Origin: Burkholderiaceae bacterium
Lineage (GTDB): Bacteria; Pseudomonadota; Gammaproteobacteria; Burkholderiales; Burkholderiaceae_C
Reading direction: 5' to 3'
Assembly (NCBI GenBank): GCA_026125795.1
Contig: JAHCKM010000001.1
Span: 1,488,001 to 1,552,000 of the forward strand
DNA: 64,000 nucleotides
Positions 1 through 64,000 of this stretch are shown one piece after another (positions within the stretch are counted from its first letter, which is position 1; the number at the start of each line of letters is the position of its first letter). The notes under the pieces are model-generated. The model saw nothing but the letters and a program-made list of their open reading frames with translations. It searched no databases and was not told the DNA's origin. The position numbers and the translations under genes are program-made.

Positions 1-2
1 CG

Positions 3-884
3 GCCGCGGCCGCGGCCGCCGCCGCGGCGCTGAACGTTGGCAAGCCGCTGGCCGGCGGGGCCGCGGGCACTGCGAGCGCGAGCGCGGCACTGCCCGGCGA
101 GAAGACGCTGGCCGGCGCGGCGGCGGGCCAGGCGGGGGGCGCAGGCACGCTGGCCTCACAGGGCGACCCGGGGCCGCAGTACGCGCACCTGGCGCTCAAC
201 CTGGCGCGGCTCGAGCACGGCGCGGTGATCGAGCTCTACGAGCTGGACGCCACGATGCTGGGCGGCGAGGTGCTGCGCTTTCACGCGGGGCGCAACGGGC
301 TCGGCGGCTCGGTGGTGTGGCAGGGGCTGACGTACGAGCCGTTCCCGATCGAGTGCGACGGGTTCGAGCTTGCCGCGCAGGGGCCGATGCCGCGGCCGAC
401 GCTGCGCGTGGCCAACGTGTTTGGCCTGATCGGCGTGCTGGTGCGCCAGTACAAGGGCCTGAAGGGCGCCAGGCTGACGCGCCGGCGCACGCTGGCGAAG
501 TACCTGGACGCGGTGAACTTCGAGGGCGGGGTGAACCCGAGCGCGGACCCGCTGGCGCACTACCCGGACGACGTGTACCAAGTGGACCGCCAGTCGCAGC
601 GCGACCGCGCGCTGGCGGTGTTCGAGCTGGCCAGCCCGATGGACGTGGCCGGCGTGATGCTGCCGCGCCGGCAGATCGTGCACGGCTTCTGCCCGTGGAT
701 CTACCGCGGGCCGGACTGCGGCTACACGGGCGCGCCGGTGGCCAAGGAGGACGACTCGCCCACCGCGCTGCTGGGCGAGGACAAGTGCGGCCACCGGCTC
801 TCGAGCTGCCGGCTGCGGCAGTGGCCCAACAACGAGCTGAGCTTCGGGGGCTTCCCCGGAGCGGGAGTGGTGCGCAATGTCTGA
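3..884 (+). CDS. Phage minor tail protein L (lambda gpL-like), 5' partial
   Basis: The frame is open to the left edge, so the start lies outside the window. From about position 225 the protein follows the lambda gpL pattern: an N-terminal beta region, a central PTLRVANV segment and a C-terminal cysteine-rich tail (CGYTG, DKCGHRL, SSCRL) that in gpL relatives holds an iron-sulphur cluster or metal. gpL acts at the tail tip during tail assembly. Upstream of the GTG at 225 the same frame continues for about 74 codons of Ala/Gly-rich low-complexity sequence with no ATG, GTG or TTG, so the extension is probably translated. It overlaps the next gene by 8 bases. The family call is firm; the nature of the N-terminal extension is not known. 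Confidence 0.8.
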   Translation, partial: AAAAAAAAALNVGKPLAGGAAGTASASAALPGEKTLAGAAAGQAGGAGTLASQGDPGPQYAHLALNLARLEHGAVIELYELDATMLGGEVLRFHAGRNGLGGSVVWQGLTYEPFPIECDGFELAAQGPMPRPTLRVANVFGLIGVLVRQYKGLKGARLTRRRTLAKYLDAVNFEGGVNPSADPLAHYPDDVYQVDRQSQRDRALAVFELASPMDVAGVMLPRRQIVHGFCPWIYRGPDCGYTGAPVAKEDDSPTALLGEDKCGHRLSSCRLRQWPNNELSFGGFPGAGVVRNV

Positions 885-1230
885 GATCCGTGAAACCTTG
901 CGGCAGAAGCAAAGCCGTTTTGCGCGTGCGGTGGCCGAGCTGGTACAGGAGGCCACGCGGCGCGGCTACGAGGTGACCTGGGGCGAAGCCTGGCGCAGCG
1001 AGTGGGAGGCCACGCGCCTGGCCAAGGCGCGGCTGGGCATCCGCCGCAGCCTGCATTGCGACCGCCTGGCGGTGGACCTGAACCTGTTTCGCGGCGGCGT
1101 GTGGCTCGAGGACACCGAGGACCACCGGCCGCTGGGCGAGTGGTGGGAGCAGCACTTCGCGGGCGCGGCATGGGGCGGGCGCTTCGGCGACGGCAACCAC
1201 TACAGCTTTGAGCACGAGGGGCGCAGGTGA
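877..1230 (+). CDS. Phage M15-family metallopeptidase (endolysin-like)
   Basis: A 117-residue protein with the M15 peptidase zinc pattern: SLHCDRLAVDLNLF gives His60 and Asp67, and the C-terminal GDGNHY gives His108. M15 enzymes cleave D-Ala or L-Ala-D-Glu bonds in peptidoglycan. It overlaps the end of the gpL gene by 8 bases and its own TGA overlaps the GTG of gpK, so it is translated as part of the tail operon. A cell-wall peptidase between gpL and gpK suggests a role at the tail tip or as a small lysin. No signal peptide or holin is visible nearby. Confidence 0.75.
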   Translation: MSEIRETLRQKQSRFARAVAELVQEATRRGYEVTWGEAWRSEWEATRLAKARLGIRRSLHCDRLAVDLNLFRGGVWLEDTEDHRPLGEWWEQHFAGAAWGGRFGDGNHYSFEHEGRR

Positions 1231-2042
1231 CCCGTGTAGTACGCGAGACGAACGCGCCGTTCGAGGGCGTGGTGCCGGGCTTCGTTCGGCTGTACCACAG
1301 CGTGCTCGAGCACGCGCTGAAGTGCTACCCGCGCGAGGCCTGCGGCGTGCTGGTGCGCGACGGCCGCGGCGCGCTGGCCTATCACCGCTGCCGCAGCACG
1401 GTGCCCGAGGGCGAGGCCGGCGACGCGTTCCGCATCCACCCGCAGGACTGGGCGGCGGCTGAGGACGCCGGCCGCGTGGTGGCGGTGGTGCACAGCCACC
1501 CGGACGACGATGCGCACCCCAGCGACGCCGACCGCGCGCAGTGCCACGCCAGCGGGCTGCCGTGGTTCATCTTGCAGGTGCCGGGCACCGCCTGGAGCAC
1601 GCTGTGGCCGCAGGCGCCGCTGGCGCTGCTGGGGCGGCAGTTTCACCACGGGGTGGTGGACTGCTACAGCCTGATCCGCGACTACTACCGGGAGCGTTGC
1701 TCGATCACGCTGCCTGACTTCGAGCGCGAGGACGGCTGGTGGGAGCGCGGCGAGGACCTGTACCGCAAGGGCTTTGCGCAGGCCGGCTTCGTGGAGGTGG
1801 GGCGCCCGGCAGGCCGTGCCGACGGCGCGGCCGAGGTGCGGCTGCACGACGTGCTGCTGATGCAGGTGGCCGCGCGCGTGGAGAACCACGCGGCGGTGTT
1901 CGTGGGGCCGGTGCACGGGGTGGACTCGATCATCCACCACCTCTACGGCCGGCTGAGCTGCCACGACCCGTGGGGCGGCTATTGGCTGCAGCGCTGCACG
2001 GCGGTGCTGCGCCACCAGAAGATGCTGCGGGCGCCTGCATGA
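1227..2042 (+). CDS. Phage tail assembly protein K, JAB/MPN plus NlpC/P60 domains
   Basis: A 271-residue two-domain protein. The N-terminal JAB/MPN domain has Glu37 in REACGVL and the metal motif HSHP...SDAD (His89, His91, Ser99, Asp102). The C-terminal NlpC/P60 domain has Cys146 in VVDCYSL and His221 in VENHAAV. Lambda gpK has this architecture and is needed for tail tip assembly, probably trimming peptidoglycan during infection. The GTG start overlaps the preceding TGA (GTGA), and the 3' end overlaps gpI as ATGA. Both catalytic sites look intact. Confidence 0.85.
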   Translation: MTRVVRETNAPFEGVVPGFVRLYHSVLEHALKCYPREACGVLVRDGRGALAYHRCRSTVPEGEAGDAFRIHPQDWAAAEDAGRVVAVVHSHPDDDAHPSDADRAQCHASGLPWFILQVPGTAWSTLWPQAPLALLGRQFHHGVVDCYSLIRDYYRERCSITLPDFEREDGWWERGEDLYRKGFAQAGFVEVGRPAGRADGAAEVRLHDVLLMQVAARVENHAAVFVGPVHGVDSIIHHLYGRLSCHDPWGGYWLQRCTAVLRHQKMLRAPA

Positions 2043-2758
2043 GCACAGCCGCGCTCACCGAGGTCCGCCTGTACGGGCACCTGGGGCGGCGCTTCGGGCG
2101 CGTGCACCACCTGGCGGTGGCCAGCGCGCGCGAGGCGATGCATGCGCTGGGCGTGGTGCAGCCTGGCTTTGCGCAGGCGGTGCTGGCGCACGAGGCGGGG
2201 GTGCACGTGTTCGTGGGCCAGCGCCGGCCGGGCAATGACATCGGGGCGCACCAGCTGGACGCGCCGGTGAGCACGCGCGAGCCGATCTGCGTGGTGCCGG
2301 CGGTGGCCGGCGCCAAGCGCCAGGGGGTGCTGCAGGTGATCGTGGGGGTGTTGATCTGGTGGTTCGCGCCGTACCTGGCTGGCTATGTGTATGGCTCGAC
2401 GGGCGCGATCGGCGCGGCCGCGGCCATCTCCACATACGGCACACAGCTCGGCATGGCGCTGGCTCTGGGCGGCGTGGTGCAGGCGCTGGGCGCGCGGCAG
2501 CAGCGCACGAGCCCGCGGCCGGAGAACCTGCCGAGCTATCACTTCGACGGGCCGGTGAACACCACGCAGCAAGGGCTGCCGGTGCCGCTGCGCTACGGGC
2601 GCGTGGTGTGCGGCGGCGCGGTGATCTCCAGCGGCATCACGACCGAGCAGCTGGTGGTGGCGGCGCCGCCGGCGCCGATGCCGCCGCAGCCGCTGCCGCC
2701 TTGGGAGCCCGAGGGCGCCGGCGGCGGCGAAGGCGGCGGGCCGACAGGCGACTGGTGA
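2039..2758 (+). CDS. Phage tail assembly protein I (lambda gpI-like)
   Basis: A 239-residue protein placed between gpK and gpJ, as in lambda. The N-terminal part is a small ubiquitin-like fold region (VRLYGHLGRRFG to about residue 90). It is followed by a hydrophobic central segment at about residues 100-160 (VGVLIWWFAPYLAGY and a Gly/Ala-rich stretch), and a conserved gpI-type segment, YHFDGPVNTTQQGLPVPLRYG. The tail is a Pro/Gly-rich linker. The ATG overlaps the gpK stop by 4 bases. gpI is required for tail tip assembly but is not kept in the mature lambda virion. Confidence 0.8.
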   Translation: MSTAALTEVRLYGHLGRRFGRVHHLAVASAREAMHALGVVQPGFAQAVLAHEAGVHVFVGQRRPGNDIGAHQLDAPVSTREPICVVPAVAGAKRQGVLQVIVGVLIWWFAPYLAGYVYGSTGAIGAAAAISTYGTQLGMALALGGVVQALGARQQRTSPRPENLPSYHFDGPVNTTQQGLPVPLRYGRVVCGGAVISSGITTEQLVVAAPPAPMPPQPLPPWEPEGAGGGEGGGPTGDW

Positions 2759-5700
2759 TGAGCCACTCTCACGCACTCACGCTGGCACCTCCGCGCGGCG
2801 CCAAGAAAGGCGGCGGCCGCTCGCCGCAGGAGGCCAGCGACACGCTGCGCAGCACGCAGATCGTGGACGTGGTGATGCTGGTCTCCGAGGGCGAGGCGCA
2901 AGGGCTGGTGAACGGCCTTAAGAGCGTGTACCTGGACAAGGTGCCGATCGAGAACGCCGACAGCTCGCGCAACTTCGAGAGCGTGCAGTTCGCCTATGTG
3001 ACGGGCACGCAGGGCCAGGCGGCGATGAGCGGCCTGGATGCGGTGCAGAACGAGGTGGCGGTGGGCCTGCAGGTGGACTTTGCGACGCCGGTGGTGCGCA
3101 CGATCTCCGACGCGACGGTGGACCACGTGCGCGTGACGATCGGGGTGCCTCAGCTGACGCTGCAGGACGACGTGACGGGCGACTTGAACGGCAGCAGCTT
3201 CGAGTTCGCGGTGGAGATCCAGAGCAACGGCGGCGGCTACGTGGAGCGGCACCGCGAGGTGGTGGCGGGCAAGACGACGAGCCTGTACTCCAAGGCGGTG
3301 AAGATCCAGCTGACCGGCGCCCCGCCGTGGGACGTGCGGGTGCGGCGCACGGTGGCCGACCCGGTGAGCGCGCGCGAGCAGAACCGCTTTTCGTGGCAGA
3401 GCTACACCGAGATCTCGTCGATCAAGCTGCGCTACCCGAACAGCGCCGTGGCCTGGCTGCGCGTGAACGCGGCCAACTTCGGGCGCATCCCGACCGTGGC
3501 GTTCGACTGGCTCGGCCAGGTGGTGGACATCCCGGCGAACTACGACCCGATCACGCGCGCCTACAGCGGGGCGTGGAACGGCACGTTCAAGCCGGGCTGG
3601 ACGAGCACGCCGCCTTGGGTGGTGTACGACGTGGCCACGCACGACCGCTACGGCCTCGGGCAGTTCGTGCCCAAGGCGCTGCAGGACAAGTGGACGCTGT
3701 ACGCGATTGCGCAGTACTGCGACCAGCTGGTGCCCGACGGCCGCGGCGGCATGGAGCCGCGCTTCACCTGCAACCTGAACCTCGAGGTGCAGGCCGAGGC
3801 GTACCAGGTGCTGCAGGACCTGTGCGCGATCTTCCGCGGCATGTGCTTCTGGAGCGCGGGCGGCGTGACCTACGCGCAGGACGCGCCGAGCGACCCGGTG
3901 CACCTGTTCACGCCGGCCAACGTGCACGAGGGCGTGTTCACCTACAGCGACACCAGCGAGAAGACGCAGCACTCGATGTTCGTCTGCTGGTGGAACGACA
4001 TCGGCCTGTTCGGCCAGGCGGTGCCGGAGATCTACGTGGACGAGGCACTGGTGGCGCGCTACGGGCTGCGCACGCTGGAGCTGCGGCCGCTGGGCATCGC
4101 CAGCCGTGGCCAGGCGGCGCGGGCTTGCCGCTGGGCACGCCACAGCGAGCAGATGGAAGGCGAGGTGGTGTCGTTCGAGGTGGGCTCCGACGGCGTGGCG
4201 GTGGCGCCGGGCAAGGTGTTCCGCGTGGCCGACCCCAACGAGCAGGGCGAGCGCTTGGGTGGCCGCGTGCGCGCGGCCACCGAGACGACGGTGACGCTGG
4301 ATGCGCCGGTGACGCTGGCCGCGGGCGAGAGCTACACGATCAACGTGCTGCAGCCGGATCCGGTGGCGGCGCACAAGCTGCTGACCGAGGCCCGCGCGGT
4401 GACCACGCCGGCCGGCGAGACGAGCGTGATCACGGTGTCCGCACCCTTCTCGGCGGTGCCGGTGGCGCAGACGGTGTGGGTGCTGGAAAGCGATGCGATC
4501 GCGGCCACGACCTGGCGCTGCCTGAAGGTGGAGGAGGTGAAGGGCGCGAACCGCTACCGCATCACCGGCATGGCGCACAACCCGAGCAAGTACGACGCGA
4601 TCGAGCTCGGGCTCACGCTGGACCAGCGGCCGGTGAGCCGTCTGGGACTCGTGCCGCCCCGGCCGCTGACGCTTGCGAGCACGGAAACGGTGTATCGCAC
4701 AGGACAGCTCTATCGCTCACGCGTGACGCTCTCGTGGCCGGAGCCGGCGCGCGGGCTGCTGTACCTGGTGAGCTGGCGCCTGAACGGCGGCGGCTGGACC
4801 GAGATGCCGGCGGCGAGCGCGAACAGCGTGGACATCGACGGCTTGGCGGCGGGCAACCTGGACGTGCAGGTGCGATCGCAGAACGCGCTGGGCAACACGA
4901 GCCCGCCGCTGGCGGCGCTGATCGTGGTGGGCGGCGCGGGGCAGCTGGCCGCGCTGGGCAACAACCTGATGGACGCCACCTGGTGGGCGCCGGGCGCGGC
5001 GATCGCGTGGGGCCAGAACGTGGACGACGCGGGCGACGCCAACGCGATCGTGTGGGCCACGGGGCCGCGCGGTGCCACCGAGGCGCTTTGGCGCGCCACG
5101 GCGGGCACCAACGCGGAGAAGAGCGGCGGCTGGACCGATGCGCCTATGCCGGGGAACGATCTCGCGATCGAGCCGGGCAAGACGTACCGCTTTGCGCTTC
5201 CGGTGTACCGGCTGAGCGGCACGGCGCGCGTCTTCTGGGGCATGGGCGGGCCCGGCGGTGTGGGCTCGGTGGTGGACCACCTGAACACGAGCGGCCTGGC
5301 CGACAACCCGTACTTTGCGGTGGGCGAAGCGCTCCAGGCGGGGCGCTGGTACCTGCTGGTGGGCTATGTGTTCCCGACGGGGCAGACGGGGCTTTCTCAC
5401 ACGGGCGCAGGCGTGTACGACATGGCCAACGGCGCGCTGGTGGCGGCGGGCCTGAACTTCAACTGGCACGCCGGCGTGACGCGCGCGGCGACGCGGGCCT
5501 ACCAGTACTACGCGAGCGTGGGCGCGCAGCTTCTGTTCGGCAAGCCGGCGGTGCACCTGGTGGACGGCAGCGAGCCCGGGCTCAACGAGTTGCTGGGCGC
5601 GGGCGCGATCCTGAACAGCCAACAGCAGTGGACCGACGTGCAGGACCGGCCGCTGCTGTATCGCGCGTTGGCCAGGGGCTACTCGGCCGGCAGCTCGACG

Positions 5701-7137
5701 CCGGCCGAGGCTGGGCTGTACGACGAGGCCGGCAACCTGATCTCGGGCGCGGCGCGCAGCTACGTGGTGAACGTGTTCGACCGGTCGACCAAGCTGCCAG
5801 CGTTCACTGTGTCGTTCGATGTCTACGCGGGCGGCGGCGCAGCGGCTTCGATGGCGGCGCTGCTCAACGCGCTGCAGCCGGACCGGATCGTGCTGGTGCG
5901 CTCATACGACGAGCCGATGAGCTACCGGCTGACCGCGGGACTCGACGCGGCGATGTACCGCTGCGGCGCATCGCGCGCGGTGTACGGCTCGCCGCAGTTC
6001 ATGGCCCGCTCGGCCTATGTGCTGGTGGGCATCCCGGGCTGTGGCGAGGGTCAGGGGTACGAGGCTTACCAGGGCGAGTTTGGCGATGACCCCAACGCCT
6101 GGTGCGACGTGGCGTTTGGCATCGCGGCGCAGGGCAAGCTGGTCGTGACCGGCTCGAGCGCGACGCCGAAGACGCTGGCCGACTACAGCTACGTGGGCGA
6201 CCTGGCGGCCACGCGCGACATCCGGCTGGTGGCCTCGGGCGGCATGTCGGTGAGCGGCAACCGCGTGAAGAAGAAACCGGGCACGGGGTCGGCCTGGAAC
6301 GAGCAGGTGTACAGCCGCGACGCGTATGCGGGCGGCGTGTATGTGTCAGCGCTGGTGCCGGCTGATGCGGCCAACCCGGGCGGCGCTGTGATGTTCGGGC
6401 TGAACCAGGACCCGACGCTGGACGCCAGCTATGCGTCGATCGACTACGCGCTTTACATCGACAGCGGTGTGATCAGGGTCTACGAAAGCGGCGCGGACCG
6501 GGGGTCTTTCGGGGCGTACGTGCCGGGCCTTGACGTGCTGGTGGTGGGCTACGACGGCTACAAGGTGCGCTACCTGCGCAACGGCACGGTGCTGCGCGAG
6601 CTGGCGGCGCCGGCGAACCTGCGGCTGAGCTTTGACTCGAGCTTCTACTCGGAGGGGGTCGAGCTCGAGGCGATCCGCGTGGGGCCGCTATCCGCCGTGG
6701 CCGGCATCGACGTGCCGCAACTCACGCCCGAGGCGCGGCTGCCGGTGCGATCGGTGAGGGGCTCGACGGGCGTGACCGTCACGGCGCGCGATCACATCCC
6801 GTACAACTATGGCGACGAGGTTGTCGCCGAAGGCGCACCTTGGATCGCGGCCTTCAACGGCAAGGCGCTTGTGTCGTTCCAGGGGGTGGCCACGGTGGAC
6901 ACTGCAAGCCAGTACGACTTTGCGATCCAGAACAAGCAGGGCGCGCTCGACGGCTGGAACGCCATCTTCTTCAACACTCCAGGCGCCGCCATCGTCCCGA
7001 TGAACTCCACCGTCACGTTCGAGCTGGTGGCGGGCAACTCCTACCAGTTTGGCGTCGGGTGCCACCGGCTGGGCCTCACCGAGTCCTACGTGGTGACCCA
7101 GCAGCAGCTCACCGTGGAGATCCGCTACGGGGCTTGA
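2758..7137 (+). CDS. Phage host specificity protein J (central tail tip/receptor-binding protein)
   Basis: A 1459-residue protein, longer than the 1132 residues of lambda gpJ. The first 600 residues carry the conserved gpJ tail-hub part, for example the region coding GRIPTVAFDWLGQVVDIP and the segment around VHEGVFTYSDTSEKTQ. A fibronectin type III domain lies at about residues 630-725 (RVTLSWPEPARGLLYLVSW). The last 735 residues are not recognised in detail and should hold the receptor-binding and fibre part. The ATG at 2758 overlaps the gpI stop; an in-frame GTG at 2755 is an alternative start. It ends the phage operon: nothing phage-like follows it. Confidence 0.88.
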   Translation: MSHSHALTLAPPRGAKKGGGRSPQEASDTLRSTQIVDVVMLVSEGEAQGLVNGLKSVYLDKVPIENADSSRNFESVQFAYVTGTQGQAAMSGLDAVQNEVAVGLQVDFATPVVRTISDATVDHVRVTIGVPQLTLQDDVTGDLNGSSFEFAVEIQSNGGGYVERHREVVAGKTTSLYSKAVKIQLTGAPPWDVRVRRTVADPVSAREQNRFSWQSYTEISSIKLRYPNSAVAWLRVNAANFGRIPTVAFDWLGQVVDIPANYDPITRAYSGAWNGTFKPGWTSTPPWVVYDVATHDRYGLGQFVPKALQDKWTLYAIAQYCDQLVPDGRGGMEPRFTCNLNLEVQAEAYQVLQDLCAIFRGMCFWSAGGVTYAQDAPSDPVHLFTPANVHEGVFTYSDTSEKTQHSMFVCWWNDIGLFGQAVPEIYVDEALVARYGLRTLELRPLGIASRGQAARACRWARHSEQMEGEVVSFEVGSDGVAVAPGKVFRVADPNEQGERLGGRVRAATETTVTLDAPVTLAAGESYTINVLQPDPVAAHKLLTEARAVTTPAGETSVITVSAPFSAVPVAQTVWVLESDAIAATTWRCLKVEEVKGANRYRITGMAHNPSKYDAIELGLTLDQRPVSRLGLVPPRPLTLASTETVYRTGQLYRSRVTLSWPEPARGLLYLVSWRLNGGGWTEMPAASANSVDIDGLAAGNLDVQVRSQNALGNTSPPLAALIVVGGAGQLAALGNNLMDATWWAPGAAIAWGQNVDDAGDANAIVWATGPRGATEALWRATAGTNAEKSGGWTDAPMPGNDLAIEPGKTYRFALPVYRLSGTARVFWGMGGPGGVGSVVDHLNTSGLADNPYFAVGEALQAGRWYLLVGYVFPTGQTGLSHTGAGVYDMANGALVAAGLNFNWHAGVTRAATRAYQYYASVGAQLLFGKPAVHLVDGSEPGLNELLGAGAILNSQQQWTDVQDRPLLYRALARGYSAGSSTPAEAGLYDEAGNLISGAARSYVVNVFDRSTKLPAFTVSFDVYAGGGAAASMAALLNALQPDRIVLVRSYDEPMSYRLTAGLDAAMYRCGASRAVYGSPQFMARSAYVLVGIPGCGEGQGYEAYQGEFGDDPNAWCDVAFGIAAQGKLVVTGSSATPKTLADYSYVGDLAATRDIRLVASGGMSVSGNRVKKKPGTGSAWNEQVYSRDAYAGGVYVSALVPADAANPGGAVMFGLNQDPTLDASYASIDYALYIDSGVIRVYESGADRGSFGAYVPGLDVLVVGYDGYKVRYLRNGTVLRELAAPANLRLSFDSSFYSEGVELEAIRVGPLSAVAGIDVPQLTPEARLPVRSVRGSTGVTVTARDHIPYNYGDEVVAEGAPWIAAFNGKALVSFQGVATVDTASQYDFAIQNKQGALDGWNAIFFNTPGAAIVPMNSTVTFELVAGNSYQFGVGCHRLGLTESYVVTQQQLTVEIRYGA

Positions 7138-7347
7138 GAGCCCCAGGGAGGCCGGCCGCCGCGCTTTCGCGCACCGGTATTTTGTTGCGGCCTGCGCAAC
7201 GATTGGCATGAGGCATTTATCTCAACTGGAGGGCGCTATTTTTCTCGCCGCGCTTCACCGAGCGGCCTGACCGCCTGCCCGGCTGGCGGCGGGTTCGCCC
7301 GTCCCCCATCTCCGGGGTGGGTGCACCGGCGGGCGGCCGATAGGATC
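7138..7347. other. Junction between phage tail module and host genes, no gene seen
   Basis: This 210-base stretch separates gpJ from the OmpA-like gene. It is patchily AT-richer than its surroundings (short T-rich runs near 7182 and 7238). It contains a small inverted repeat, GTTGCG with CGCAAC, around 7184-7200. I see no coding frame, no tRNA, no integrase and no convincing attachment-site duplication. If the phage element is a prophage, its right boundary is either here or the element has lost its distal genes. Confidence 0.4.
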
Positions 7348-7896
7348 GTGACATCGATCACACCCCCGAGCCACCCGCCGGCCCCTGAGGCCGGCGTTCT
7401 TGCCACAGCAGGCGCTCTTTTGCGACAAAGCCTCGAATTCCTGCCCTGGGCGCTGTTGTCCCTTGCCGCGCTGGTGCTGTCGGCCAGCGCGGCCGATGCC
7501 CTGCGGGCGGGCAGCACGCTGTCGGCGCTGCAGACCGTCGACGTCGGCGGGGCCGACAAGGCGCCGATGCGCTACACGCTGGGCGCCGAAGCGTTCGCGC
7601 TCGATTCGGCCGAGTTGCCGCAGGAGTTGCAGCGGCCGCTCGATGCGGTGGCCGACGCGTTGCGCGAGAGCGGCAGCCCGGCCGTGCGCATCGAGGTGCA
7701 CACCGATGCGTCGGGCCCGTCCGAAGCGCGCCGCTCGCTGACGCAGCGGCGCGCCGATGCGATCAAGCTGTACCTGGTGGAGCGCGGTGTCGATGCGGCC
7801 ACGCTGCACAGCGTGGGGATGTCCTCCAGCGTGCCGCGCCGCGGGAACGACCCGTACGCCGGCAGCAACCGGCGTGTGGAGATCGTGCGCTTGTAG
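7348..7896 (+). CDS. OmpA-family peptidoglycan-associated protein with N-terminal anchor
   Basis: About 182 residues. A single hydrophobic segment (FLPWALLSLAALVLSASA, about residues 31-48) acts as a signal or anchor. An OmpA C-terminal-like domain follows, with VRIEVHTDASG, the LTQRRADAIKLYL helix and the closing NRRVEIVRL, the pattern that binds diaminopimelate in peptidoglycan. The start is uncertain: GTG at 7348 is chosen, with GTG at 7321 and a TTG near 7419 as alternatives. It follows the phage tail end but is a typical host envelope protein. Its partner proteins are not indicated by the context. Confidence 0.75.
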   Translation: MTSITPPSHPPAPEAGVLATAGALLRQSLEFLPWALLSLAALVLSASAADALRAGSTLSALQTVDVGGADKAPMRYTLGAEAFALDSAELPQELQRPLDAVADALRESGSPAVRIEVHTDASGPSEARRSLTQRRADAIKLYLVERGVDAATLHSVGMSSSVPRRGNDPYAGSNRRVEIVRL

Positions 7897-7933
7897 CCGA
7901 CCGGTCTGTGCCCGGGGCTACCATCCCGGTGCG

Positions 7934-8503
7934 ATGAACAAGGCCTTCACCCGCGAAGTCGATGATGCCGGCGACGACGATGACACCGACGGCGCCGCGC
8001 CACCTCTGCCCGCGGGCAGCAAGAACTACATCACCGTGCAGGGCTATCAGCGCCTGCGCGCCGAGTTGTTGCACCTGATCGACGCCGAACGGCCCAAGGT
8101 GGTGGAGGTGGTCTCGTGGGCCGCGTCCAACGGCGACCGCTCGGAAAACGGCGACTACCTCTACGGCAAGAAGCGGCTGCGCGAAATCGACCGCCGAATC
8201 CGCTTCCTGACCAAACGGCTCGACATTGCCGAAGTCGCCGACCCGTCGGTGCACCACGGCAGCGACCAGGTGTTCTTCGGTGCCACCGTCACCTATGCGA
8301 ATGCGCGCGGCGAGCAGCGCACGGTCACGATCAAGGGGATCGACGAGGCCGACAGCCTGGCCGGCGAGGTGAGCTGGATCTCCCCGATCGCGCGGGCGCT
8401 GCTGAAGGCACGCGAGGGCGACGAGGTCAAGCTGTCCACGCCGGGTGGGGTCGAGTCGATCGAGGTGCTCGACGTCGCGTACCCGGCGCCGCCCGCGGGC
8501 TAG
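7934..8503 (+). CDS. greB: Transcription elongation factor GreB
   Basis: A 189-residue Gre factor. An acidic, low-complexity N-terminal extension of about 30 residues precedes the coiled-coil domain, whose tip carries the acidic residues in SNGDRSENGDYLYGKK. The C-terminal FKBP-like domain contains VFFGATVTYAN and SWISPIARALL. GreB inserts its coiled coil into the RNA polymerase secondary channel and stimulates cleavage of backtracked RNA. The KR-rich turn and GDYLYGKKRLREID sequence favour GreB over GreA. It is convergent with spoT, with only 4 bases between the stops. Confidence 0.93.
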   Translation: MNKAFTREVDDAGDDDDTDGAAPPLPAGSKNYITVQGYQRLRAELLHLIDAERPKVVEVVSWAASNGDRSENGDYLYGKKRLREIDRRIRFLTKRLDIAEVADPSVHHGSDQVFFGATVTYANARGEQRTVTIKGIDEADSLAGEVSWISPIARALLKAREGDEVKLSTPGGVESIEVLDVAYPAPPAG

Positions 8504-8507
8504 CGGC

Positions 8508-10784
8508 TCAGGGCTTGATCCGCCATACGCGCAGCACGGCCGCGCAGCGGCGGATCGTGCGCAGCGCGTCGGCCAGGTGCAGCCGGTCGCGCACGGTGAT
8601 CAGCAGCCGCAGCTCGGTGGTTTCGGAAGCCCGGTCCTCGCCCATGTCGATGTGCGTGATGTCGGCCTGCGCGGCGCTGACCGCGCTGGCCACCTGCGCC
8701 AGCACGCCCTTGCCGTTGCGCACCAGCACCGTGACCGCGGTCTCGAAAGCACGGGTGGGCTCCTCGGCCCATTCCACGCCCATCCAACGCTCCGGGTCGC
8801 GCTCGGCCAGGCGCTTGGCCACGTGGCACTCGGCGGTGTGCACCAGCAGCGCCTCGCCGCGCCCGAGGTAGCCGACGATGGCGTCGCCGGGGATCGGGCG
8901 GCAGCAGGTGGCCAGTTGCAGCGAGGCGCCCTCGCTGCCGTCGACCACCACCAGGCCGTGCGACGGCACGGCGTCGTCGCGCGCGTAGCGGCCCAGCGTC
9001 AGCGTCACGGCGTCGGGGCGCGTGCCTTGTTCGGCCATCAGCTGCGACAGCCGCTTGGCGACGATCGACGCGATCTTCTTGCCGATGGCGATGTCGGTCA
9101 GCAACTCGCCCCGTGTGCGGTTGCCGCTCCAGCGGATCAACTGTTGCCACAAGGCGTTGCCGGCCGCATCCTCGTCGCCATAACCGGGCAACTGCAGGCC
9201 TTCGGCGCGCAGCGCCTGCGCCAGCAGCTTCTCGCCCAGCGCGCGCGACTCCTCCAGCTCCATCGTCTTCAGGTGATGGCGGATCTTGGAGCGCGCGCGG
9301 CCGGTGCGCACGAAATTGAGCCAGGCCGGGTTGGGCCGGGCGCCCGGCGCGGTGACGACCTCCACCACGTCGCCGGAGCGCAGCTCGGTGCGCAGCGCCA
9401 CCGGCTCGTTGTTTACGCGCGCGGCCACGGTGTGATCGCCGACGTCGGAGTGGATCGCGTAGGCAAAGTCCACCGGCGTGGCGCCGCGCGGCAACGACAG
9501 GATCTTGCTGCGCGGCGTGAACACGTAGACCGCGTCGGGCACGAGGTCGATCTTGACGTGCTCGAGGAACTCGGCGGCATCGCGCGTCTCGTCCTGGATG
9601 TCGAGCAGCGACTGCAGCCACATCGTGCCGAGCCGCTGCGCCTCGTCGGTGTCCTTGTCCTTGGTCTTGTAGAGCCAGTGCGCCGCGATGCCCGCCTCGG
9701 CCACCGCGTGCATCGGGCCGGTGCGGATCTGGAATTCCACCGATGTGCCCAGCGGGCTCACCAGCGTGGTGTGCAGCGACTGGTAGCCGTTGAGCTTGGG
9801 GATCGCGATGTAGTCCTTGAAACGGCCCGGCACCGGCTTGTAGAGCTGATGCAGCACGCCGAGGGCGAGGTAACACTCGTTGAGTGTGCCGACGACGATG
9901 CGAAAGCCGAAGATGTCGCTCACCTGGGCGAAGCTGGTGTGCTTCTCGCGCATCTTGCGGTAGATGGAGAAGACCGTCTTCTCGCGGCCGCCCACCTGCA
10001 CCTTGATCTTGGCGCTGGCGAACGCGCGCAGCACCTCCTGCTCGACGCGTTCAACGATGTCGCGTCGGTGCCCGCGCGCACGCTGCAGCGCTTTTTCCAG
10101 CGCCGCGTGTCGCCACGGATGCAGACAGGCGAACGACAGCTCCTGCAGCTCGCGAAACGTCTGATTCAGGCCGAGCCGATGCGCGATCGGCGCGTAGATC
10201 TCCAGCGTTTCGCGCGCCATGCGCTGGCGACGCTCCGGCGCGATGGCCTGCACGGTGCGCATGTTGTGCAGCCGGTCGGCCAGCTTGATCAGGATGACGC
10301 GCACGTCGCGCGCCATCGCCAGCAGCATCTTGCGAAACGACTCGGCCTGACCCTCTTCGCGGGTCGAGAACTGCAGCTTGTCGAGTTTGGTGAGGCCGTC
10401 CACCAGGTCGGCCGTCGGCGCGCCGAAGCGCTCGATCAACTCCGGCTTGGTAATGCCGCAGTCTTCCATCGCGTCGTGCATCAGCGCGGCCATCACCGCC
10501 TGCGCATCGAGCCGCCAGTCGGCCACCAGGCCGGCCACCGCGATGGGATGCGTGATGTAGGGCTCGCCGCTGGCGCGGAACTGGCCCAGATGGGCCTCGT
10601 CGGCGAACTTGTAGGCCTCGCGGATCAGCTTGAGTTCGGGCTTGCCCAGGTAGGCCAGCTTGTCGAGCAACGCGGCGAACGACGCGGCCTGCGGTTTCGG
10701 CGCGGCCGGCGCGGCGGTCGTGACACGCTGAAACCCCTGCAGCGCGGACGGCAGCAGTTCGGCGGCGAACGAGCGAATGCCCAT
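8508..10784 (-). CDS. spoT: Bifunctional (p)ppGpp synthetase/hydrolase SpoT
   Basis: A 758-residue RelA/SpoT protein. The HD hydrolase domain has His79, His103-Asp104 (MHDAMED) and Asp170 (KLADRLHN), all intact. The synthetase domain at about 260-380 has RFKD at 321-324, the RxKD form typical of bifunctional enzymes rather than RelA (ExDD). TGS (about 430-490), helical and C-terminal ACT domains follow. The ATG at 10784 is chosen over an upstream frame because it begins the conserved N-terminus. It is the last gene of the yicC, gmk, rpoZ, spoT order on this strand, and a terminator lies between rpoZ and it. Confidence 0.95.
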   Translation of the reverse strand: MGIRSFAAELLPSALQGFQRVTTAAPAAPKPQAASFAALLDKLAYLGKPELKLIREAYKFADEAHLGQFRASGEPYITHPIAVAGLVADWRLDAQAVMAALMHDAMEDCGITKPELIERFGAPTADLVDGLTKLDKLQFSTREEGQAESFRKMLLAMARDVRVILIKLADRLHNMRTVQAIAPERRQRMARETLEIYAPIAHRLGLNQTFRELQELSFACLHPWRHAALEKALQRARGHRRDIVERVEQEVLRAFASAKIKVQVGGREKTVFSIYRKMREKHTSFAQVSDIFGFRIVVGTLNECYLALGVLHQLYKPVPGRFKDYIAIPKLNGYQSLHTTLVSPLGTSVEFQIRTGPMHAVAEAGIAAHWLYKTKDKDTDEAQRLGTMWLQSLLDIQDETRDAAEFLEHVKIDLVPDAVYVFTPRSKILSLPRGATPVDFAYAIHSDVGDHTVAARVNNEPVALRTELRSGDVVEVVTAPGARPNPAWLNFVRTGRARSKIRHHLKTMELEESRALGEKLLAQALRAEGLQLPGYGDEDAAGNALWQQLIRWSGNRTRGELLTDIAIGKKIASIVAKRLSQLMAEQGTRPDAVTLTLGRYARDDAVPSHGLVVVDGSEGASLQLATCCRPIPGDAIVGYLGRGEALLVHTAECHVAKRLAERDPERWMGVEWAEEPTRAFETAVTVLVRNGKGVLAQVASAVSAAQADITHIDMGEDRASETTELRLLITVRDRLHLADALRTIRRCAAVLRVWRIKP

Positions 10785-10840
10785 GAGGCCCACTTTAGCG
10801 CGGAAGCGCGTGCCGGGCGCCGCAACGGGCCATCGCTGAA

Positions 10841-10868
10841 ACGACAAAGGGCGCCCGAAGGCGCCCTT
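10841..10868 (-). terminator. Rho-independent terminator after rpoZ
   Basis: On the minus strand, 18 bases past the rpoZ stop, a perfect 9-bp stem (AAGGGCGCC with GGCGCCCTT, 10847-10868) closes a TTCG tetraloop. It is followed by a T-rich run, TTTGTCGTTT. It sits upstream of the spoT start, so part of the gmk-rpoZ transcripts should stop here. Confidence 0.8.
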
Positions 10869-10886
10869 GGATCCGTGCCGATGCGC

Positions 10887-11090
10887 TCAGATCGGCACGC
10901 GACGCAGCATCTCGACGCCGACTTCGCCGGCGGCGATCTCGCGCAGCGCGGTCACGCCGGGCTTGTTCTTGCTGTCGATCTTGGGCGCATGACCCTGGCT
11001 CAGCATGCGCGCGCGGTAGGTCGCGGCCAGCACGAGCTGGAAACGATTGGGTACTTTTTGCAGGCAGTCTTCGACGGTGATGCGGGCCAT
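10887..11090 (-). CDS. rpoZ: DNA-directed RNA polymerase subunit omega
   Basis: A 67-residue omega subunit starting MARITVEDC and containing [16 protein letters not shown], the conserved helix that clamps the beta' subunit. Omega assists assembly of RNA polymerase and forms part of a ppGpp-binding site, which fits its place beside spoT. It lies 31 bases downstream of gmk on the same strand. Length and sequence match the family, and a clear terminator follows. Confidence 0.96.
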
Positions 11091-11121
11091 GAACGATTCC
11101 TTCTCGGGTCGGACCGGCTGC

Positions 11122-11763
11122 CTAGAGCAGGTCGAGCGCTTTGAACACCTGGGACTTGTTGCGCCGCTGGGCGGCGAACCTCAGACGCTGCGAATGCACG
11201 ACCGTTTTCAGATCGAACAGCGCGGTCTCGAACAAGGCGTTGATTATAACGAAGTCGAAATCGCGGGCATGCGCCACCTCGATGCGGGCGTTGGCCATTC
11301 GCGTCTCGATCACCGGCGGGGCGTCCTCGCCGCGGCGCTGCAGGCGCTGGCGCAGCTCGTCCCAGCTCGGCGGCAGGATGAAGATCAGCACCGCGTGCGC
11401 GAACAGCTTCTTGATCTGCAGAGCACCCTGCCAGTCGATCTCGAGCACCACATCCTCGCCTGCGCCCAGGCGCGACTCGATGGCCTTGCGCGACGTGCCG
11501 TACAGGTGCCCATGCACCTCGGCCCACTCGAAGAACTCGCCGCCCTCGACCATTGCCCGAAAACGCGGCTCGTCGACGAACCAGTACTCGCGACCGTCCT
11601 GCTCCTGCCCACGCGGTGCGCGTGTGGTGTGCGACACCGACAGGGTGAGGTGCGAATCGAGCTCGAGCAGCGCGTTGACCAGGCTCGACTTGCCGGTGCC
11701 GCTCGGGGCGGCCACGACGAACAGATTGCCGGGCGTTTCGATCGGGGCGGGCGCTGCCTTCAT
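11122..11763 (-). CDS. gmk: Guanylate kinase
   Basis: A 213-residue P-loop kinase that converts GMP and ATP to GDP and ADP. The P-loop APSGTGKS is at residues 19-26. The GMP-binding segments [19 protein letters not shown] and [17 protein letters not shown] and the lid region RLQRRGED are present. The ATG at 11763 is chosen because it starts 20 residues before the P-loop, as in relatives; the frame runs further upstream without conserved sequence. It precedes rpoZ on the same strand. In many proteobacteria yicC lies directly before it, but here a histidine kinase gene intervenes. Confidence 0.95.
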
Positions 11764-11844
11764 GCCTTGCCAGTGTAGGTCGGGTGCGCCGGCCGGGGCC
11801 CGCGCCGCGCCGTGCGTGCGTGACATGCCCCTCGGAAGGGTGCG

Positions 11845-14829
11845 TCAGAACACCGTGTGCCGGATCTCCAGCTGTTGATCCACCGCGCGCAGCAAGGCGC
11901 GCAGATTGAGCGGCTTGGCCAGAAACTCCGACGCACCGCCGGTGAGCGCGGCATCGACACGGTCATCGGATGCGTCGGCCGACACCACGATCACCGGCAC
12001 ACGCGACAGTCGCGGGTCCTCGCGGATCAGCTGCAGCACCTGCAGGCCATCGATGTCGGGCAACCCGATGTCGAGCAGGATCAGGTGCGGCGGCCGGGCC
12101 CTCGCGGCGGCCAGCCCGTCGCGGCCGTTGCCCACCACGGTCAGCTCGATCTGCGGGCGGTTTGCCAACATGCCGCGCATCAGCTCGGCGTTGGTGTCGT
12201 TGTCTTCGATGTACAGCACGCGCCGGCCCGAATAGAGCTCATCGTCCACCTCCGCGGGCAACGTGTCGGCTTGTGCGCCTTTGCGTGGTGCCGGCAGCGT
12301 GAGCGTGAACACCGAGCCTTTGCCGGGCTGGCTGTGCACCTGCAGCGAGCCGCCCATCAACTCGGCCAGGCGCTTGGCGATCACCAGCCCGATGCCGGTG
12401 CCTTCGACACCGAGGCGCTCGCGGCCGAGGCGGTTGAACGGCTGGAACAGGCGCTCGATCTGTTCGGCCGTCATGCCCAGCCCGGTGTCGGCCACCTCGA
12501 TCTCCACGCGCGGACCGTCGAGCGCACGGCTGCACACCAGCACGTGACCGCCCTCGCGGTTGTACTTGACGGCGTTGGACAGCAGGTTGATCAGCACCTG
12601 GCGCACACGCACCGCATCGCCGCGCACCTGGGGCGCCGAATCGGACAGATCGCGCACGATGGTGACGTGGCGGCGCTGGGCCGCCTCCTCGACCATGGCG
12701 ACCGACGCTTCGATCGCCTCGCGCAGGTCGATGCGCTGGTCGTGCAGCGCCAGCGTGCCGGCCTCCACGCGCGACAGGTCGAGCACGTCGTTGATCATGG
12801 CCAACAAGTGCCATCCCGCCTGCTGGATGCGCGTGAGCCATTCGCGCCACGACGGCTGCAGCTGCGCGCCGGCATGGTTGTCCAGCAGCTGGGCAAATCC
12901 GAGGATCGCGTTGAGCGGCGTGCGCAGCTCGTGGCCCATGCGTGCGACGAACTCGCTCTTGGCGCGGTTGGCCGCCTCGGCCCGTTCGCTCTCGCGTTCC
13001 AGTTCACGCAACCGGATCGTCTCGCTCAGGTCCTGCACCGTGCCGACTGCATGCACCTCGCGCCCGTCGGCGTCGCGCACGGTGCGCACGCTGACGCTCA
13101 CCGGCACGATACGCCCGCTGCGGTGGCGGTAGTGCAGCTGGCCCGCGGCGGCGCGCTCCGCGGCGGTGGCATCGTGCCCAGGGTCCGCGACTGCAGCCAG
13201 CTGCGACACGTTCATCAGGCGCAGCTCGTCGAGCGTGTAGCCGGTCATCCGGCAATACGCCGGGTTGGCGTTGAGGATGCGGCCATCGGGAGCGGTCTGC
13301 ACCAGCCCCGCGCTCACGGTGTCGAAGATGCTGCGCAGCTCGTGTTCGTTGATCGCTGCCGCGCGCTCGGCATGGCGGCGTTCGCGCGCCTCGCGTTGCG
13401 CCACGCCGGTCATCGTCAACAGCAGGGCCGCCAGCAGTGCGCCGCCGACCAGTCCCGGCCCGGACACCAGCCAGACCTTCCAATGGCCGCCGTCGCGCAT
13501 CGCGTCGATCAGCGGCCGTTCCAGCCGCAGCAGCCAGCGCCGCCCGCCGAATTCGATCGATTCGGCACGGCGCAGCAAGCTGTCTGCGGCGTCCGAAGTG
13601 TCGCAGCCGGGCGGCCCAAACAGCCGTCGCAATGCAGCGTCGCCTTCGACGTCGATGGCGCACACGGTCAGGTCATCACGCGGACGTCCGGCATCGGAGG
13701 CGAACAGGCTTTCGAGATCGATCACCGCGCCCACGAGGCCGCCGACGTTGCCGTCGCCCAGGCGCAGCGGCCGCCAGATCGACAGGCGCACCACGCTTTC
13801 TTCCGCGCCAGGCGGGCGATAGGCGGGGCTCGCACGCTCCGGTCCACCGCCCAGAGCGCGCAGCAGCGTGGGCCTCAGCTCGGGCACCGACAGCAGGTTG
13901 AGGCCGGACCGGTGCGCCACGGGTGCATCGGAGCCTGACGTCGCGCGGTGACGCAACACCACCGCATCGATCCCCGCGCGGTCGACCCGATCGAACCAGG
14001 TCAGTTCGCGTATTCCGGCCACGTTGAGCCACGGCATTGCCAGCGCCTGAAACTGCTCGGTGCTGACGCGACCTTCTGCAATCAGCATCGCGCCGTGCAG
14101 AGCGCCGATGCCATCGGCGACGCCGCGCAAGCGCAGCTGGATCGTGGCGGCGCGCGCATGCGCCTCCTCGTCGAAGGTCTCACGGGCGTGCCCGAGATCC
14201 CAGCGTGCCAACACGACCGAAGCCGCGGTCAAGGCCAGCACGCTCATCACCAGTGAAAGGCCGACCTGGGCGCGTCTTGCACGCCAATGGGCGCGTGGGT
14301 GTGCACACAGCGTCCAGACGATGGGCGCACACAACACGATGCCGCCGGCCGCGGCGCCGGTCTGCAGCAGCAGCGTCAGGCCGGCGGCCTGCAGCGTGAC
14401 GCCGCCTGCAGCGGCCGCCCCGGCGGCCGGCAACGCACCGGCGACTCCGGCCAGCAGCGTGGGACGCAGCAGGTCGCGGAAAAAATCACGCGTGGACTCC
14501 AGCAGCAGACGTCCTTCGCGATGGCGTCGGTGCAGCAGCCATGTGCCCACGGCCGCGTGCAGGCCGGTGGCGGCGATGGCAGCGCCATCTCGCAAATCGA
14601 ATCCGAATCCGGCACCGGCCCAGGCACCCAGCAGCAATGCCGGCCACACCCTCCAGCCCCATGCCGCGGCGGCAGCCAACACGAGACCGGCGGCCGGCGC
14701 GATGGCCGCCATCGCGCCGACCGGCGATGCAAATTGCGGAGTCACGCGCACCAGCAGCGCTGTTGCGAGGGCCAGCAAGACCTGCAGCAAAGCGCGGCGC
14801 AGCGAAAGAGGCAGACGAGCGCTTGGCAT
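11845..14829 (-). CDS. Hybrid sensor histidine kinase: MASE1, CHASE, PAS, HisKA, HATPase, REC
   Basis: A 994-residue membrane-bound hybrid kinase. Residues 15-200 hold several hydrophobic helices of MASE1 type. About 210-445 form a CHASE-like sensor, closed by another transmembrane helix near 455-475. A PAS domain covers about 500-610 (SAGLVQTAPDGRILNAN). The phosphoacceptor His633 is in GHELRTPLNAILGF. The ATPase domain follows with DTGLGM and GTGIGLVIAKRL. The C-terminal receiver has Asp920 in LLDIGLPDIDG. No output domain is fused or adjacent, so the phosphorelay partner is unknown. It splits the usual yicC-gmk neighbourhood. Confidence 0.87.
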   Translation of the reverse strand: MPSARLPLSLRRALLQVLLALATALLVRVTPQFASPVGAMAAIAPAAGLVLAAAAAWGWRVWPALLLGAWAGAGFGFDLRDGAAIAATGLHAAVGTWLLHRRHREGRLLLESTRDFFRDLLRPTLLAGVAGALPAAGAAAAGGVTLQAAGLTLLLQTGAAAGGIVLCAPIVWTLCAHPRAHWRARRAQVGLSLVMSVLALTAASVVLARWDLGHARETFDEEAHARAATIQLRLRGVADGIGALHGAMLIAEGRVSTEQFQALAMPWLNVAGIRELTWFDRVDRAGIDAVVLRHRATSGSDAPVAHRSGLNLLSVPELRPTLLRALGGGPERASPAYRPPGAEESVVRLSIWRPLRLGDGNVGGLVGAVIDLESLFASDAGRPRDDLTVCAIDVEGDAALRRLFGPPGCDTSDAADSLLRRAESIEFGGRRWLLRLERPLIDAMRDGGHWKVWLVSGPGLVGGALLAALLLTMTGVAQREARERRHAERAAAINEHELRSIFDTVSAGLVQTAPDGRILNANPAYCRMTGYTLDELRLMNVSQLAAVADPGHDATAAERAAAGQLHYRHRSGRIVPVSVSVRTVRDADGREVHAVGTVQDLSETIRLRELERESERAEAANRAKSEFVARMGHELRTPLNAILGFAQLLDNHAGAQLQPSWREWLTRIQQAGWHLLAMINDVLDLSRVEAGTLALHDQRIDLREAIEASVAMVEEAAQRRHVTIVRDLSDSAPQVRGDAVRVRQVLINLLSNAVKYNREGGHVLVCSRALDGPRVEIEVADTGLGMTAEQIERLFQPFNRLGRERLGVEGTGIGLVIAKRLAELMGGSLQVHSQPGKGSVFTLTLPAPRKGAQADTLPAEVDDELYSGRRVLYIEDNDTNAELMRGMLANRPQIELTVVGNGRDGLAAARARPPHLILLDIGLPDIDGLQVLQLIREDPRLSRVPVIVVSADASDDRVDAALTGGASEFLAKPLNLRALLRAVDQQLEIRHTVF

Positions 14830-15014
14830 GGCCGGTGAAGAGCAGCCGATGTTAGGGTGCCCGCCGCGCGTGCGCTCGCACTTTCGCGTGCGCAGCCGCG
14901 CCAAACGCACACACCCGAGGGTCGCATGCGCTCCGGCTTGCGCCAGCGCAAACGGTTCAGCCGAGGCCGAAGGGTCGGGGCGGCACGGCAGCGCCTGGGC
15001 GCCGCACTGTGGCG

Positions 15015-15917
15015 TCACTCGATGTTCTGCACCTGCTCGCGCAGCTGCTCGATCAACACCTTCATGTCAACCGCGATGTTGGTCAGCTCCAGCGTCGCCG
15101 ACTTCGAGCCGAGCGTGTTGGCTTCGCGGTGCAGTTCCTGGATCAGGAAGTCGAGCCGCTTGCCGATCTCGCCGCCGGCGGCGAGCAAACGTTGAATCTC
15201 GTCGAGGTGCGATGCGAGTCGCGCCAATTCCTCGGCGACGTCGATGCGCAGCGCGAACGCAGCCGCCTCGCTGAGCGCGCGGTCTCGCGGCGACTCGGCA
15301 TCGGACCCGCCCGCCGTGGCGAGCGCCTCGTTCCAGCGCTCGATGAAGCGCTGCTGCTGCCGTTGCACCAGCGCCGGGACCAGCGGCTCGGCTTGCTGGG
15401 CGAGAGCGCGCAACTGCTGCACACGTTCATTCATTGCGTCGACCAGGCGGGCGCCTTCGCGCGCACGGGCCTCGCCAAGCGCCTGGGCGCTCTCGCGCGC
15501 GGCCCGCAACGCGACGCCGTGCAGGTCTTCATCGGCGGCGGCCGGCCGGCTCCATTGCAGCACTTCATGCACGCTCAAGCCGCGCGCCTGGGGCAGCCAG
15601 GCCTGCACGTTGGCTTCGAGCCGCGCCAGGCGGTTGAGGTGTTCCGGCGCCGGCAAAGCAAAGCCCGATTCGGCGTCGCGTTGCAGCACGACGCGCAATT
15701 CGACCTTGCCACGACGCACCTGCGCGGCCACCGCTTCGCGCAGCGCCGGCTCCAGGCTGCGCAACTCGTCGGGCAAGCGCAACGCGAGATCGAAGAAACG
15801 ACCGTTGACAGAACGCAGCTCCACGGTCACGGCGGTGCGTGAACTCGTGCTGTCTTGTGCGTGTGCCGCAGGGGCTGCCGTGGCGCTTGCGAAACCGGTC
15901 ATGCTGTAGACTGTCAT
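15015..15917 (-). CDS. yicC: YicC/YloC-family endoribonuclease
   Basis: A 300-residue protein of the YicC family, which in Escherichia coli and Bacillus subtilis acts as an endoribonuclease (RNase YicC/YloC). It begins MTVYSMTGFA, the family's conserved N-terminus. It contains ELRSVNGRFFDL and RGKVELRVVLQR and ends with the DUF1732 region: GEIGKRLDFLIQELHREANT and SKSATLELTNIAVDMKVLIE. The ATG at 15917 is preferred over a GTG two codons upstream. It diverges from the Ser/Thr kinase gene with only 29 bases between starts, so the two promoters must overlap. Confidence 0.93.
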   Translation of the reverse strand: MTVYSMTGFASATAAPAAHAQDSTSSRTAVTVELRSVNGRFFDLALRLPDELRSLEPALREAVAAQVRRGKVELRVVLQRDAESGFALPAPEHLNRLARLEANVQAWLPQARGLSVHEVLQWSRPAAADEDLHGVALRAARESAQALGEARAREGARLVDAMNERVQQLRALAQQAEPLVPALVQRQQQRFIERWNEALATAGGSDAESPRDRALSEAAAFALRIDVAEELARLASHLDEIQRLLAAGGEIGKRLDFLIQELHREANTLGSKSATLELTNIAVDMKVLIEQLREQVQNIE

Positions 15918-15946
15918 CGCCACTTCGCGCCACGAAAATTTCGATT

Positions 15947-16915
15947 ATGTCAAAGCCGAAACCAGCGCCGTTGCCGGCCGGCACTGTGGTGGGTGGCTAC
16001 CAGGTCGTCAAGAAGCTGGCAGCCGGTGGCTTCGGTGTCGTTTACCTCGCGGAGGACGACAGCCGCCATCTCGTGGCGATCAAGGAGTACCTGCCCGCGT
16101 CGCTCGCCGAGCGCTCGCCGGGTGAACTGACGCCGCGGGTCAAGCCCGAGAAGCAGCCGCTGTACCGCCTGGGCCTGAAGAGCTTCTTCGAAGAGGGTCG
16201 TTCGCTCGCGCAGATCAGCCACCCGAGCGTGGTGAGCGTGCTGAACTTCTTTCGCGAGAACGAAACCGTCTACATGGTGATGAACTACCTGCAGGGCGAC
16301 ACGCTGCAGGACTTCATCGTCACCGCGCGCGACCTCAAGCGCGACAAGGTGTTTCGCGAGTCGACCATCCGTTCGCTGTTCGACGAGATCCTGCGCGGCC
16401 TGCGCATCGTGCACCAGCACAAGATGCTGCACCTCGACATCAAGCCGGCCAACATCTTCATCACCAACGACAACAAGGCGGTGATGCTCGACTTCGGCGC
16501 CGCTCGCGAGGTGCTGAGCAAGGAAGGCAACTTCATCCGCCCGATGTACACGCCGGGCTTCGCGGCGCCGGAGATGTACCGCCGCGACGGCACGCTGGGG
16601 CCCTGGACCGACATCTACGCGATCGGCGCGTGCATCTACGCCTGCATGCAGGGCTATCCGCCCAACGACGCACCGCAGCGCATCGACAAGGACCGCCTGG
16701 CGCTGAGCCTCTCGCGCCTGCGCAACGTCTATTCCGACAACCTGATCGAAGTGACCGAATGGTGCATGTCGCTCGATCCGTTGTCGCGGCCGCAAAGCGT
16801 GTTCGCGCTGCAGAAGGAGCTGGCGCGCGAGACCGAGCGCCGCTACACCAAGCTCAGTTTCGGCGAGCGACTGAAGCTGCAGCTCGAGAACCTGAAGACC
16901 GGCGCAAAGCCTTGA
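15947..16915 (+). CDS. Cytoplasmic eukaryotic-like Ser/Thr protein kinase (non-RD type)
   Basis: A 322-residue kinase with no transmembrane segment or PASTA repeats. Visible features are the glycine loop AAGGFGVVYLA, Lys46 in VAIKEY, the catalytic loop HLDIKPAN (His162, Asp164, Lys166, Asn169), DFG at Asp182 and the APE-like AAPEMY. The catalytic loop has Leu where RD kinases have Arg, so it is a non-RD kinase and may not need activation-loop phosphorylation. The PP2C phosphatase gene starts 26 bases downstream and is the likely antagonist. A weak -10-like TAGACT lies at 15907-15912. Substrates are unknown. Confidence 0.9.
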   Translation: MSKPKPAPLPAGTVVGGYQVVKKLAAGGFGVVYLAEDDSRHLVAIKEYLPASLAERSPGELTPRVKPEKQPLYRLGLKSFFEEGRSLAQISHPSVVSVLNFFRENETVYMVMNYLQGDTLQDFIVTARDLKRDKVFRESTIRSLFDEILRGLRIVHQHKMLHLDIKPANIFITNDNKAVMLDFGAAREVLSKEGNFIRPMYTPGFAAPEMYRRDGTLGPWTDIYAIGACIYACMQGYPPNDAPQRIDKDRLALSLSRLRNVYSDNLIEVTEWCMSLDPLSRPQSVFALQKELARETERRYTKLSFGERLKLQLENLKTGAKP

Positions 16916-16941
16916 TCCCGCAACAACAACGATAGAGGGCC

Positions 16942-17859
16942 ATGCGATTCTCCGTCTACCAGGTGAGCCGCAAGGGCGGCCGCGACAAGAACGAAGACCG
17001 CATGGGTTACTGCTACACGCGCGATGCCGGTCTTTTCGCGCTGGCCGATGGCATGGGCGGCCATCCCGAAGGCGAGGTGGCCTCGCAACTGGCGCTGCAG
17101 ACGCTGGCCGCACTGTTTCAGCGCGATGCCAAGCCGATGCTGGCCGAGCCGCTGAAGTTCCTGCACGAGGCGATCATCGCGGGGCACCACCAACTGCTGC
17201 GCTACGCCACCGAGAAGGCGCTGATCGACACGCCGCGCACCACCGTGGTGGCGTGCCTGATGCAAGGCAACGCGGCGTACTGGGCGCACTGCGGCGACTC
17301 GCGCCTGTATTTCGTGCGTGGTGACAAGCTGATCGCTCGCACCCGCGACCATTCGTACTCGGAGCTGCAGGAAACGCTGTCGCAAGTGGTGCCGGTGGGC
17401 GAGCGCTTCAATCGCAACGTGCTGTTCACCTGTCTGGGTTCACCCGGCAAGCCGGTGGTCGACACCGCTGGCCCCTTGCTGCTGCAGCCGCACGATCGCG
17501 TGCTGCTGTGTTCCGATGGTCTGTGGGGCAGCGTGAGCGACGCGGTGATCACCGAGCACCTGGCGTCGCGCCCGATCTCCGACGCCGTGCCGGAGCTGGT
17601 GGAACTGGCGCTGCGCAACGGCGGTGCCAAGAGCGACAACGTGACCGTGCTCACCGCCGAGTGGGAGGCCGCCGAGGACGGCGACGGTGCCGCCGAGGTG
17701 TCGACGCAGGCGCTCGGAGAGGAGGTGTTCGCCTCCACGATCCAGGCCAGTCTGCTGAACGACAGCCCGGCAGTCGACGAGCTCGACGAGGCCGAGATCG
17801 AGCGCTCGATCCGCGAGATCAACGAAGCGATCAAACGCTCGTCGCAGAAAAAGAACTAA
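16942..17859 (+). CDS. PP2C-family Ser/Thr protein phosphatase
   Basis: A 305-residue metal-dependent phosphatase. The PP2C metal-binding motifs are intact: KNEDR (Glu18, Asp19), [11 protein letters not shown] (Asp36, Gly37), [18 protein letters not shown] and SDNVTVL. The last 50 residues are an acidic tail outside the catalytic fold. A good ribosome site (GAGGG) precedes the ATG. It forms a two-gene unit with the upstream kinase, and the pair is expected to set the phosphorylation state of shared targets in the cytoplasm. Confidence 0.93.
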
Positions 17860-17942
17860 AGGCCCCCTTGCCTGCCGCGCCGCCTTCCGCAGAGGGAAGG
17901 GCGTCGCCCCGGTGGGAACCTGCGGCGGCTAGACTTCGTTTC

Positions 17943-18674
17943 ATGAGTTCCTACCAGCGCACGCAAGACCGTGCAGCGGACGCCTTGCGTCCGATCTCCA
18001 TCCAGCGCCACTACACGCGCCACGCCGAAGGGTCGGTGCTGGTGGCTTTCGGCGACACGCGGGTGCTGTGCACCGCATCGGTCGACGACAAGGTGCCGCC
18101 GCACAAGCGCGGCAGCGGCGAAGGCTGGGTCACCGCCGAGTACGGCATGCTGCCGCGCGCCACGCACACGCGCGGCGACCGCGAGGCGGCGCGCGGCAAA
18201 CAAAGCGGCCGCACGCAGGAGATCCAGCGCCTGATCGGCCGCGCGATGCGCTGCGTGTTCGATCTGAGCCGCCTCGGCGAGCGCACCATCGTGCTGGACT
18301 GCGACGTGCTGCAGGCCGACGGCGGCACGCGCACGGCCGCCATCACCGGTGCCTGGGTCGCGGCGCACGACGCGGTGACGTGGTTGCTGGACAAACGCGC
18401 GATCACCGCATCGCCGCTGCGCGACCAGGTGGCGGCGGTGTCGGTCGGCATCGTGCAGGGCGTGCCGCTGCTCGACCTGGAATACGTCGAAGACGTCGCC
18501 TGCGACACCGACATGAACGTGGTGATGACAGGGGCGGGCGGTTTCGTCGAGGTGCAAGGCACCGCCGAAGGCGAGAGCTTCTCGCGCCGGGAGATGGAGC
18601 TTCTGCTCGGTTTGGCAGACAAAGGCATCCGCGAGTTGCTGGCCGCGCAGCGCAAGGCACTGGGGCTCGCCTGA
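17943..18674 (+). CDS. rph: Ribonuclease PH
   Basis: A 243-residue phosphorolytic exoribonuclease that trims tRNA 3' ends. It has the RNase PH N-terminus ([19 protein letters not shown]) and the phosphate-binding region [19 protein letters not shown]. It also has [19 protein letters not shown] and the C-terminal [12 protein letters not shown]. The full length matches functional family members, unlike the truncated copy in some E. coli K-12 strains. Its stop overlaps the rdgB start by a single base, and the rph-rdgB-hemW order is widespread in betaproteobacteria. Confidence 0.96.
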
Positions 18675-19306
18675 TGCGCCTGGTACTGGCGTCCAACAAC
18701 GCCAAGAAGCTGATCGAGCTGCAGGCGCTGTTCGCCGGGTTGCCGGTGGAGTTGGTTTCGCAGGGCGCATTGCGGATCGCCGAGGCCGACGAGCCGCATG
18801 GCACCTTCGTTGAAAACGCGCTCGCCAAGGCGCGCCACGCGGCACGCCATGCCCACGGTGCCGCGATCGCCGACGATTCGGGGCTGTGCGTGGACGCGCT
18901 CGGCGGTGAGCCCGGAGTGGTGTCGGCCCACTACGCGCCGCTGGAAGGCAACGGCGGCGACGATCGCGAGGCGCATCGTCGGCGCCAGGATGCCGCCAAC
19001 ACGGCGCTGCTGTTGCAGCGCATGCTCCACGCGAGCGACCGGCGCGCGCGTTTTGTCAGCACGCTGGTGGCCCTGCGTCATGCCCAGGATCCGGAGCCGT
19101 TGATCGCATCCGGGCGCTGGGAGCTCGAGCTGATGCGCCAGCCGCGCGGCAGCGGCGGCTTCGGCTATGACCCGGTGGTTTGGGTACCGACGCACGGCTG
19201 CAGCGTGGCCGAGCTGGATGCCGGCACGAAGAACGCGATCAGTCATCGTGCGCTGGCTGCGCAGCAGATGAGGACCTTGATGCGCGAGGTGTGGCGTCTC
19301 GGTTGA
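18674..19306 (+). CDS. rdgB: XTP/dITP pyrophosphatase (RdgB/HAM1)
   Basis: A 210-residue Ham1-family enzyme that hydrolyses non-canonical purine nucleoside triphosphates (ITP, dITP, XTP) to monophosphates, keeping them out of DNA and RNA. The N-terminal LVLASNNAKKLIE, the GTFVENALAKARHAA segment, the metal site ADDSGLCVDALGG, and the C-terminal GGFGYDPV and SHRALA motifs are all present. The ATG overlaps the rph stop codon, indicating translational coupling. hemW follows 5 bases after its stop. Confidence 0.95.
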   Translation: MRLVLASNNAKKLIELQALFAGLPVELVSQGALRIAEADEPHGTFVENALAKARHAARHAHGAAIADDSGLCVDALGGEPGVVSAHYAPLEGNGGDDREAHRRRQDAANTALLLQRMLHASDRRARFVSTLVALRHAQDPEPLIASGRWELELMRQPRGSGGFGYDPVVWVPTHGCSVAELDAGTKNAISHRALAAQQMRTLMREVWRLG

Positions 19307-19311
19307 AAGCG

Positions 19312-20505
19312 ATGCCTTCCACGATCGAGCATCACTTACGACCCGGCACGCTGCAATTGCCGGCGCTGCCGCCGCTGACGCTGTACGTGCACCTGCCGTG
19401 GTGCCTGGCCAAGTGCCCGTACTGCGACTTCAACTCGCACGAGATCGGATCGAGAACCTTGCCCGAGCGGCGTTACCTCGCCGCGTTGCGCGCCGACCTG
19501 GAGGCCGCGCTGCCGCTGGTGTGGGGCCGTCCGGTGGTGAGCGTGTTCATCGGCGGCGGCACACCGAGCCTGTTCTCACCCGACGGCATCGACGCGCTGA
19601 TCTCGAGCGTGCGCAGCCTGCTGCCGCTGGATCCGGCCTGCGAGATCACGCTCGAGGCGAATCCCGGCACGTTCGAGCGCGAACGCTTTCGCGCGTTTGC
19701 CCAGGCCGGCGTCAACCGACTCTCGGTCGGCGTGCAGAGCTTTGACGACGTGCTGCTGCAGCGCCTGGGCCGCGTGCACGACGCGGCCCAGGCGCGCGCC
19801 GCCGTGCAGGAGGCGAGCGAAACGTTCGAACGGTTCAACATCGACTTGATGTACGCGCTGCCGGGCCAGACTTTGCAGCAGTTGCATGGCGACCTGAACC
19901 AAGCGCTGGCGTTTCAACCGCCGCACCTGTCGGTCTACCACCTGACGATCGAGCCCAACACGCGCTTCGCATCGGATCCGCCGCAGCGCCCCGACGACGA
20001 CGCGGCCAGCGAGATGCTCGATGCCATCGTCGAGCGCACGGGCGGCGCCGGCTTGAGCCGCTACGAGGTGTCGGCGTTCGCGCGGCCCGGCCGCGAGTGT
20101 GTGCACAACCTCAACTACTGGCAGTTCGGCGACTACCTGGGCATCGGTGCCGGGGCCCACGGGAAGATCAGCTTTCCGCACCGCATGCTGCGCCAGCAGC
20201 GCTGGCGCGAACCGATGGGCTACATCGAGCGCGCCCTGGCCGGCAACGCGGTGAGCAACGAGCACGAGGTGGCGCGCGACGCCATCGCCTTCGAGTTCAT
20301 GCTCAACGCCCTGCGCCTGCGGGATGGCTTCAAGACGCAGCTGTGGGTCGAGCGCACCGGGCTGCCGCTGTCGAGCATCGAGCCGGCGCTGCGCCAGGCC
20401 GAGGCGCGCGGCCTCATCGAGCGCGACGCGACGTCGGTGCGGCCGAGCGCGAAGGGCTTCGACTTCCTGTCCGATCTGCAGCAGCTCTTCTTGCCGCAGG
20501 CGTGA
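19312..20505 (+). CDS. hemW: Radical SAM haem chaperone HemW
   Basis: A 397-residue radical SAM protein of the HemW (formerly HemN-like) family, which binds haem and delivers it to proteins. The cluster-binding CxxxCxxC is CLAKCPYC (Cys31, Cys35, Cys38). The GGGTPSL SAM-binding segment and the HemN C-terminal domain (GFKTQLWVERTG) follow. HemW lacks the extra N-terminal part of true coproporphyrinogen oxidase HemN, and the length fits HemW. A TTG at 19303 is an alternative start. Its last 92 bases overlap the convergent LysR gene. Confidence 0.94.
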   Translation: MPSTIEHHLRPGTLQLPALPPLTLYVHLPWCLAKCPYCDFNSHEIGSRTLPERRYLAALRADLEAALPLVWGRPVVSVFIGGGTPSLFSPDGIDALISSVRSLLPLDPACEITLEANPGTFERERFRAFAQAGVNRLSVGVQSFDDVLLQRLGRVHDAAQARAAVQEASETFERFNIDLMYALPGQTLQQLHGDLNQALAFQPPHLSVYHLTIEPNTRFASDPPQRPDDDAASEMLDAIVERTGGAGLSRYEVSAFARPGRECVHNLNYWQFGDYLGIGAGAHGKISFPHRMLRQQRWREPMGYIERALAGNAVSNEHEVARDAIAFEFMLNALRLRDGFKTQLWVERTGLPLSSIEPALRQAEARGLIERDATSVRPSAKGFDFLSDLQQLFLPQA

Positions 20506-21418
20506 CCGGCGGGGCGTCGGCCTGCGCGCAGGCGTCGCGCGAGCGCTCGAGATGCTCGAGCAACCAGGCACGCAGCGCCTTGATCGGCGGCCAATCGTGC
20601 AGCGTCGGCGAATACACCAGCCAGTACGCATCGACATCGTCGTCGGGCAGCGCAAGCGTCGACAGGCGCACCAGGCGACCGTCGCGCAGCGCATCGGCGG
20701 CCAGCACCTCGCGCGACAAGGTGATGCCGAGGTTCTGCTCGGCCGCCTGCAACATGAGCCCCGCATCGTTGAAGGCCGCCACCGGGTTCACGCGCAACTT
20801 CAGGCCCGACAGCGCGAACCAGCGCTCCCACACGTCGGCGTGGCCGAGCAGCGGCTCGTGTGCCAGCGCTGCCGCATCGCGCCCGAGCAGCCGCTGCGCG
20901 GCTTCGGGTGAACCGAGCAACACCTTGGGCGAAGCGATCAGCCGATCGGCCTGCAGGCCGCGCCATCGGCCGCTGCCCTGGCGCAAGGCGGCGTGGAAGC
21001 CCTCGCGCTGCAGATCGATCACCTGTTGCGATGCGTGGATCTCGAGTGCCACATCGGGGTGGCGGGCGCGCCAATCGCCCATGCGCGGAAGCAGCCACCG
21101 CTGCGTGAACGAGGGCAACGCACTGACCCGCAACCGCTGCTGCGCGCCCGCACCCGCGGCGGCGGCCGAGCGCACGCCGGCATCGATCTGGTCGAGTGCG
21201 GGTCCAATCGCGGCGAGCAGCGCGCTGCCGGCCGGGTTCAGCACGATGCGACGTGCGCGGCGGTCGAACAGCTCGAACCCGAGTTGCGACTCCAACAGCT
21301 TGAGCTGCTGGCTGATCGCGCTGTGCGTCAGGTGCAGTTCTTCAGCGGCGGCGCGCAGGTTGCCGGTGCGCGCGATCACGCGAAAGCTCGGCAGCGTGTG
21401 CAGCGGAATCCGCGACAT
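20414..21418 (-). CDS. LysR-family transcriptional regulator
   Basis: A 334-residue regulator. The N-terminal winged helix spans about residues 1-60 (LPSFRVIARTGNLRAAAEEL, HSAISQQLKLLE), followed by a substrate-binding domain of GcvA/AmpR-like type to about residue 300. The last 35 residues are a basic, Ala/Arg/Ser-rich tail read from the region that also codes the hemW C-terminus on the other strand. That tail is probably non-functional. It is divergent from the small gene at 21512 with 93 bases between starts, the usual place for LysR binding, so that gene is a candidate target. The effector is unknown. Confidence 0.88.
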   Translation of the reverse strand: MSRIPLHTLPSFRVIARTGNLRAAAEELHLTHSAISQQLKLLESQLGFELFDRRARRIVLNPAGSALLAAIGPALDQIDAGVRSAAAAGAGAQQRLRVSALPSFTQRWLLPRMGDWRARHPDVALEIHASQQVIDLQREGFHAALRQGSGRWRGLQADRLIASPKVLLGSPEAAQRLLGRDAAALAHEPLLGHADVWERWFALSGLKLRVNPVAAFNDAGLMLQAAEQNLGITLSREVLAADALRDGRLVRLSTLALPDDDVDAYWLVYSPTLHDWPPIKALRAWLLEHLERSRDACAQADAPPVTPAARRAAADRTGSRSPSRSAAPTSRRAR

Positions 21419-21511
21419 GGTCGGCGCAGCTTACCAACTCATCCAGAACTTGTCGATTCTCTTGGGTCAGTTGGACAGCTATCCTGCCCAACATCGATCA
21501 GGAGAACGCGC

Positions 21512-21763
21512 ATGGACACAACGCTTCAACGCCCCGTTCAAGTCTCGCGCCCGCTGTGGCTGCGCTTGTCCGGCCTCCTTGTCGAGGGCTGGAGACGCTG
21601 GCAGGCGGCGCGCCAGCGCGCCGGGGAGTTCGAGGCGCTGCGCCGCCTCAGCCCTGGCGTGCTGCATGACATCGGTGCGCTGCCCGAGTGGCAGGCCGCC
21701 GCCCAGCACTGGCGCGAGCAGCGCGCGGCCGAGCGCGACGCGCTGTTGCACCGCCTCGATTGA
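21512..21763 (+). CDS. Small DUF1127-like protein
   Basis: An 83-residue protein preceded by a strong ribosome site (AGGAG at about 21500). A central segment, FEALRRLSPGVLHDIGALPEW, resembles the DUF1127/YjiS core, where an Arg-rich helix is followed by LxDIGL. Some DUF1127 proteins bind small RNAs or act in phosphate and metabolic control, but no function is proven for this subgroup. It is divergent from a LysR gene and may be its target. The hairpin repeat block at 21764 begins directly after its TGA stop. Confidence 0.65.
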   Translation: MDTTLQRPVQVSRPLWLRLSGLLVEGWRRWQAARQRAGEFEALRRLSPGVLHDIGALPEWQAAAQHWREQRAAERDALLHRLD

Positions 21764-21916
21764 AAGCGACCGCCAGGTCGCTTCGGCGCAGGCTCAGGTC
21801 GCGCCGCGACCTGACAACCGAAGGTTGCGGCGTTGGCTCACATCGCGTAGCGATGTGAAGGCGCGCAGCGCCGGCCGAAGCCAAGGCGCGCCAGCGCCGG
21901 CCGCAGCCAAGCGCGC
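21764..21916. repeat. Compound hairpin repeat block, copy 1
   Basis: This fills the whole gap between the small gene and the convergent cheB stop. Four stems occur in series: AAGCGACC/GGTCGCTT (21764-21783); a 10-bp stem TCAGGTCGCG/CGCGACCTGA (21794-21814); CAACC/GGTTG (21815-21827); and a 9-bp stem TCACATCGC/GCGATGTGA (21838-21858). The linkers CGGCGCAGGC and AGGCGCGCAGCG and the closing GAAGCCAA recur, nearly unchanged, at 37027-37203, where the stems carry different paired bases. It could be a bidirectional transcription end or a mobile REP-like element. Confidence 0.75.
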
Positions 21917-23014
21917 TCAGATGCGGTGGATCGTGGCGCCTGCCGTGCTCTTCAGGCGCGCGATCAGCGCCGCGGCGATGCGCGACAGCGGCAGCACTTC
22001 GTGCGCAGCGCCGCGCGCGATTGCCTCGCGCGGCATGCCGAACACGACGCAGCTCGCCTCGTCCTGACAGATGTTGTAGCTGCCGGCGTCGAGCATCGTG
22101 CGCATGGCCTGCGCGCCGTCGGCGCCCATGCCGGTGAGCATCACTCCGAGCGCGTTCTGGCCGACGACGCGGGCGGCCGATTCGAACAGCACTTCCACGC
22201 TCGGCTTGTGGCGGTTCACCGCCTCGCCGTCGCGCACGCGCGCGATGTAGTTGGCGCCTGAACGCTCCACCGACAGGTGCAAGCCGCCGGGCGCGAGGTA
22301 GGCATGGCCGGGCAGCACACGCTCGCCGTCGACGGCTTCCTTCACGCGGATGCGCGACAGCGAATCGAGGCGCTTGGCATAGCTGGTGGTGAAGCCGGCC
22401 GGCATGTGCTGCGTGATCAGGATGCCGGGCATGTCGGCCGGAAGCTCGGTCAGCACCGCCCGGGTCGCTTCGGTGCCACCGGTGGAGGCGCCGATGAAGA
22501 TCAGCTTCTCGGTCGACAGCCTGCCCAGCGGCGACGGACTGGTGCCCGGTGTGGCCGGCACGGCAGACTGCGGTGTGGCCGCAACGCCGCCGAGGCGGTG
22601 CACCTGCGCGTGCGCGGCGACACGGATCTTGTCGGTGATGTCGTCGGACAGGCGCTTCAGGCCGTCGACGACGCCGATCTTGGGCTTGGCGACGAAGTCG
22701 ACGGCGCCGAGCTCGAGCGCCCGCATCGTCACCTCGGCACCGCGTTCGGTGAGCGTGCTCACCATCACCACCGGCGTCGGGCGCAGCCGCATCAGGCGCG
22801 ACAGGAAATCGATGCCGTCCATGCGCGGCATCTCCACATCGAGCGTGATCACGTCGGGGTTGGCGGCGCGGATCACCTCGCGCGCCTGCAGGGGATCAGC
22901 GGCCACGCCGACGCATTGCATGTCGTTCTGCCGGTTGATGATCTCGCTCAGCAGGCCCCGCACCAGCGCCGAGTCGTCGACCACCACCACCTTGATGCGC
23001 GCGCGTGTGTCCAT
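21917..23014 (-). CDS. cheB: Chemotaxis protein-glutamate methylesterase CheB
   Basis: A 365-residue response-regulator enzyme that removes methyl groups from chemoreceptor glutamates. The N-terminal receiver has Asp59 in [11 protein letters not shown]. The C-terminal esterase domain has the catalytic serine in [11 protein letters not shown], the histidine in ITQHMPAG and a late aspartate in GMGADG. It is the last gene of a cheR, cheD, cheB set on this strand, after a 136-base gap from cheD. CheA, CheW and receptors are not in the window. Confidence 0.96.
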
Positions 23015-23150
23015 TGAGATCAGCGGCGCTCAGGCCGCCCGAAGCCGCTGACGGCCTTGCAGCCCGCGCTGGTCCCTGCGAACCAGCCGTTCGCAGCGCT
23101 CACCGTCCTCGGGGGGCGGCGAACGCAATGGGCATGGGGGTTGTTGCATG

Positions 23151-23807
23151 TCAGAACAGGTCGACCGAGCCGCCGCTGCTGGCCTGCGGGGCGGCCCTCT
23201 CGGCGGCAGCGCGTTCCTGCGCCAGCAGCGCGTCGGCGTTGGCCGGTGCGAGACGCTTCATCAGCACCTTGCCGCTCGCCGGCAGCAAACACACCTTGCG
23301 CGCGCAGACGTCGAGCACGTCCTTGCTGACCACGGGGATGCGCTCGGTGCTCAGGTAGTCGAGCACGAAGCGGGTGTTGCGCTCGCCGACGTTGAGGCTG
23401 GTCATCGATGCAATCACGGCGCCGCCGCCGAACACCTTGGCCTCGAGACTCGAGCGCGAGGCACCGCGTTTCAGCAACTCGTTGATCAGCAGTTCCATTG
23501 CATAGGAGCCGTAGCGCCCCGAGTCGCCCTGGCCCTCGGGCAGCATGAAGTGGTTCATGCCGCCGATGCGGCGCTCGCGGTCCCACAGACAGGCGGCGAT
23601 GCACGAGCCGAGCGTGGTGACGATCAGCATGTCGTCGCTGGAGACGAAGTACTCGCCCGGCAGCACCTTGACGGCATCGTTCTTGAAGTTGGCGTCCCAA
23701 AAGAAGAACGATGCTTCGCCGGGCGAACGCCGCGCCGCGCGCAACTGCTCCAGGCGCGGGCTGCGCACAGCAGAGGTCTGGACGGGTGATGCGCTGCTCA
23801 CGGTCAC
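23151..23807 (-). CDS. cheD: Chemoreceptor glutamine deamidase CheD
   Basis: A 218-residue CheD protein that deamidates receptor glutamines to glutamates before methylation. The catalytic cysteine lies in TTLGSCIAACLWD and the histidine in GGMNHFMLPEG; KVFGGGAVI completes the family core. The GTG start at 23807 overlaps the cheR stop as GTGA; a second GTG two codons on (23801) is an alternative. A C-terminal extension of about 40 residues, rich in Ala and Gln, follows the core. Confidence 0.93.
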   Translation of the reverse strand: MTVSSASPVQTSAVRSPRLEQLRAARRSPGEASFFFWDANFKNDAVKVLPGEYFVSSDDMLIVTTLGSCIAACLWDRERRIGGMNHFMLPEGQGDSGRYGSYAMELLINELLKRGASRSSLEAKVFGGGAVIASMTSLNVGERNTRFVLDYLSTERIPVVSKDVLDVCARKVCLLPASGKVLMKRLAPANADALLAQERAAAERAAPQASSGGSVDLF

Positions 23808-24664
23808 ACCTTCACGTAGATCGTCTTGCCGCGCAGGCGGAACAGGTCGCGCGAGGCGGTGAAGTTCTCCGAATGGCCCACGTACAACAAGCCCTCGGGG
23901 CGCAACACGGAATGCAGCCGCTCGAGCACGCGCCGCTGCGTGGCCGCATCGAAATAGATCATCACGTTGCGGCAGAACACGATGTCGAACGGTTCGCCCA
24001 GGTTCCAGCGCGCATCGATCAGGTTGACGGTGCGGAAGGTCACCCGTTGCGCCACCGCGGGGCGCACCCGGATCCGGCCCGCGTTGGCGCCCTTGCCGCG
24101 CAGGAAGTGGCGCTGCAGCCGCTGCGGCGACAGGCCGCGCGCGTCGGCGTCGTAGACCGCCCGCTGCGCGGTGGCGAGCACGGTGGTGTCGATGTCGCTG
24201 GCCACGACCTCGGCGCGCGACGCGCTGCCGAACGTCTCCTCGATCACCATCGCGATCGAGTAGGGCTCTTCTCCGGTGGATGACGCCGAGCACCAGATGC
24301 GCGCGTCGCGCAACTGCCGCTCGCGCAGGTCTTCGGCCAGGCTGTCGAAGTGGTGCGATTCGCGGAAGAACGACGTCAGATTGGTCGTCAGGCCGTTGAC
24401 GAATTGCTGCCATTCGTCGCGGGCGTCCGTGCTGTTGGATTGCAGCCAGCCGAGGTAGTCGGCGAAGCTGCGGTGGCCGGTTTCGCGCAGGCGACGCGAC
24501 AGCCGGCTGTAGACCATGGCGTGCTTGTTGGCGTGCAGGTTGATGCCGGCGTGGTCGTAGATCAACTGCCGCACGCGCTCGAAATCCTGCGCGGCAAACG
24601 CGAACTCCTGCTCGTCGGCGCGAGGCGGGGTGGATGGCTGAAAGGCGCGCAGCGTGGCAGACAT
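23804..24664 (-). CDS. cheR: Chemotaxis protein methyltransferase CheR
   Basis: A 286-residue enzyme that methylates chemoreceptor glutamates with S-adenosylmethionine. The N-terminal helical domain (FAAQDFERVRQLIYDHAGI) and the catalytic Rossmann domain are complete, with WCSASSTGEEPYS, VVASDID and FDIVFCRNVMIYF. It begins the cheR-cheD-cheB run and is divergent from a diguanylate cyclase gene, with a 146-base gap for both promoters. Confidence 0.95.
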   Translation of the reverse strand: MSATLRAFQPSTPPRADEQEFAFAAQDFERVRQLIYDHAGINLHANKHAMVYSRLSRRLRETGHRSFADYLGWLQSNSTDARDEWQQFVNGLTTNLTSFFRESHHFDSLAEDLRERQLRDARIWCSASSTGEEPYSIAMVIEETFGSASRAEVVASDIDTTVLATAQRAVYDADARGLSPQRLQRHFLRGKGANAGRIRVRPAVAQRVTFRTVNLIDARWNLGEPFDIVFCRNVMIYFDAATQRRVLERLHSVLRPEGLLYVGHSENFTASRDLFRLRGKTIYVKV

Positions 24665-24810
24665 GGGTCGTATGGCAGGGATGCGGCATCTTGCCGGCGA
24701 GCCTGTGCACGCGCGTGCCGAGATGCGGGCCGTTTGGCGCTCATTTCACACGGCTGTTACCGCAGGGCCCGCTGCTAGACTGGCCCGCAATCGATCGATC
24801 GCAAGCACGC

Positions 24811-25557
24811 ATGGAGCCACGCGAGAGCGCAACGCCGCCACCGCGCCCCTCGGGCGCGGCAGGCGACATGCGCCTGCACTTCGACGTGGCGCTGCAGTTG
24901 ATCGAACAATCGGGCCACGCGCCGTTGCCGGGCGAGCCCGGCAACGACCGCTGGCTGCAGGCGCTGATCGATGCGTTGGTCGATCTGTCGAGCCGTGATC
25001 CGCTCACCGGGTTGGCCAACCGGCGCAGCTTCGAGCTCGCGCTGTCGCGCGAGATCGACCGGGTCGCGCGCTCGGGTGAGCCGGCGTTGCTGCTCACGCT
25101 CGACATCGACCACTTCAAACGTGTCAACGACACCCATGGCCATGCCGCCGGCGACCAGGTGATCCGCGCCGTCGCTCGCGCACTGGCCGAGACCGTGCGC
25201 CCGATGGATCTGGTGGCGCGCACCGGCGGTGAGGAGTTCGCCATCGTGCTGCCCAACTGCCCGGCGGCGTTCGGCCCGCAGGTGGCCGAGCGCATCCGCA
25301 AGCGCGTGGCGCGCCAGCCGGTGGAGATCGCGCCCGGCGAGCAGGTAAACGTCACCGTCAGCGTGGGCGGGGCGTTCGCGCCGCAATGGGTGCGCACCAC
25401 CGCGCGCCTGTGGATGGATCGCACCGACCTGCAGCTCTACCGCGCCAAGAGCGAAGGTCGCAACCGTTGCTGCCTCGAGCCCACCGCCGTGCCGCTGGTG
25501 AGTGCCGAGGAGAAGGGGCTGCTGTTCGCCAGCTCCACATTCCAGGACTTCACATGA
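24811..25557 (+). CDS. Diguanylate cyclase (GGDEF domain)
   Basis: A 248-residue soluble enzyme expected to make cyclic di-GMP from two GTP. The active-site motif is GGEEF at residues 139-143. RPMD, five residues upstream, matches the inhibitory RxxD I-site, so product feedback is likely. The N-terminal 60 residues hold no recognised sensor. The ATG at 24811 follows a TAGACT box at 24776-24781 that could be a -10 element. The stop overlaps the start of the MinD-like ATPase gene by ATGA, which suggests a shared role near chemotaxis and motility. Confidence 0.92.
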   Translation: MEPRESATPPPRPSGAAGDMRLHFDVALQLIEQSGHAPLPGEPGNDRWLQALIDALVDLSSRDPLTGLANRRSFELALSREIDRVARSGEPALLLTLDIDHFKRVNDTHGHAAGDQVIRAVARALAETVRPMDLVARTGGEEFAIVLPNCPAAFGPQVAERIRKRVARQPVEIAPGEQVNVTVSVGGAFAPQWVRTTARLWMDRTDLQLYRAKSEGRNRCCLEPTAVPLVSAEEKGLLFASSTFQDFT

Positions 25558-26330
25558 AAAGCGGCACCAGCAGCGGCGCCTGCATCACCGCCGTCACCAG
25601 CGGCAAAGGCGGCGTGGGCAAGACCTTCGTCACGGCCAACCTCGCGGCGGCGCTGGCGCGCCAGGGCGAGCGCGTGCTGGTGCTCGACGCCGACCTCGGT
25701 CTGGCCAACCTCGACGTGGTGCTCAACCTGTATCCCAAGCTGACGCTGCACGACGTCTTCACCGGTCAGACCCGGCTCGAAGACGCGATCCTGCCGGCGC
25801 CGGGCGGCTTCTCGGTGCTGCTGGCCGGCTCGGGGATGATCGAATACTCGCGTCTCACGCCGACCGTGCGCGATCAGCTGCAGGAGGTGATGCAGCACGT
25901 GCGCCCGCGCTTCGACCGCGTGCTGCTCGACACCGGGGCCGGCATCTCCGACGTGGTGCTGTACACCGTGTCGCTGGCCGACGAGGTGCTGATCGTCGCC
26001 ACGCCCGAGCCGACGTCGCTCACCGATGCCTATGCAACGATCAAGGTGCTGGCCACCACGCAGCCGCGGCGTTTGATCCGGTTGCTGGTCAACCAGGTGC
26101 AGCGGCCCGGCGAGGCGCGCGCGATCCGCAAACAGCTGCAGTTGGTGGTCGATCGTTATGTCAACGCCAACCTCGACCAGCCGGTGATGATCGAGCTGCT
26201 CGGTGAAGTGCCGTTCGATGTGTCGGTGCGCGAGTCGGTGCTCAAGCGCGAGCTGCTGATCGCACACGCGCCGGGCTCGCCGGCCGCGGTGGGCATCGCA
26301 GCCGCCGCATCGAAGCACATCGCGGGTTGA
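25554..26330 (+). CDS. MinD/FlhG-family P-loop ATPase
   Basis: A 258-residue ParA/MinD-superfamily ATPase. The deviant Walker A is GKGGVGKT at residues 17-24, with DADLGLANLDVVL and the Walker B region FDRVLLDTGAGIS. Closest in type to FlhG (YlxH/FleN), which sets flagellar number and site with FlhF, but no flhF or flagellar genes lie in the window. It starts inside the stop codon of the diguanylate cyclase gene. Whether it has the C-terminal amphipathic membrane helix of FlhG or MinD cannot be judged securely. Confidence 0.85.
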   Translation: MKSGTSSGACITAVTSGKGGVGKTFVTANLAAALARQGERVLVLDADLGLANLDVVLNLYPKLTLHDVFTGQTRLEDAILPAPGGFSVLLAGSGMIEYSRLTPTVRDQLQEVMQHVRPRFDRVLLDTGAGISDVVLYTVSLADEVLIVATPEPTSLTDAYATIKVLATTQPRRLIRLLVNQVQRPGEARAIRKQLQLVVDRYVNANLDQPVMIELLGEVPFDVSVRESVLKRELLIAHAPGSPAAVGIAAAASKHIAG

Positions 26331-26332
26331 CG

Positions 26333-26722
26333 GTGGGAGACGCCGCAACGCCGTTCGATCGGCTCGGTGGCGAAGCCGCCGTGCGGGCGCTGGTCGACCG
26401 CTTCTACGACTTGATGGACCTGGAGCCGCAATACCAAGGCATTCGCGCGTTGCACCCCAGCACGCTCGACGGATCGCGCGACAAGCTGTTCTGGTTCCTC
26501 TGCGGCTGGCTCGGCGGGCCCAACCACTACATCGAGCGCTTCGGCCACCCGATGTTGCGCGCGCGCCATCTGCCGTATGCCATCGGCAGCGCCGAGCGCG
26601 ACCATTGGATGGCGTGCATGACGCAGGCCATGCAGGAAAGTGGCGTCGATGCGGAGCTGGCCGCCGGATTGCAGCAAGCCTTCCAGGGCACGGCCGATTG
26701 GATGCGCAACCGCAGCACTTGA
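26333..26722 (+). CDS. Group II truncated haemoglobin
   Basis: A 129-residue two-over-two haemoglobin of the trHbO class. It has FDRLGGEAAVRALVDRFYDL at the start, and the group II run FLCGWLGGPNHYIERFGHP. RARHLPYAIGSAERDHWMAC follows, with the proximal His in the FGHP to RARHL region and the group II tryptophan near the end of the G helix. Such proteins bind O2, NO or peroxides. GTG at 26333 is chosen; a TTG at 26327 overlaps the preceding stop and is an alternative. Confidence 0.9.
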   Translation: MGDAATPFDRLGGEAAVRALVDRFYDLMDLEPQYQGIRALHPSTLDGSRDKLFWFLCGWLGGPNHYIERFGHPMLRARHLPYAIGSAERDHWMACMTQAMQESGVDAELAAGLQQAFQGTADWMRNRST

Positions 26723-26799
26723 CTCGCCCAGCTGCGGCCTGTCGGCCGCCTGCCCCTCGAGGGCGATCCCAGTGGACCGGCAAGGCCGGATCCAGGTGC

Positions 26800-27444
26800 T
26801 CACTTGGACGGTATCGGCGCCAGGAGCACGAGCAAGGCACCGGCGCCACCCTGGGCACCGCTGGCCTGCGCGAAGGCGATCACTTCATTGCGCTGTGCGA
26901 GCCAGCGCTGCACCTTGTCCTTGAGCACCGGCTGACGGCCCGGTGAGCCGTTGCCCTTGCCGTGCACCACACGCACGCAGCGCTGGCCGCGGCGGTGCGC
27001 CTCGCGCAGAAAGGCCACCAGGCGCTCGCGTGCCGCATCGCGGGTGAGGCCGTGCAGGTCGATCTCGCCTTGCAGCGCCCATTGGCCGCGCCGCAGCCGG
27101 GCCGGCACGTCGGGCCCGATGCCGGCCCGCCGGAAGCTCAGGCCGTCGTCCGTGAGCAGCAGCGACTCGAAATCGACCTCGTCGGACAGCGCCTCGCGCA
27201 TCGCCTCGCGTTCATCACGCTCGCGCTGGTGCGGATGCGCGGCGGGGCGGGGTCGGACGAGTTGGGCACGGCCGCGGTCGCGCAGCCGCTGCACCGGCCC
27301 GACCGCCTGTGCGAAGGCCGTTCGCTCCTGCTGCTCGCGCGCGGCTTTCTCGACCAGCGCCGCGGCGCGTGCAGCCTGCTCGTCGCGCTCGCGCTGCAGT
27401 CGATCGCGCAACGCCTCGAGCTGGTCGAGTCCGCGCACCTTCAC
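26800..27444 (-). CDS. Smr-domain protein (SmrA/YdaL-like)
   Basis: A 214-residue protein with a C-terminal Smr domain from about residue 125. It carries [20 protein letters not shown] and [11 protein letters not shown], the HGKG loop typical of Smr nucleases. The N-terminal half is charged and probably helical or coiled coil. E. coli SmrA/SmrB relatives cleave RNA or DNA, SmrB at collided ribosomes. The GTG start overlaps the radC stop as GTGA, so the two are co-translated. It is convergent with the haemoglobin gene; a small GC-rich inverted repeat sits at 26734-26749. Confidence 0.85.
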
Positions 27445-28115
27445 AACAGGCCCCGCTCGGCAAACGACACCACCTCGCCGCGGCCCACCACCAGGTGGTC
27501 GAGCACGCGCACGTCCACCAGTTGCAGCGCCGATTTCAGCGATTGCGTCAGGAACTCGTCGGCGCGCGACGGCTCGGCCGTGCCCGACGGGTGGTTGTGC
27601 GCAAAGATCACGGCCGCGCTGTTGAGCTCGAGCGCCCGGCGCACCACTTCGCGCGGGTAGACGCTGGTCTGCGTCAGCGTGCCGCGGAACATTTCTTCGT
27701 GCTTGAGCAGCCGGTGCTGGTTGTCGAGGAACAGCACGGCGAACACTTCAAAGCCGAGCGCGCCGATGGCCAGGGCGGCAAACTGCTTGACCGCGGCCGG
27801 GTTGTCGAACACCGGCGCTTGCGCCAGCTGCTGGCCAAGCGCGCGGCGCGCGATCTCGAACACCGCCGACAGCTCGGCGCGTTTGGCCGGGCCCAGGCCC
27901 CTCACGCCCGCCAGCTGCTGCGCACTGGCACCGAGCAGCCCGGCCAGCCCGCCAAAGCGCTCCAGCAACGCCTGCGCCAGATCGAGCACACCCTGGCCTG
28001 CCACGCCCGTGCGCAGCAGCAGGGCCAACAGCTCCACGTCGGCCAGGGCTTGCGGGCCCGAGGAGAGCAGCTTCTCGCGCGGCCGGGCGGCGCTCGGCAG
28101 CTTCTTGATCGACAT
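27441..28115 (-). CDS. radC: RadC-family JAB domain protein
   Basis: A 224-residue RadC protein. An N-terminal helix-hairpin-helix region ([15 protein letters not shown]) is followed by the JAMM domain with [14 protein letters not shown] and [10 protein letters not shown]. The old link to DNA repair in E. coli is not supported by later work, and the function of chromosomal RadC remains unclear. The ATG at 28115 is chosen; seven residues upstream add nothing conserved. It overlaps the smr gene and diverges from slpA. Confidence 0.92.
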
Positions 28116-28161
28116 GGTCACCGCTCCCGGCCGCACGGGGGTATCCAGTGGTGCGCCCCTT

Positions 28162-28167
28162 TAGAAT
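28162..28167 (+). promoter_or_regulatory. Candidate -10 element for slpA-ispH
   Basis: TAGAAT lies 33 bases before the GTG of slpA. No good -35 hexamer is found at the right spacing, so this is a weak call made from position and the -10 match alone. Confidence 0.3.
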
Positions 28168-28200
28168 CGCCACGAGTCTAGTCGCATCGCTCCCACGCCC

Positions 28201-28644
28201 GTGAAACCAGTCGACGCGGGGTCGTTCCTGACCTTGCACTACCGTCTCGCCGGTCCCGATGGAACCGACGTGATCAACACCTTTGGCGCCAAGCCGGCCA
28301 CCTTGTCGCTCGGTGCGGGACAGCTCGCGCCGGCGATGGAGTCGCTGTTGCTCGGGCTCACGGCGGGGCGGCACGAGACCTTTGAGCTCGATCCGGGCAT
28401 CGCGTTCGGTGCGCGCCGGCCCGAGCTGGTGCAGCGCGTGGCGCGCAAGCTGCTGACGCAGCTCGGCCCGGAAGGCGGCACGTTCGAAGTGGGCGACGTG
28501 GTGCAGTTTCCGCGCCCCGACGGCGAGCCCGGCTTCGCCGGCGTGGTGCGCGAAAGCGCCGATGACTGGCTGCTGTTCGATTTCAACCATCCGCTGGCGG
28601 GCCAACGTGTGACGTTCGAGGTGGAGCTGATCGAGGTCTTGTGA
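28201..28644 (+). CDS. slpA: FKBP-type peptidyl-prolyl isomerase SlpA
   Basis: A 147-residue cytoplasmic FKBP-type prolyl isomerase and chaperone of the SlyD/SlpA group. [13 protein letters not shown] opens the FKBP fold. The insert-in-flap domain around [17 protein letters not shown] interrupts it, and [17 protein letters not shown] closes it. It lacks the His-rich tail of SlyD. The start is GTG. Its stop overlaps the ispH start (ATG at 28644), the usual slpA-ispH arrangement in proteobacteria. Confidence 0.92.
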
Positions 28645-29618
28645 TGGATCAGACGCCCATGCTCACCGACGTCACGCTGGCCGAGCCGCGCGGCTTCTGC
28701 GCCGGCGTGGATCGCGCGATCGAGATCGTGGAGCGCGCGCTCAAGCGTTTTGGCGCGCCCATCTACGTGCGCCACGAGATCGTGCACAACACCTATGTCG
28801 TCAACGACCTGAAGGCCAAGGGTGCGATCTTCATCGAAGACCTGGCCGACGTGCCGCCGGGCGCCACGCTGGTGTTCAGCGCGCACGGCGTCAGCAAGGG
28901 GGTGCGCGACGAGGCTCAGGCGCGCGGCTTCCAGGTGTTTGATGCGACCTGTCCGCTGGTCAACAAGGTGCACATCGAGGTCGCCAAGCTGGCGCGCGAA
29001 GGCTACGAGTTCGTGATGATCGGCCACAAGGGCCACCCCGAGGTCGAAGGCACGATGGGTCAGCTGAGCGAGGGCATCTATCTGGTGGAGGACGTGGCCG
29101 ACGTCGCCGGCGTGCAGCCGCGCGGCGACAAGCTGGCGGTGGTGACGCAAACCACGTTGTCGGTGGACGATGCGGCCGAGATCCTGGCTGCGGTCAAGCG
29201 ACGTTTTCCGCATGTGCGAGAGCCGAAGAAGCAGGACATCTGCTACGCCACGCAGAACCGGCAGGACGCGGTCAAGCTGCTGGCGCCCAAGGTCGACGTG
29301 GTGGTGGTGGTCGGCAGCCCCACCAGCAGCAACAGCAACCGGCTGCGCGAGCTGGCCGAGCGCCTGGCCACGCCGGCCTACATGGTGGAAGGCGCGGCCG
29401 ATCTGCGCGCCGAGTGGTTTACCGACCGGCCGCGCGTCGGCCTCACCGCCGGCGCGTCGGCGCCGGAGGTGCTTGTGCAGGAGGTGATCGCACGGCTGCG
29501 CGCGTTCGGTGCCACCAGCGTGCGCGCGTTGCCCGGCGTGCAGGAAACGGTGCACTTCCCGCTGCCCAAGGGCCTGGGCGACAAGTCGATGCAAGAAGTG
29601 GCGGCGTCACGATCGTGA
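28644..29618 (+). CDS. ispH: 4-hydroxy-3-methylbut-2-enyl diphosphate reductase
   Basis: A 324-residue iron-sulphur enzyme for the last step of the MEP isoprenoid pathway, making IPP and DMAPP. The three cluster-binding cysteines are Cys19 (GFCAGVDRA), Cys103 ([10 protein letters not shown]) and Cys200 ([11 protein letters not shown]). [17 protein letters not shown] and [11 protein letters not shown] are intact. ATG at 28644 is chosen over the GTG one codon earlier. It is translationally coupled to slpA; serS follows 72 bases later. Confidence 0.96.
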
Positions 29619-30992
<1,374 letters not shown>

Positions 30993-30997
30993 TCGAA

Positions 30998-31003
30998 TAG
31001 AAT
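30998..31003 (+). promoter_or_regulatory. Candidate -10 element for tRNA-Ser
   Basis: TAGAAT lies just after the serS stop and about 41 bases before the tRNA. It is followed by a GC-rich stretch (TTGCCGCCCC), the kind of discriminator often seen at stringently controlled stable-RNA promoters. A matching -35 box is not clear. Confidence 0.35.
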
Positions 31004-31044
31004 TGCCGCCCCTCTCGGCCGTCGACCGCGCCGAGGGCCGCAGC

Positions 31045-31136
31045 GGAGAGATGGCAGAGTGGTCGAATGCGCCGGACTCGAAATCCGGTTCACGGGTTCT
31101 CCCGTGACGTGGGTTCGAATCCCACTCTCTCCGCCA
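31045..31136 (+). tRNA. tRNA-Ser (anticodon CGA)
   Basis: A complete 92-base tRNA with encoded CCA at 31134-31136. The acceptor stem pairs GGAGAGA (31045-31051) with TCTCTCC (31126-31132). The anticodon stem CCGGA/TCCGG closes the loop CTCGAAA, giving anticodon CGA, which reads UCG. The long variable arm (CACGGG/CCCGTG) is the class II feature of serine tRNAs, and the T loop is GGTTCGAATCC. It lies directly behind serS, so enzyme and substrate genes are side by side. Confidence 0.97.
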
Positions 31137-31338
31137 AAGATTCGGCGGCACCCCCAGCTGCACGTGTGCACGCAAGTGCAGGCAGATCAGCGCAAGTCGT
31201 TGAACTGACCGCACATTTTCCCCGCCCCTTTTCCAAGCGCACTTGAGCGGCGCGCCGGTGCGCCGCTTGCTGACACACGCGCGGCCATTTGGCGCGTGCC
31301 GGCACAGCGCTTGCCCCTCTGACGGCGGGGTTGGACAC

Positions 31339-31467
31339 ATGCGCATCCGAGCCGCACGCCGAGATCATGACGATCGGCCACAACTGGATCTGGGCTTCCT
31401 GAGGCGGGCGTTGCCCTGGATGCTTGCTCCATGGGCCGTCATCGCGCTGCTGGTTTGGCTCCTGTGA
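31339..31467 (+). CDS. Putative small single-span membrane protein
   Basis: A 42-residue frame starting MRIRAARRDHDDRPQ and ending in one hydrophobic helix (WMLAPWAVIALLVWLL). Its strongly basic N-terminus and C-terminal helix would give a tail-anchored topology. There is no strong ribosome site and no recognised family. It may be a real small protein or a chance frame. It lies in the loosely packed region behind tRNA-Ser. Confidence 0.3.
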   Translation: MRIRAARRDHDDRPQLDLGFLRRALPWMLAPWAVIALLVWLL

Positions 31468-31544
31468 GCGCGTCGACGGGCTCCAGGGCCGGCGCCGGGG
31501 CCACTCTGGTGTGCCCGTGAGTCCGCCGGCGGGATCCCCGGCGA

Positions 31545-31787
31545 TCAGTTCGCCGGATGCAAGGGCCGTTCGCTGCTGGCGTAGACGTCGGGCACCGATG
31601 GCGACTGGATGGTCTCCAGCAAGCTGTGGCCACGCCGGTGCAGGTCGGGCCCGGTCGCCATGAACTCGACGGCGAAGGAAAGCACCAGCGACAGCACTGC
31701 CACCAGCCCGAGCAGTCCCAGGATGGCGTGGCGGAGCCAGCAGGTGGCCTTTGGCTCGTCCGGTTCGCAGATGTTCGAGGTGTCCAT
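31545..31787 (-). CDS. Hypothetical small membrane protein
   Basis: An 80-residue frame with one transmembrane helix at about residues 20-43 (HAILGLLGLVAVLSLVLSFAVEF) between a short acidic N-terminus and a polar C-terminal tail. The start is ATG at 31787. No family is recognised. It faces away from another small membrane gene at 31883 on the same strand and could be co-transcribed with it. Confidence 0.4.
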   Translation of the reverse strand: MDTSNICEPDEPKATCWLRHAILGLLGLVAVLSLVLSFAVEFMATGPDLHRRGHSLLETIQSPSVPDVYASSERPLHPAN

Positions 31788-31882
31788 GACCCGATATACG
31801 CATTTGCGGTCGGCGCCGGACGCAACCCGAGCGAAATTTCTTCAGTGACCACCCAAGGGGGCCGGGAGGAGGCAGCCACAGG

Positions 31883-32095
31883 TCACCGGCTCCCCGCGCC
31901 GGCCCGCCCGACCAGCGCCATCAACAGGCTGAAACAGCCAAGCACCATGGCCGCGATGGCCGCCTGCAGCAGGGTCCCGACCTGAAAGCCTCCGAACCAG
32001 AAGACGCCGAACAGCCGCGCGACGATCGCGACAACGAATGCGGCAGCGCCGGCGAGTCCTGCAACCCGGCCCATGGTGATCAGCAAAGTTTCCAC
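31883..32095 (-). CDS. Hypothetical small two-span membrane protein
   Basis: A 70-residue frame with two hydrophobic segments (LAGAAAFVVAIVARLFGVFWF and LLQAAIAAMVLGCFSLLMALV). The GTG start at 32095 is preferred because AAAGG stands 8 bases before it; an ATG at 32074 is the alternative, and a longer frame upstream has no conserved features. No family is recognised. It lies upstream of the 31545 gene on the same strand, with 95 bases between them. Confidence 0.4.
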   Translation of the reverse strand: METLLITMGRVAGLAGAAAFVVAIVARLFGVFWFGGFQVGTLLQAAIAAMVLGCFSLLMALVGRAGAGSR

Positions 32096-32456
32096 TTGTT
32101 CGACCTTTCGAAGTAGCAACGCGCGCCGCAAGCCTAGCCCCGAAACGAGCCGGGCGCCAAGGTCGACGAGTTCGGCGCCTCGCACGGCCTGTTGTCGACC
32201 CGGTCCTGCGCCGAGCGCGTCGCGACCCACGCACTTGATCGGCATCAAAAGCCGAATCCGCGCCGTGACGGTCTGAACGCGCCGCTGCGTCTGTTGCGCA
32301 TCGAGGCGTGCTCACACGTCTGGTTGCGCAATCGTCGGTCCGGGCAACAACTCGCGTGAAGCATTCGACATCGGTTCGTGCGCGCTGCACCTAGTCTGCG
32401 CGCGCCCGTTGTGCCAAGTGGTCTCGGGTTGTTCAACCCGTAGTACCGAGGGCGAG
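32096..32456. other. Intergenic stretch with a short palindrome, no gene seen
   Basis: 361 bases between divergent genes. I see no convincing coding frame. Near its right end, 17 bases before the beta-helix lipoprotein start, lies a 16-base inverted repeat: CGGGTTG (32425-32431), TT, CAACCCG (32434-32440). Its place suits an operator or a leader hairpin controlling the lipoprotein gene. Confidence 0.4.
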
Positions 32457-34532
32457 ATGGGCAGTGTGACGATGCGTGCGGTGGCCGCCGCAGTGGCGAT
32501 GGTGGTCATCGCCGGTTGTGGCGGCGCTTCCGACGGCAGCAGCGCGGAGCAGGCGCCAGACGGCGAAGGCACGACGCTCGCCACGACAGACGACACGCAG
32601 GAGACGGCATCGATCGGCACGACGATCGAGGTCTACGACGCCGTCACCACAGTCACGAGCACCAGCGCCGACGCGCTGAACCTGGTGGTACGCGCCCGCG
32701 CCACGCTCGCCGGCGGCGTCGGGCCGCGCATCCAGGTGCGGGTCAATGGGGTGTCGGTCGGCTCGGTCGAAGTGCGCGCCACCACCCACAGCGACCATGT
32801 GTTCCGCCTGGGCAGCGCGGTCCCCGCGGGGGCGCGCATCGACGTGGTGTTCGGCAACGACGCCACCATCAACGGCCAGGATCGCAACCTCTACGTCGAC
32901 TCGGTGCGCGTCAACGGCGCGACGCTGCGGCCCACCGATCCCGGCGCGACCGTGGATCGCGGCACCGGCACGGCGGCGTTCGACGGCGTCGACGTGGTCG
33001 ATGGCCGCGGCGACCTGCTGTGGAACGCCGCGCTGCGCCTGAAGGCGCCGGGCGAGACGCTGGTCGTGCGCGCGCGCGCCACCAGCGCCGCCGGGGTGGG
33101 CCCGACGATGCAGGTGCACGTCGATGGCGTGGCGGTCGGCAGCGTCGAGGTCAGGTCCGGCAACGACGCCGACTACCGCTTCGTGCTCAAGGCCGCACCG
33201 ACCCAGCGCGTGGACGTGGTGTATTCCAACGACGCCGCGGCGGGTTCGGAAGACCGCAACCTGTATATCGACTCGGTGCGCTTCGCCGATCGGACGCTGC
33301 GCCCCACCGACAGCGGCGCGCTGCTCGACCTGGGTGTCGGCGCGGCAGCGTTCGACGGTGCCCACGTGATGGACGGCCAGAGTGCAATCCTGTGGAACGC
33401 AGCGCTGCGGCTGCCGGTGAGCGCCAGCGCGGTGGCGGCCGGCAACGCCTTGCTCGGCGCCGCGGCCGCAAGCTCCACGGCCGTCGCCGCGCCGCCGGCC
33501 GGCGCAATCGACATCCGCAGCACCGGCGCGCGCTGCGACGGCAGCTTCGACAACGCCGCGGCGATCGCCTCGGCGATCTCGGCCGCCAAGTCCAAGCGCG
33601 TGGCGGTGTACGTGCCCGCCGGCACGTGCGCCTATGGCAGCGTGATCCGCATCGACGGCGTCCGGCTGGTCGGTGCCGGCGATGCCTCGGTGCTTTATGC
33701 GCTCAACCCGCAGCAACAAGCGATCTTCATGTACGGCAGCGGCGCCGAAGTCAGCCTGCTGAAGCTGGCCGGCCGCAAGGCCACCACGCGTCAGCCCAAC
33801 TACGAGGGCACGCGCATCACCTTGTTCGGTGCCACCAACTTCGTGATCGACAAGGTCACGATCGACGGGGCGACCGGGGCCGGCATCCAGACCTCACGTT
33901 CCACCAACAACGGCCGCATCACCAACAACGTGATCAAGAACACGCTGGCCGATTCGATACACATGACCGACAAGGCCAGCTACATCACGCTGGAGAACAA
34001 CCGCATCGAGAACTCAGGCGACGACGGCATCGCCGTCGTCAGCTATCGCCGGGACGGCGGCCTGGTGCATCACATCACGGCGCGCAACAACGTCATCCTC
34101 AACAACAAAGGCGGCCGCAACATGAGCGTGGTGGGCGGGCAGTACGTGGTCTACGAGAACAACCGCCTGGAGAACAACCTCGGCGGCGCGGCGTGCGTGT
34201 ACTTCGCGCAGGAAGCCTCTTATGAAACCCATGGCGCGCACGACGTCACGGCGCGCTACAACACGCTCAAGAGCTGCGGCGGCGCGACCATCGGCCACGG
34301 CGCGGTACACGTCTCCAGCAGCGGCGAAGAATCCAACACCAACGTCACGCTGACGCGCAATGACATCGTGCAGAACGGACAGCCCGGCATCCGCGTGACC
34401 GGCTCGATGAACAGCGGCGTGCGCCTGGACAGCAACCGCGTGAACGGCGCCAGCCCGGCGCTGGACATCAAGACGTCGGGCGTGACGGTGGTTCCATATT
34501 CGTCCGGCTCGGTCGGCTACGTCGCGCCTTGA
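32457..34532 (+). CDS. Lipoprotein with two CBM60-like domains and a parallel beta-helix
   Basis: A 691-residue exported protein. The N-terminus is a lipoprotein signal with lipobox IAGC (Cys21); an internal ATG at 32472 is an alternative start. Two tandem modules of about 124 residues follow (about 60-185 and 190-310), each with LVVRARAT, GVGP, VGSVEVR and EDRNLY or QDRNLY then DSVR. This is the pattern of calcium-dependent CBM60/xylan-binding modules. From about residue 345 (AIDIRSTGARCDG, AIASAIS) a right-handed beta-helix of the pectate-lyase/hydrolase type begins, with many Asn-ladder turns (NNVIKNT, NNRIENS). Likely role: surface binding or cutting of a polysaccharide. The catalytic residues are not identified. 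Confidence 0.82.
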   Translation: MGSVTMRAVAAAVAMVVIAGCGGASDGSSAEQAPDGEGTTLATTDDTQETASIGTTIEVYDAVTTVTSTSADALNLVVRARATLAGGVGPRIQVRVNGVSVGSVEVRATTHSDHVFRLGSAVPAGARIDVVFGNDATINGQDRNLYVDSVRVNGATLRPTDPGATVDRGTGTAAFDGVDVVDGRGDLLWNAALRLKAPGETLVVRARATSAAGVGPTMQVHVDGVAVGSVEVRSGNDADYRFVLKAAPTQRVDVVYSNDAAAGSEDRNLYIDSVRFADRTLRPTDSGALLDLGVGAAAFDGAHVMDGQSAILWNAALRLPVSASAVAAGNALLGAAAASSTAVAAPPAGAIDIRSTGARCDGSFDNAAAIASAISAAKSKRVAVYVPAGTCAYGSVIRIDGVRLVGAGDASVLYALNPQQQAIFMYGSGAEVSLLKLAGRKATTRQPNYEGTRITLFGATNFVIDKVTIDGATGAGIQTSRSTNNGRITNNVIKNTLADSIHMTDKASYITLENNRIENSGDDGIAVVSYRRDGGLVHHITARNNVILNNKGGRNMSVVGGQYVVYENNRLENNLGGAACVYFAQEASYETHGAHDVTARYNTLKSCGGATIGHGAVHVSSSGEESNTNVTLTRNDIVQNGQPGIRVTGSMNSGVRLDSNRVNGASPALDIKTSGVTVVPYSSGSVGYVAP

Positions 34533-34551
34533 GCCGACCGCGGGCCGCCCG

Positions 34552-34782
34552 CTACAGCGGCACCAGGCCCGAGTCGCCCCACTGGGTTTCGACGTACTCG
34601 TCCCAGATCTCGATGCCGTCGTCCGCGTGGTCGCCCGTGGGGCGGTAGACGGCCCAGGCACTGAACTTGTCGGCGCTGTCGACCTGCAGCGTCAGCTCGG
34701 TGAAGCCGAGGGGGATCGCGATGCGCCGGCCGTCAGCCGGCCCGCCGCGCAACTCGACCGTCTTCTTGTCCGCAGGGGCCAC
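34552..34782 (-). CDS. Hypothetical protein
   Basis: A 76-residue acidic protein with no signal peptide: the segment VELRGGPADGRRIAIP is followed by a short beta-rich part (LTLQVDSADKFSAWAVYRP) and the C-terminal GIEIWDEYVETQWG. The GTG at 34782 is chosen because GGAG stands 8 bases before it; the frame could extend to 34869. The family is not recognised. It is convergent with the beta-helix lipoprotein gene, with 19 bases between stops. Confidence 0.5.
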   Translation of the reverse strand: MAPADKKTVELRGGPADGRRIAIPLGFTELTLQVDSADKFSAWAVYRPTGDHADDGIEIWDEYVETQWGDSGLVPL

Positions 34783-34925
34783 GACGTCCGCTCCAATCGC
34801 TGTCGGTTGCGGCGAGTCTAACGCGAGGGTGGCGGCCCTGTGGCTTCTCGTCGCGCAGCCGGGAGGCAAGGCCCGGCCGCCTGAGACAATGCCGCCGCAA
34901 CCGTCGTTGAACTGCGGGGACCGTC

Positions 34926-35441
34926 ATGATGAACGCTGACGCCTTGCGCGCGCTCCAGGCGCCGCTGAAGGACCGTTATCGCGCGCAGCCCGAGTCGGCG
35001 CGCATCACGCTGCGCGCGCAGGGCGCGTTGGGCGAGGGCGTGAGCTGCAGCGTCGAGACCGGTCGCGCCCTGGTCGAGGCCGGCCTGCATCCGGCCACCG
35101 GCGGCAACGGCCTGGCGGCCTGCTCGGGCGACATGCTGCTGCAGGCTTTGGTGGCTTGCGCCGGCGTCACGCTCAACGCGGTGGCCACCGCGTTGGGCCT
35201 CACGCTGCGCGACGCGCAGGTGCGCGCCGAAGGCGACCTTGACTTCCGCGGCACGCTCGGCGTGGCCAAGGATGCACCGGTGGGGTTCCAGCAGATCCGC
35301 CTGCGGTTCGAGCTCGACACCGACGCGTCCGACGAGCAGCTCGACACGCTGCTGCGCCTCACCGAGCGCTATTGCGTCGTCTACCAGACGCTGGCACACC
35401 CGCCGGCCCTGGCGGTCAGCCGCGCGCGCACGCGGCGTTGA
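34926..35441 (+). CDS. OsmC-family protein
   Basis: A 171-residue OsmC-like protein. The conserved cysteine contexts are TGGNGLAACSGDMLLQALVACAGVTL (first Cys in AACSGDML, second in VACAGV), the pair that in OsmC/Ohr peroxidases acts on organic hydroperoxides. The C-terminal part (LLRLTERYCVVYQTL) carries another cysteine typical of the wider OsmC group. Two ATG codons stand in tandem at the start (34926, 34929). No OhrR-type regulator is adjacent. It is convergent with the lipoprotein gene at 35450. Confidence 0.85.
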   Translation: MMNADALRALQAPLKDRYRAQPESARITLRAQGALGEGVSCSVETGRALVEAGLHPATGGNGLAACSGDMLLQALVACAGVTLNAVATALGLTLRDAQVRAEGDLDFRGTLGVAKDAPVGFQQIRLRFELDTDASDEQLDTLLRLTERYCVVYQTLAHPPALAVSRARTRR

Positions 35442-35449
35442 GGCCTTTG

Positions 35450-36010
35450 TCAGGGCCGCTCGATCGTGGCCGGTGCGGCCGGCGCGCTGCAGCCGCGCAC
35501 CATGCCCATGCCCTTGAGGTACGCGCGGCGCACCGTGCCGGCGGCGATCGCCGCGGCCACGTCGCGCGAGTAGCGCTCTGCGCCGCTGAGGCGCCGGATC
35601 CAGGACCGAAACGGCACCACCGATTCGGCTGCGCCGCGCACCTGTTGCGTGGCCGTCTGGCTCACCAGCGTGGCACCGCGTTCGATCAGGCTCGGGTTGG
35701 CCGGCGTGGACGGCACGTCGAGATCGGCTCCCAGCACCGCATCGAGCGCGACCACCTGCGCTTGCAGGCCGGCGCAGGTGCCGTCGGCCGGCTCGGCATA
35801 CGGCGCGCGCTGCGCCTCGAGCAGCGCAGCGGGAATCGGCGCGTTCACCAGATTGAGGTCGCTGAGCGGCGTGGTGGCGGCTTGCGCCATGTCGGCGCCG
35901 GTGCGGCTCACGGGGCTGGTGGCCTGGGCGCGCGGCGGCGGTGCCTGCGGCTTCGATCCGCATGCGGCAAGAAGCACGACGACAAGACAAAGCGCGGACG
36001 CGTCTTTCAT
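35450..36010 (-). CDS. Putative lipoprotein
   Basis: A 186-residue protein with a short lipoprotein signal (MKDASALCLVVVLLAACGS, lipobox LAAC). The body has no transmembrane segment and is not recognised. It contains LNLVNAPIPAALLEAQRAPY and, near the end, VRRAYLKGMGMVRGCS, with two further cysteines (GTCAGL and RGCS) that could form a disulphide. ATG at 36010 is chosen because it opens the signal. It diverges from another lipoprotein gene at 36091, with 80 bases between starts. Confidence 0.65.
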   Translation of the reverse strand: MKDASALCLVVVLLAACGSKPQAPPPRAQATSPVSRTGADMAQAATTPLSDLNLVNAPIPAALLEAQRAPYAEPADGTCAGLQAQVVALDAVLGADLDVPSTPANPSLIERGATLVSQTATQQVRGAAESVVPFRSWIRRLSGAERYSRDVAAAIAAGTVRRAYLKGMGMVRGCSAPAAPATIERP

Positions 36011-36090
36011 GGCGGCGGCAGCATAGCAGCCGGCCGAGCCATCGCGACACGGGCCGGCGCTACCATAGTCGCTCGCCGCCGCCCTCCGTT

Positions 36091-37026
36091 GTGAATCCCT
36101 CATTGCGTCGTCATGCCGTGCAAGCCGTCGTGCTGCTGTGCGCGGTCAGCGGCTGCGCCACGCGTTCGAGCGACGTGCCGCCGCACAAGACAAGCCCGGC
36201 CGCGTTCGCCGCCTGGAGCTGCGAGCGCATCGACGAGGAGTCCGACCGTGTGCAGCTGCGCGCCGCCGACGTGGCCTACGCCGTCGATGCGCGTGTCGGC
36301 AACAACATGATTGCGCTCGGCCTGGGCGTCATGGTGTTCTGGCCGGCGCTGCTGGCGATGCGCCCCGACGGCATGGAGGCGCAGGAGCTGGCCGCATTGA
36401 AAGGCCGCTACGAGGCGTTGCGCAGCGCCGCGCAGCAGCGCGGCTGCCCGCCGCCACCCGAGACGATGACGGCGCAGCGCGCGGCCAAGCTGCCGCTGGC
36501 GGCCGGCGAGCGCTTCGTCTACGAAGAGCGCGCCAGCAAACGCGCGGCGCCGCGCGAGCTCGGCCTGCGCGTGCTGGCGCTCAAGCGCGACCGCATCGAG
36601 TTTGCGGCCGACGTGGGCGGCCAGGTGGTCACCGATGCCTGGGCGCAGGACCTGGCCGGCAACACGCAGGTCGACCACCGCGTGCCGCTGGTCAAGTGGC
36701 GCCGGCTGTTGCAGCCCGATCTGCAACTCGGACAGGTGCTGGCCGGTGACCTGTACTCGGCCGATCCCTCGGCGCTGGGCCATGCGCGGCTGCGTGGTCA
36801 GGTGGTGGCGCAGGGCGTGCAGACAATCGCGGGCCGCTCGTTCGACGTGGCGGTCATCGAGTTGTTCGGCGATGCCCCGATGGGCGACAACGACAGCACG
36901 CGCGTCAGCGGCGTGATGGCGGTCGATCGCTCGAGCGGACTGCTGCTGAGGCTGGAGCTGTCGTCGTCGAACCCGGCGTATTCGATGCGCCGGCGCCTGG
37001 TGCGCGTGGAGCCGCCCGCCAGCTGA
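36091..37026 (+). CDS. Putative lipoprotein
   Basis: A 311-residue protein with a GTG start and a lipoprotein-like signal (RRHAVQAVVLLCAVSGC, lipobox VSGC). A second hydrophobic stretch at about residues 70-90 (MIALGLGVMVFWPALLAM) resembles the membrane or glycine-zipper segment found in several small outer-membrane lipoproteins. The C-terminal 200 residues form a soluble domain of unknown type. It ends at the hairpin repeat array, whose first stem begins right after the TGA. Confidence 0.6.
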   Translation: MNPSLRRHAVQAVVLLCAVSGCATRSSDVPPHKTSPAAFAAWSCERIDEESDRVQLRAADVAYAVDARVGNNMIALGLGVMVFWPALLAMRPDGMEAQELAALKGRYEALRSAAQQRGCPPPPETMTAQRAAKLPLAAGERFVYEERASKRAAPRELGLRVLALKRDRIEFAADVGGQVVTDAWAQDLAGNTQVDHRVPLVKWRRLLQPDLQLGQVLAGDLYSADPSALGHARLRGQVVAQGVQTIAGRSFDVAVIELFGDAPMGDNDSTRVSGVMAVDRSSGLLLRLELSSSNPAYSMRRRLVRVEPPAS

Positions 37027-37203
37027 AAGCGCAGGCGCAAAGCGCCTGTGCTTCGGCGCAGGCTCACATGGCGCAGCCATGTGAAGGCGCGCAGCGACGG
37101 CCGCAGCCAAAGCGCCACAGGCGCAAAGCGCCTGTGCTTCGGCGCAGGCTCACATGGCGCAGCCATGTGAAGGCGCGCAGCGACGGCCGCAGCCAAAGCG
37201 CAA
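37027..37203. repeat. Compound hairpin repeat, two tandem 86-bp copies
   Basis: Copies run 37032-37117 and 37118-37203 and are identical over about 84 bases. Each has a long stem around CAGGCGC AAA GCGCCTG, then the linker CGGCGCAGGC. A 9-bp stem, TCACATGGC/GCCATGTGA (37064-37084 and 37150-37170), follows, and then AGGCGCGCAGCG and GCAGCCAA. The first stem (AAGCGCAGGCGC) starts directly at the TGA of the upstream gene, as at 21764. Compared with that copy, the middle stem has exchanged a paired C and G, keeping the pairing. The block lies between two genes of the same direction. Confidence 0.85.
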
Positions 37204-37305
37204 AGCGCTCGTGCTTTACGCTGCTTTACACAGGGCCCATCGGGGCGCAACGCGTGCGGCCGACGATGACCACCATCGTTGGACCCACTTCCGAAAGGAT
37301 TCCGC

Positions 37306-37842
37306 ATGCAGACCCAAGCTCTGATTCCCGCATCGCAGCGCGCGCGCCTGATGGTCGCCACGTTGATCGTTGCCGCCGCCGGCGTCTGCGCGTCGATCGC
37401 GCAGGCCCAGCCGGCCGCAGGCCCGCGCGGCGAGGCGCGCCATCACATGCATGGCGGCGGCTTCATGGGCGGGCGCATGCTCGAGCGCGCGCTCGACAGC
37501 GTCAACGCCAGCGCCGAGCAGCGCACCCGCATTCGCGAGATCATGAAGGCGGCCGACGATGACGTGCGCCAACAGCGCCAGGCGACGCGCGGCTATCGCG
37601 AGCAGGCGATGGAGCTGTTCGCGCAGCCCACGGTCGATGCGCGCGCGGTCGAAGCGCTGCGCCAGCAGATGGTGCAGCAGCACGACCAGACCAGCCGGCG
37701 CTGGACGCAGGCGCTGCTCGACGCGAGCGCGGTGCTCACGCCGGAGCAGCGCCAGCAGCTCGCCGAGCGCATGAAGCAGCGTCGCGAGATGATGCAGCGG
37801 CACATGCAGGAGCGCCGCACGCTGGAACAGCCCACGCGCTAA
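37306..37842 (+). CDS. Spy/CpxP-family periplasmic protein
   Basis: A 178-residue exported protein with a signal sequence (LMVATLIVAAAGVCASIAQA, cut after AQA). The mature part has a His/Met/Gly-rich start (HHMHGGGFMGGRM) and a helical Spy-like core ending in the LTxxQ motif LTPEQRQQLAERM and a Met/Arg/Gln-rich tail. Spy and CpxP act as periplasmic chaperones or as brakes on the CpxA sensor, and Met/His richness suggests metal binding. Its place just before an OmpR-type pair argues for a Cpx-like or metal-stress circuit. A ribosome site (GAAAGG) precedes the ATG. Confidence 0.82.
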   Translation: MQTQALIPASQRARLMVATLIVAAAGVCASIAQAQPAAGPRGEARHHMHGGGFMGGRMLERALDSVNASAEQRTRIREIMKAADDDVRQQRQATRGYREQAMELFAQPTVDARAVEALRQQMVQQHDQTSRRWTQALLDASAVLTPEQRQQLAERMKQRREMMQRHMQERRTLEQPTR

Positions 37843-37868
37843 GCTGCGCTGCCCGATGCGCTTGCGAA

Positions 37869-37901
37869 GCGCCGGCGGCCTGCGCAAGCAGGCGCCGGCG
37901 C
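37869..37901 (+). other. Strong hairpin with GNRA loop between spy-like gene and response regulator
   Basis: GCGCCGGC (37869-37876) pairs with GCCGGCGC (37894-37901), and GCCTGC (37878-37883) with GCAGGC (37888-37893). One bulged G lies between, around a GCAA tetraloop. That makes 14 base pairs. No T run follows, so it is more likely an mRNA stabiliser or processing element than a simple terminator. Confidence 0.65.
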
Positions 37902-37917
37902 GTTGCCTGGAACGCCC

Positions 37918-38625
37918 ATGACGCCACGCCTCCTGCTGATCGACGACGATGCGCGCCTGACCACCATGGTGGTCGACTACCTGCAGTCCAACGGCTACGA
38001 GGTCAGCACGGCCGGCACGCTGGCCGCCGGCCGCGAGCGGCTGAAGCAGCAGGTGTATGACGCGCTGCTGCTCGATCTGATGCTGCCCGATGGCGACGGC
38101 CTCGACCTCACGCGCGAGCTGCGCGCCGATGCGCGCACGCGGCGGCTGCCGCTGCTGATGCTCACCGCGCGCGGCGAGCCGCCGGACCGCATCGTCGGCC
38201 TCGAGATCGGCGCCGACGACTACCTGCCCAAGCCGTTCGAGCCGCGCGAGCTGCTGGCGCGCGTCAAGGCGCTGCTGCGGCGCAGCGCCGCCCCGGTGGG
38301 CGACGACGAGGTGATGCGCTTCGGCCGCCTCGAGATCGACCTCGGTGCACGGCAGGCGCGCCTTGATGGCAAGGCCTGCGACCTCACCAGTCACCAGTTT
38401 GACTTGCTGGTGGTGCTGGCGCAGGGCGCCGGCCGCGTGTTGTCGCGCGACCAGATCATGGACGGCCTCAAAGGCCATCCGCTGGAGGCCTTCGACCGCA
38501 GCATCGACGTGCACGTGTCGCGCATCCGCGCCGCGATCGAAGACGATCCCAAGGCCCCCAAGCGGCTGCTCACCGTGCGCGGCGTGGGCTACGTGTTCGC
38601 GCGCAAGCAGGACGCGGAGGCCTGA
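37918..38625 (+). CDS. OmpR-family response regulator
   Basis: A 235-residue regulator. The receiver domain has the acidic pair in LIDDDARL, the phosphorylation site Asp53 (LLDLMLPDGDG) and Lys105 (LPKPFEP). The C-terminal OmpR/PhoB winged helix includes LTSHQFDLLVVLAQ, VLSRDQIMDGL, SIDVHVSRIRAAIEDD and VRGVGYVFA. It is most like CpxR/RstA in this part. The gene is followed 73 bases later by its histidine kinase and preceded by a Spy-like gene, a likely target of the system. Confidence 0.93.
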   Translation: MTPRLLLIDDDARLTTMVVDYLQSNGYEVSTAGTLAAGRERLKQQVYDALLLDLMLPDGDGLDLTRELRADARTRRLPLLMLTARGEPPDRIVGLEIGADDYLPKPFEPRELLARVKALLRRSAAPVGDDEVMRFGRLEIDLGARQARLDGKACDLTSHQFDLLVVLAQGAGRVLSRDQIMDGLKGHPLEAFDRSIDVHVSRIRAAIEDDPKAPKRLLTVRGVGYVFARKQDAEA

Positions 38626-38698
38626 TGTCGGCAAGGCCGCGCGCGCGCAGCCCGCGCCGGGCCGCCCCCAGCTGGCTCACTGGCGCCAAGGGGTCCTC

Positions 38699-40051
38699 GT
38701 GAAGTCGCTGTACCTGCGCATCTGGCTCACGGTGGTGAGCGTGCTGGGCGCGTTTGCCATCGCATCGGGCTGGTTCGTGCAGCGGGCGATCGAGAACGAG
38801 CGTGCGCGCATCGAGAGCACGCAGTCCGAGCGGCTCGGCGCGTGGGCCGAGCTGGTGCAGCGATCGTTGCCGCCGGCCGATGCGCCGGCCGAACAGCAGG
38901 CCGCGGAGCTGCTCGACTGGTCGCAGCGCCTGCGGCTGCCGATGGCGCTCGACGACGCCGCGGGCCGGCGCATTGCGGTGGCCGAAACCTACCTGCGCCG
39001 TGAGGCGGACACCGGACGCAGCGGGCAGGCGGTGCGCCTCGACGACGGCCGCACGCTGTGGGTGATGCGTCCGGGGCGCGTGCGTCTGGCCGCCGGCACA
39101 CCGCCGCCCGGCGCCGCCGTCGAGCGCCCCGGCGCACCGCGTGCCGATGCGCCTGATCGCCGTGCGCCGTCGTTGCGGATGCCGCCACCGTGGCCCTCGG
39201 GCGTGGGCTTGCTGGCGCTGCTGGCGCTGTTGTTCGTCGCCGTGGCGCTCGGCGCCTATCCGGTGGTGCGCAGCCTGACGCGACGCCTGGAGTCGCTGCA
39301 GCGCGGCGTCGAGCGCTTCGGTGCCGGCTCGCTCGGCCAGCGCGTGGACGAGTCCGGCCGCGACGAGGTGGCCAAGGTCGCGCGCAGCTTCAACCAGGCG
39401 GCCGAGCGCATCGAAACGCTGGTGCGCTCGCACCAGAGCCTGCTGGCCAACGCGAGCCACGAGCTGCGCTCGCCGCTGGCGCGCCTGAAGATGGCCATCA
39501 CGATGCTGCCGCAGGCCGAGGGCGCGCAGCGCGACACCTTGCGCCGCGAGGCCGAGGCCAACATCGCCGAGCTCGATGCGCTGGTCGAGGAGGTGCTGCT
39601 GGCCAGCCGGCTCGATGCGGAAGCCTGGACACTCAAGCGCGAGCCGGTCGAGCTGCTCGGCCTGGCTGCCGAAGAGGCCGCGCGCGTCGACGCGCAGGCC
39701 AGCGGCGAGCCGGTCAGCGTGCAGGCCGACGAGCGGCTGCTGCGGCGCGCGCTGCGCAACCTGCTGGAGAACGCGCGACGTTATGGCGCCGGTGCGATCG
39801 ATGCGATCGTCGAGCGTGAGGGGCGGGCGGTGCGCCTGCGCGTGTGCGACCGCGGACCCGGCGTGCCCGAGGCGTTTCGCGAGCGCATCTTCGAGGCGTT
39901 CTTCCGCCTGCCCGGCCATGCCGAACGCGAAGGCGGCGTGGGTCTCGGCCTGAGCCTGGTCAAGCAGATCGCCGAGCGGCACGGCGGCAGCGTGCGCTGC
40001 GAGCCGCGCGATGGCGGCGGCACCTGCTTCGTGATCACGCTGCCGGCGTGA
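38699..40051 (+). CDS. Two-component sensor histidine kinase (CpxA-like)
   Basis: A 450-residue membrane kinase with a GTG start. The first transmembrane helix is at about residues 6-26 (IWLTVVSVLGAFAIASGWF), then a periplasmic sensor of about 135 residues. A second helix lies near 165-187 (SGVGLLALLALLFVAVALGAYPVV), followed by a HAMP domain. The phosphoacceptor is His254 in NASHELRSPLARLK. The ATPase domain has NLLENARRYG, CDRGPGVP and GVGLGLSLVKQI. It pairs with the preceding OmpR-type regulator. The stimulus is not shown by sequence; the Spy-like neighbour suggests envelope or metal stress. Confidence 0.92.
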   Translation: MKSLYLRIWLTVVSVLGAFAIASGWFVQRAIENERARIESTQSERLGAWAELVQRSLPPADAPAEQQAAELLDWSQRLRLPMALDDAAGRRIAVAETYLRREADTGRSGQAVRLDDGRTLWVMRPGRVRLAAGTPPPGAAVERPGAPRADAPDRRAPSLRMPPPWPSGVGLLALLALLFVAVALGAYPVVRSLTRRLESLQRGVERFGAGSLGQRVDESGRDEVAKVARSFNQAAERIETLVRSHQSLLANASHELRSPLARLKMAITMLPQAEGAQRDTLRREAEANIAELDALVEEVLLASRLDAEAWTLKREPVELLGLAAEEAARVDAQASGEPVSVQADERLLRRALRNLLENARRYGAGAIDAIVEREGRAVRLRVCDRGPGVPEAFRERIFEAFFRLPGHAEREGGVGLGLSLVKQIAERHGGSVRCEPRDGGGTCFVITLPA

Positions 40052-40083
40052 TCACGCGGGCGTGGTCGGCGCGCCGGTTGGCG

Positions 40084-40653
40084 TCAGTCCAGCGGCAGCA
40101 CCAGCCGCACGCTCAGCTTGGTGCGTTTCGGCACGTCGCCGCGGGCCTCGCCATCGACCGTGTTGACGGCCCAGCCATGCAGGAAACCCAGTTGGTTGAC
40201 GTTGGCCTTGTTCAGGCCGCGCGACACGTTACCGTAGTTGTATTCGTTGAAGCCCCGGGTGTCGACGACCGCGGTGGCGCTCCAGCACCAGCCGTGCGAC
40301 GCCGCCGGCAGCAGAGCCGCACCGTCGCGGCTTGACGCGAGGGCGCTGGCGCTCGCCAACTGCTGCAGTTCCTTCACGTGCGGCAGCCGCCATGTCACGC
40401 CCGATTGCTCGCTGCGCGCTCGTGCCAGCGCGAGCGCTTCCTGGCGGTCCATGAGCAGCGGCGCGCCGGTGCAGCGCCGGCCGTTCCATGCCGTGCCTTC
40501 GACGCAGCGCGGCCAGGCCATGCGCGCGTCGCGATGGATGACGTAGGCGCCGTCGCCCGACAGTGCCCAGTCGCGCCCTGTCGTTTCTGCGCTGCCGGCG
40601 ATCGTCCACAGACCCAGCCAACAAGACAGCGCCAGCCGACGCCAGGCTCGCAC
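40084..40653 (-). CDS. Exported DUF1566 (Lcl C-terminal domain) protein
   Basis: A 189-residue exported protein. From the GTG at 40653 it opens with a good signal sequence (WRRLALSCWLGLWTIAGSA). GTGs further upstream, including one at 40704, are alternatives. The mature part carries the DUF1566 pattern: LSGDGAYVIHRDARMAWPRC, TWRLPHVKELQQLA and WCWSATAV, with ALALAR between. This domain is found in surface and pilus-associated proteins but has no firm biochemical role. It lies downstream of a two-component kinase, convergent with it. Confidence 0.7.
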   Translation of the reverse strand: MRAWRRLALSCWLGLWTIAGSAETTGRDWALSGDGAYVIHRDARMAWPRCVEGTAWNGRRCTGAPLLMDRQEALALARARSEQSGVTWRLPHVKELQQLASASALASSRDGAALLPAASHGWCWSATAVVDTRGFNEYNYGNVSRGLNKANVNQLGFLHGWAVNTVDGEARGDVPKRTKLSVRLVLPLD

Positions 40654-40809
40654 GGTCAATGCCCCGCGCGCGACGGCGGCGGCACGGCGCACGATGCCCA
40701 ACACGGGGTGGCTTGCACGATCGAAGGCTCCCGGTGTTCTCTTCGGAAGAGACGTTCCGCTCTTTCGGCCGCCGCGTCGCGAAACTGAGGGCGGCGCCCG
40801 TGCCGGCCT

Positions 40810-42240
40810 TCACGTGAGGGCGGTGGACTGGATGCGGGCGCCGGCGCGGCGGTCCTGCATCCACAACAGGACCGACGTCAACACCACGCCGGCGCTGAGC
40901 AGGCCCGCGGTCGCTGCGATCCAGAAGCCGGTGGGTCCTCGCCACGCGGGCGGGGTCATGCCCCACACGTCGAACGCCAGCAGGTAGCCGCCGCCAAGCC
41001 CCAGGCCCCACATGGACAGCACGAACACCACCAGCGATACCACGGTGATCTTCCAGGCGCGCAGCACGAACTGCGCGAAGGTCTGCAGCGCATCGAACAG
41101 GTGGAACAGGCCGACCCAGCTCAGCAGCGTGAGCGCCACCGTGGCCACCGCGGCGTCATGGGTGTACAGGCCGACGATGGCTCCGCGCAGCCCGTACACC
41201 ACCGCGCCGGTGCAGGCCGCCAGCGCCAGCGTCAGCAGCAGTCCGTTGACGCCGAGCCTGCGTGCATCGTGCAGGTTGGCGGCGCCGATGCTCTGCGCCA
41301 CCAGGGTCGACGTGGCGTTGGACAGCGCGAGCGGCATCATGAACATCAGCGACACCAGATTCACCGCGATCTGGTGCCCGGCCACCGGCGTGGCGCCCAG
41401 GCGGGCGATGAAGATCGCCATGAAGGCGAAGCCGGTCACCTCGATCAGGATCGTCAGCCCCATCGGCACGCCGAGCCGCAACAGCGCCAGCAACGACTCG
41501 CGCCGCGGCGCATCGAGCCCGTGGCCGCGCAGGGCGAAGCGGTCGTAGAAGCGGTCCTTGCGCAGCACTGCATAGGCCGCGAGGGCCTGCGCCCACATCG
41601 CGATCAGGGTCGAGATGCCGCAGCCGGTCACGCCGAGCGCCGGGATGCCCACGCTGGGCATGCCGAACACCAAGGCCATCGACAGCGGCACCTTGAGCGC
41701 CAGGCCGCCGAGCTGCAGCACCATCACCGCCTTCGGGCGCGACACCGCGGTGTTGAAGCCGCGGTACACGGTGAACAGCAGCGACGCCGGCAGCGCGAAC
41801 GCCAGCGCGAGCAGGTAGCCGCGGATCTTCGCGTCGACCTCGGGCGCCGCGCGGGCCAGCAGCAGAAAAGGCGCCGGAAACAACAGCAGCAGGCAGCCGA
41901 TCACCGACAGCCCGAGGGCCAGCCACACGCTCTGGTGCAGTTGATGGCCCGCTTCATCCAGGCGTTTGGCGCCGTACAACTGCCCGACGATCGGCCCGAT
42001 CGCCAGCACCACGCCCATCAGACCGATGAACACCGTGATGTACGCAGCCGAACCGACGGCGAAGGCCGCCAGGTCAGTGGCCGAGTGGCGGCCCACCAGC
42101 ACGGTGTCGACCGTGGCAAAGCCCAGCACTGCGAGCTGGCCCACCAGCACCGGCCAGGCCAGCGCCATGATGCGCCGGGTGTCCTCGCGCAGCGAGGCGG
42201 CCGGCTTCGCGGCCGGCGCCTGCGGGCCCGCAGCGATCAT
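40810..42240 (-). CDS. MATE-family multidrug/toxin efflux transporter
   Basis: A 476-residue integral membrane protein with about 12 hydrophobic helices. MATE family marks include ALAWPVLVGQLAVLGFATVDTVLVG in the first helices, IGPIVGQLYGA, and the second-half counterpart LGVPMGLTILIEVTGFAFMAIFIARLG followed by GHQIAVNLVSL. It should export cationic drugs or metabolites in exchange for Na+ or H+. The start ATG at 42240 overlaps the stop of the upstream DUF3717 gene as ATGA. The substrate cannot be predicted. Confidence 0.93.
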   Translation of the reverse strand: MIAAGPQAPAAKPAASLREDTRRIMALAWPVLVGQLAVLGFATVDTVLVGRHSATDLAAFAVGSAAYITVFIGLMGVVLAIGPIVGQLYGAKRLDEAGHQLHQSVWLALGLSVIGCLLLLFPAPFLLLARAAPEVDAKIRGYLLALAFALPASLLFTVYRGFNTAVSRPKAVMVLQLGGLALKVPLSMALVFGMPSVGIPALGVTGCGISTLIAMWAQALAAYAVLRKDRFYDRFALRGHGLDAPRRESLLALLRLGVPMGLTILIEVTGFAFMAIFIARLGATPVAGHQIAVNLVSLMFMMPLALSNATSTLVAQSIGAANLHDARRLGVNGLLLTLALAACTGAVVYGLRGAIVGLYTHDAAVATVALTLLSWVGLFHLFDALQTFAQFVLRAWKITVVSLVVFVLSMWGLGLGGGYLLAFDVWGMTPPAWRGPTGFWIAATAGLLSAGVVLTSVLLWMQDRRAGARIQSTALT

Positions 42241-42701
42241 GAGCGCGCCGCCGCGAGCGGCTCTGGCTGCATCTGCGGATGGTCGACGCCGGTCGCGTGG
42301 CGGGCCCGCTCGGCGTAGCGGTTGAAGCGCCACGCCGTGCCTTGCACCGTGATGCGGCGCCACACCGCGCGTTTTTCGGCCGGCGACAGGCGCGGCCAGT
42401 GCTGCACCTCGTGCTCGGTGCGCCCGCAACCCTTGCACACCGCGTCGCCCTGCGCGGTGGAGCAGATGGCGATGCACGGCGCATCGGGCGTGTGCGCATA
42501 CCAGCCGAGCCAGGCCTCGCGCGCCGCGTGCGGCATGGTGGCTTCGTCGGCCTCGCTCTGGCGGTAATACACCAGCAGCGCATACACCTCGGCCAAGGCC
42601 CGCACCTCGGCGCAGGCCGTGATGCCGTCGGGCGACGGCGAGCGCTCGCGCCACCAGTTGATGGCCGATTCGATGTCGGTGATGTGGATGGCGGCGGCCA
42701 T
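42237..42701 (-). CDS. DUF3717/DUF1289 domain protein
   Basis: A 154-residue protein with two small domains. The N-terminal DUF3717 begins HITDIESAINWWRER. The C-terminal DUF1289 has four cysteines in CIAICSTAQGDAVCKGCGRT, probably a zinc or iron-sulphur site, followed by EVQHWPRLSPAEKRAVWRRI. The function of both domains is unknown; DUF1289 proteins are often called Fe-S proteins. ATG at 42701 is chosen because it opens DUF3717. It is coupled to the MATE gene by a 4-base overlap. Confidence 0.85.
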   Translation of the reverse strand: MAAAIHITDIESAINWWRERSPSPDGITACAEVRALAEVYALLVYYRQSEADEATMPHAAREAWLGWYAHTPDAPCIAICSTAQGDAVCKGCGRTEHEVQHWPRLSPAEKRAVWRRITVQGTAWRFNRYAERARHATGVDHPQMQPEPLAAARS

Positions 42702-42807
42702 GGCAGGGCAGCGGGGCGGCAAGGATACCCGCTCGATATCGGCGCTCCATCGTCCGGCGGGGTGACCGCGCTGTAAGAGGGGCCGCGCGCGAAACGACCA
42801 AGCGGGC

Positions 42808-43617
42808 ATGCATGCACATCGATCGCGACGCTTGCTGCTCGGCGGCGTGATGGCGGGCGCGCTGGCCGCGCCCCTGGTCCACGCACAGCGCTGCAGCGCC
42901 GAGTCGGGTGAGCAGGTTCCGGTGGTGGTGGAGCTGTACACCTCGGAAGGCTGCAACTCCTGCCCGCCGGCCGACCGCTGGCTGTCAACCCTGAAGGACC
43001 GGCCCGGCGTGCTGGCCGCGGCGTTCCATGTGGACTACTGGGATCGCCTCGGGTGGAAAGACCGCTTCGCCAGCGCACGCTACACCGAGCGCCAGGCGCA
43101 GCGGCAGGCGGCCACCGGGTCGCGCTACAGCTACACGCCCCAAGTCGTGGTCAACGGGCGCGACTGGCGGCGCTGGCCCGAGCTGCCGGCGCCTCAGTCG
43201 GCGCCGGGCCGCCCCAAGACGACGGCTCCCCCCCGAGGGAACGCGAGCGAAGCGGGCAAAGGGGTCACTGAGCACAACGCACCGGTGCGCCTGGCGATGC
43301 AGCGCATCGGCGAGCAGGTGGAGCTGCAGGTGCAGCCGCTGCAAGAGACGCGGCAGCGCTTCACGGTGTGGTGGGCCGCGCTCGAGGACGGCCACGTCAG
43401 CGACGTGAAGGCGGGCGAGAACCAGGGCGTGAGGCTGCAGCACGACCACGTGGTGCGGCTTTACGGCAGCAGCGCGCCTTTCAGCGGCCCATGGACTCAG
43501 CGCATTCAGGTGCCGGCGCGCGGCGAAGGCGGTCGCGTGCCGCGCGTGCTCGCGGTGGTGACCGATGCGACGGGCGGTGCAGTGGTGCAGGCGCTGCAGC
43601 TGCGCTGCGCCGGCTGA
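42808..43617 (+). CDS. Exported DUF1223 (thioredoxin-like) protein with an in-frame repeat insertion
   Basis: A 269-residue exported protein. A signal sequence (RRLLLGGVMAGALAAPLVHA) is followed by the DUF1223 thioredoxin-like core: VVELYTSEGCNSCPPADRWL with the redox pair Cys49-Cys52, then VDYWDRLGWKDRF and YTPQVVVNGRDW. At residues 132-156 the sequence turns into a Pro/Gly/Lys-rich run (GRPKTTAPPRGNASEAGKG) coded by what looks like an intergenic-type repeat (43201-43275). After that the family's C-terminal beta domain resumes. The frame is intact, so the protein may still work with an added loop. Confidence 0.82.
   Translation: MHAHRSRRLLLGGVMAGALAAPLVHAQRCSAESGEQVPVVVELYTSEGCNSCPPADRWLSTLKDRPGVLAAAFHVDYWDRLGWKDRFASARYTERQAQRQAATGSRYSYTPQVVVNGRDWRRWPELPAPQSAPGRPKTTAPPRGNASEAGKGVTEHNAPVRLAMQRIGEQVELQVQPLQETRQRFTVWWAALEDGHVSDVKAGENQGVRLQHDHVVRLYGSSAPFSGPWTQRIQVPARGEGGRVPRVLAVVTDATGGAVVQALQLRCAG
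43201..43275 (+). repeat. Intergenic-type repeat embedded in a coding region
   Basis: The stretch GGGCCGCCCCAAG, a C-run followed by GAGGGAACGCGAGCGAAGCG, and GGCAAAGGGG looks like the repeated spacers I associate with genomes of this order, not like protein-coding DNA of its neighbours. It sits in frame inside the DUF1223 gene. Only one copy is seen in the window, so its repeat status rests on recollection. Confidence 0.5.
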
Positions 43618-43630
43618 CCCGCGGGTCAGC
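43613..43630. other. Perfect 18-base palindrome between convergent stops
   Basis: GCTGACCCG followed directly by CGGGTCAGC. It contains the TGA of the DUF1223 gene and ends next to the stop codon of the GMC oxidoreductase gene on the other strand. With only 13 bases between the two stops, it is well placed to end transcription in both directions, though no T run is present. Confidence 0.5.
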
Positions 43631-45265
43631 TCAGGCCGCCACCGCTTCGGCCGGCGCCGTGGCGGCCGCACCGGTGCGGCCGCGGATCATGTCGGCCGCC
43701 TTCTCGGCGATCATGACCGTCGGCGCGTTGGTGTTGCCGCTGACGATGCGCGGCATGATCGACGCGTCGACCACGCGCAGGCCCTGCATGCCGCGCACGC
43801 GCAACTGCGCATCGACCACGTCGAGCGCGCCGGTGCCCATGCGGCACGTGCCCACGGGGTGGTAGATGGTGTCGCCGAAGTTGCGGATGAAGTCTTCGAT
43901 CTGCGCGTCGGTCTGCGCCCGCGCAGACGCCTCGAGCTCCCGACCGGCGTAGCCGGCCAGCGCCGGCTGCTGCACGATGCTTCGCATCAGCTTGAAGCCG
44001 CGCACCAGACGATCGACGTCGTCGCGCTCGGCGAGGAAGTTGGGGTCGATCAGCGGCGCGGCCAGCGGGTCGGCGCTGGCCAGCGTGACGCGGCCGCGGC
44101 TCTTGGGCCGCAAAAGGCACACGTGGCACGAATAGCCGTGCCCGAACACGGTCTTGCGGCCGTGGTCGACCAGCTTGCCGATCACGAAGTGCAGTTGCAG
44201 ATCGGGGGTCGTCTCGTCGGGCCGGCTCTTGATGAAGCCGCCGGCCTCGGCGAAGTTTGTGGTGAGCATGCCGCTGCGGTGTGCGCGCCACTCGAAGACG
44301 CCGCGCAGCACGCGCACGATGCCGCTGAGCGACAAGCCGAACAAGTCCTTCAGGTGCGGCGCGTTCACCACCTGCACGACATCCGGATGGTCCTGCAGGT
44401 GCCGGCCCACGCCGGGCAGGTCGTGGACCAAGGCGATGCCGTGGCGCGCCAGTTCGTCGGCCGGGCCGATGCCCGACAGCATCAGCAACTGGGGCGACTG
44501 CAGCGCGCCGGCGCACAACAGCACCTCGCGTGTCGCGCGCAGGCGCTGCACATGGCCCGCCTGCACGAACTCGACGCCGGTGGCGCGGTGACCTTCGGTG
44601 ACGATGCGCGTGACGCGCACGTCGGTAATCACCTGGAGGTTGGGGCGCACGCGCGCCGGCGCCAGATAGGCCTTGGCGGCGCTGCAGCGCTCGCCGTTGC
44701 GGTGGGTCACCTGGTACAGGCCCACGCCTTCTTGAGTGGCCCCGTTGAAGTCGGCATTCAGCCCATGGCCGGCCTGGCGCGCCGCCTCGACGAACACCGG
44801 TCCAAAGCGGTTCGGGCTGCGCAGGTCCATCACGTTGAGCGGCCCACCGCTGCCGTGCCACGCGTCGGCGCCGCGTTCGTTGTGCTCGGCGCGCCTGAAG
44901 TACGGCAGCACGTCGTCGTAGCTCCAGCCGGGATTGCCTTCGGCGGCCCAATCGTCGTAATCGGTGCGCTGGCCGCGGATGTAGATCATCGCGTTGACCG
45001 AGCTCGAGCCGCCCAGCACCTTGCCGCGCGGCTGGTAGCCGCGCCGGCCGTTCAGTCCGGCTTGCGGCACCGTCTCGAAAGCCCAGTTGGCCTGCCCGTT
45101 CTTCGCCAGCACGGCCAGGCCTGCCGGGCATTGGATCAACACGCTGTTGTCGGGTGGACCGGCTTCGAGCAGGGCCACGCGCACCTGCGGGTCTTCGCTC
45201 AAACGTGCCGCGAGCACGCAGCCGGCCGAGCCACCACCGACGATCAGGTAATCGAACGCTTGCAC
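43631..45265 (-). CDS. GMC-family FAD oxidoreductase (choline/alcohol dehydrogenase-like)
   Basis: A 544-residue flavoprotein. The FAD dinucleotide site is YLIVGGGSAGCVLAARL at the N-terminus. GMC signatures are KVLGGSSSVNAMIYIRG and the second signature GALQSPQLLMLSGIGP. The catalytic His is in YHPVGTCRMG, with Asn in NTNAPTVMIAEKAAD. It resembles choline dehydrogenase (BetA) and alkyl or polyethylene-glycol alcohol dehydrogenases; the substrate is not clear. The GTG start at 45265 is chosen because it lies close to the FAD motif. It diverges from a Bug-type receptor gene. Confidence 0.9.
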   Translation of the reverse strand: MQAFDYLIVGGGSAGCVLAARLSEDPQVRVALLEAGPPDNSVLIQCPAGLAVLAKNGQANWAFETVPQAGLNGRRGYQPRGKVLGGSSSVNAMIYIRGQRTDYDDWAAEGNPGWSYDDVLPYFRRAEHNERGADAWHGSGGPLNVMDLRSPNRFGPVFVEAARQAGHGLNADFNGATQEGVGLYQVTHRNGERCSAAKAYLAPARVRPNLQVITDVRVTRIVTEGHRATGVEFVQAGHVQRLRATREVLLCAGALQSPQLLMLSGIGPADELARHGIALVHDLPGVGRHLQDHPDVVQVVNAPHLKDLFGLSLSGIVRVLRGVFEWRAHRSGMLTTNFAEAGGFIKSRPDETTPDLQLHFVIGKLVDHGRKTVFGHGYSCHVCLLRPKSRGRVTLASADPLAAPLIDPNFLAERDDVDRLVRGFKLMRSIVQQPALAGYAGRELEASARAQTDAQIEDFIRNFGDTIYHPVGTCRMGTGALDVVDAQLRVRGMQGLRVVDASIMPRIVSGNTNAPTVMIAEKAADMIRGRTGAAATAPAEAVAA

Positions 45266-45440
45266 AACGCGGGCCTCAAGAGTGCCCCAGGCGCCTCGCC
45301 GCCGTCGCCGAGGGGAGCTGAGTCGACTCGGTAGCGGCCCTTCGTTGGCCCGGGACGTGGCGGGCATGATATCGGTGCCCCCGATGCCCGGATTGGAGCG
45401 TCCCCTCTACAGTCGACGCATGACGTGCACGAGGTGGACG

Positions 45441-46418
45441 ATGGATCACACATCACGGGCGGTCGCGCGCGCGATCACCGGGGTGCTCGTGGCGCTGAGC
45501 TGCAGCCTGGCCGCCGCGCAGTATCCGGATCGCACAGTGACCATGGTGGTGCCGTTCCCGCCGGGTGGCGTCGCCGACACGGTGGCGCGCCCGGTGGCCG
45601 AGGCACTGGGCAAGGAGCTGAAGCAGACGGTGGTCATCGAGAACAAGGCCGGTGCCGGCGGTGCGCTGGGCATGGGGCATGTGGCGCGCGCCGCGCCCGA
45701 TGGGTACACCGTGCTGATGGCGCTGTCGTCGATCTCGGTGCTGCCTGAGGCCGACAAGCTGTTCGGACGCAAACCGGCGTTCACGCTGAACCAGCTCAAG
45801 CCGATTGCGCGTTTCACGGCCGACCCCACCGTGTTCGTGGTGCGAGCCGATGCCCCGTGGAAGACGCTGGCGGAGTTCCTGGCCGACGCCAAGCGCAGGC
45901 CCGGTGCGCTGAACTACGGCAGCTCGGGCAACTACGGCACGATGCACGTGCCGATGGAGATGCTCAAGGCCGATGCCGGCTTTCGCATGGTGCACATCCC
46001 GTTCACCGGCGCGGGTCCGGCGGTGGTGGCGCTGCTCGGCGGCCAGGTCGATGCCATCGCCAGCGGCCCCGCCAGCGTGGCGCAGCACATCCGAGCGGGA
46101 CGCCTGCGTGCACTGGCCCATTGGGGCGATAAGCCGCTGCTGGCGCTGCCCGACGTGCCGAGCCTCACCAGTTTGGGCCATCGGGTGAAGTTCGCGCAGT
46201 GGTCGGGCCTGTTCGTGCCGGCCGGGACACCGGAGGACGTGGTGCAAAAGCTGCGGGCCGCGGCGCGCAAGGTGTCCGACGACCCGCAGGTGCAGCAGGT
46301 CATCCGCACCGCCGGCAGCCCGATCGAATACCTCGATGCGCCGGAGTTCCAGCGCTATTGGGACGCCGACGCCGCCGTGATGGCCGAGGTGGTGCAGCGC
46401 ATCGGCAGGGTCGAATAG
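45441..46418 (+). CDS. Bug-family tripartite tricarboxylate transporter substrate-binding protein
   Basis: A 325-residue periplasmic receptor. The signal sequence ends LVALSCSLAAAQ. Family marks are YPDRTVTMVVPFPPGGVADTVAR, VVIENKAGAGGALGM, APDGYTVLM and NYGSSGNYGTMHVPMEMLK. Such receptors bind carboxylates or aromatic acids; many occur as orphans in Burkholderiales without TctAB membrane subunits, as here. The ATG at 45441 is chosen because GAGG stands 6 bases before it; an ATG at 45420 is an alternative. Confidence 0.92.
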   Translation: MDHTSRAVARAITGVLVALSCSLAAAQYPDRTVTMVVPFPPGGVADTVARPVAEALGKELKQTVVIENKAGAGGALGMGHVARAAPDGYTVLMALSSISVLPEADKLFGRKPAFTLNQLKPIARFTADPTVFVVRADAPWKTLAEFLADAKRRPGALNYGSSGNYGTMHVPMEMLKADAGFRMVHIPFTGAGPAVVALLGGQVDAIASGPASVAQHIRAGRLRALAHWGDKPLLALPDVPSLTSLGHRVKFAQWSGLFVPAGTPEDVVQKLRAAARKVSDDPQVQQVIRTAGSPIEYLDAPEFQRYWDADAAVMAEVVQRIGRVE

Positions 46419-46438
46419 GTGTCCAGCCGATTTGCGGC

Positions 46439-46629
46439 TACATTAGCGGTACAGACATGCACGAGGCCGTTTCCACAAGGTCTTCTCTGTCGCCCGGTGC
46501 GCATCACGCCGCCCCGGTTCGCGACCCGAGTTACTCCCCGGTTTGACGTTTCTTGAGTGTTTCTGTCCGCGGCCGGCAGGGGCTGACCGCGCGTCATCCT
46601 GTTCAACATTCACGAAGGAACATCATTCC
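46439..46629 (+). promoter_or_regulatory. Cold-shock gene leader with a cold-box-like segment
   Basis: About 210 bases separate the previous stop from the csp start. TACATT at 46439-46444 could be a -10 box, but no -35 is seen. GTACAGA at 46449-46455 matches the last seven bases of the E. coli cspA cold box. If transcription starts here the leader is about 180 bases, close to that of E. coli cspA. This is tentative. Confidence 0.3.
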
Positions 46630-46851
46630 ATGAGCACCCAAACAACCCAGATCGGCGTCGTCAAGTGGTTCGACGACGGCAAGGGCTACGGTTTCATCAC
46701 GCCCGAGGGCGGCGGCAAGGATCTGTTCGCCCACCACAGCGAGATCAAGAACAACGGCGGTTTCCGCAGCCTGCAAGAGAACCAGCGCGTCGAGTTCGAA
46801 GTCAAGCAGGGCCAGAAGGGCCTGCAGGCGGCGAACATTCGCGTGATCTGA
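46630..46851 (+). CDS. Cold-shock protein (CspA family)
   Basis: A 73-residue single OB-fold RNA/DNA chaperone. Both nucleic-acid-binding motifs are present: RNP1 as KGYGFITPE and RNP2 as DLFAHHSEI (the family's usual VFVHxS has FAHHS here). It starts [14 protein letters not shown] after a short STQTTQ lead. A strong ribosome site (GAAGGA) and a long leader precede it, and a clear terminator follows, so it is transcribed alone. Confidence 0.95.
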
Positions 46852-46900
46852 CGTCCGCACACGCCGGCAGCGCGGTTCACTGCGCGGCCGGTCGATGCCA

Positions 46901-46927
46901 AGGCCGCGGAACTCCCGCGGCCTTTTT
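46901..46927 (+). terminator. Rho-independent terminator of the cold-shock gene
   Basis: A perfect 9-bp stem, AGGCCGCGG (46901-46909) with CCGCGGCCT (46915-46923), and a 5-base loop AACTC is followed directly by a TTTT run. It lies 50 bases after the csp stop. Confidence 0.92.
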
Positions 46928-46950
46928 GCTGGGCGCGCCGGGAGCGGCGC

Positions 46951-47124
46951 TCAGGACGTGGATTCGCTGCCTGGCGTGGGCGCCGGCGGCTGGCCATCGG
47001 GCGGGGCGGGCGTGCCAGGGGTGTCGGCCTCGCGGCCTTGCTTGCGCTGGCGCTTTTCCTCGGCCTTGCGCTTCTTGGCCAGCTCGCGCTGGCGTTTCTC
47101 GTATGCGTAGTTCGGGGTGGCCAA
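46951..47124 (-). CDS. Small basic protein with TTG start
   Basis: A 57-residue protein, MATPNYAYEKRQRELA followed by KKRKAEEKRQRKQGRE and a Pro/Thr/Ser tail. The lysine- and arginine-rich helix makes nucleic-acid or ribosome contact plausible, but no function is known. TTG at 47124 is chosen because GGAGAG stands just before it and no other start fits. Similar short proteins beginning ATPNYAYEKRQ are common in proteobacteria, as far as I recall. It is convergent with the cold-shock gene. Confidence 0.7.
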   Translation of the reverse strand: MATPNYAYEKRQRELAKKRKAEEKRQRKQGREADTPGTPAPPDGQPPAPTPGSESTS

Positions 47125-47307
47125 TCGCTCTCCTACAGTGGCTGGGGTCCCTGCAGGACACCGCCCGGTGCCCCGTGGGGCCAGCATACGGCATGCCCGG
47201 GCGCTTGGGTTACAGGCGCAATGGAACCTTGTCGCCGGGTGTTGTGCCACCGACCGCACAATGGCGGCCCTGATCTGCCAGGGCCTGTCAAAGATCCCAC
47301 GACCCCG

Positions 47308-47883
47308 ATGACGGCAAGCGACGACCTGGGCGCCCTGATGGCTCGCGTGGCCCTGCAGGACCGCGCCGCGTTCGAGCGGGTGTACCACGCCACCTGCGCG
47401 CATCTCTTGGGGATCGCGTTCCGTATATTGAGCAATCGCGAGCGCGCCGAAGAGGTGCTGCAGGAAGCCTTCGTCAATGTGTGGCACGGCGCACGCGGCT
47501 ACAACCCGAGCGTGGCCACGCCCATGACCTGGCTCATCAACATCGTGCGCAACAAGGCGATCGACGCCCTGCGCTCCGGCGCCAGCGAGCGGCGCAGCAC
47601 CGGCGCGCTGGAAGACGAGGCCTTCGAGGTCCAAGCCGACGGCTCGCTGGAGCCGCAGCAGATGCTCGATGCCAGCCTGCAGCGCGCCCACATCGACGCC
47701 TGCATGCAGGCGCTCAACGCGCAGCAGCGCCAGGCGCTGGCGCTGGCGTACTACAAGGGGCTGGTGCATACCGAGATCGCGCAGCAGATGGGTGCGCCGC
47801 TGGGCACGGCCAAGGCCTGGGTGCGCCGCGGGCTCGACAAGCTCAAGGAGTGTCTGGGCGCCCGTGGAGTCACCGCGGCATGA
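47308..47883 (+). CDS. ECF-type RNA polymerase sigma factor (SigK-like)
   Basis: A 191-residue extracytoplasmic-function sigma factor. Region 2 spans AFERVYHATCAHLLGIAFRIL to EEVLQEAFVNVWHGA and region 4 spans LNAQQRQALALAYYKGLVHTEIAQQMG to LGTAKAWVRRGLDKLK. It is followed, with an ATGA overlap, by its membrane-bound anti-sigma factor. GGAACC at 47223-47228 upstream resembles an ECF -35 element and may mean self-regulation, but no -10 was recognised with confidence. Confidence 0.93.
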   Translation: MTASDDLGALMARVALQDRAAFERVYHATCAHLLGIAFRILSNRERAEEVLQEAFVNVWHGARGYNPSVATPMTWLINIVRNKAIDALRSGASERRSTGALEDEAFEVQADGSLEPQQMLDASLQRAHIDACMQALNAQQRQALALAYYKGLVHTEIAQQMGAPLGTAKAWVRRGLDKLKECLGARGVTAA

Positions 47884-48608
47884 ACCTGCTTCACCCCGAG
47901 CGCCTGGAGCGCCTGGCGCGTGAATACGTGCTGGGCACGCTCACCGGGCGTGCGCGCCGGCGCTTCGAGCGCCTGCTCGCCGAGGCGCCGCTGGCCGCTC
48001 GTGTGGTGGCGCGCTGGGAACAGCGTTTCGACGTGCTGGCCGCCGGCGTGCCGCCTCTGCAGCCACGCGATCGGGTGTGGCAGGGCTTGCAGCAGCGGCT
48101 GTTCGAGCCGCAGCGCGCGGCGCAAAGCGCGGGCCTGCGGGCCCGGCTGCAGACTCTGCTGGCGCCTCGGCTGTGGGGCGGCGTGCTGGCCGGCGTGCTG
48201 ATGGCCACGGTGGCGCTGCGCTTGCAGCCGCAATGGCTCGGCCTCGAAACGCGCGGCGAGGCCTTGCCGCAGAGTTATGTCGGCCTGCTGGTCAATGAGG
48301 CCGGCCAGGCCACGCTGCTGGCCAGCTCGCGCCGTCACGGTCGCACCCTCACGGTGAAACTGCTGCAGCCGCTGCAGGTGCCCGACGGCCAGGTGGCGCG
48401 GCTGTGGGCGCTGCCGCGCGACGGCGCGCCGTTCCTGGTGGGCCTGGTGCCGGCGCGCGGCACCGCCACGATCGCGCTGACCGATTCGGCCGAGAAGCTG
48501 TTCTTCACCGTGGCCCGCCTCGGCGTCACGATCGATTCGGTGGCCGCCGGCGCCACGGCACCCGCGACGCCATTTATCGCCAGCGGGCATTGCGTCAAAC
48601 TGTGGTGA
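47880..48608 (+). CDS. Anti-sigma factor (RskA-like, single transmembrane span)
   Basis: A 242-residue membrane protein. The cytoplasmic N-terminus (EYVLGTLTGRARRRFERLLAE) is the zinc-free anti-sigma fold of the RskA type. A transmembrane helix lies at about residues 98-113 (LWGGVLAGVLMATVAL). The periplasmic C-terminal RskA domain contains VPDGQVARLWALPRDGAPF and ends FIASGHCVKLW. It should hold the upstream sigma factor at the membrane until a signal triggers proteolysis. The overlap with the sigma gene indicates tight coupling. Confidence 0.9.
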   Translation: MNLLHPERLERLAREYVLGTLTGRARRRFERLLAEAPLAARVVARWEQRFDVLAAGVPPLQPRDRVWQGLQQRLFEPQRAAQSAGLRARLQTLLAPRLWGGVLAGVLMATVALRLQPQWLGLETRGEALPQSYVGLLVNEAGQATLLASSRRHGRTLTVKLLQPLQVPDGQVARLWALPRDGAPFLVGLVPARGTATIALTDSAEKLFFTVARLGVTIDSVAAGATAPATPFIASGHCVKLW

Positions 48609-48726
48609 ACCCGCGGCCTGCCGGAATGCGTCCGTTGCGCGGGCCGTCCCGTACGTACGCTCCACACACCCGCCTGCCGCGTGTGTTGCCAACCCAGCCC
48701 ACCGACCAGACCTTGGAGATGAACAC

Positions 48727-49206
48727 ATGAAGCCCCTGACGCGCCTCTTGTCCGCCCTTGTCATCGCACTGGCCGCTCAGCACGCACTGGCCGCCGACAC
48801 CACCACCGCGCCGACCGGTGCCGCCCCCGACAAACTGGCCGAGGCGCGCACGCTGATCAAGGCCAAGAAGTGGTCGGAGGCGGTGGCCGAGCTGCAGCGC
48901 GTCAATGACCCGACCAGCGCAGACTGGAACAACCTGATGGGCTTCAGCATCCGCCGCGGCAGCTCGCCCGATCTCGACGCATCGGAGCGCTATTACAACG
49001 AGGCGCTGCGCATCAATCCCAACCACCGCGGCGCGCTGGAGTACTCAGGACAGCTCTACCTGATGAAGGGCGACCTCGCCAGCGCCGAGAAGCGGCTGGC
49101 CGTGCTGGACAAGGCCTGCACCTTCGGCTGTGAGGAATACACCGACCTCAAGAAGGCGATCGAGCGCTACAAGGCCGCCGGCAACAAGTACGTCGCCTAC
49201 CAGTAA
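48727..49206 (+). CDS. Exported TPR protein
   Basis: A 159-residue protein with a clean signal sequence (LLSALVIALAAQHALA, cut before ADT). The mature part holds two or three tetratricopeptide repeats: WSEAVAELQRVNDPTSADWNN, ASERYYNEALRINPNHRGALE and YLMKGDLASAEKRL. TPR proteins act as scaffolds. Its place directly after the sigma/anti-sigma pair makes it a possible target of that sigma factor, but no shared promoter element was proved. Two cysteines are near the end. Confidence 0.8.
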   Translation: MKPLTRLLSALVIALAAQHALAADTTTAPTGAAPDKLAEARTLIKAKKWSEAVAELQRVNDPTSADWNNLMGFSIRRGSSPDLDASERYYNEALRINPNHRGALEYSGQLYLMKGDLASAEKRLAVLDKACTFGCEEYTDLKKAIERYKAAGNKYVAYQ

Positions 49207-49263
49207 CCCGACGCCGACGCGGCGCCGACCGCGCGCATCCGCTACGCTCGCGGGTTTTGACCC

Positions 49264-51138
49264 GTGAGCGCGCGCGTGTTTGCCCGTTTCGAACGCCTGG
49301 TCCATCCGTATCCGGAGGACGCGCCGGCGCGCCCGCCGCGCGGGCTGTTGCCGTTCGTGTGGGCCTGCACACAAGGCATGCGCGGCTATGTGGCGGTGAT
49401 CATCGTTCTGGTGGCGCTGGTGGGCGCGTTCGAGGCGCTGCTGTTCGGCGTGCTCGGGCAGGTGGTCGACTGGCTCGGCCGCACGCCGCCCGATCGGCTG
49501 TGGATCGACGAAGGGCCGACGCTGCTGCTGCTGACCGGCGCGCTCCTGGGCAGCATCGCGGTGGTGGGCGCGTGGTGCCTGATCAAGCATCAGGCGCTGG
49601 CGTCGAACTTCCCGATGCGGCTGCGCTGGAATTTTCACCGGCTGTTGCTCGAGCAGAGCATGGCGTTCTACCAGGACGAGTTCGCCGGCCGCATCTCGAC
49701 CAAGGTGATGCAGACCGCGCTGGCGGTGCGCGACACCGTGCTGATCGTGTGCGACATCCTGGTGTTCGTGGTGATCTATTTCGTCACCATGGTGCTGCTG
49801 GCCGGCGGCTTCAACTTGTTGCTGTTGCTGCCGTTCGTCGGCTGGCTGGTGCTGTACGTGGCGGCGCTGGCGTGGTTCGTGCCGCGGCTGGGCCGCGTCG
49901 CGCAAGCGCAGGCCGACGCGCGCTCGGTGATGACCGGGCGCATCACCGATGCCTACGCCAACATCGCCACCGTCAAGCTGTTCTCGCACACGCAGCGCGA
50001 GGCCGCGCATGCGCGCAGTGCGATGCAGGAGTTCATGGGCACGGCGTACGCGCAGTTCCGCCTGGTGACCGGCGTCGAGCTGGTCAACCACGTGCTGAGC
50101 ATGGTGCTGGTGCTTGGTTCGGCCGGGCTCACGCTGTGGCTGTGGACGCAGGGCCGTGTCGGCGTCGGCGCGGTGGCCGCGGCCACCGCGATGGCGCTGC
50201 GCCTGAACGGCATCTCGCATTGGGTGATGTGGGAGCTGGCCGAGCTGTTCGAGCACATCGGCACGGTGCAGGACGGCATGAACACCTTGTCGCGCCCGCA
50301 GGCGGTGGTGGACCGCCCCGACGCCAAGCCGCTGCAGGTGTCGCGCGGCGACATCCGATTCGAGCAGGTGCGCTTTGCCTACAACGCCGGCGCGCCGGTG
50401 ATCGATCAGCTCGACCTGCATATCCGCCCCGGTGAAAAGATCGGCCTGGTCGGCCGCTCGGGCGCGGGCAAGTCAACCGTGGTCAACCTGCTGCTGCGCT
50501 TCTACGACCTCGAGGCGGGGCGCATCCTGATCGACGGCCAGGACATCGCCGGCGTCACGCAGACGTCGTTGCGCGCGCAGGTGGGCATGGTGACGCAGGA
50601 CAACTCGCTGCTGCACCGGTCGGTGCGCGACAACATCGTCTACGGCCGCCCCGATGCGAGCGATGCGCAGATGACGGCGGCCGCGCGCCGCGCCGAGGCG
50701 CACGAGTTCATCGAGACGCTGGTCGACCCGGGCGGGCGGCGCGGCTACGACGCGCACGTGGGCGAGCGCGGCGTCAAGCTCTCGGGCGGGCAGCGACAGC
50801 GCATCGCGATCGCGCGCGTGATGCTGAAGGACGCGCCGATCCTGCTGCTCGACGAGGCGACGAGCGCGCTCGACAGCGAGGTGGAGAAGGCGATCCAGGC
50901 CAGCCTGTACCGCCTGATGGAGGGCAAGACGGTGGTCGCGATCGCACACCGGCTGTCGACGATCGCGGCGATGGACCGGCTGATCGTGCTCGACCGTGGC
51001 CGCATCGTCGAGCAGGGCGACCACCGCAGCCTGCTGTCGCATCGCGGCCTGTACGCGCGCCTGTGGGCGCACCAGAGCGGCGGCTTCCTCGGCGAAGACG
51101 CCGACGACGACGAGCCGCTGCCGGTGCAGCTGGCCTGA
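49264..51138 (+). CDS. ABC exporter, fused membrane and ATPase domains
   Basis: A 624-residue half-transporter with a GTG start. About six membrane helices lie between residues 40 and 330. The ATPase domain (about 360-600) has Walker A GRSGAGKST, the signature LSGGQRQRIAIAR, Walker B ILLLDEATSALD and the H-loop AHRLST. It would work as a homodimer or heterodimer exporting a lipid, drug or peptide. It resembles the multidrug/lipid (MsbA/YojI-type) group, but the substrate cannot be named. It is followed by an inverted-repeat block. Confidence 0.93.
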   Translation: MSARVFARFERLVHPYPEDAPARPPRGLLPFVWACTQGMRGYVAVIIVLVALVGAFEALLFGVLGQVVDWLGRTPPDRLWIDEGPTLLLLTGALLGSIAVVGAWCLIKHQALASNFPMRLRWNFHRLLLEQSMAFYQDEFAGRISTKVMQTALAVRDTVLIVCDILVFVVIYFVTMVLLAGGFNLLLLLPFVGWLVLYVAALAWFVPRLGRVAQAQADARSVMTGRITDAYANIATVKLFSHTQREAAHARSAMQEFMGTAYAQFRLVTGVELVNHVLSMVLVLGSAGLTLWLWTQGRVGVGAVAAATAMALRLNGISHWVMWELAELFEHIGTVQDGMNTLSRPQAVVDRPDAKPLQVSRGDIRFEQVRFAYNAGAPVIDQLDLHIRPGEKIGLVGRSGAGKSTVVNLLLRFYDLEAGRILIDGQDIAGVTQTSLRAQVGMVTQDNSLLHRSVRDNIVYGRPDASDAQMTAAARRAEAHEFIETLVDPGGRRGYDAHVGERGVKLSGGQRQRIAIARVMLKDAPILLLDEATSALDSEVEKAIQASLYRLMEGKTVVAIAHRLSTIAAMDRLIVLDRGRIVEQGDHRSLLSHRGLYARLWAHQSGGFLGEDADDDEPLPVQLA

Positions 51139-51165
51139 AGGCGGCGGCCTCAGCCGCTCATCAGG

Positions 51166-51309
51166 GCACCCCTGGCGCTTCGCGCCTCCCCGCCAAGCGG
51201 GGGCTGAGCCCCTTCGGGCGGCCGAGCGGGGCTCAAAGTGCACCCCTGGCGCTTCGCACCTCCCCGCCAAGCGGAGGCTGAGCCCCTTCGGGCGGCCGGG
51301 CGGGGCTCA
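51166..51309. repeat. Tandem duplicated GC-rich repeat (about 74 bp period)
   Basis: Two copies begin GCACCCCTGGCG at 51166 and 51240. Each contains CCTCCCCGCCAAGCGG, GAGCCCCTTCGGGCGGCC and GCGGGGCTCA, which can fold into two hairpins (GAGCCCC with GGGGCTC among them). The last TCA of the second copy is the stop codon, read on the minus strand, of the DUF3016 gene. It fills the gap between two convergent genes. Confidence 0.8.
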
Positions 51310-51789
51310 TTGCGGCGCCGCAAAACGCTCGCGGAACCAGCCGTCGAGCATCTGCTTCTCGTACTTGAGCGGATCGCGCGCGCTGTAGCTGCCGATCTTG
51401 TTCGTGTAGCTCAGATCGGCGACGCGCTCCTCGCCCTGCTTGAGCGCCTGGCCGCCACTGCTCAACTTGTAGCGCAGCTGAAAGCTCGGCCAGTCGGCGC
51501 CGCCGCGCACGATGCGCAGATCGCCGCTGCGCGTGGGCCGGGCGTAGCCGGCCAGATCGACGTTCAGCACCTCGATGTCGAGCACCTGACCGTCGGGCAG
51601 GTAACGCTGGCCGAGGTCTTGCAGGAACGCCGCGATGGTCTTCAGGTTGGTCGGCTTGTCGAACGGGTTGTTGCCCGAGTCATAGAACTTGTCGGGCTCG
51701 ACGAACGTCACGCTGACGACACCGCCGGCGTGGGCAGCGGCAGCCGCCGCCCACAGCGAGAGCGCAACGGTGAGGGCTGGGAATCGCAT
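51307..51789 (-). CDS. Exported DUF3016 protein
   Basis: A 160-residue exported protein. A signal sequence (RFPALTVALSLWAAAAAAHA) is followed by the DUF3016 body: VVSVTFVEPDKFYD, LPDGQVLDIEVLNVDLAGYA and YTNKIGSYSARDPLKYEKQMLDGWF. DUF3016 is common in proteobacterial periplasms and its function is unknown. The ATG has a good ribosome site (GGAGG). The stop codon lies inside the repeat block to its left. Confidence 0.85.
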   Translation of the reverse strand: MRFPALTVALSLWAAAAAAHAGGVVSVTFVEPDKFYDSGNNPFDKPTNLKTIAAFLQDLGQRYLPDGQVLDIEVLNVDLAGYARPTRSGDLRIVRGGADWPSFQLRYKLSSGGQALKQGEERVADLSYTNKIGSYSARDPLKYEKQMLDGWFRERFAAPQ

Positions 51790-51849
51790 GGTCACCTCCA
51801 ACGGTCTGCGCCGCTGCAACGCGGCGGCACAGTCACACGCCGACAGGAT

Positions 51850-53289
51850 CTACGAGATGGCAGTCCCTTCGGACGCCGGGGTCTCGATCAGGTGCGCGAT
51901 CGAGTTGGCGTAGTAGCGCAGCAGGGGCGCCTCGTGCATGCGCATCACGAACAGGCCGTCGACCTCGTCGACCAGGTGCCGCAGCGTCAGCATGCGCAGA
52001 CCGGCATCGACCGCGTAGTCCCAGTCGTGCCGCGGCACGTAAAGACGCGCACCGCGCGCTTCGAGCGATTCGACCAGCGCGCTGACCGCACCCTTCAGAT
52101 CGAGCCGGCTGAAGGCGCGCTGCGGCTCGCGCAGCAGCACGGTGGCCACCAGCGGCACCGGCAGCACCGGGATCAACCGGCCCACCGCGGCCATCAGGTG
52201 GTGGCCGAGCGCCGCCACTTCGGCATGGCGCCGCTCCTTGTCGAGGTGGTCGAGGTCGACGCCGCGCTCGGCCGTCCAGGCCCGCACCGACACCGGCGTT
52301 CCGAAGTTGACGCAGGCGTAGCCGAGCCGGTGCCAGCGGCTGCGCATCAGCAGGCCGAGCTGGTTGGCCACAAAGCCCAGCGTGTTGGCCAGCGCGCGCC
52401 AACGGCCCGGCCGCAGCGCCTGAGCATCGGCGGCCAGCAGCTGCGTGCGGTCCTCGAGCACGCGGTCGTAGTTAAGCCCCAGCGGCACGAACACCAGATC
52501 GCGTTCGCCGTGCGTATGGAAGCCGCGCAGCATGTAGTCGAGCACTCCGAAGCGCGGCTCGCGCAGGCAACCGTCCTTGGTGAGACCGCCTTCCGGGTAT
52601 ACCGCCTGCGTGACGCCGGCTTCGGTGGCCATCGCGATGTAGCGCTCGAGCACGCGGCGGTACAGGTCGTCCTTGGAGTTGCGCCGCACGAAATACGCGC
52701 CCATCGCGCGGATCAGCTGCTGCAGTCCCCACAGCCGGGCCCATTCGCCCACCGCGTACGACAGCGCCGCGCGCTCGGCCGCCAGGTACGACGCGATGAT
52801 GTAGTCCATGTTGCTGCGGTGGTTCATCACGAACACCACGGTCGCGTTCTCGGGGATCGCAGCCAGCCCGGCATCGTCGGTGTAGCCGATGCGCACGCGG
52901 TACAGCGACTGCGACACGCGCTTGCCGACCCAGTAGCCGACGCGGAAATACATGTAGGCATTGAACGCCGGCACGATCTCGCGCGCATAACGCTGCACCT
53001 GCGCCAAGGCCACCTCGCGCGGCATCTGTTGCGCATCGGCGAACGCGCGCGCCGCGTTCTGCACCTTCTCATCGAACACCAGGCGGTCGATCAACGCCTG
53101 GCGCCGCACCTGCTGAAACGGCCGGATGTGGATCGGCAGGCGCTGCGACACCTCGTCGAGCACCTTGTTGGCGCGGCTGCGGATGAACCAGCGTGCGCTC
53201 GGCATCAGCAGCCGGTCGAGCAGCGCCAGCGCGGCCAGCAAGGCCACGACCAGCGCCAGCCACAGCGGCACGGTGATGCTCGTCGACAC
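51850..53289 (-). CDS. PlsC/PlsB-like glycerolipid acyltransferase
   Basis: A 479-residue membrane-anchored acyltransferase with a single N-terminal helix (LWLALVVALLAALALLD). The catalytic HX4D motif is NHRSNMDY, followed by the acyltransferase blocks GAYFVRRNSKD, VYPEGGLTKDGC and VFVPLGLNYDRVLED. The sequence resembles PlsB-like 1-acylglycerol-phosphate or glycerol-phosphate acyltransferases but is shorter than E. coli PlsB (about 800 residues). The start is GTG with no strong ribosome site, so a slightly later start is possible. Confidence 0.85.
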   Translation of the reverse strand: MSTSITVPLWLALVVALLAALALLDRLLMPSARWFIRSRANKVLDEVSQRLPIHIRPFQQVRRQALIDRLVFDEKVQNAARAFADAQQMPREVALAQVQRYAREIVPAFNAYMYFRVGYWVGKRVSQSLYRVRIGYTDDAGLAAIPENATVVFVMNHRSNMDYIIASYLAAERAALSYAVGEWARLWGLQQLIRAMGAYFVRRNSKDDLYRRVLERYIAMATEAGVTQAVYPEGGLTKDGCLREPRFGVLDYMLRGFHTHGERDLVFVPLGLNYDRVLEDRTQLLAADAQALRPGRWRALANTLGFVANQLGLLMRSRWHRLGYACVNFGTPVSVRAWTAERGVDLDHLDKERRHAEVAALGHHLMAAVGRLIPVLPVPLVATVLLREPQRAFSRLDLKGAVSALVESLEARGARLYVPRHDWDYAVDAGLRMLTLRHLVDEVDGLFVMRMHEAPLLRYYANSIAHLIETPASEGTAIS

Positions 53290-53425
53290 GTTCGCGCACC
53301 CTCCTGTCGCGCGCGACTGTACCCGTTCGACGTTGGCGGGCGGCGCGGGCGGCGCCCGGCGCCGGCCGTCTCGGCCGAGCGCCGGCGCACACCCGGCTGC
53401 GGCTTTGCGTGCTCGATCTACGCGG

Positions 53426-54046
53426 TCAGTGCACCGCCGCCTGACTGCCCCACAACTGCTTCAACCGCGCGTCGCGACCACAAGCAGAACGGTAGTACTG
53501 GTAACGCACCGGGTTCTTCTTGTAGTAGTCCTGGTGGTAATCCTCGGCCTTGTAGAACGGGCCGGCGCTCAGGATCTCGGTGACGATCGGCTCCTTGAAC
53601 GGCTTGTTCTTCTTCAGCGCCTCCAGCGAAGCCTGCGCGATCTTCAGCTGCGTGGCGTCGTTGGCGAAGATCGCGGTGCGGTAGGGCGAGCCGTGGTCGC
53701 AGAACTGCGCGTCCTTGGTGGTGGGATCGATGGTGCGCCAGAAGTGCTCCACCAGCTTCTCGTAGCTGACCTTGGCCGGGTCGAACACGATCTCCACCGC
53801 TTCGGCATGACCGGTGAGCTTGGCTGCCACCTGCTGGTACGTGGGGTTGGCCAGCTTGCCGCCGGTGTAGCCCGACGTGGTGGACAACACGCCGGGCACC
53901 TTGTCGAAGTCGGCTTCCACGCACCAGAAGCAGCCGCCCGCGAAGGTGGCCTTGGCCGTCTGCGCCGGGGTGGCGCTCTGCGCCTGCGCGATGGCCGCCG
54001 CAATCGCCAACGCGGCCGCGGCCGCGAGTCGCATCAAGTTCTTCAT
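53426..54046 (-). CDS. msrA: Peptide methionine sulfoxide reductase MsrA, exported
   Basis: A 206-residue MsrA that repairs the S-epimer of methionine sulfoxide. The catalytic motif is AGGCFWCVEADFDK. VVSVEVGF-type and STTSGYTGG, and DHGSPYRTAIF, mark the family. An N-terminal signal (RLAAAAALAIAAAIAQA) directs it to the periplasm. A resolving cysteine near the C-terminus is CGRDARLKQ. It overlaps the msrB gene upstream (ATGA), forming an exported repair pair. Confidence 0.95.
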   Translation of the reverse strand: MKNLMRLAAAAALAIAAAIAQAQSATPAQTAKATFAGGCFWCVEADFDKVPGVLSTTSGYTGGKLANPTYQQVAAKLTGHAEAVEIVFDPAKVSYEKLVEHFWRTIDPTTKDAQFCDHGSPYRTAIFANDATQLKIAQASLEALKKNKPFKEPIVTEILSAGPFYKAEDYHQDYYKKNPVRYQYYRSACGRDARLKQLWGSQAAVH

Positions 54047-54531
54047 GCGACCTCCGGCACAAACTTCAGCGCCACGCCGTTGTTGCAGTAACGCTTGCCG
54101 GTGGGCGGCGGTCCGTCGTTGAACACATGGCCCTGGTGACCTTCGCAGCGCGCGCAGTGGTACTCGGTGCGCGGCAGCACGAGCTTGAAGTCGGTCTTGA
54201 AACCCAGCGCACCGTCGATCGGCGTGTGGAAGCTCGGCCAACCGGTGCCGCTTTCGTACTTGTGCTCCGACTTGAACAACGGCAGCTCGCAGCCCGCGCA
54301 GACGAACGTGCCCTTGCGCTTCTCGGCATTGAGCGGGCTCGAACCCGGCCGCTCGGTGCCTTCTTCGCGTAGCACGGCGTAGGCCATCGGCGACAGGCGC
54401 TCGCGCCATTGCGCGGCGGACAGGCGCACCGGCACGATGTCGGCGCGCAACGGCGCGGCCTGCGGTGCGGCATCGGCTTTGGATGCCAGGCCGGCGGCGG
54501 CGAGTAACGAGAACAGGTTGCGGCGCGTCAT
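54043..54531 (-). CDS. msrB: Peptide methionine sulfoxide reductase MsrB, exported
   Basis: A 162-residue MsrB acting on the R-epimer of methionine sulfoxide. Zinc cysteines are in VCAGCELP and HCARCEGHQGHVF. The catalytic core has GTGWPSF and the active cysteine in RYCNNGVAL. The N-terminus TRRNLFSLLAAAG resembles a twin-arginine signal, so it may be exported folded. The ATG at 54531 is chosen because it opens that signal. Coupled with msrA, it forms a periplasmic methionine-repair pair. Confidence 0.94.
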   Translation of the reverse strand: MTRRNLFSLLAAAGLASKADAAPQAAPLRADIVPVRLSAAQWRERLSPMAYAVLREEGTERPGSSPLNAEKRKGTFVCAGCELPLFKSEHKYESGTGWPSFHTPIDGALGFKTDFKLVLPRTEYHCARCEGHQGHVFNDGPPPTGKRYCNNGVALKFVPEVA

Positions 54532-54591
54532 TTTCGGACTCCGGCAAAAGACGTTGAGACCCACTTTGGTCGCCGCCGGTTTCCGATTCTT

Positions 54592-55035
54592 TCAGCGGCC
54601 GGCGATACCGAGCAGCTCCACCTCGAAATGCAGCGTCGCGTGGGGCGGGATCACGCCGCCGGCGCCGCGCTCGCCGTAGGCGATGCCCGGCGGGCAGGTG
54701 AGCCGGGCCTTGCCGCCGACCTTGAGCTTCTGCACGCCCTCGGTCCAGCACTTGATCACGCGGTCGAGCGGAAACTCGGCCGGCTGGCCACGCGCGTACG
54801 AGCTGTCGAACTCCTTGCCGTCGGGAAAGGTGCCGCGGTAGTGCACCCGCACCTTGTCGGTGGCTTGCGGGCTGCCGCCGCTGCCTTCCTTCAGCGAGCG
54901 GAACACCAGGCCCGAGGGCATCACCTGCGCGCCCGGCTCCCTGGCCGCCTTGGCCGCGGCCTCCGATTGAGCGGCTTGCGACCAGGCCGAGCTGGCCAGT
55001 GTCAGGGCGATCGCGCCCAGCCATGAACGGTTCAA
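54592..55035 (-). CDS. Exported FKBP-type peptidyl-prolyl isomerase
   Basis: A 147-residue protein with a signal sequence (LGAIALTLASSAWSQ) and one C-terminal FKBP domain: VHYRGTFPDGKEFDSSYARGQP, VIKCWTEGVQKLKVGGKARL and GVIPPHATLHFEVELL. The substrate loop is complete. TTG at 55035 is chosen because a strong ribosome site, GAGGAG, stands before it. It lies 18 bases downstream of an M23 peptidase gene and could be co-transcribed. Both proteins work outside the cytoplasm. Confidence 0.9.
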   Translation of the reverse strand: MNRSWLGAIALTLASSAWSQAAQSEAAAKAAREPGAQVMPSGLVFRSLKEGSGGSPQATDKVRVHYRGTFPDGKEFDSSYARGQPAEFPLDRVIKCWTEGVQKLKVGGKARLTCPPGIAYGERGAGGVIPPHATLHFEVELLGIAGR

Positions 55036-55053
55036 TCGGGTCTCCTCGGTGAG

Positions 55054-55938
55054 TCAGGGTTTTCCGGCCTTCGGCGCTGCATCGTCGTCGCGCAGGAACA
55101 GCTCGGGGTCGACCATGGTGCGGTTCAGGCTCACTGACCAGTGCAGGTGCGCACCGGTGACGCGGCCGGTGGCGCCCACCGAGCCGACGCGCTGGCCGGC
55201 GGCGACCGTCTCGCCCGGCTTAACGTCGATCGCGCTCAAGTGGCAGAGCATCGTCAGCAATCCCGAGCCATGGTCGATCCAGACCGTGTGGCCGTTGAAG
55301 AAGTAGTCGCCGGTGTCGAGCACGCGGCCGGCGGCCGGCGCGAGCACCGGCGTGCCGGTTTCGGCCGCGATGTCCATGCCGCTGTGCGGATTGCGCGGCT
55401 GGCCGTTGAAAACCCGGCGCAGGCCGAACGAGCTCGAGCGCGGGCCCGGTGTGGGCTGCAGCATGCGCAGCCCCGACGGCAGATCGGGTGTGAACGTGCT
55501 CACCACCTGCACCTGGTGCGCGCGCTCGCGCTCGTAACGCGCCAGGTCTTCCTTCGACAGATCGACCGTGCGCTGCGGCACTTTCAGGTGCTGCTCGGCA
55601 TATTGTTTGGCCTCGATCGTGTAGGGCACCGCCACGTCGGGTTGGCCGGTGGTGCGGCGCAGGTGGATGGCGGCCGGGCCCGGCTTGGCCGACAGCGGAA
55701 TACCCACCAAGGCGATCCAGTGGCTGGGGTCGCCCAGCACCATCAGCGGCACGTTGTTCAGATGCGCCTGCGGGCGCACCGGCGCGGCGCCCAGCGGCAC
55801 CGCCACCACGCCACCGGGCACGCCGCTCTGACGGGGCAGCTCCAACGGCTGCGCGCCAGCCCAAGCGGGCAGGCAGAACAGCAGCGTGCCCAGCGCCTGC
55901 CGCAGGCGTTGCCGGAGCGATCGACTCGATGGAACCAT
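55054..55938 (-). CDS. M23-family metallopeptidase (LytM/EnvC-like)
   Basis: A 294-residue exported protein. After a signal (LLFCLPAWAGA) comes an N-terminal beta domain (VPLGAAPVRPQAHLNNVPLMVLG) found in some peptidoglycan peptidases. The C-terminal M23 domain has the zinc motifs HSGMD and HLHW and the flanking segments GDYFFNGHTVWIDHG and VGSVGATGRVTG. All zinc ligands appear intact, so activity on peptidoglycan cross-bridges is expected. The ATG at 55938 is chosen; the longer frame upstream is not conserved. It diverges from the GDSL esterase gene. Confidence 0.9.
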   Translation of the reverse strand: MVPSSRSLRQRLRQALGTLLFCLPAWAGAQPLELPRQSGVPGGVVAVPLGAAPVRPQAHLNNVPLMVLGDPSHWIALVGIPLSAKPGPAAIHLRRTTGQPDVAVPYTIEAKQYAEQHLKVPQRTVDLSKEDLARYERERAHQVQVVSTFTPDLPSGLRMLQPTPGPRSSSFGLRRVFNGQPRNPHSGMDIAAETGTPVLAPAAGRVLDTGDYFFNGHTVWIDHGSGLLTMLCHLSAIDVKPGETVAAGQRVGSVGATGRVTGAHLHWSVSLNRTMVDPELFLRDDDAAPKAGKP

Positions 55939-55998
55939 GCGCTCGATTGTCGCTGCCGGCCACGCTTGCGGCGACGTGTCGTGCCTACACTGCCCGGC

Positions 55999-56661
55999 AT
56001 GACGTTGCAACGGCGTGTTGCGTTGACGCGCGCGACGGCGCTGCTCGGTGCCTGGGCCGTCGGCGCGCTCGCCGCATGCGGCAGGCGCAAGCGGCTCGGC
56101 CGCGTGGTGCCGCCGGGCGCCACCGTGCTGGCGCTGGGCGATTCGTTGACCTTCGGCACCGGCGCCACGCCGGACACGAGCTACCCGTCGGTGCTGGCCG
56201 CCTTGAGTGGCTGGCAAGTGATCAACGCCGGCGTCGCAGGCGACACGTCGGCGCAGGCGCTCGATCGTTTGCCGGCACTGCTGCAGGAGCACCAGCCGGC
56301 GCTGGTGCTGGTGAGCATCGGCGGCAATGACCTGCTGCGTCGTCTGCCGGAAGCGCAGACGCGCGCCAACCTGCAGCGCATCTGTGAGTTGGCGCAAGCG
56401 GCCGGAGCCCAGGTGCTGGTGCTCGCGGTGCCGCGGCCCAGCGTGGCGGCCGCGTTCACCGGCTCACTGAGCGACCATCCGATGTATGCCGAGGTCAGCG
56501 CGGCGCTGAAGCTGCCGCTGCACGCTCAGGGTTGGTCCCAGGTGCTGGCCGATGCGGCCTTGCGCTCCGACCAGATCCACGCCAACGCCCATGGATACGC
56601 GCAGATGGCGCGCCGCGTGTATGACGCCGCGCTGGCGCACGGTCTGGCGCAGATGCGCTGA
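55999..56661 (+). CDS. GDSL/SGNH esterase (TesA-like), exported
   Basis: A 220-residue hydrolase. The SGNH blocks are VLALGDSLTFGTG (nucleophile Ser), VINAGVAGDT, VSIGGNDLLRR and SDQIHANAHG (Asp-His pair). It resembles TesA-type acyl-CoA thioesterase/arylesterase. The N-terminus has a hydrophobic stretch ending LAACGRR, a likely lipoprotein signal. It therefore acts in the periplasm or on the outer membrane. The substrate is uncertain. Confidence 0.88.
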   Translation: MTLQRRVALTRATALLGAWAVGALAACGRRKRLGRVVPPGATVLALGDSLTFGTGATPDTSYPSVLAALSGWQVINAGVAGDTSAQALDRLPALLQEHQPALVLVSIGGNDLLRRLPEAQTRANLQRICELAQAAGAQVLVLAVPRPSVAAAFTGSLSDHPMYAEVSAALKLPLHAQGWSQVLADAALRSDQIHANAHGYAQMARRVYDAALAHGLAQMR

Positions 56662-56740
56662 TACGCCGCATGCCCGCGGCCCCGGAGGCGCGCCCGGTCG
56701 GCCCGCGCGCGGCGGCGCCGACGGACGCGCGCCGCTCAAC

Positions 56741-57229
56741 TCACTTGGCGCTCAACGCGTCGGCGCCGGCCTTCGCCACCACGCCGTCTTGGTCCGAGTT
56801 GACGCCCGAGACACCGATGCCGCCGACGATCTTGCCGTCGATCACCAGCGGGATTCCGCCCTCCACGGGGCTCATGCCGCGCAGCGCGAGCAGCCGCAGG
56901 CCGGCACCACCGCCGGCCAGTCCGTCCTGCACGACCTTGGTCGACCGGCGGTAGATGGCCGCCGACACTGCCTTATCCTGCGCCACCTCGACGCTGGCGG
57001 TCTGCGTGTTGTCCATCTTCTCGAACGCGACCAGGTGGCCCGCGTTGTCGACCACGGCGATCGCCACCGGCCAGTTGTTCTTGCGTGCTTCGGCCTGCCC
57101 GGCTGCGATGGCCTTCCTGGCCTGCTCGAGGTTGACGTTCGCGCCGTATTGCGGCACTTGCGCGCTCGCGGGTGCGGCCATCAGCAAACAGGACACAACG
57201 GCCGCTGCAAGGCGGAACAGGGTGTGCAT
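56741..57229 (-). CDS. GlcG/HbpS-family haem-binding-like protein, exported
   Basis: A 162-residue exported protein. The signal (LAAAVVSCLLMAAPASA) precedes a GlcG/HbpS domain: VNLEQARKAIAAGQAEARKNNWPVAIAVVDNAGHLVAFEKMD, and later GMSPVEGGIPLVIDGKIVGGIGVSG. HbpS-type relatives bind haem or sense redox stress, while GlcG is of unclear role in glycolate metabolism. No glycolate genes are adjacent. It stands alone on this strand, with a 128-base gap upstream. Confidence 0.85.
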   Translation of the reverse strand: MHTLFRLAAAVVSCLLMAAPASAQVPQYGANVNLEQARKAIAAGQAEARKNNWPVAIAVVDNAGHLVAFEKMDNTQTASVEVAQDKAVSAAIYRRSTKVVQDGLAGGGAGLRLLALRGMSPVEGGIPLVIDGKIVGGIGVSGVNSDQDGVVAKAGADALSAK

Positions 57230-57357
57230 CGTGGTCTCCTCGTGGGTGGTACACGCCGGGTCTGCTGCCGGCGGCGCTGGAGTCTACGAGTGGGCGCCGC
57301 GCGGCATTCCCAAACAAACCCGCGCCTCGGCTTGCGCGTGGCTGCGGCCGGCGGCTG

Positions 57358-57954
57358 TCAGCGCGGCAGTTTCGGCGCCAGGGTGGCGAACTGCTCGTCC
57401 TGCGGCTGCGCCGGCAGCACGCCGGTGGCGCTCACGCCGGCCACCACCTGGCCCAACAAGCGGATGCCCATCGGCGCGAGCGCGCGCTCCCACAACTCGC
57501 GCGCGCCCTCGCCGGGTTTGACGAAGCACCAGTCCTGCGCCGCGATGGCGCCGGCATCCATGCGCTCGGCCAGGTGATAGATCGAGCCGCCGGCGATCGC
57601 ATCGCCGCTCTTGATCGTCCACTCGACGGCGGCGATGCCGCGGTGGCGCGGCAGCAGCGACGGGTGGTACCCGATGCCGCCCAGGCGCGACTTGGCCAGT
57701 GCGTCGGCATCGATGCGTGCATGGGTGTGCGCGGTGACGATCAGGTCGGTGCCGTCGGCGATCTCGCCGGCCGGCACGTGCCTGGGATCGTGCTGCACGA
57801 TCGCCGGCAGCTTCAGCGCCTGTGCGCGCAGCAGCAGCCGGTCATCGGCCGCCGGCGCCACGACCTGCAGCACCTGCACGTCGAGCCCGACCAGCTTGTC
57901 GAGCACGGCAGCGCCGAAATAGCGCGAGCCGACCAGAGTGATCTTCAAAGCCAC
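57358..57954 (-). CDS. Formyltransferase-family protein with an altered catalytic site
   Basis: A 198-residue protein with one formyltransferase (Fmt N-terminal) domain, with no C-terminal RNA-binding domain. It has the opening ITLVGSRYFGAAVL and the hallmark YHPSLLPRHRG. The late Asp is in RMDAGAIAAQ. In methionyl-tRNA and related formyltransferases an Asn stands two residues before the His of HPSLLP; here that place is Gly (GIGYHPSLLP). His and Asp are kept, so activity may be changed or lost. The start is GTG. The substrate is unknown. Confidence 0.8.
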   Translation of the reverse strand: MALKITLVGSRYFGAAVLDKLVGLDVQVLQVVAPAADDRLLLRAQALKLPAIVQHDPRHVPAGEIADGTDLIVTAHTHARIDADALAKSRLGGIGYHPSLLPRHRGIAAVEWTIKSGDAIAGGSIYHLAERMDAGAIAAQDWCFVKPGEGARELWERALAPMGIRLLGQVVAGVSATGVLPAQPQDEQFATLAPKLPR

Positions 57955-57976
57955 GGCATCTCCGTTCTCCGTCTTC

Positions 57977-59770
<1,794 letters not shown>

Positions 59771-59857
59771 CGACACGGGTGCGCCGCTCGAACGAGCTGC
59801 GCCGGGCTTGGGGCTTGTGCGTCGATTCTATCGGGCCGCGTCGTGCGGCCGCGGCGT

Positions 59858-61060
59858 TCACACGCGCTTGAACGCCAACACCGCGTTGGTGCCGCCGAAT
59901 GCGAACGAGCTGCTGATCGCGGCCTGCAGGCCGTTGGCGCGCACGCCGGTCTCGAGCACGAGATTCAACGCGCATTGCGGATCCGGCGTCGCACAGTGCG
60001 CGTTTGGCGGCAGCAGCTGGCGTTGCAGCGCCAGGATCGTGATCACCGCTTCGAGCGCACCGGCCGCGCCGAGCAGATGGCCGTGCAGCGCCTTGGTGGA
60101 GCTGACGCGCAGCGTGTCCACACCGGGGCCCCACACGGCCGACAGCGCTTCGCACTCCACCACGTCGCCGATCTTGGTGGCGGTGCCGTGCGCGTTGCAG
60201 TAGCCCACGTCGCGCGGCTGCAGCCCGGCATCGGCCAACGCCATGCGCAAGGTGCGCGCCTGGCCTTGCGCATCGGGCTTGGTCAGGTGCGTGGCATCGC
60301 TGCCGATGCCGCAACCGGCCAGTTCGGCGTGTGCGCGCGCCCCGCGCGCCCGGACATGCGCGGCAGACTCCAGCACGACGAACGCGGCGCCTTCGCCGAG
60401 CACGAAGCCGTTGCGGTCGGTGGCAAACGGCCTGCAGGCGCTGGCTGCCTCACCGGGCTTGAACGTGGCCAGCGTCTGCAACGCCTGCCAGGCCGACACC
60501 ACGCCCGGCACGATCAAGGCCTCGGCGCCGCCGGCTATGGCCACGTCGACATCGCCGCGGCGCACCGCACGTGCGCCTTCGGCCAGCGCCACGGCCGACG
60601 AGGCGCAGGCCACCGAATAGGTGAGCACCGGGCCCAGCACATGGTGGCGCATCGCGATGTGCGCGGCCGGTGCATTGGGCATGAAGGCGGGCACCGTCAA
60701 CGGCGGCACGCGGCCACCGCGCGGCGCCGCGACGTATGCCGCCTCGAGCGCCGCCGCGCCGCCCATGCCGCAGCCGGCGTACACGCCGATGCGCTCGGGC
60801 TCGGCGTGGGCGCCGCCGGCATCGTCGAGCGCGAGCGTGGCGGCTGCCAGTGCAATCTGGCTGACGCGGTCGACACCGGGCAACTGCAGCTTGGTGAACC
60901 AGCGTGATTCGTCGAACGGCGCCACGGCCGCCGCCGCGGGCCTTGCCAGTTGAGGGAACACCGGCACCACCGCCGACTCGCCGCGCATCAGCGCCTCGAA
61001 CACCGCGCCCGGGTCGTCGCCGTGCGGGGCGATCAGTCCGATGCCGGTGACGACGACCAT
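59858..61060 (-). CDS. Beta-ketoacyl-ACP synthase (FabF/KAS II-like)
   Basis: A 400-residue condensing enzyme. The catalytic Cys is in YSVACASSAVAL, the first His in NAHGTATKIGD and the second His in KALHGHLLGAAGALE, the intact Cys-His-His set of KAS I/II. The N-terminus MVVVTGIGLIAPHG and the C-terminus SSFAFGGTNAVLAF are standard. It is not in a fatty-acid gene cluster; the ACP gene follows it 61 bases upstream on the strand, and PAP2, methyltransferase and flavoprotein genes are near. A role in a polyene or special lipid is an inference. Confidence 0.92.
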   Translation of the reverse strand: MVVVTGIGLIAPHGDDPGAVFEALMRGESAVVPVFPQLARPAAAAVAPFDESRWFTKLQLPGVDRVSQIALAAATLALDDAGGAHAEPERIGVYAGCGMGGAAALEAAYVAAPRGGRVPPLTVPAFMPNAPAAHIAMRHHVLGPVLTYSVACASSAVALAEGARAVRRGDVDVAIAGGAEALIVPGVVSAWQALQTLATFKPGEAASACRPFATDRNGFVLGEGAAFVVLESAAHVRARGARAHAELAGCGIGSDATHLTKPDAQGQARTLRMALADAGLQPRDVGYCNAHGTATKIGDVVECEALSAVWGPGVDTLRVSSTKALHGHLLGAAGALEAVITILALQRQLLPPNAHCATPDPQCALNLVLETGVRANGLQAAISSSFAFGGTNAVLAFKRV

Positions 61061-61121
61061 GTGCGCTCGCGCTGGGGTACTGCTTTTCCGTGCACGCCGC
61101 GGTTCGTGCCGGATTCAGAGC

Positions 61122-61361
61122 TCAGGCCGTTTGTTCGGCGCGCATGCGGTCGATCAGATCGGCCAGGCCGGCCAGCGTCTCGAGCTCCTTGTGCTCATCG
61201 GGGAGCGTCAAACCAAGGCGATCTTCGACTTCGAACAGGAACTCGGCCACCGCCAGGGAATCGAGCCCCTGCTCGCGCATCGACCGGTGCGGGTCAAAGG
61301 CCGACGGCTCGAGGTGGTACTTCTCGCGGATGATGTCCTGCAGATGCTGGAGCGATCCCAT
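61122..61361 (-). CDS. Acyl carrier protein
   Basis: A 79-residue ACP. The phosphopantetheine attachment Ser35 is in QGLDSLAVAEFLFEV. Helix-rich, acidic sequence and length fit the family. It is not beside the usual fabD/fabG/fabF block, so it is a dedicated ACP for the neighbouring ketosynthase. The stop is 61 bases from the ketosynthase start on the same strand. Confidence 0.94.
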   Translation of the reverse strand: MGSLQHLQDIIREKYHLEPSAFDPHRSMREQGLDSLAVAEFLFEVEDRLGLTLPDEHKELETLAGLADLIDRMRAEQTA

Positions 61362-61402
61362 GCCCTCAAGCCCCCTGTGTATGGCTGTGGCGCGAGTGGA
61401 AC

Positions 61403-62134
61403 TTATCGCCCTTCGCCCGCCCGTTTCCCTAGGGGCGCCATCATATCGTCAGCCCGCGGCACATCGATCCACCGCCCGGATGGTGGCGTGAACAACAGCG
61501 CAAGCGCCACACCGGCGATCACGTCCCACCAGACGTGCTGCCGCGTGGCCAGCGTGGACCACACGATCAGCGCATACCACAGCGCATTGGCGCCGCGCAG
61601 CCACGCCGGCAGCGCGAGCGCACGCAGCAGGCGGTGCAGCCACCATGCCGAGAAGGTGGCGGTGGCCACGTGCAGCGACGGGCAAGCGTTGCCCGCCGCA
61701 TCGACGCCGCGCAACAGGTCGAACCCGGCCACGCCCGCCGTCGACAGCGCGTGGCGCGGCACCGCGGTGGGCCAGAGATAGAAGCACACCAGGCCGGCGA
61801 TGCACAACGCACCGACCCACACGCCGTAGGCGAGCAGCGACCGAAAGTCCGTCAGCAGGCTGGGCGGCAGTGCCACGTACAGCCACAGCGAGATGTACGG
61901 CCACAGCGCCCACGGCTGGAACGGGATCCAGGCGTCGAGCGTGGTCAGCGGCATTTCGATCGGGGCCTGCGTCGGATGGCGCAGCAGGTGGAAGTACCCG
62001 ACGAAGAACAACCACATGAACGCCGTGGTCCCCACCGCCTTGATCCAGAACAAGGTGCCGACGCATGCGCGGACGCGGCGCAGCGCCGGCGCAGCCACAT
62101 CGCCTGCCGCGGGCAGCAGCGGGCGATAGGTCAC
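61403..62134 (-). CDS. PAP2-family membrane phosphatase
   Basis: About 243 residues with five or six membrane helices. The PAP2 phosphatase motifs are NACPSLHVATATFSAWWLHR and, further on, TRQHVWWDVIAG. The KxxxxxxRP first motif is not obvious, so the protein may be the IPC-synthase-like subgroup. GTG at 62134 is chosen; the frame runs to 62227 with non-conserved residues. It stands 41 bases upstream of the ACP gene and probably belongs to the same lipid or polyene cluster. Confidence 0.82.
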   Translation of the reverse strand: MTYRPLLPAAGDVAAPALRRVRACVGTLFWIKAVGTTAFMWLFFVGYFHLLRHPTQAPIEMPLTTLDAWIPFQPWALWPYISLWLYVALPPSLLTDFRSLLAYGVWVGALCIAGLVCFYLWPTAVPRHALSTAGVAGFDLLRGVDAAGNACPSLHVATATFSAWWLHRLLRALALPAWLRGANALWYALIVWSTLATRQHVWWDVIAGVALALLFTPPSGRWIDVPRADDMMAPLGKRAGEGR

Positions 62135-62252
62135 TGGAAGGCTTTCGTGCGTCGCACTGCGGGATGTGGGTCTCGGCGCACTCGCCGGAGAGGCCGCGCG
62201 AGGGTACCACCGGCCGCGCGGAACCACTGCCCCATCTGGCCATAATGCGCGC

Positions 62253-63032
62253 GTGAGACCTCCAAGCGTTCCCCCATCGCGCGTCGAACCCGTGGGCCTC
62301 GCGCCGCACGCGCCGTTGACGCAGTACTACCACGACGAAGACGAGCACCAGCGCTTCCTGCGCTCGATGTTCGACGGCACCGCTGCCGACTACGACCGCG
62401 TGGAGCGTCTGCTCGCGCTCGGCACCGGGCCGTGGTATCGGCGCCAGGCCTTGCGCCGCGCCGGCCTGGCGCCCGGCATGGAGGTGCTCGACGTCGGCAC
62501 CGGCACCGGGCTGCTGGCGCGCGAAGCGCTCACCTGGTGCCGGCCCGGCGGCAGCGTGACCGGCGTCGACCCCAGCGCCGGCATGATGGCGCAGGCGCAC
62601 CTGCCCGACGTGGCGCTGCTGCAAGGCCGCGCCGAAGAGCTGCCGTGCGGCAACGCCACCGCCGATTTCGTCAGCATGGGTTATGCGCTGCGCCACCTGA
62701 GCGACCTGGACCGCGCGCTGGCCGAGTTCTTTCGCGTGCTGCGGCCCGGCGGGCGCCTGTTGATGCTCGAGATCACCAAGCCGCAAGGCCGCATGGCGAC
62801 GCTTGCGCTCAAGGGCTACATGCGTGCCGTGGTGCCGGTGGCCGCGCGCCTAGTGACGCGCAGCGCCGACACCGCCACGCTGTGGCGCTACTACTGGGAC
62901 ACGATCGAGGCCTGCATCCCGCCCGTGCAGGTGCTCGATGCGATGCGCCGCGCCGGCTTCGTGCAGGTGAGCCGCTACGTCGAGCTTGGCATCTTCTCCG
63001 AATACACGGCACGCAAGCCGGGGTGGGCATGA
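62253..63032 (+). CDS. Class I SAM methyltransferase (UbiE-like)
   Basis: A 259-residue methyltransferase. SAM-binding motif I is VLDVGTGTGLLAREAL. Later blocks are SVTGVDPSAGMMAQA and VSMGYALRHLSDLDRALAEFFRVLRPGG, the UbiE/COQ5 pattern, so a quinone- or polyketide-like substrate is possible. It is not the usual ubiE (no ubiquinone neighbours) and lies in a ketosynthase/ACP setting. GTG at 62253 is chosen. The stop overlaps the start of the next gene. Confidence 0.88.
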   Translation: MRPPSVPPSRVEPVGLAPHAPLTQYYHDEDEHQRFLRSMFDGTAADYDRVERLLALGTGPWYRRQALRRAGLAPGMEVLDVGTGTGLLAREALTWCRPGGSVTGVDPSAGMMAQAHLPDVALLQGRAEELPCGNATADFVSMGYALRHLSDLDRALAEFFRVLRPGGRLLMLEITKPQGRMATLALKGYMRAVVPVAARLVTRSADTATLWRYYWDTIEACIPPVQVLDAMRRAGFVQVSRYVELGIFSEYTARKPGWA

Positions 63033-64000
63033 CTGAATCGTGTGATGTGCTCGTGGTGGGCGGCGGCCCGGCGGGCTCCACCGCCGCCGCGCTGCTGGCA
63101 CGCCGGGGCCGCAAGGTGGTGCTGCTGGAGAAGGGGCAGCATCCGCGCTTTCACATCGGCGAATCGCTGCTGCCGGCCAACGTGAGACTGTTCGACGAGC
63201 TCGGGCTGCGCAGCGAGCTCGAGCGCATCGGCATCCGCAAGTGGGGCATCGAGTTCGTCTCGCCGCAGCACGCGCACTCGAGCTTCCTGGAGTTCGCCGA
63301 CGCGTGGGACAAGAGCATGCCCTATGCGTGGCAGGTGCGCCGCTCGGTGCTCGACGAGATCCTGTTCCGGCATGCGGCCTCGTGCGGTGCGCAGGCCATC
63401 GAGGGCTGCCGCGTCACCCAGGTGGAGCTCGACGCCGACGGCGCGAGTGCGCAGGCGGTGATGAAAGACGGCACGCCGCGCCACTGGCGTGCGCGCTACC
63501 TGATGGACGCCTCCGGCCGCGACACCTTGCTGGCCGGCAAGTTCGGCACCAAGCGCAAGAACGAGGCGCACGGCAGCGCCGCGATCTTCGGCCACTTTCA
63601 CAACGCGCGCCGGCTGCAGGGCAAGCTCGAAGGCAACATCAGCATCTTCTGGTTCGAGCACGGATGGTTCTGGTTCATCCCGCTGGCCGACGGCTCCACC
63701 AGTGTCGGCGCGGTGTGCTGGCCGTACTACCTGAAGTCGCGCGACAAACCCTTGCGCGAGTTCTTCAACGACACCATCGCGCTGGCGCCGGCGCTGCAGG
63801 AGCGCCTGCGCGACGCCACGCTGATCGACGACACGGTGTACGCCACCGGCAACTACAGCTACGCCAGCACGCATGCCTGCGGGCAGCGCCACGCGCTGCT
63901 CGGCGACGCGTTCGCCTTCATCGACCCGGTGTTCTCCTCGGGCGTGTACTTTGCGATGCGCAGCGCGTTCGGCGCGGTCGAGCTGGCGACCACCGAGCTC
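63029..64000 (+). CDS. FAD-dependent monooxygenase/halogenase-like protein, 3' partial
   Basis: 324 residues are visible before the right edge, and no stop is reached. The FAD-binding GGGPAG is at residues 11-16 and LLEKGQHPRFHIGESLLP follows. WFWFIP at about residues 213-218 fits the WxWxIP motif of flavin-dependent tryptophan-halogenase-type enzymes, and GDAFAFIDPVFSSGVYFAM is also of this family. Halogenase function is not proven by this motif alone. Its ATG overlaps the methyltransferase stop, so the two act in one operon, probably on an ACP-bound or lipid aromatic product. Confidence 0.88.
   Translation, partial: MTESCDVLVVGGGPAGSTAAALLARRGRKVVLLEKGQHPRFHIGESLLPANVRLFDELGLRSELERIGIRKWGIEFVSPQHAHSSFLEFADAWDKSMPYAWQVRRSVLDEILFRHAASCGAQAIEGCRVTQVELDADGASAQAVMKDGTPRHWRARYLMDASGRDTLLAGKFGTKRKNEAHGSAAIFGHFHNARRLQGKLEGNISIFWFEHGWFWFIPLADGSTSVGAVCWPYYLKSRDKPLREFFNDTIALAPALQERLRDATLIDDTVYATGNYSYASTHACGQRHALLGDAFAFIDPVFSSGVYFAMRSAFGAVELATTEL

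Follow-up and report, generated by a model that had tools for sequence, protein, structure and literature searches.

Two blocks of DNA hairpins lie in the window, the 64,000-nucleotide stretch of a Burkholderiaceae genome analysed here, and each starts directly after the TGA stop codon of an open reading frame (Table 1). The first (21764-21909) is a tandem of two modules placed 3' of the TGA that ends at 21763, and it precedes a convergent CheB-type gene (Pfam PF01339, PF00072). The second (37027-37195) consists of two complete tandem units, 37027-37109 and 37110-37195, and is located upstream of an open reading frame with Pfam matches to Metal_resist/LTXXQ. The two reading frames that end at the TGA stops gave no Pfam match, and neither block carries a gene end. 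A preliminary description of this DNA had placed hairpin blocks right after TGA at 21764 and 37027, and the sequence is as it described, with the exception that the first block ends at 21909 rather than 21916. At the gathering threshold, the sole Rfam match in the window is a tRNA at 31045, and at E-value ≤1 no Rfam family was matched at eight loci of the element to which the blocks belong, referred to below as element E.

Table 1. Parts of the two hairpin blocks in the window.
Feature	Position	Strand	Remark
TGA stop of upstream ORF	21761..21763	+	GA fits the target motif, boundary between [GC]A and (A/C)AA
H1, AAGCGACC-GCCA-GGTCGCTT	21764..21783	+	
Linker CGGCGCAGGC	21784..21793	+	5' strand of the closing stems, GNA internal loop
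H2 of first module, TCAGGTCGC-GCC-GCGACCTGA	21794..21814	+	
H1 of second (tandem) module, CAACC-GAA-GGTTG	21815..21827	+	
Linker CGGCGTTGGC	21828..21837	+	
H2, TCACATCGC-GTA-GCGATGTGA	21838..21858	+	
H3, GGCGC-GCA-GCGCC	21860..21872	+	
Closing 3' strand GCCGAAGCCA	21874..21883	+	3' end of the core
Additional tandem H3 and tail, GGCGC-GCCA-GCGCC-GGCCGCAGCCA	21885..21909	+	End of the element
H1, AAGCGCAGGCGC-AAA-GCGCCTGTGCTT	37027..37053	+	Directly after TGA (ends 37026)
Linker CGGCGCAGGC	37054..37063	+	
H2, TCACATGGC-GCA-GCCATGTGA	37064..37084	+	Compensated change
H3, GGCGC-GCA-GCGAC	37086..37098	+	Imperfect
Closing 3' strand GGCCGCAGCCA	37099..37109	+	End of first unit
Second tandem unit, AAGCGCCACAGG... 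to GCAGCCA	37110..37195	+	

Extra copies of H3 with its tail, of the kind seen at 21885-21909, also occur at locus L105, so modules can multiply separately.

Comparison of the two blocks had pointed to a stem in which both paired bases change and pairing is kept. This holds for TCACATCGC-GTA-GCGATGTGA (21838-21858) and TCACATGGC-GCA-GCCATGTGA (37064-37084 and 37150-37170), and the first stem also differs yet pairs (AAGCGACC/GGTCGCTT and AAGCGCAGGCGC/GCGCCTGTGCTT, the latter with one G-T pair). A whole-genome search with the linker TTCGGCGCAGGCTCA, as had been proposed, gave 93 matches with up to two mismatches, compared with 57 for a reversed control. With 15 copies from the own genome, a covariance model was built that identified 95 places in the genome at E-value ≤1, the weakest of them possibly chance matches, and 82 at E-value <0.01. 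The three main window copies score 5.1e-20, 5.1e-20, and 5.6e-20, values that are not independent, one copy being in the training set and another identical to that copy. Beyond the genus, in further genera and in other families, the same model detects copies at 1e-10 to 1e-18. The preliminary description had made its case depend on the existence of further copies and on covariation of their stems; both were found, and the window blocks are more than chance repeats and are members of a family. It is probable that this is a family of mobile hairpins.

The covariation was assessed in 73 of 109 candidate cores, aligned with MAFFT without the model after near-duplicates from the own genome and odd-looking cores had been dropped by eye; one locus (L016) was excluded early as a chance match. 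The closing stems and H2 were predicted by RNAalifold from the first alignment with no structure supplied, and H3 was added by hand. Across these 73 copies, which come from many genomes, 92.5% of cells pair and there are 137 two-sided changes against 36.5 (s.d. 4.5) in shuffles. All helices covary, with 14 of 20 pairs doing so, and shifting the partners removes most of the signal. The internal loop of the closing stems reads GNA on the 5' side in 60 of the 73 rows and on the 3' side in 68, and a GNA or GNNA loop is found in H2 in 50 rows and in H3 in 53. Such GNA loops are very stable DNA mini-hairpin loops. The core consensus starts with TNCGGCGNAGGC and ends with GNAGCCA, and the anatomy of element E, as given by the alignments, reads 5'-(A/C)AA stem a - loop - stem a' TT(T/G) - CGGC - GNA - GGC, followed by H2, an optional H3, and GCC - GNA - GCC - A-3'. 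Units range overall from about 60 to 160 nt. In short units, of about 75 nt, the H1 loop is a few bases, and in long units, of about 130-160 nt, it holds a host gene end including the stop or start codon.

Element E is present in 24 of 60 relatives at E-value ≤0.01, in 53 of 250 genomes sampled within the order at E-value ≤1e-6, and in 7 of 299 genomes sampled over the phylum, six of them within the order (the own genome being counted in each case). The sole match outside the order in the phylum sample is in a genome from another order of the class (G479, C13:21052-21111). Scanning named genomes with an exact pattern returned 33 stretches, including some from Ideonella, Rubrivivax, Piscinibacter, Aquabacterium, Curvibacter, Gallionellaceae, and 'Candidatus Nitricoxidireducens', and a 91-base copy compared with plasmid and phage collections had no match. 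Eight genomes (L064, L072, L073, L082, L118, L137, L155, and L161) share one position of the element, beside an A/T-run and upstream of a gene with an M(D/N)HIRNFSI start that is presumably LepA-like. In five genomes (L065, L087, L143, L157, and L348) the element follows the end of a GroES-looking gene and is upstream of a ATGGCAGCAAAA-type start, a locus that we take to be groES-groEL. Positions common to several genera could reflect vertical descent rather than mobility. A word search in the REP survey PMC3733652 did not return Leptothrix, Rubrivivax, Methylibium, or betaproteobacteria, and element E is a widespread element for which no description was found in the literature searched, with subscription papers mostly beyond that search.

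The usual site of the element has its boundary between [GC]A and (A/C)AA, often after a TGA stop. In our reading, the window blocks sit straight after TGA because the target is GA, which the stop codon supplies. Among 115 sites tested in genus g1, 52 have the stop of a same-sense open frame no more than 70 nt upstream of the core, at 17-20 nt in 18 cases, and TGA accounts for 42 of the 52. Downstream of the core's last A the sequence is A-rich, with A at the first three positions in 86, 100, and 86 of 137 copies ending CCA, CTA, or ACA. Terminal inverted repeats of the kind seen in MITEs of DDE transposases are absent, the ends being CAAC/AAAC and GCCA, and repeats flanking the element, where present, are variable (18-94 nt), with no short fixed target duplication.

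Pairs of sites with and without the element can be compared at several types of locus. Genome G055 contains a MITE in two forms, one of 206 bp in three copies (L091, L092, and L094) and one of 272 bp in at least six (L089, L090, L093, L332, L335, and L336). The extra 66 nt of the longer form is exactly one element E at one base in four copies and a slightly changed element in two, and each form holds a further element. This MITE has the ends GGAAACGCTGAA/TTCAGCGTTTCC and carries one or two elements; a related carrier with different ends is found at L333 and L338-L340. A second repeat of the own genome (GGGGGCAGCGA...GAGCGTGGGGG) hosts nested elements at L009, L012, L023, L025, L029, L051, and L053, located near 1478-1575 (element strand) in all of these apart from L053. 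The repeat is found without the element in L005 at 2515 (2515-2545) and in L059 at 376 (375-410), where spacers vary and the exact junction is not fixed. The OTC gene was found in 39 of 40 family genomes, and of the 30 loci fetched 27 were readable at the gene end. The element follows the stop in G000 (the own genome), G035, and G009 and is degenerate in G063 and G064; in the remaining 22 loci, inspection of 170 bases by eye did not reveal it. Within the genus, G000 and G005 have it at this gene, G002, G003, and G004 do not, and G001 gave no match. Relatives without it have a single OTC gene end. Upstream of RuvC, the element is present in three of 30 loci read (G018, G035, and G022) and in G001. 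By eye, the upstream stop overlaps the RuvC start in relatives without it (ATGA in G012; TGATG in G063 and G065), and in G022 the element and a flanking repeat separate the two genes, both with whole ends.

Host sequence repeated on both sides of the element was sought at 151 distinct sites, 130 of them with usable flanks, using 1208 mismatched pairs as the null. A direct left-right repeat at or above the 99.5% point of this null was observed at 33 of the 151 sites, a few of them being tandem H1 repeats, and in 20 of the 33 the right copy starts at the first base after the core. A stricter test with 19 later sites added gave 37 of 170, with consecutive units of the same array among them; most copies are without a flanking repeat. 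In 32 of the 37 sites the eight bases preceding the left copy end in GA or CA (scored by eye), with some CA belonging to the unit before. In 20 of the 37 sites, the arm that adjoins the core on its left can pair with the beginning of the left, gene-joined copy (complementarity score at least 8; the 99% point of the null is 7.8). It matches the right, displaced copy in four, three of these because both copies are alike there, and 17 arms fail the cut. For example, at OTC in G000 the arm CACGTGCATCCTGTTT is the reverse complement of the gene-joined AAACAGGATGCACGTG and not of the displaced AAATCGAATGCACGTG. Since the arm pairs with the gene-joined copy, at these 20 sites the gene end lies within the loop of the element's own first hairpin. 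The spacing between copies is 136-163 nt in most gene-end units and 82-130 nt in some; at RuvC it is 139-144 nt in four genomes. At a subset of sites (OTC, RuvC, and others) the element therefore appears, as far as sequence can indicate, to supply the host gene end and to displace the native one.

Codon differences between the two copies comprise 104 synonymous and three nonsynonymous changes in 29 adjacent pairs from 24 loci, a count biased towards low nonsynonymous change as pairs were picked as DNA repeats and then by a protein motif with few mismatches. Locus L354, where several amino acids differ (25 mismatches in 60 ungapped bases), was omitted. A useless displaced end should gain nonsynonymous changes, which suggests that the two ends had already diverged as functional ends when they met or that gene conversion renews the displaced copy. 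In G005, the displaced OTC end is nearer to that of the element-free G004 (differing at two of 48 positions) than is the joined end (five of 48), and in G000 displaced and joined ends tie against G004, at five and five of 48. A plain long target-site duplication was considered as the origin of the repeats and dropped in favour of a gene end held in the hairpin loop, since 20 of 37 arms match the gene-joined copy and the differences are synonymous; intralocus gene conversion may also play a part.

The element also occurs in frame and free of stops within five types of gene, in the same frame each time. These are hutH (G000 and G022), an ACR_tran/RND gene (G005, and G004 by the same sequence), a CusA/CzcA-like RND gene with three tandem units (G127), an mpl-like ligase, and a PhoR-like kinase (both in G087), the frame being partial in the last three. 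The encoded peptide is ..SAQA....VK..SAGRSQ-like, differing in its first part in hutH and in its last part in the ACR_tran/RND gene. In addition, at four tRNA loci the element splits a truncated tRNA in the anticodon loop, before AA(A), and the split tRNA adjoins an intact tRNA-Ser(tga), tRNA-Leu(caa), or tRNA-Ser(gga, in two genomes).

Different explanations can be proposed for these observations. One is a functional RNA or transcription terminator at gene ends that is inherited vertically and has its hairpins maintained by selection, close to the RNA 3' end suggested in the preliminary description. The frequency of same-sense stops upstream, recurrent positions such as that shared by eight genomes, and strong folding are all consistent with this: on both strands, three stretches fold more stably than shuffles, with z from -3.5 to -5.7 as DNA and from -2.5 to -5.2 as RNA. 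However, stem mismatches include 33 G-T and 25 A-C without the inner H2 pairs, which are misaligned in long stems (35 and 29 with them), and this absence of a clear wobble bias argues against selection on RNA, which would favour G-U more strongly. The window copies also lack a T-run, copies are found in both orientations relative to genes, within reading frames and in anticodon loops, and the distribution among relatives is patchy, all of which make this explanation quite unlikely. Mismatch pattern, GNA loops, and folding favour an element acting as DNA, short of proof. A relationship with the replication strand is not apparent in G000, where GC skew is weak (orientation 40 versus 27, p 0.14; no clustering of orientation along the genome, p 0.38). 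A hand count in G055, with arrays counted once, gave 18 lagging and seven leading copies, many of them MITE-borne, and is not used as evidence.

Passive origin is an explanation that dispenses with a dedicated mover: homologous recombination would spread the element between orthologous sites, and template switching at hairpins during replication would generate its arms, compensated stems, and flanking repeats. In agreement with it, the arm repeats host sequence from close by in inverted form at 20 of 37 sites, units form tandem arrays, and neither Y1_Tnp nor RVT_1 was found in the own genome. Part of PMC8794818 describes how template switching during replication can create and maintain compensated hairpins without selection. 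For this reason the preliminary description, right about covariation, was too strong in taking it as evidence of a selected hairpin. Against passive origin stand the conserved core and the recurrent GCCA 3' end before A-rich sequence, which appear in many families at genes, tRNAs, and repeats unrelated to one another, since reproduction of one core at unrelated sites needs a source copy; we regard it as unlikely. Two explanations that involve known types of mover fare worse. The REP-like character proposed at the outset survives in that the element is palindromic, dispersed, often intergenic, and, from filled and empty sites, mobile, but movement of a REP/BIME by a RAYT (Y1 HUH transposase) is highly improbable. 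Y1_Tnp (PF01797) was found in 16 of 26 genomes searched, among them the element-bearing G009, G010, G018, G019, G035, and, weakly, G059, but not in G000, the five further genus members G001-G005, G022, or the element-rich G055, for all of which the RAYT explanation was rejected. The GTAG/GTGG foot is also absent, the core has multiple helices, and some copies are intragenic and carry gene ends. SINE-like retroposition by target-primed reverse transcription, which would predict a precise 3' end before an A-run, a variable 5' part, and long flanking repeats, is very unlikely. The right junction does precede A-rich sequence, locus L045 has a flanking repeat identical at 45 of 45 positions, and RVT_1 (PF00078) was found in five of 14 genomes, namely the element-rich G005 and G001, G009, G018, and G035. 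It was not found in G000, G055, G059, G022, G019, G010, or G002-G004; moreover, at 20 of 37 sites the left copy folds with an arm of its own, and the mismatches show no clear bias of the RNA type.

We favour the explanation, with a probability of roughly 0.6, that element E is a mobile hairpin without genes of its own that lands at short A-runs and in some cases brings along a rescue end for the gene it enters, which would let the host gene survive insertion. The sequences show its structure, target preference, unit boundaries, filled and empty sites, and, at a subset of sites, carriage of a gene end. In long units the host gene continues into the version of its end that the element supplies, and its native end comes to lie on the far side of the element. 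The rescue end probably travels with the element and may come from diverged orthologues. Entry into new cells could occur by homologous recombination, or through a single-stranded DNA intermediate folded into GNA-looped hairpins, which host or trans-acting machinery might cut and join, and complementarity of the arm may be kept by selection, template switching, or both. A more specific form of this proposal, put forward tentatively with slightly less than even odds, is a protein-free bacterial homing element: a GNA-looped single-stranded DNA hairpin that enters sites with GA before and AAAC after the boundary, holds a diverged version of the host gene's end in its first-hairpin loop, by which it would tolerate landing in essential genes, and is spread in trans or by the host.

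Other systems share some of these features. Rickettsia palindromic elements can sit in frame within protein genes, as does element E in other bacteria, and we know of no gene-end carriage by them. Integron attC sites are folded single-strand hairpins, and integrase sites can be located in anticodon loops or gene ends, with the gene restored; folding and targets are alike, and the difference is that element E is too short for a recombinase gene or a cassette open reading frame. By eye, attC boxes were not recognised in it. REP/BIME sequences are short dispersed bacterial palindromes proposed to be non-autonomous transposable elements, and those in the table consulted in PMC2817692 mostly have a GTAG/GTGG-type start, short hairpins, and a RAYT gene, from which element E differs. 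The closest likeness in layout is with fungal elements. According to parts of PMC7282813, the WHO elements of yeasts (FBA1-homing, relatives of HO) encode an endonuclease, leave displaced ends downstream, and accumulate in tandem clusters, and some relocate to a different locus, twice together with a duplicated host 3' end. Similarly, sections of PMC3630166 describe mobile open reading frames in fungal mitochondrial DNA (mORFs) that insert a C-terminus in phase and displace the native end, with DNA much diverged and little or no change in protein. As far as these portions show, WHO and element E are alike in gene-end replacement with a displaced native end, while WHO belongs to yeast and encodes an endonuclease and element E is bacterial, about 60-160 nt long, and found at many host genes and tRNAs. 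The mORFs carry LAGLIDADG or GIY-YIG endonuclease genes (PMC3630166, in part); element E carries none, and its units of about 75-160 nt are too short to encode a homing endonuclease. In layout it works as WHO elements and mORFs do, and it belongs to neither.

The gene-rescuing mobile elements in the consulted parts of PMC7282813 and PMC3630166 are fungal and encode endonucleases, whereas here the rescue of bacterial genes (OTC, RuvC, and others) seems to be the work of a non-coding stretch of about 75-160 nt. If this is correct, element E rewrites the ends of core genes, inserts peptides in frame within proteins, and points to a new mobilising activity. Element E is also a natural test case for telling selection from template switching as the source of compensated hairpins. 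The gene-end-loop pattern recurs at several sites in 20 regions added later, drawn from one member of the window's own family and from six further families. Arrays of the element with a repeated gene start were observed at L330 (G005:C12) and L342 (G004:C1), and that at L330 has five units of about 140 nt that read MFEKVLIANRG- or MFEKALIANRG-like.
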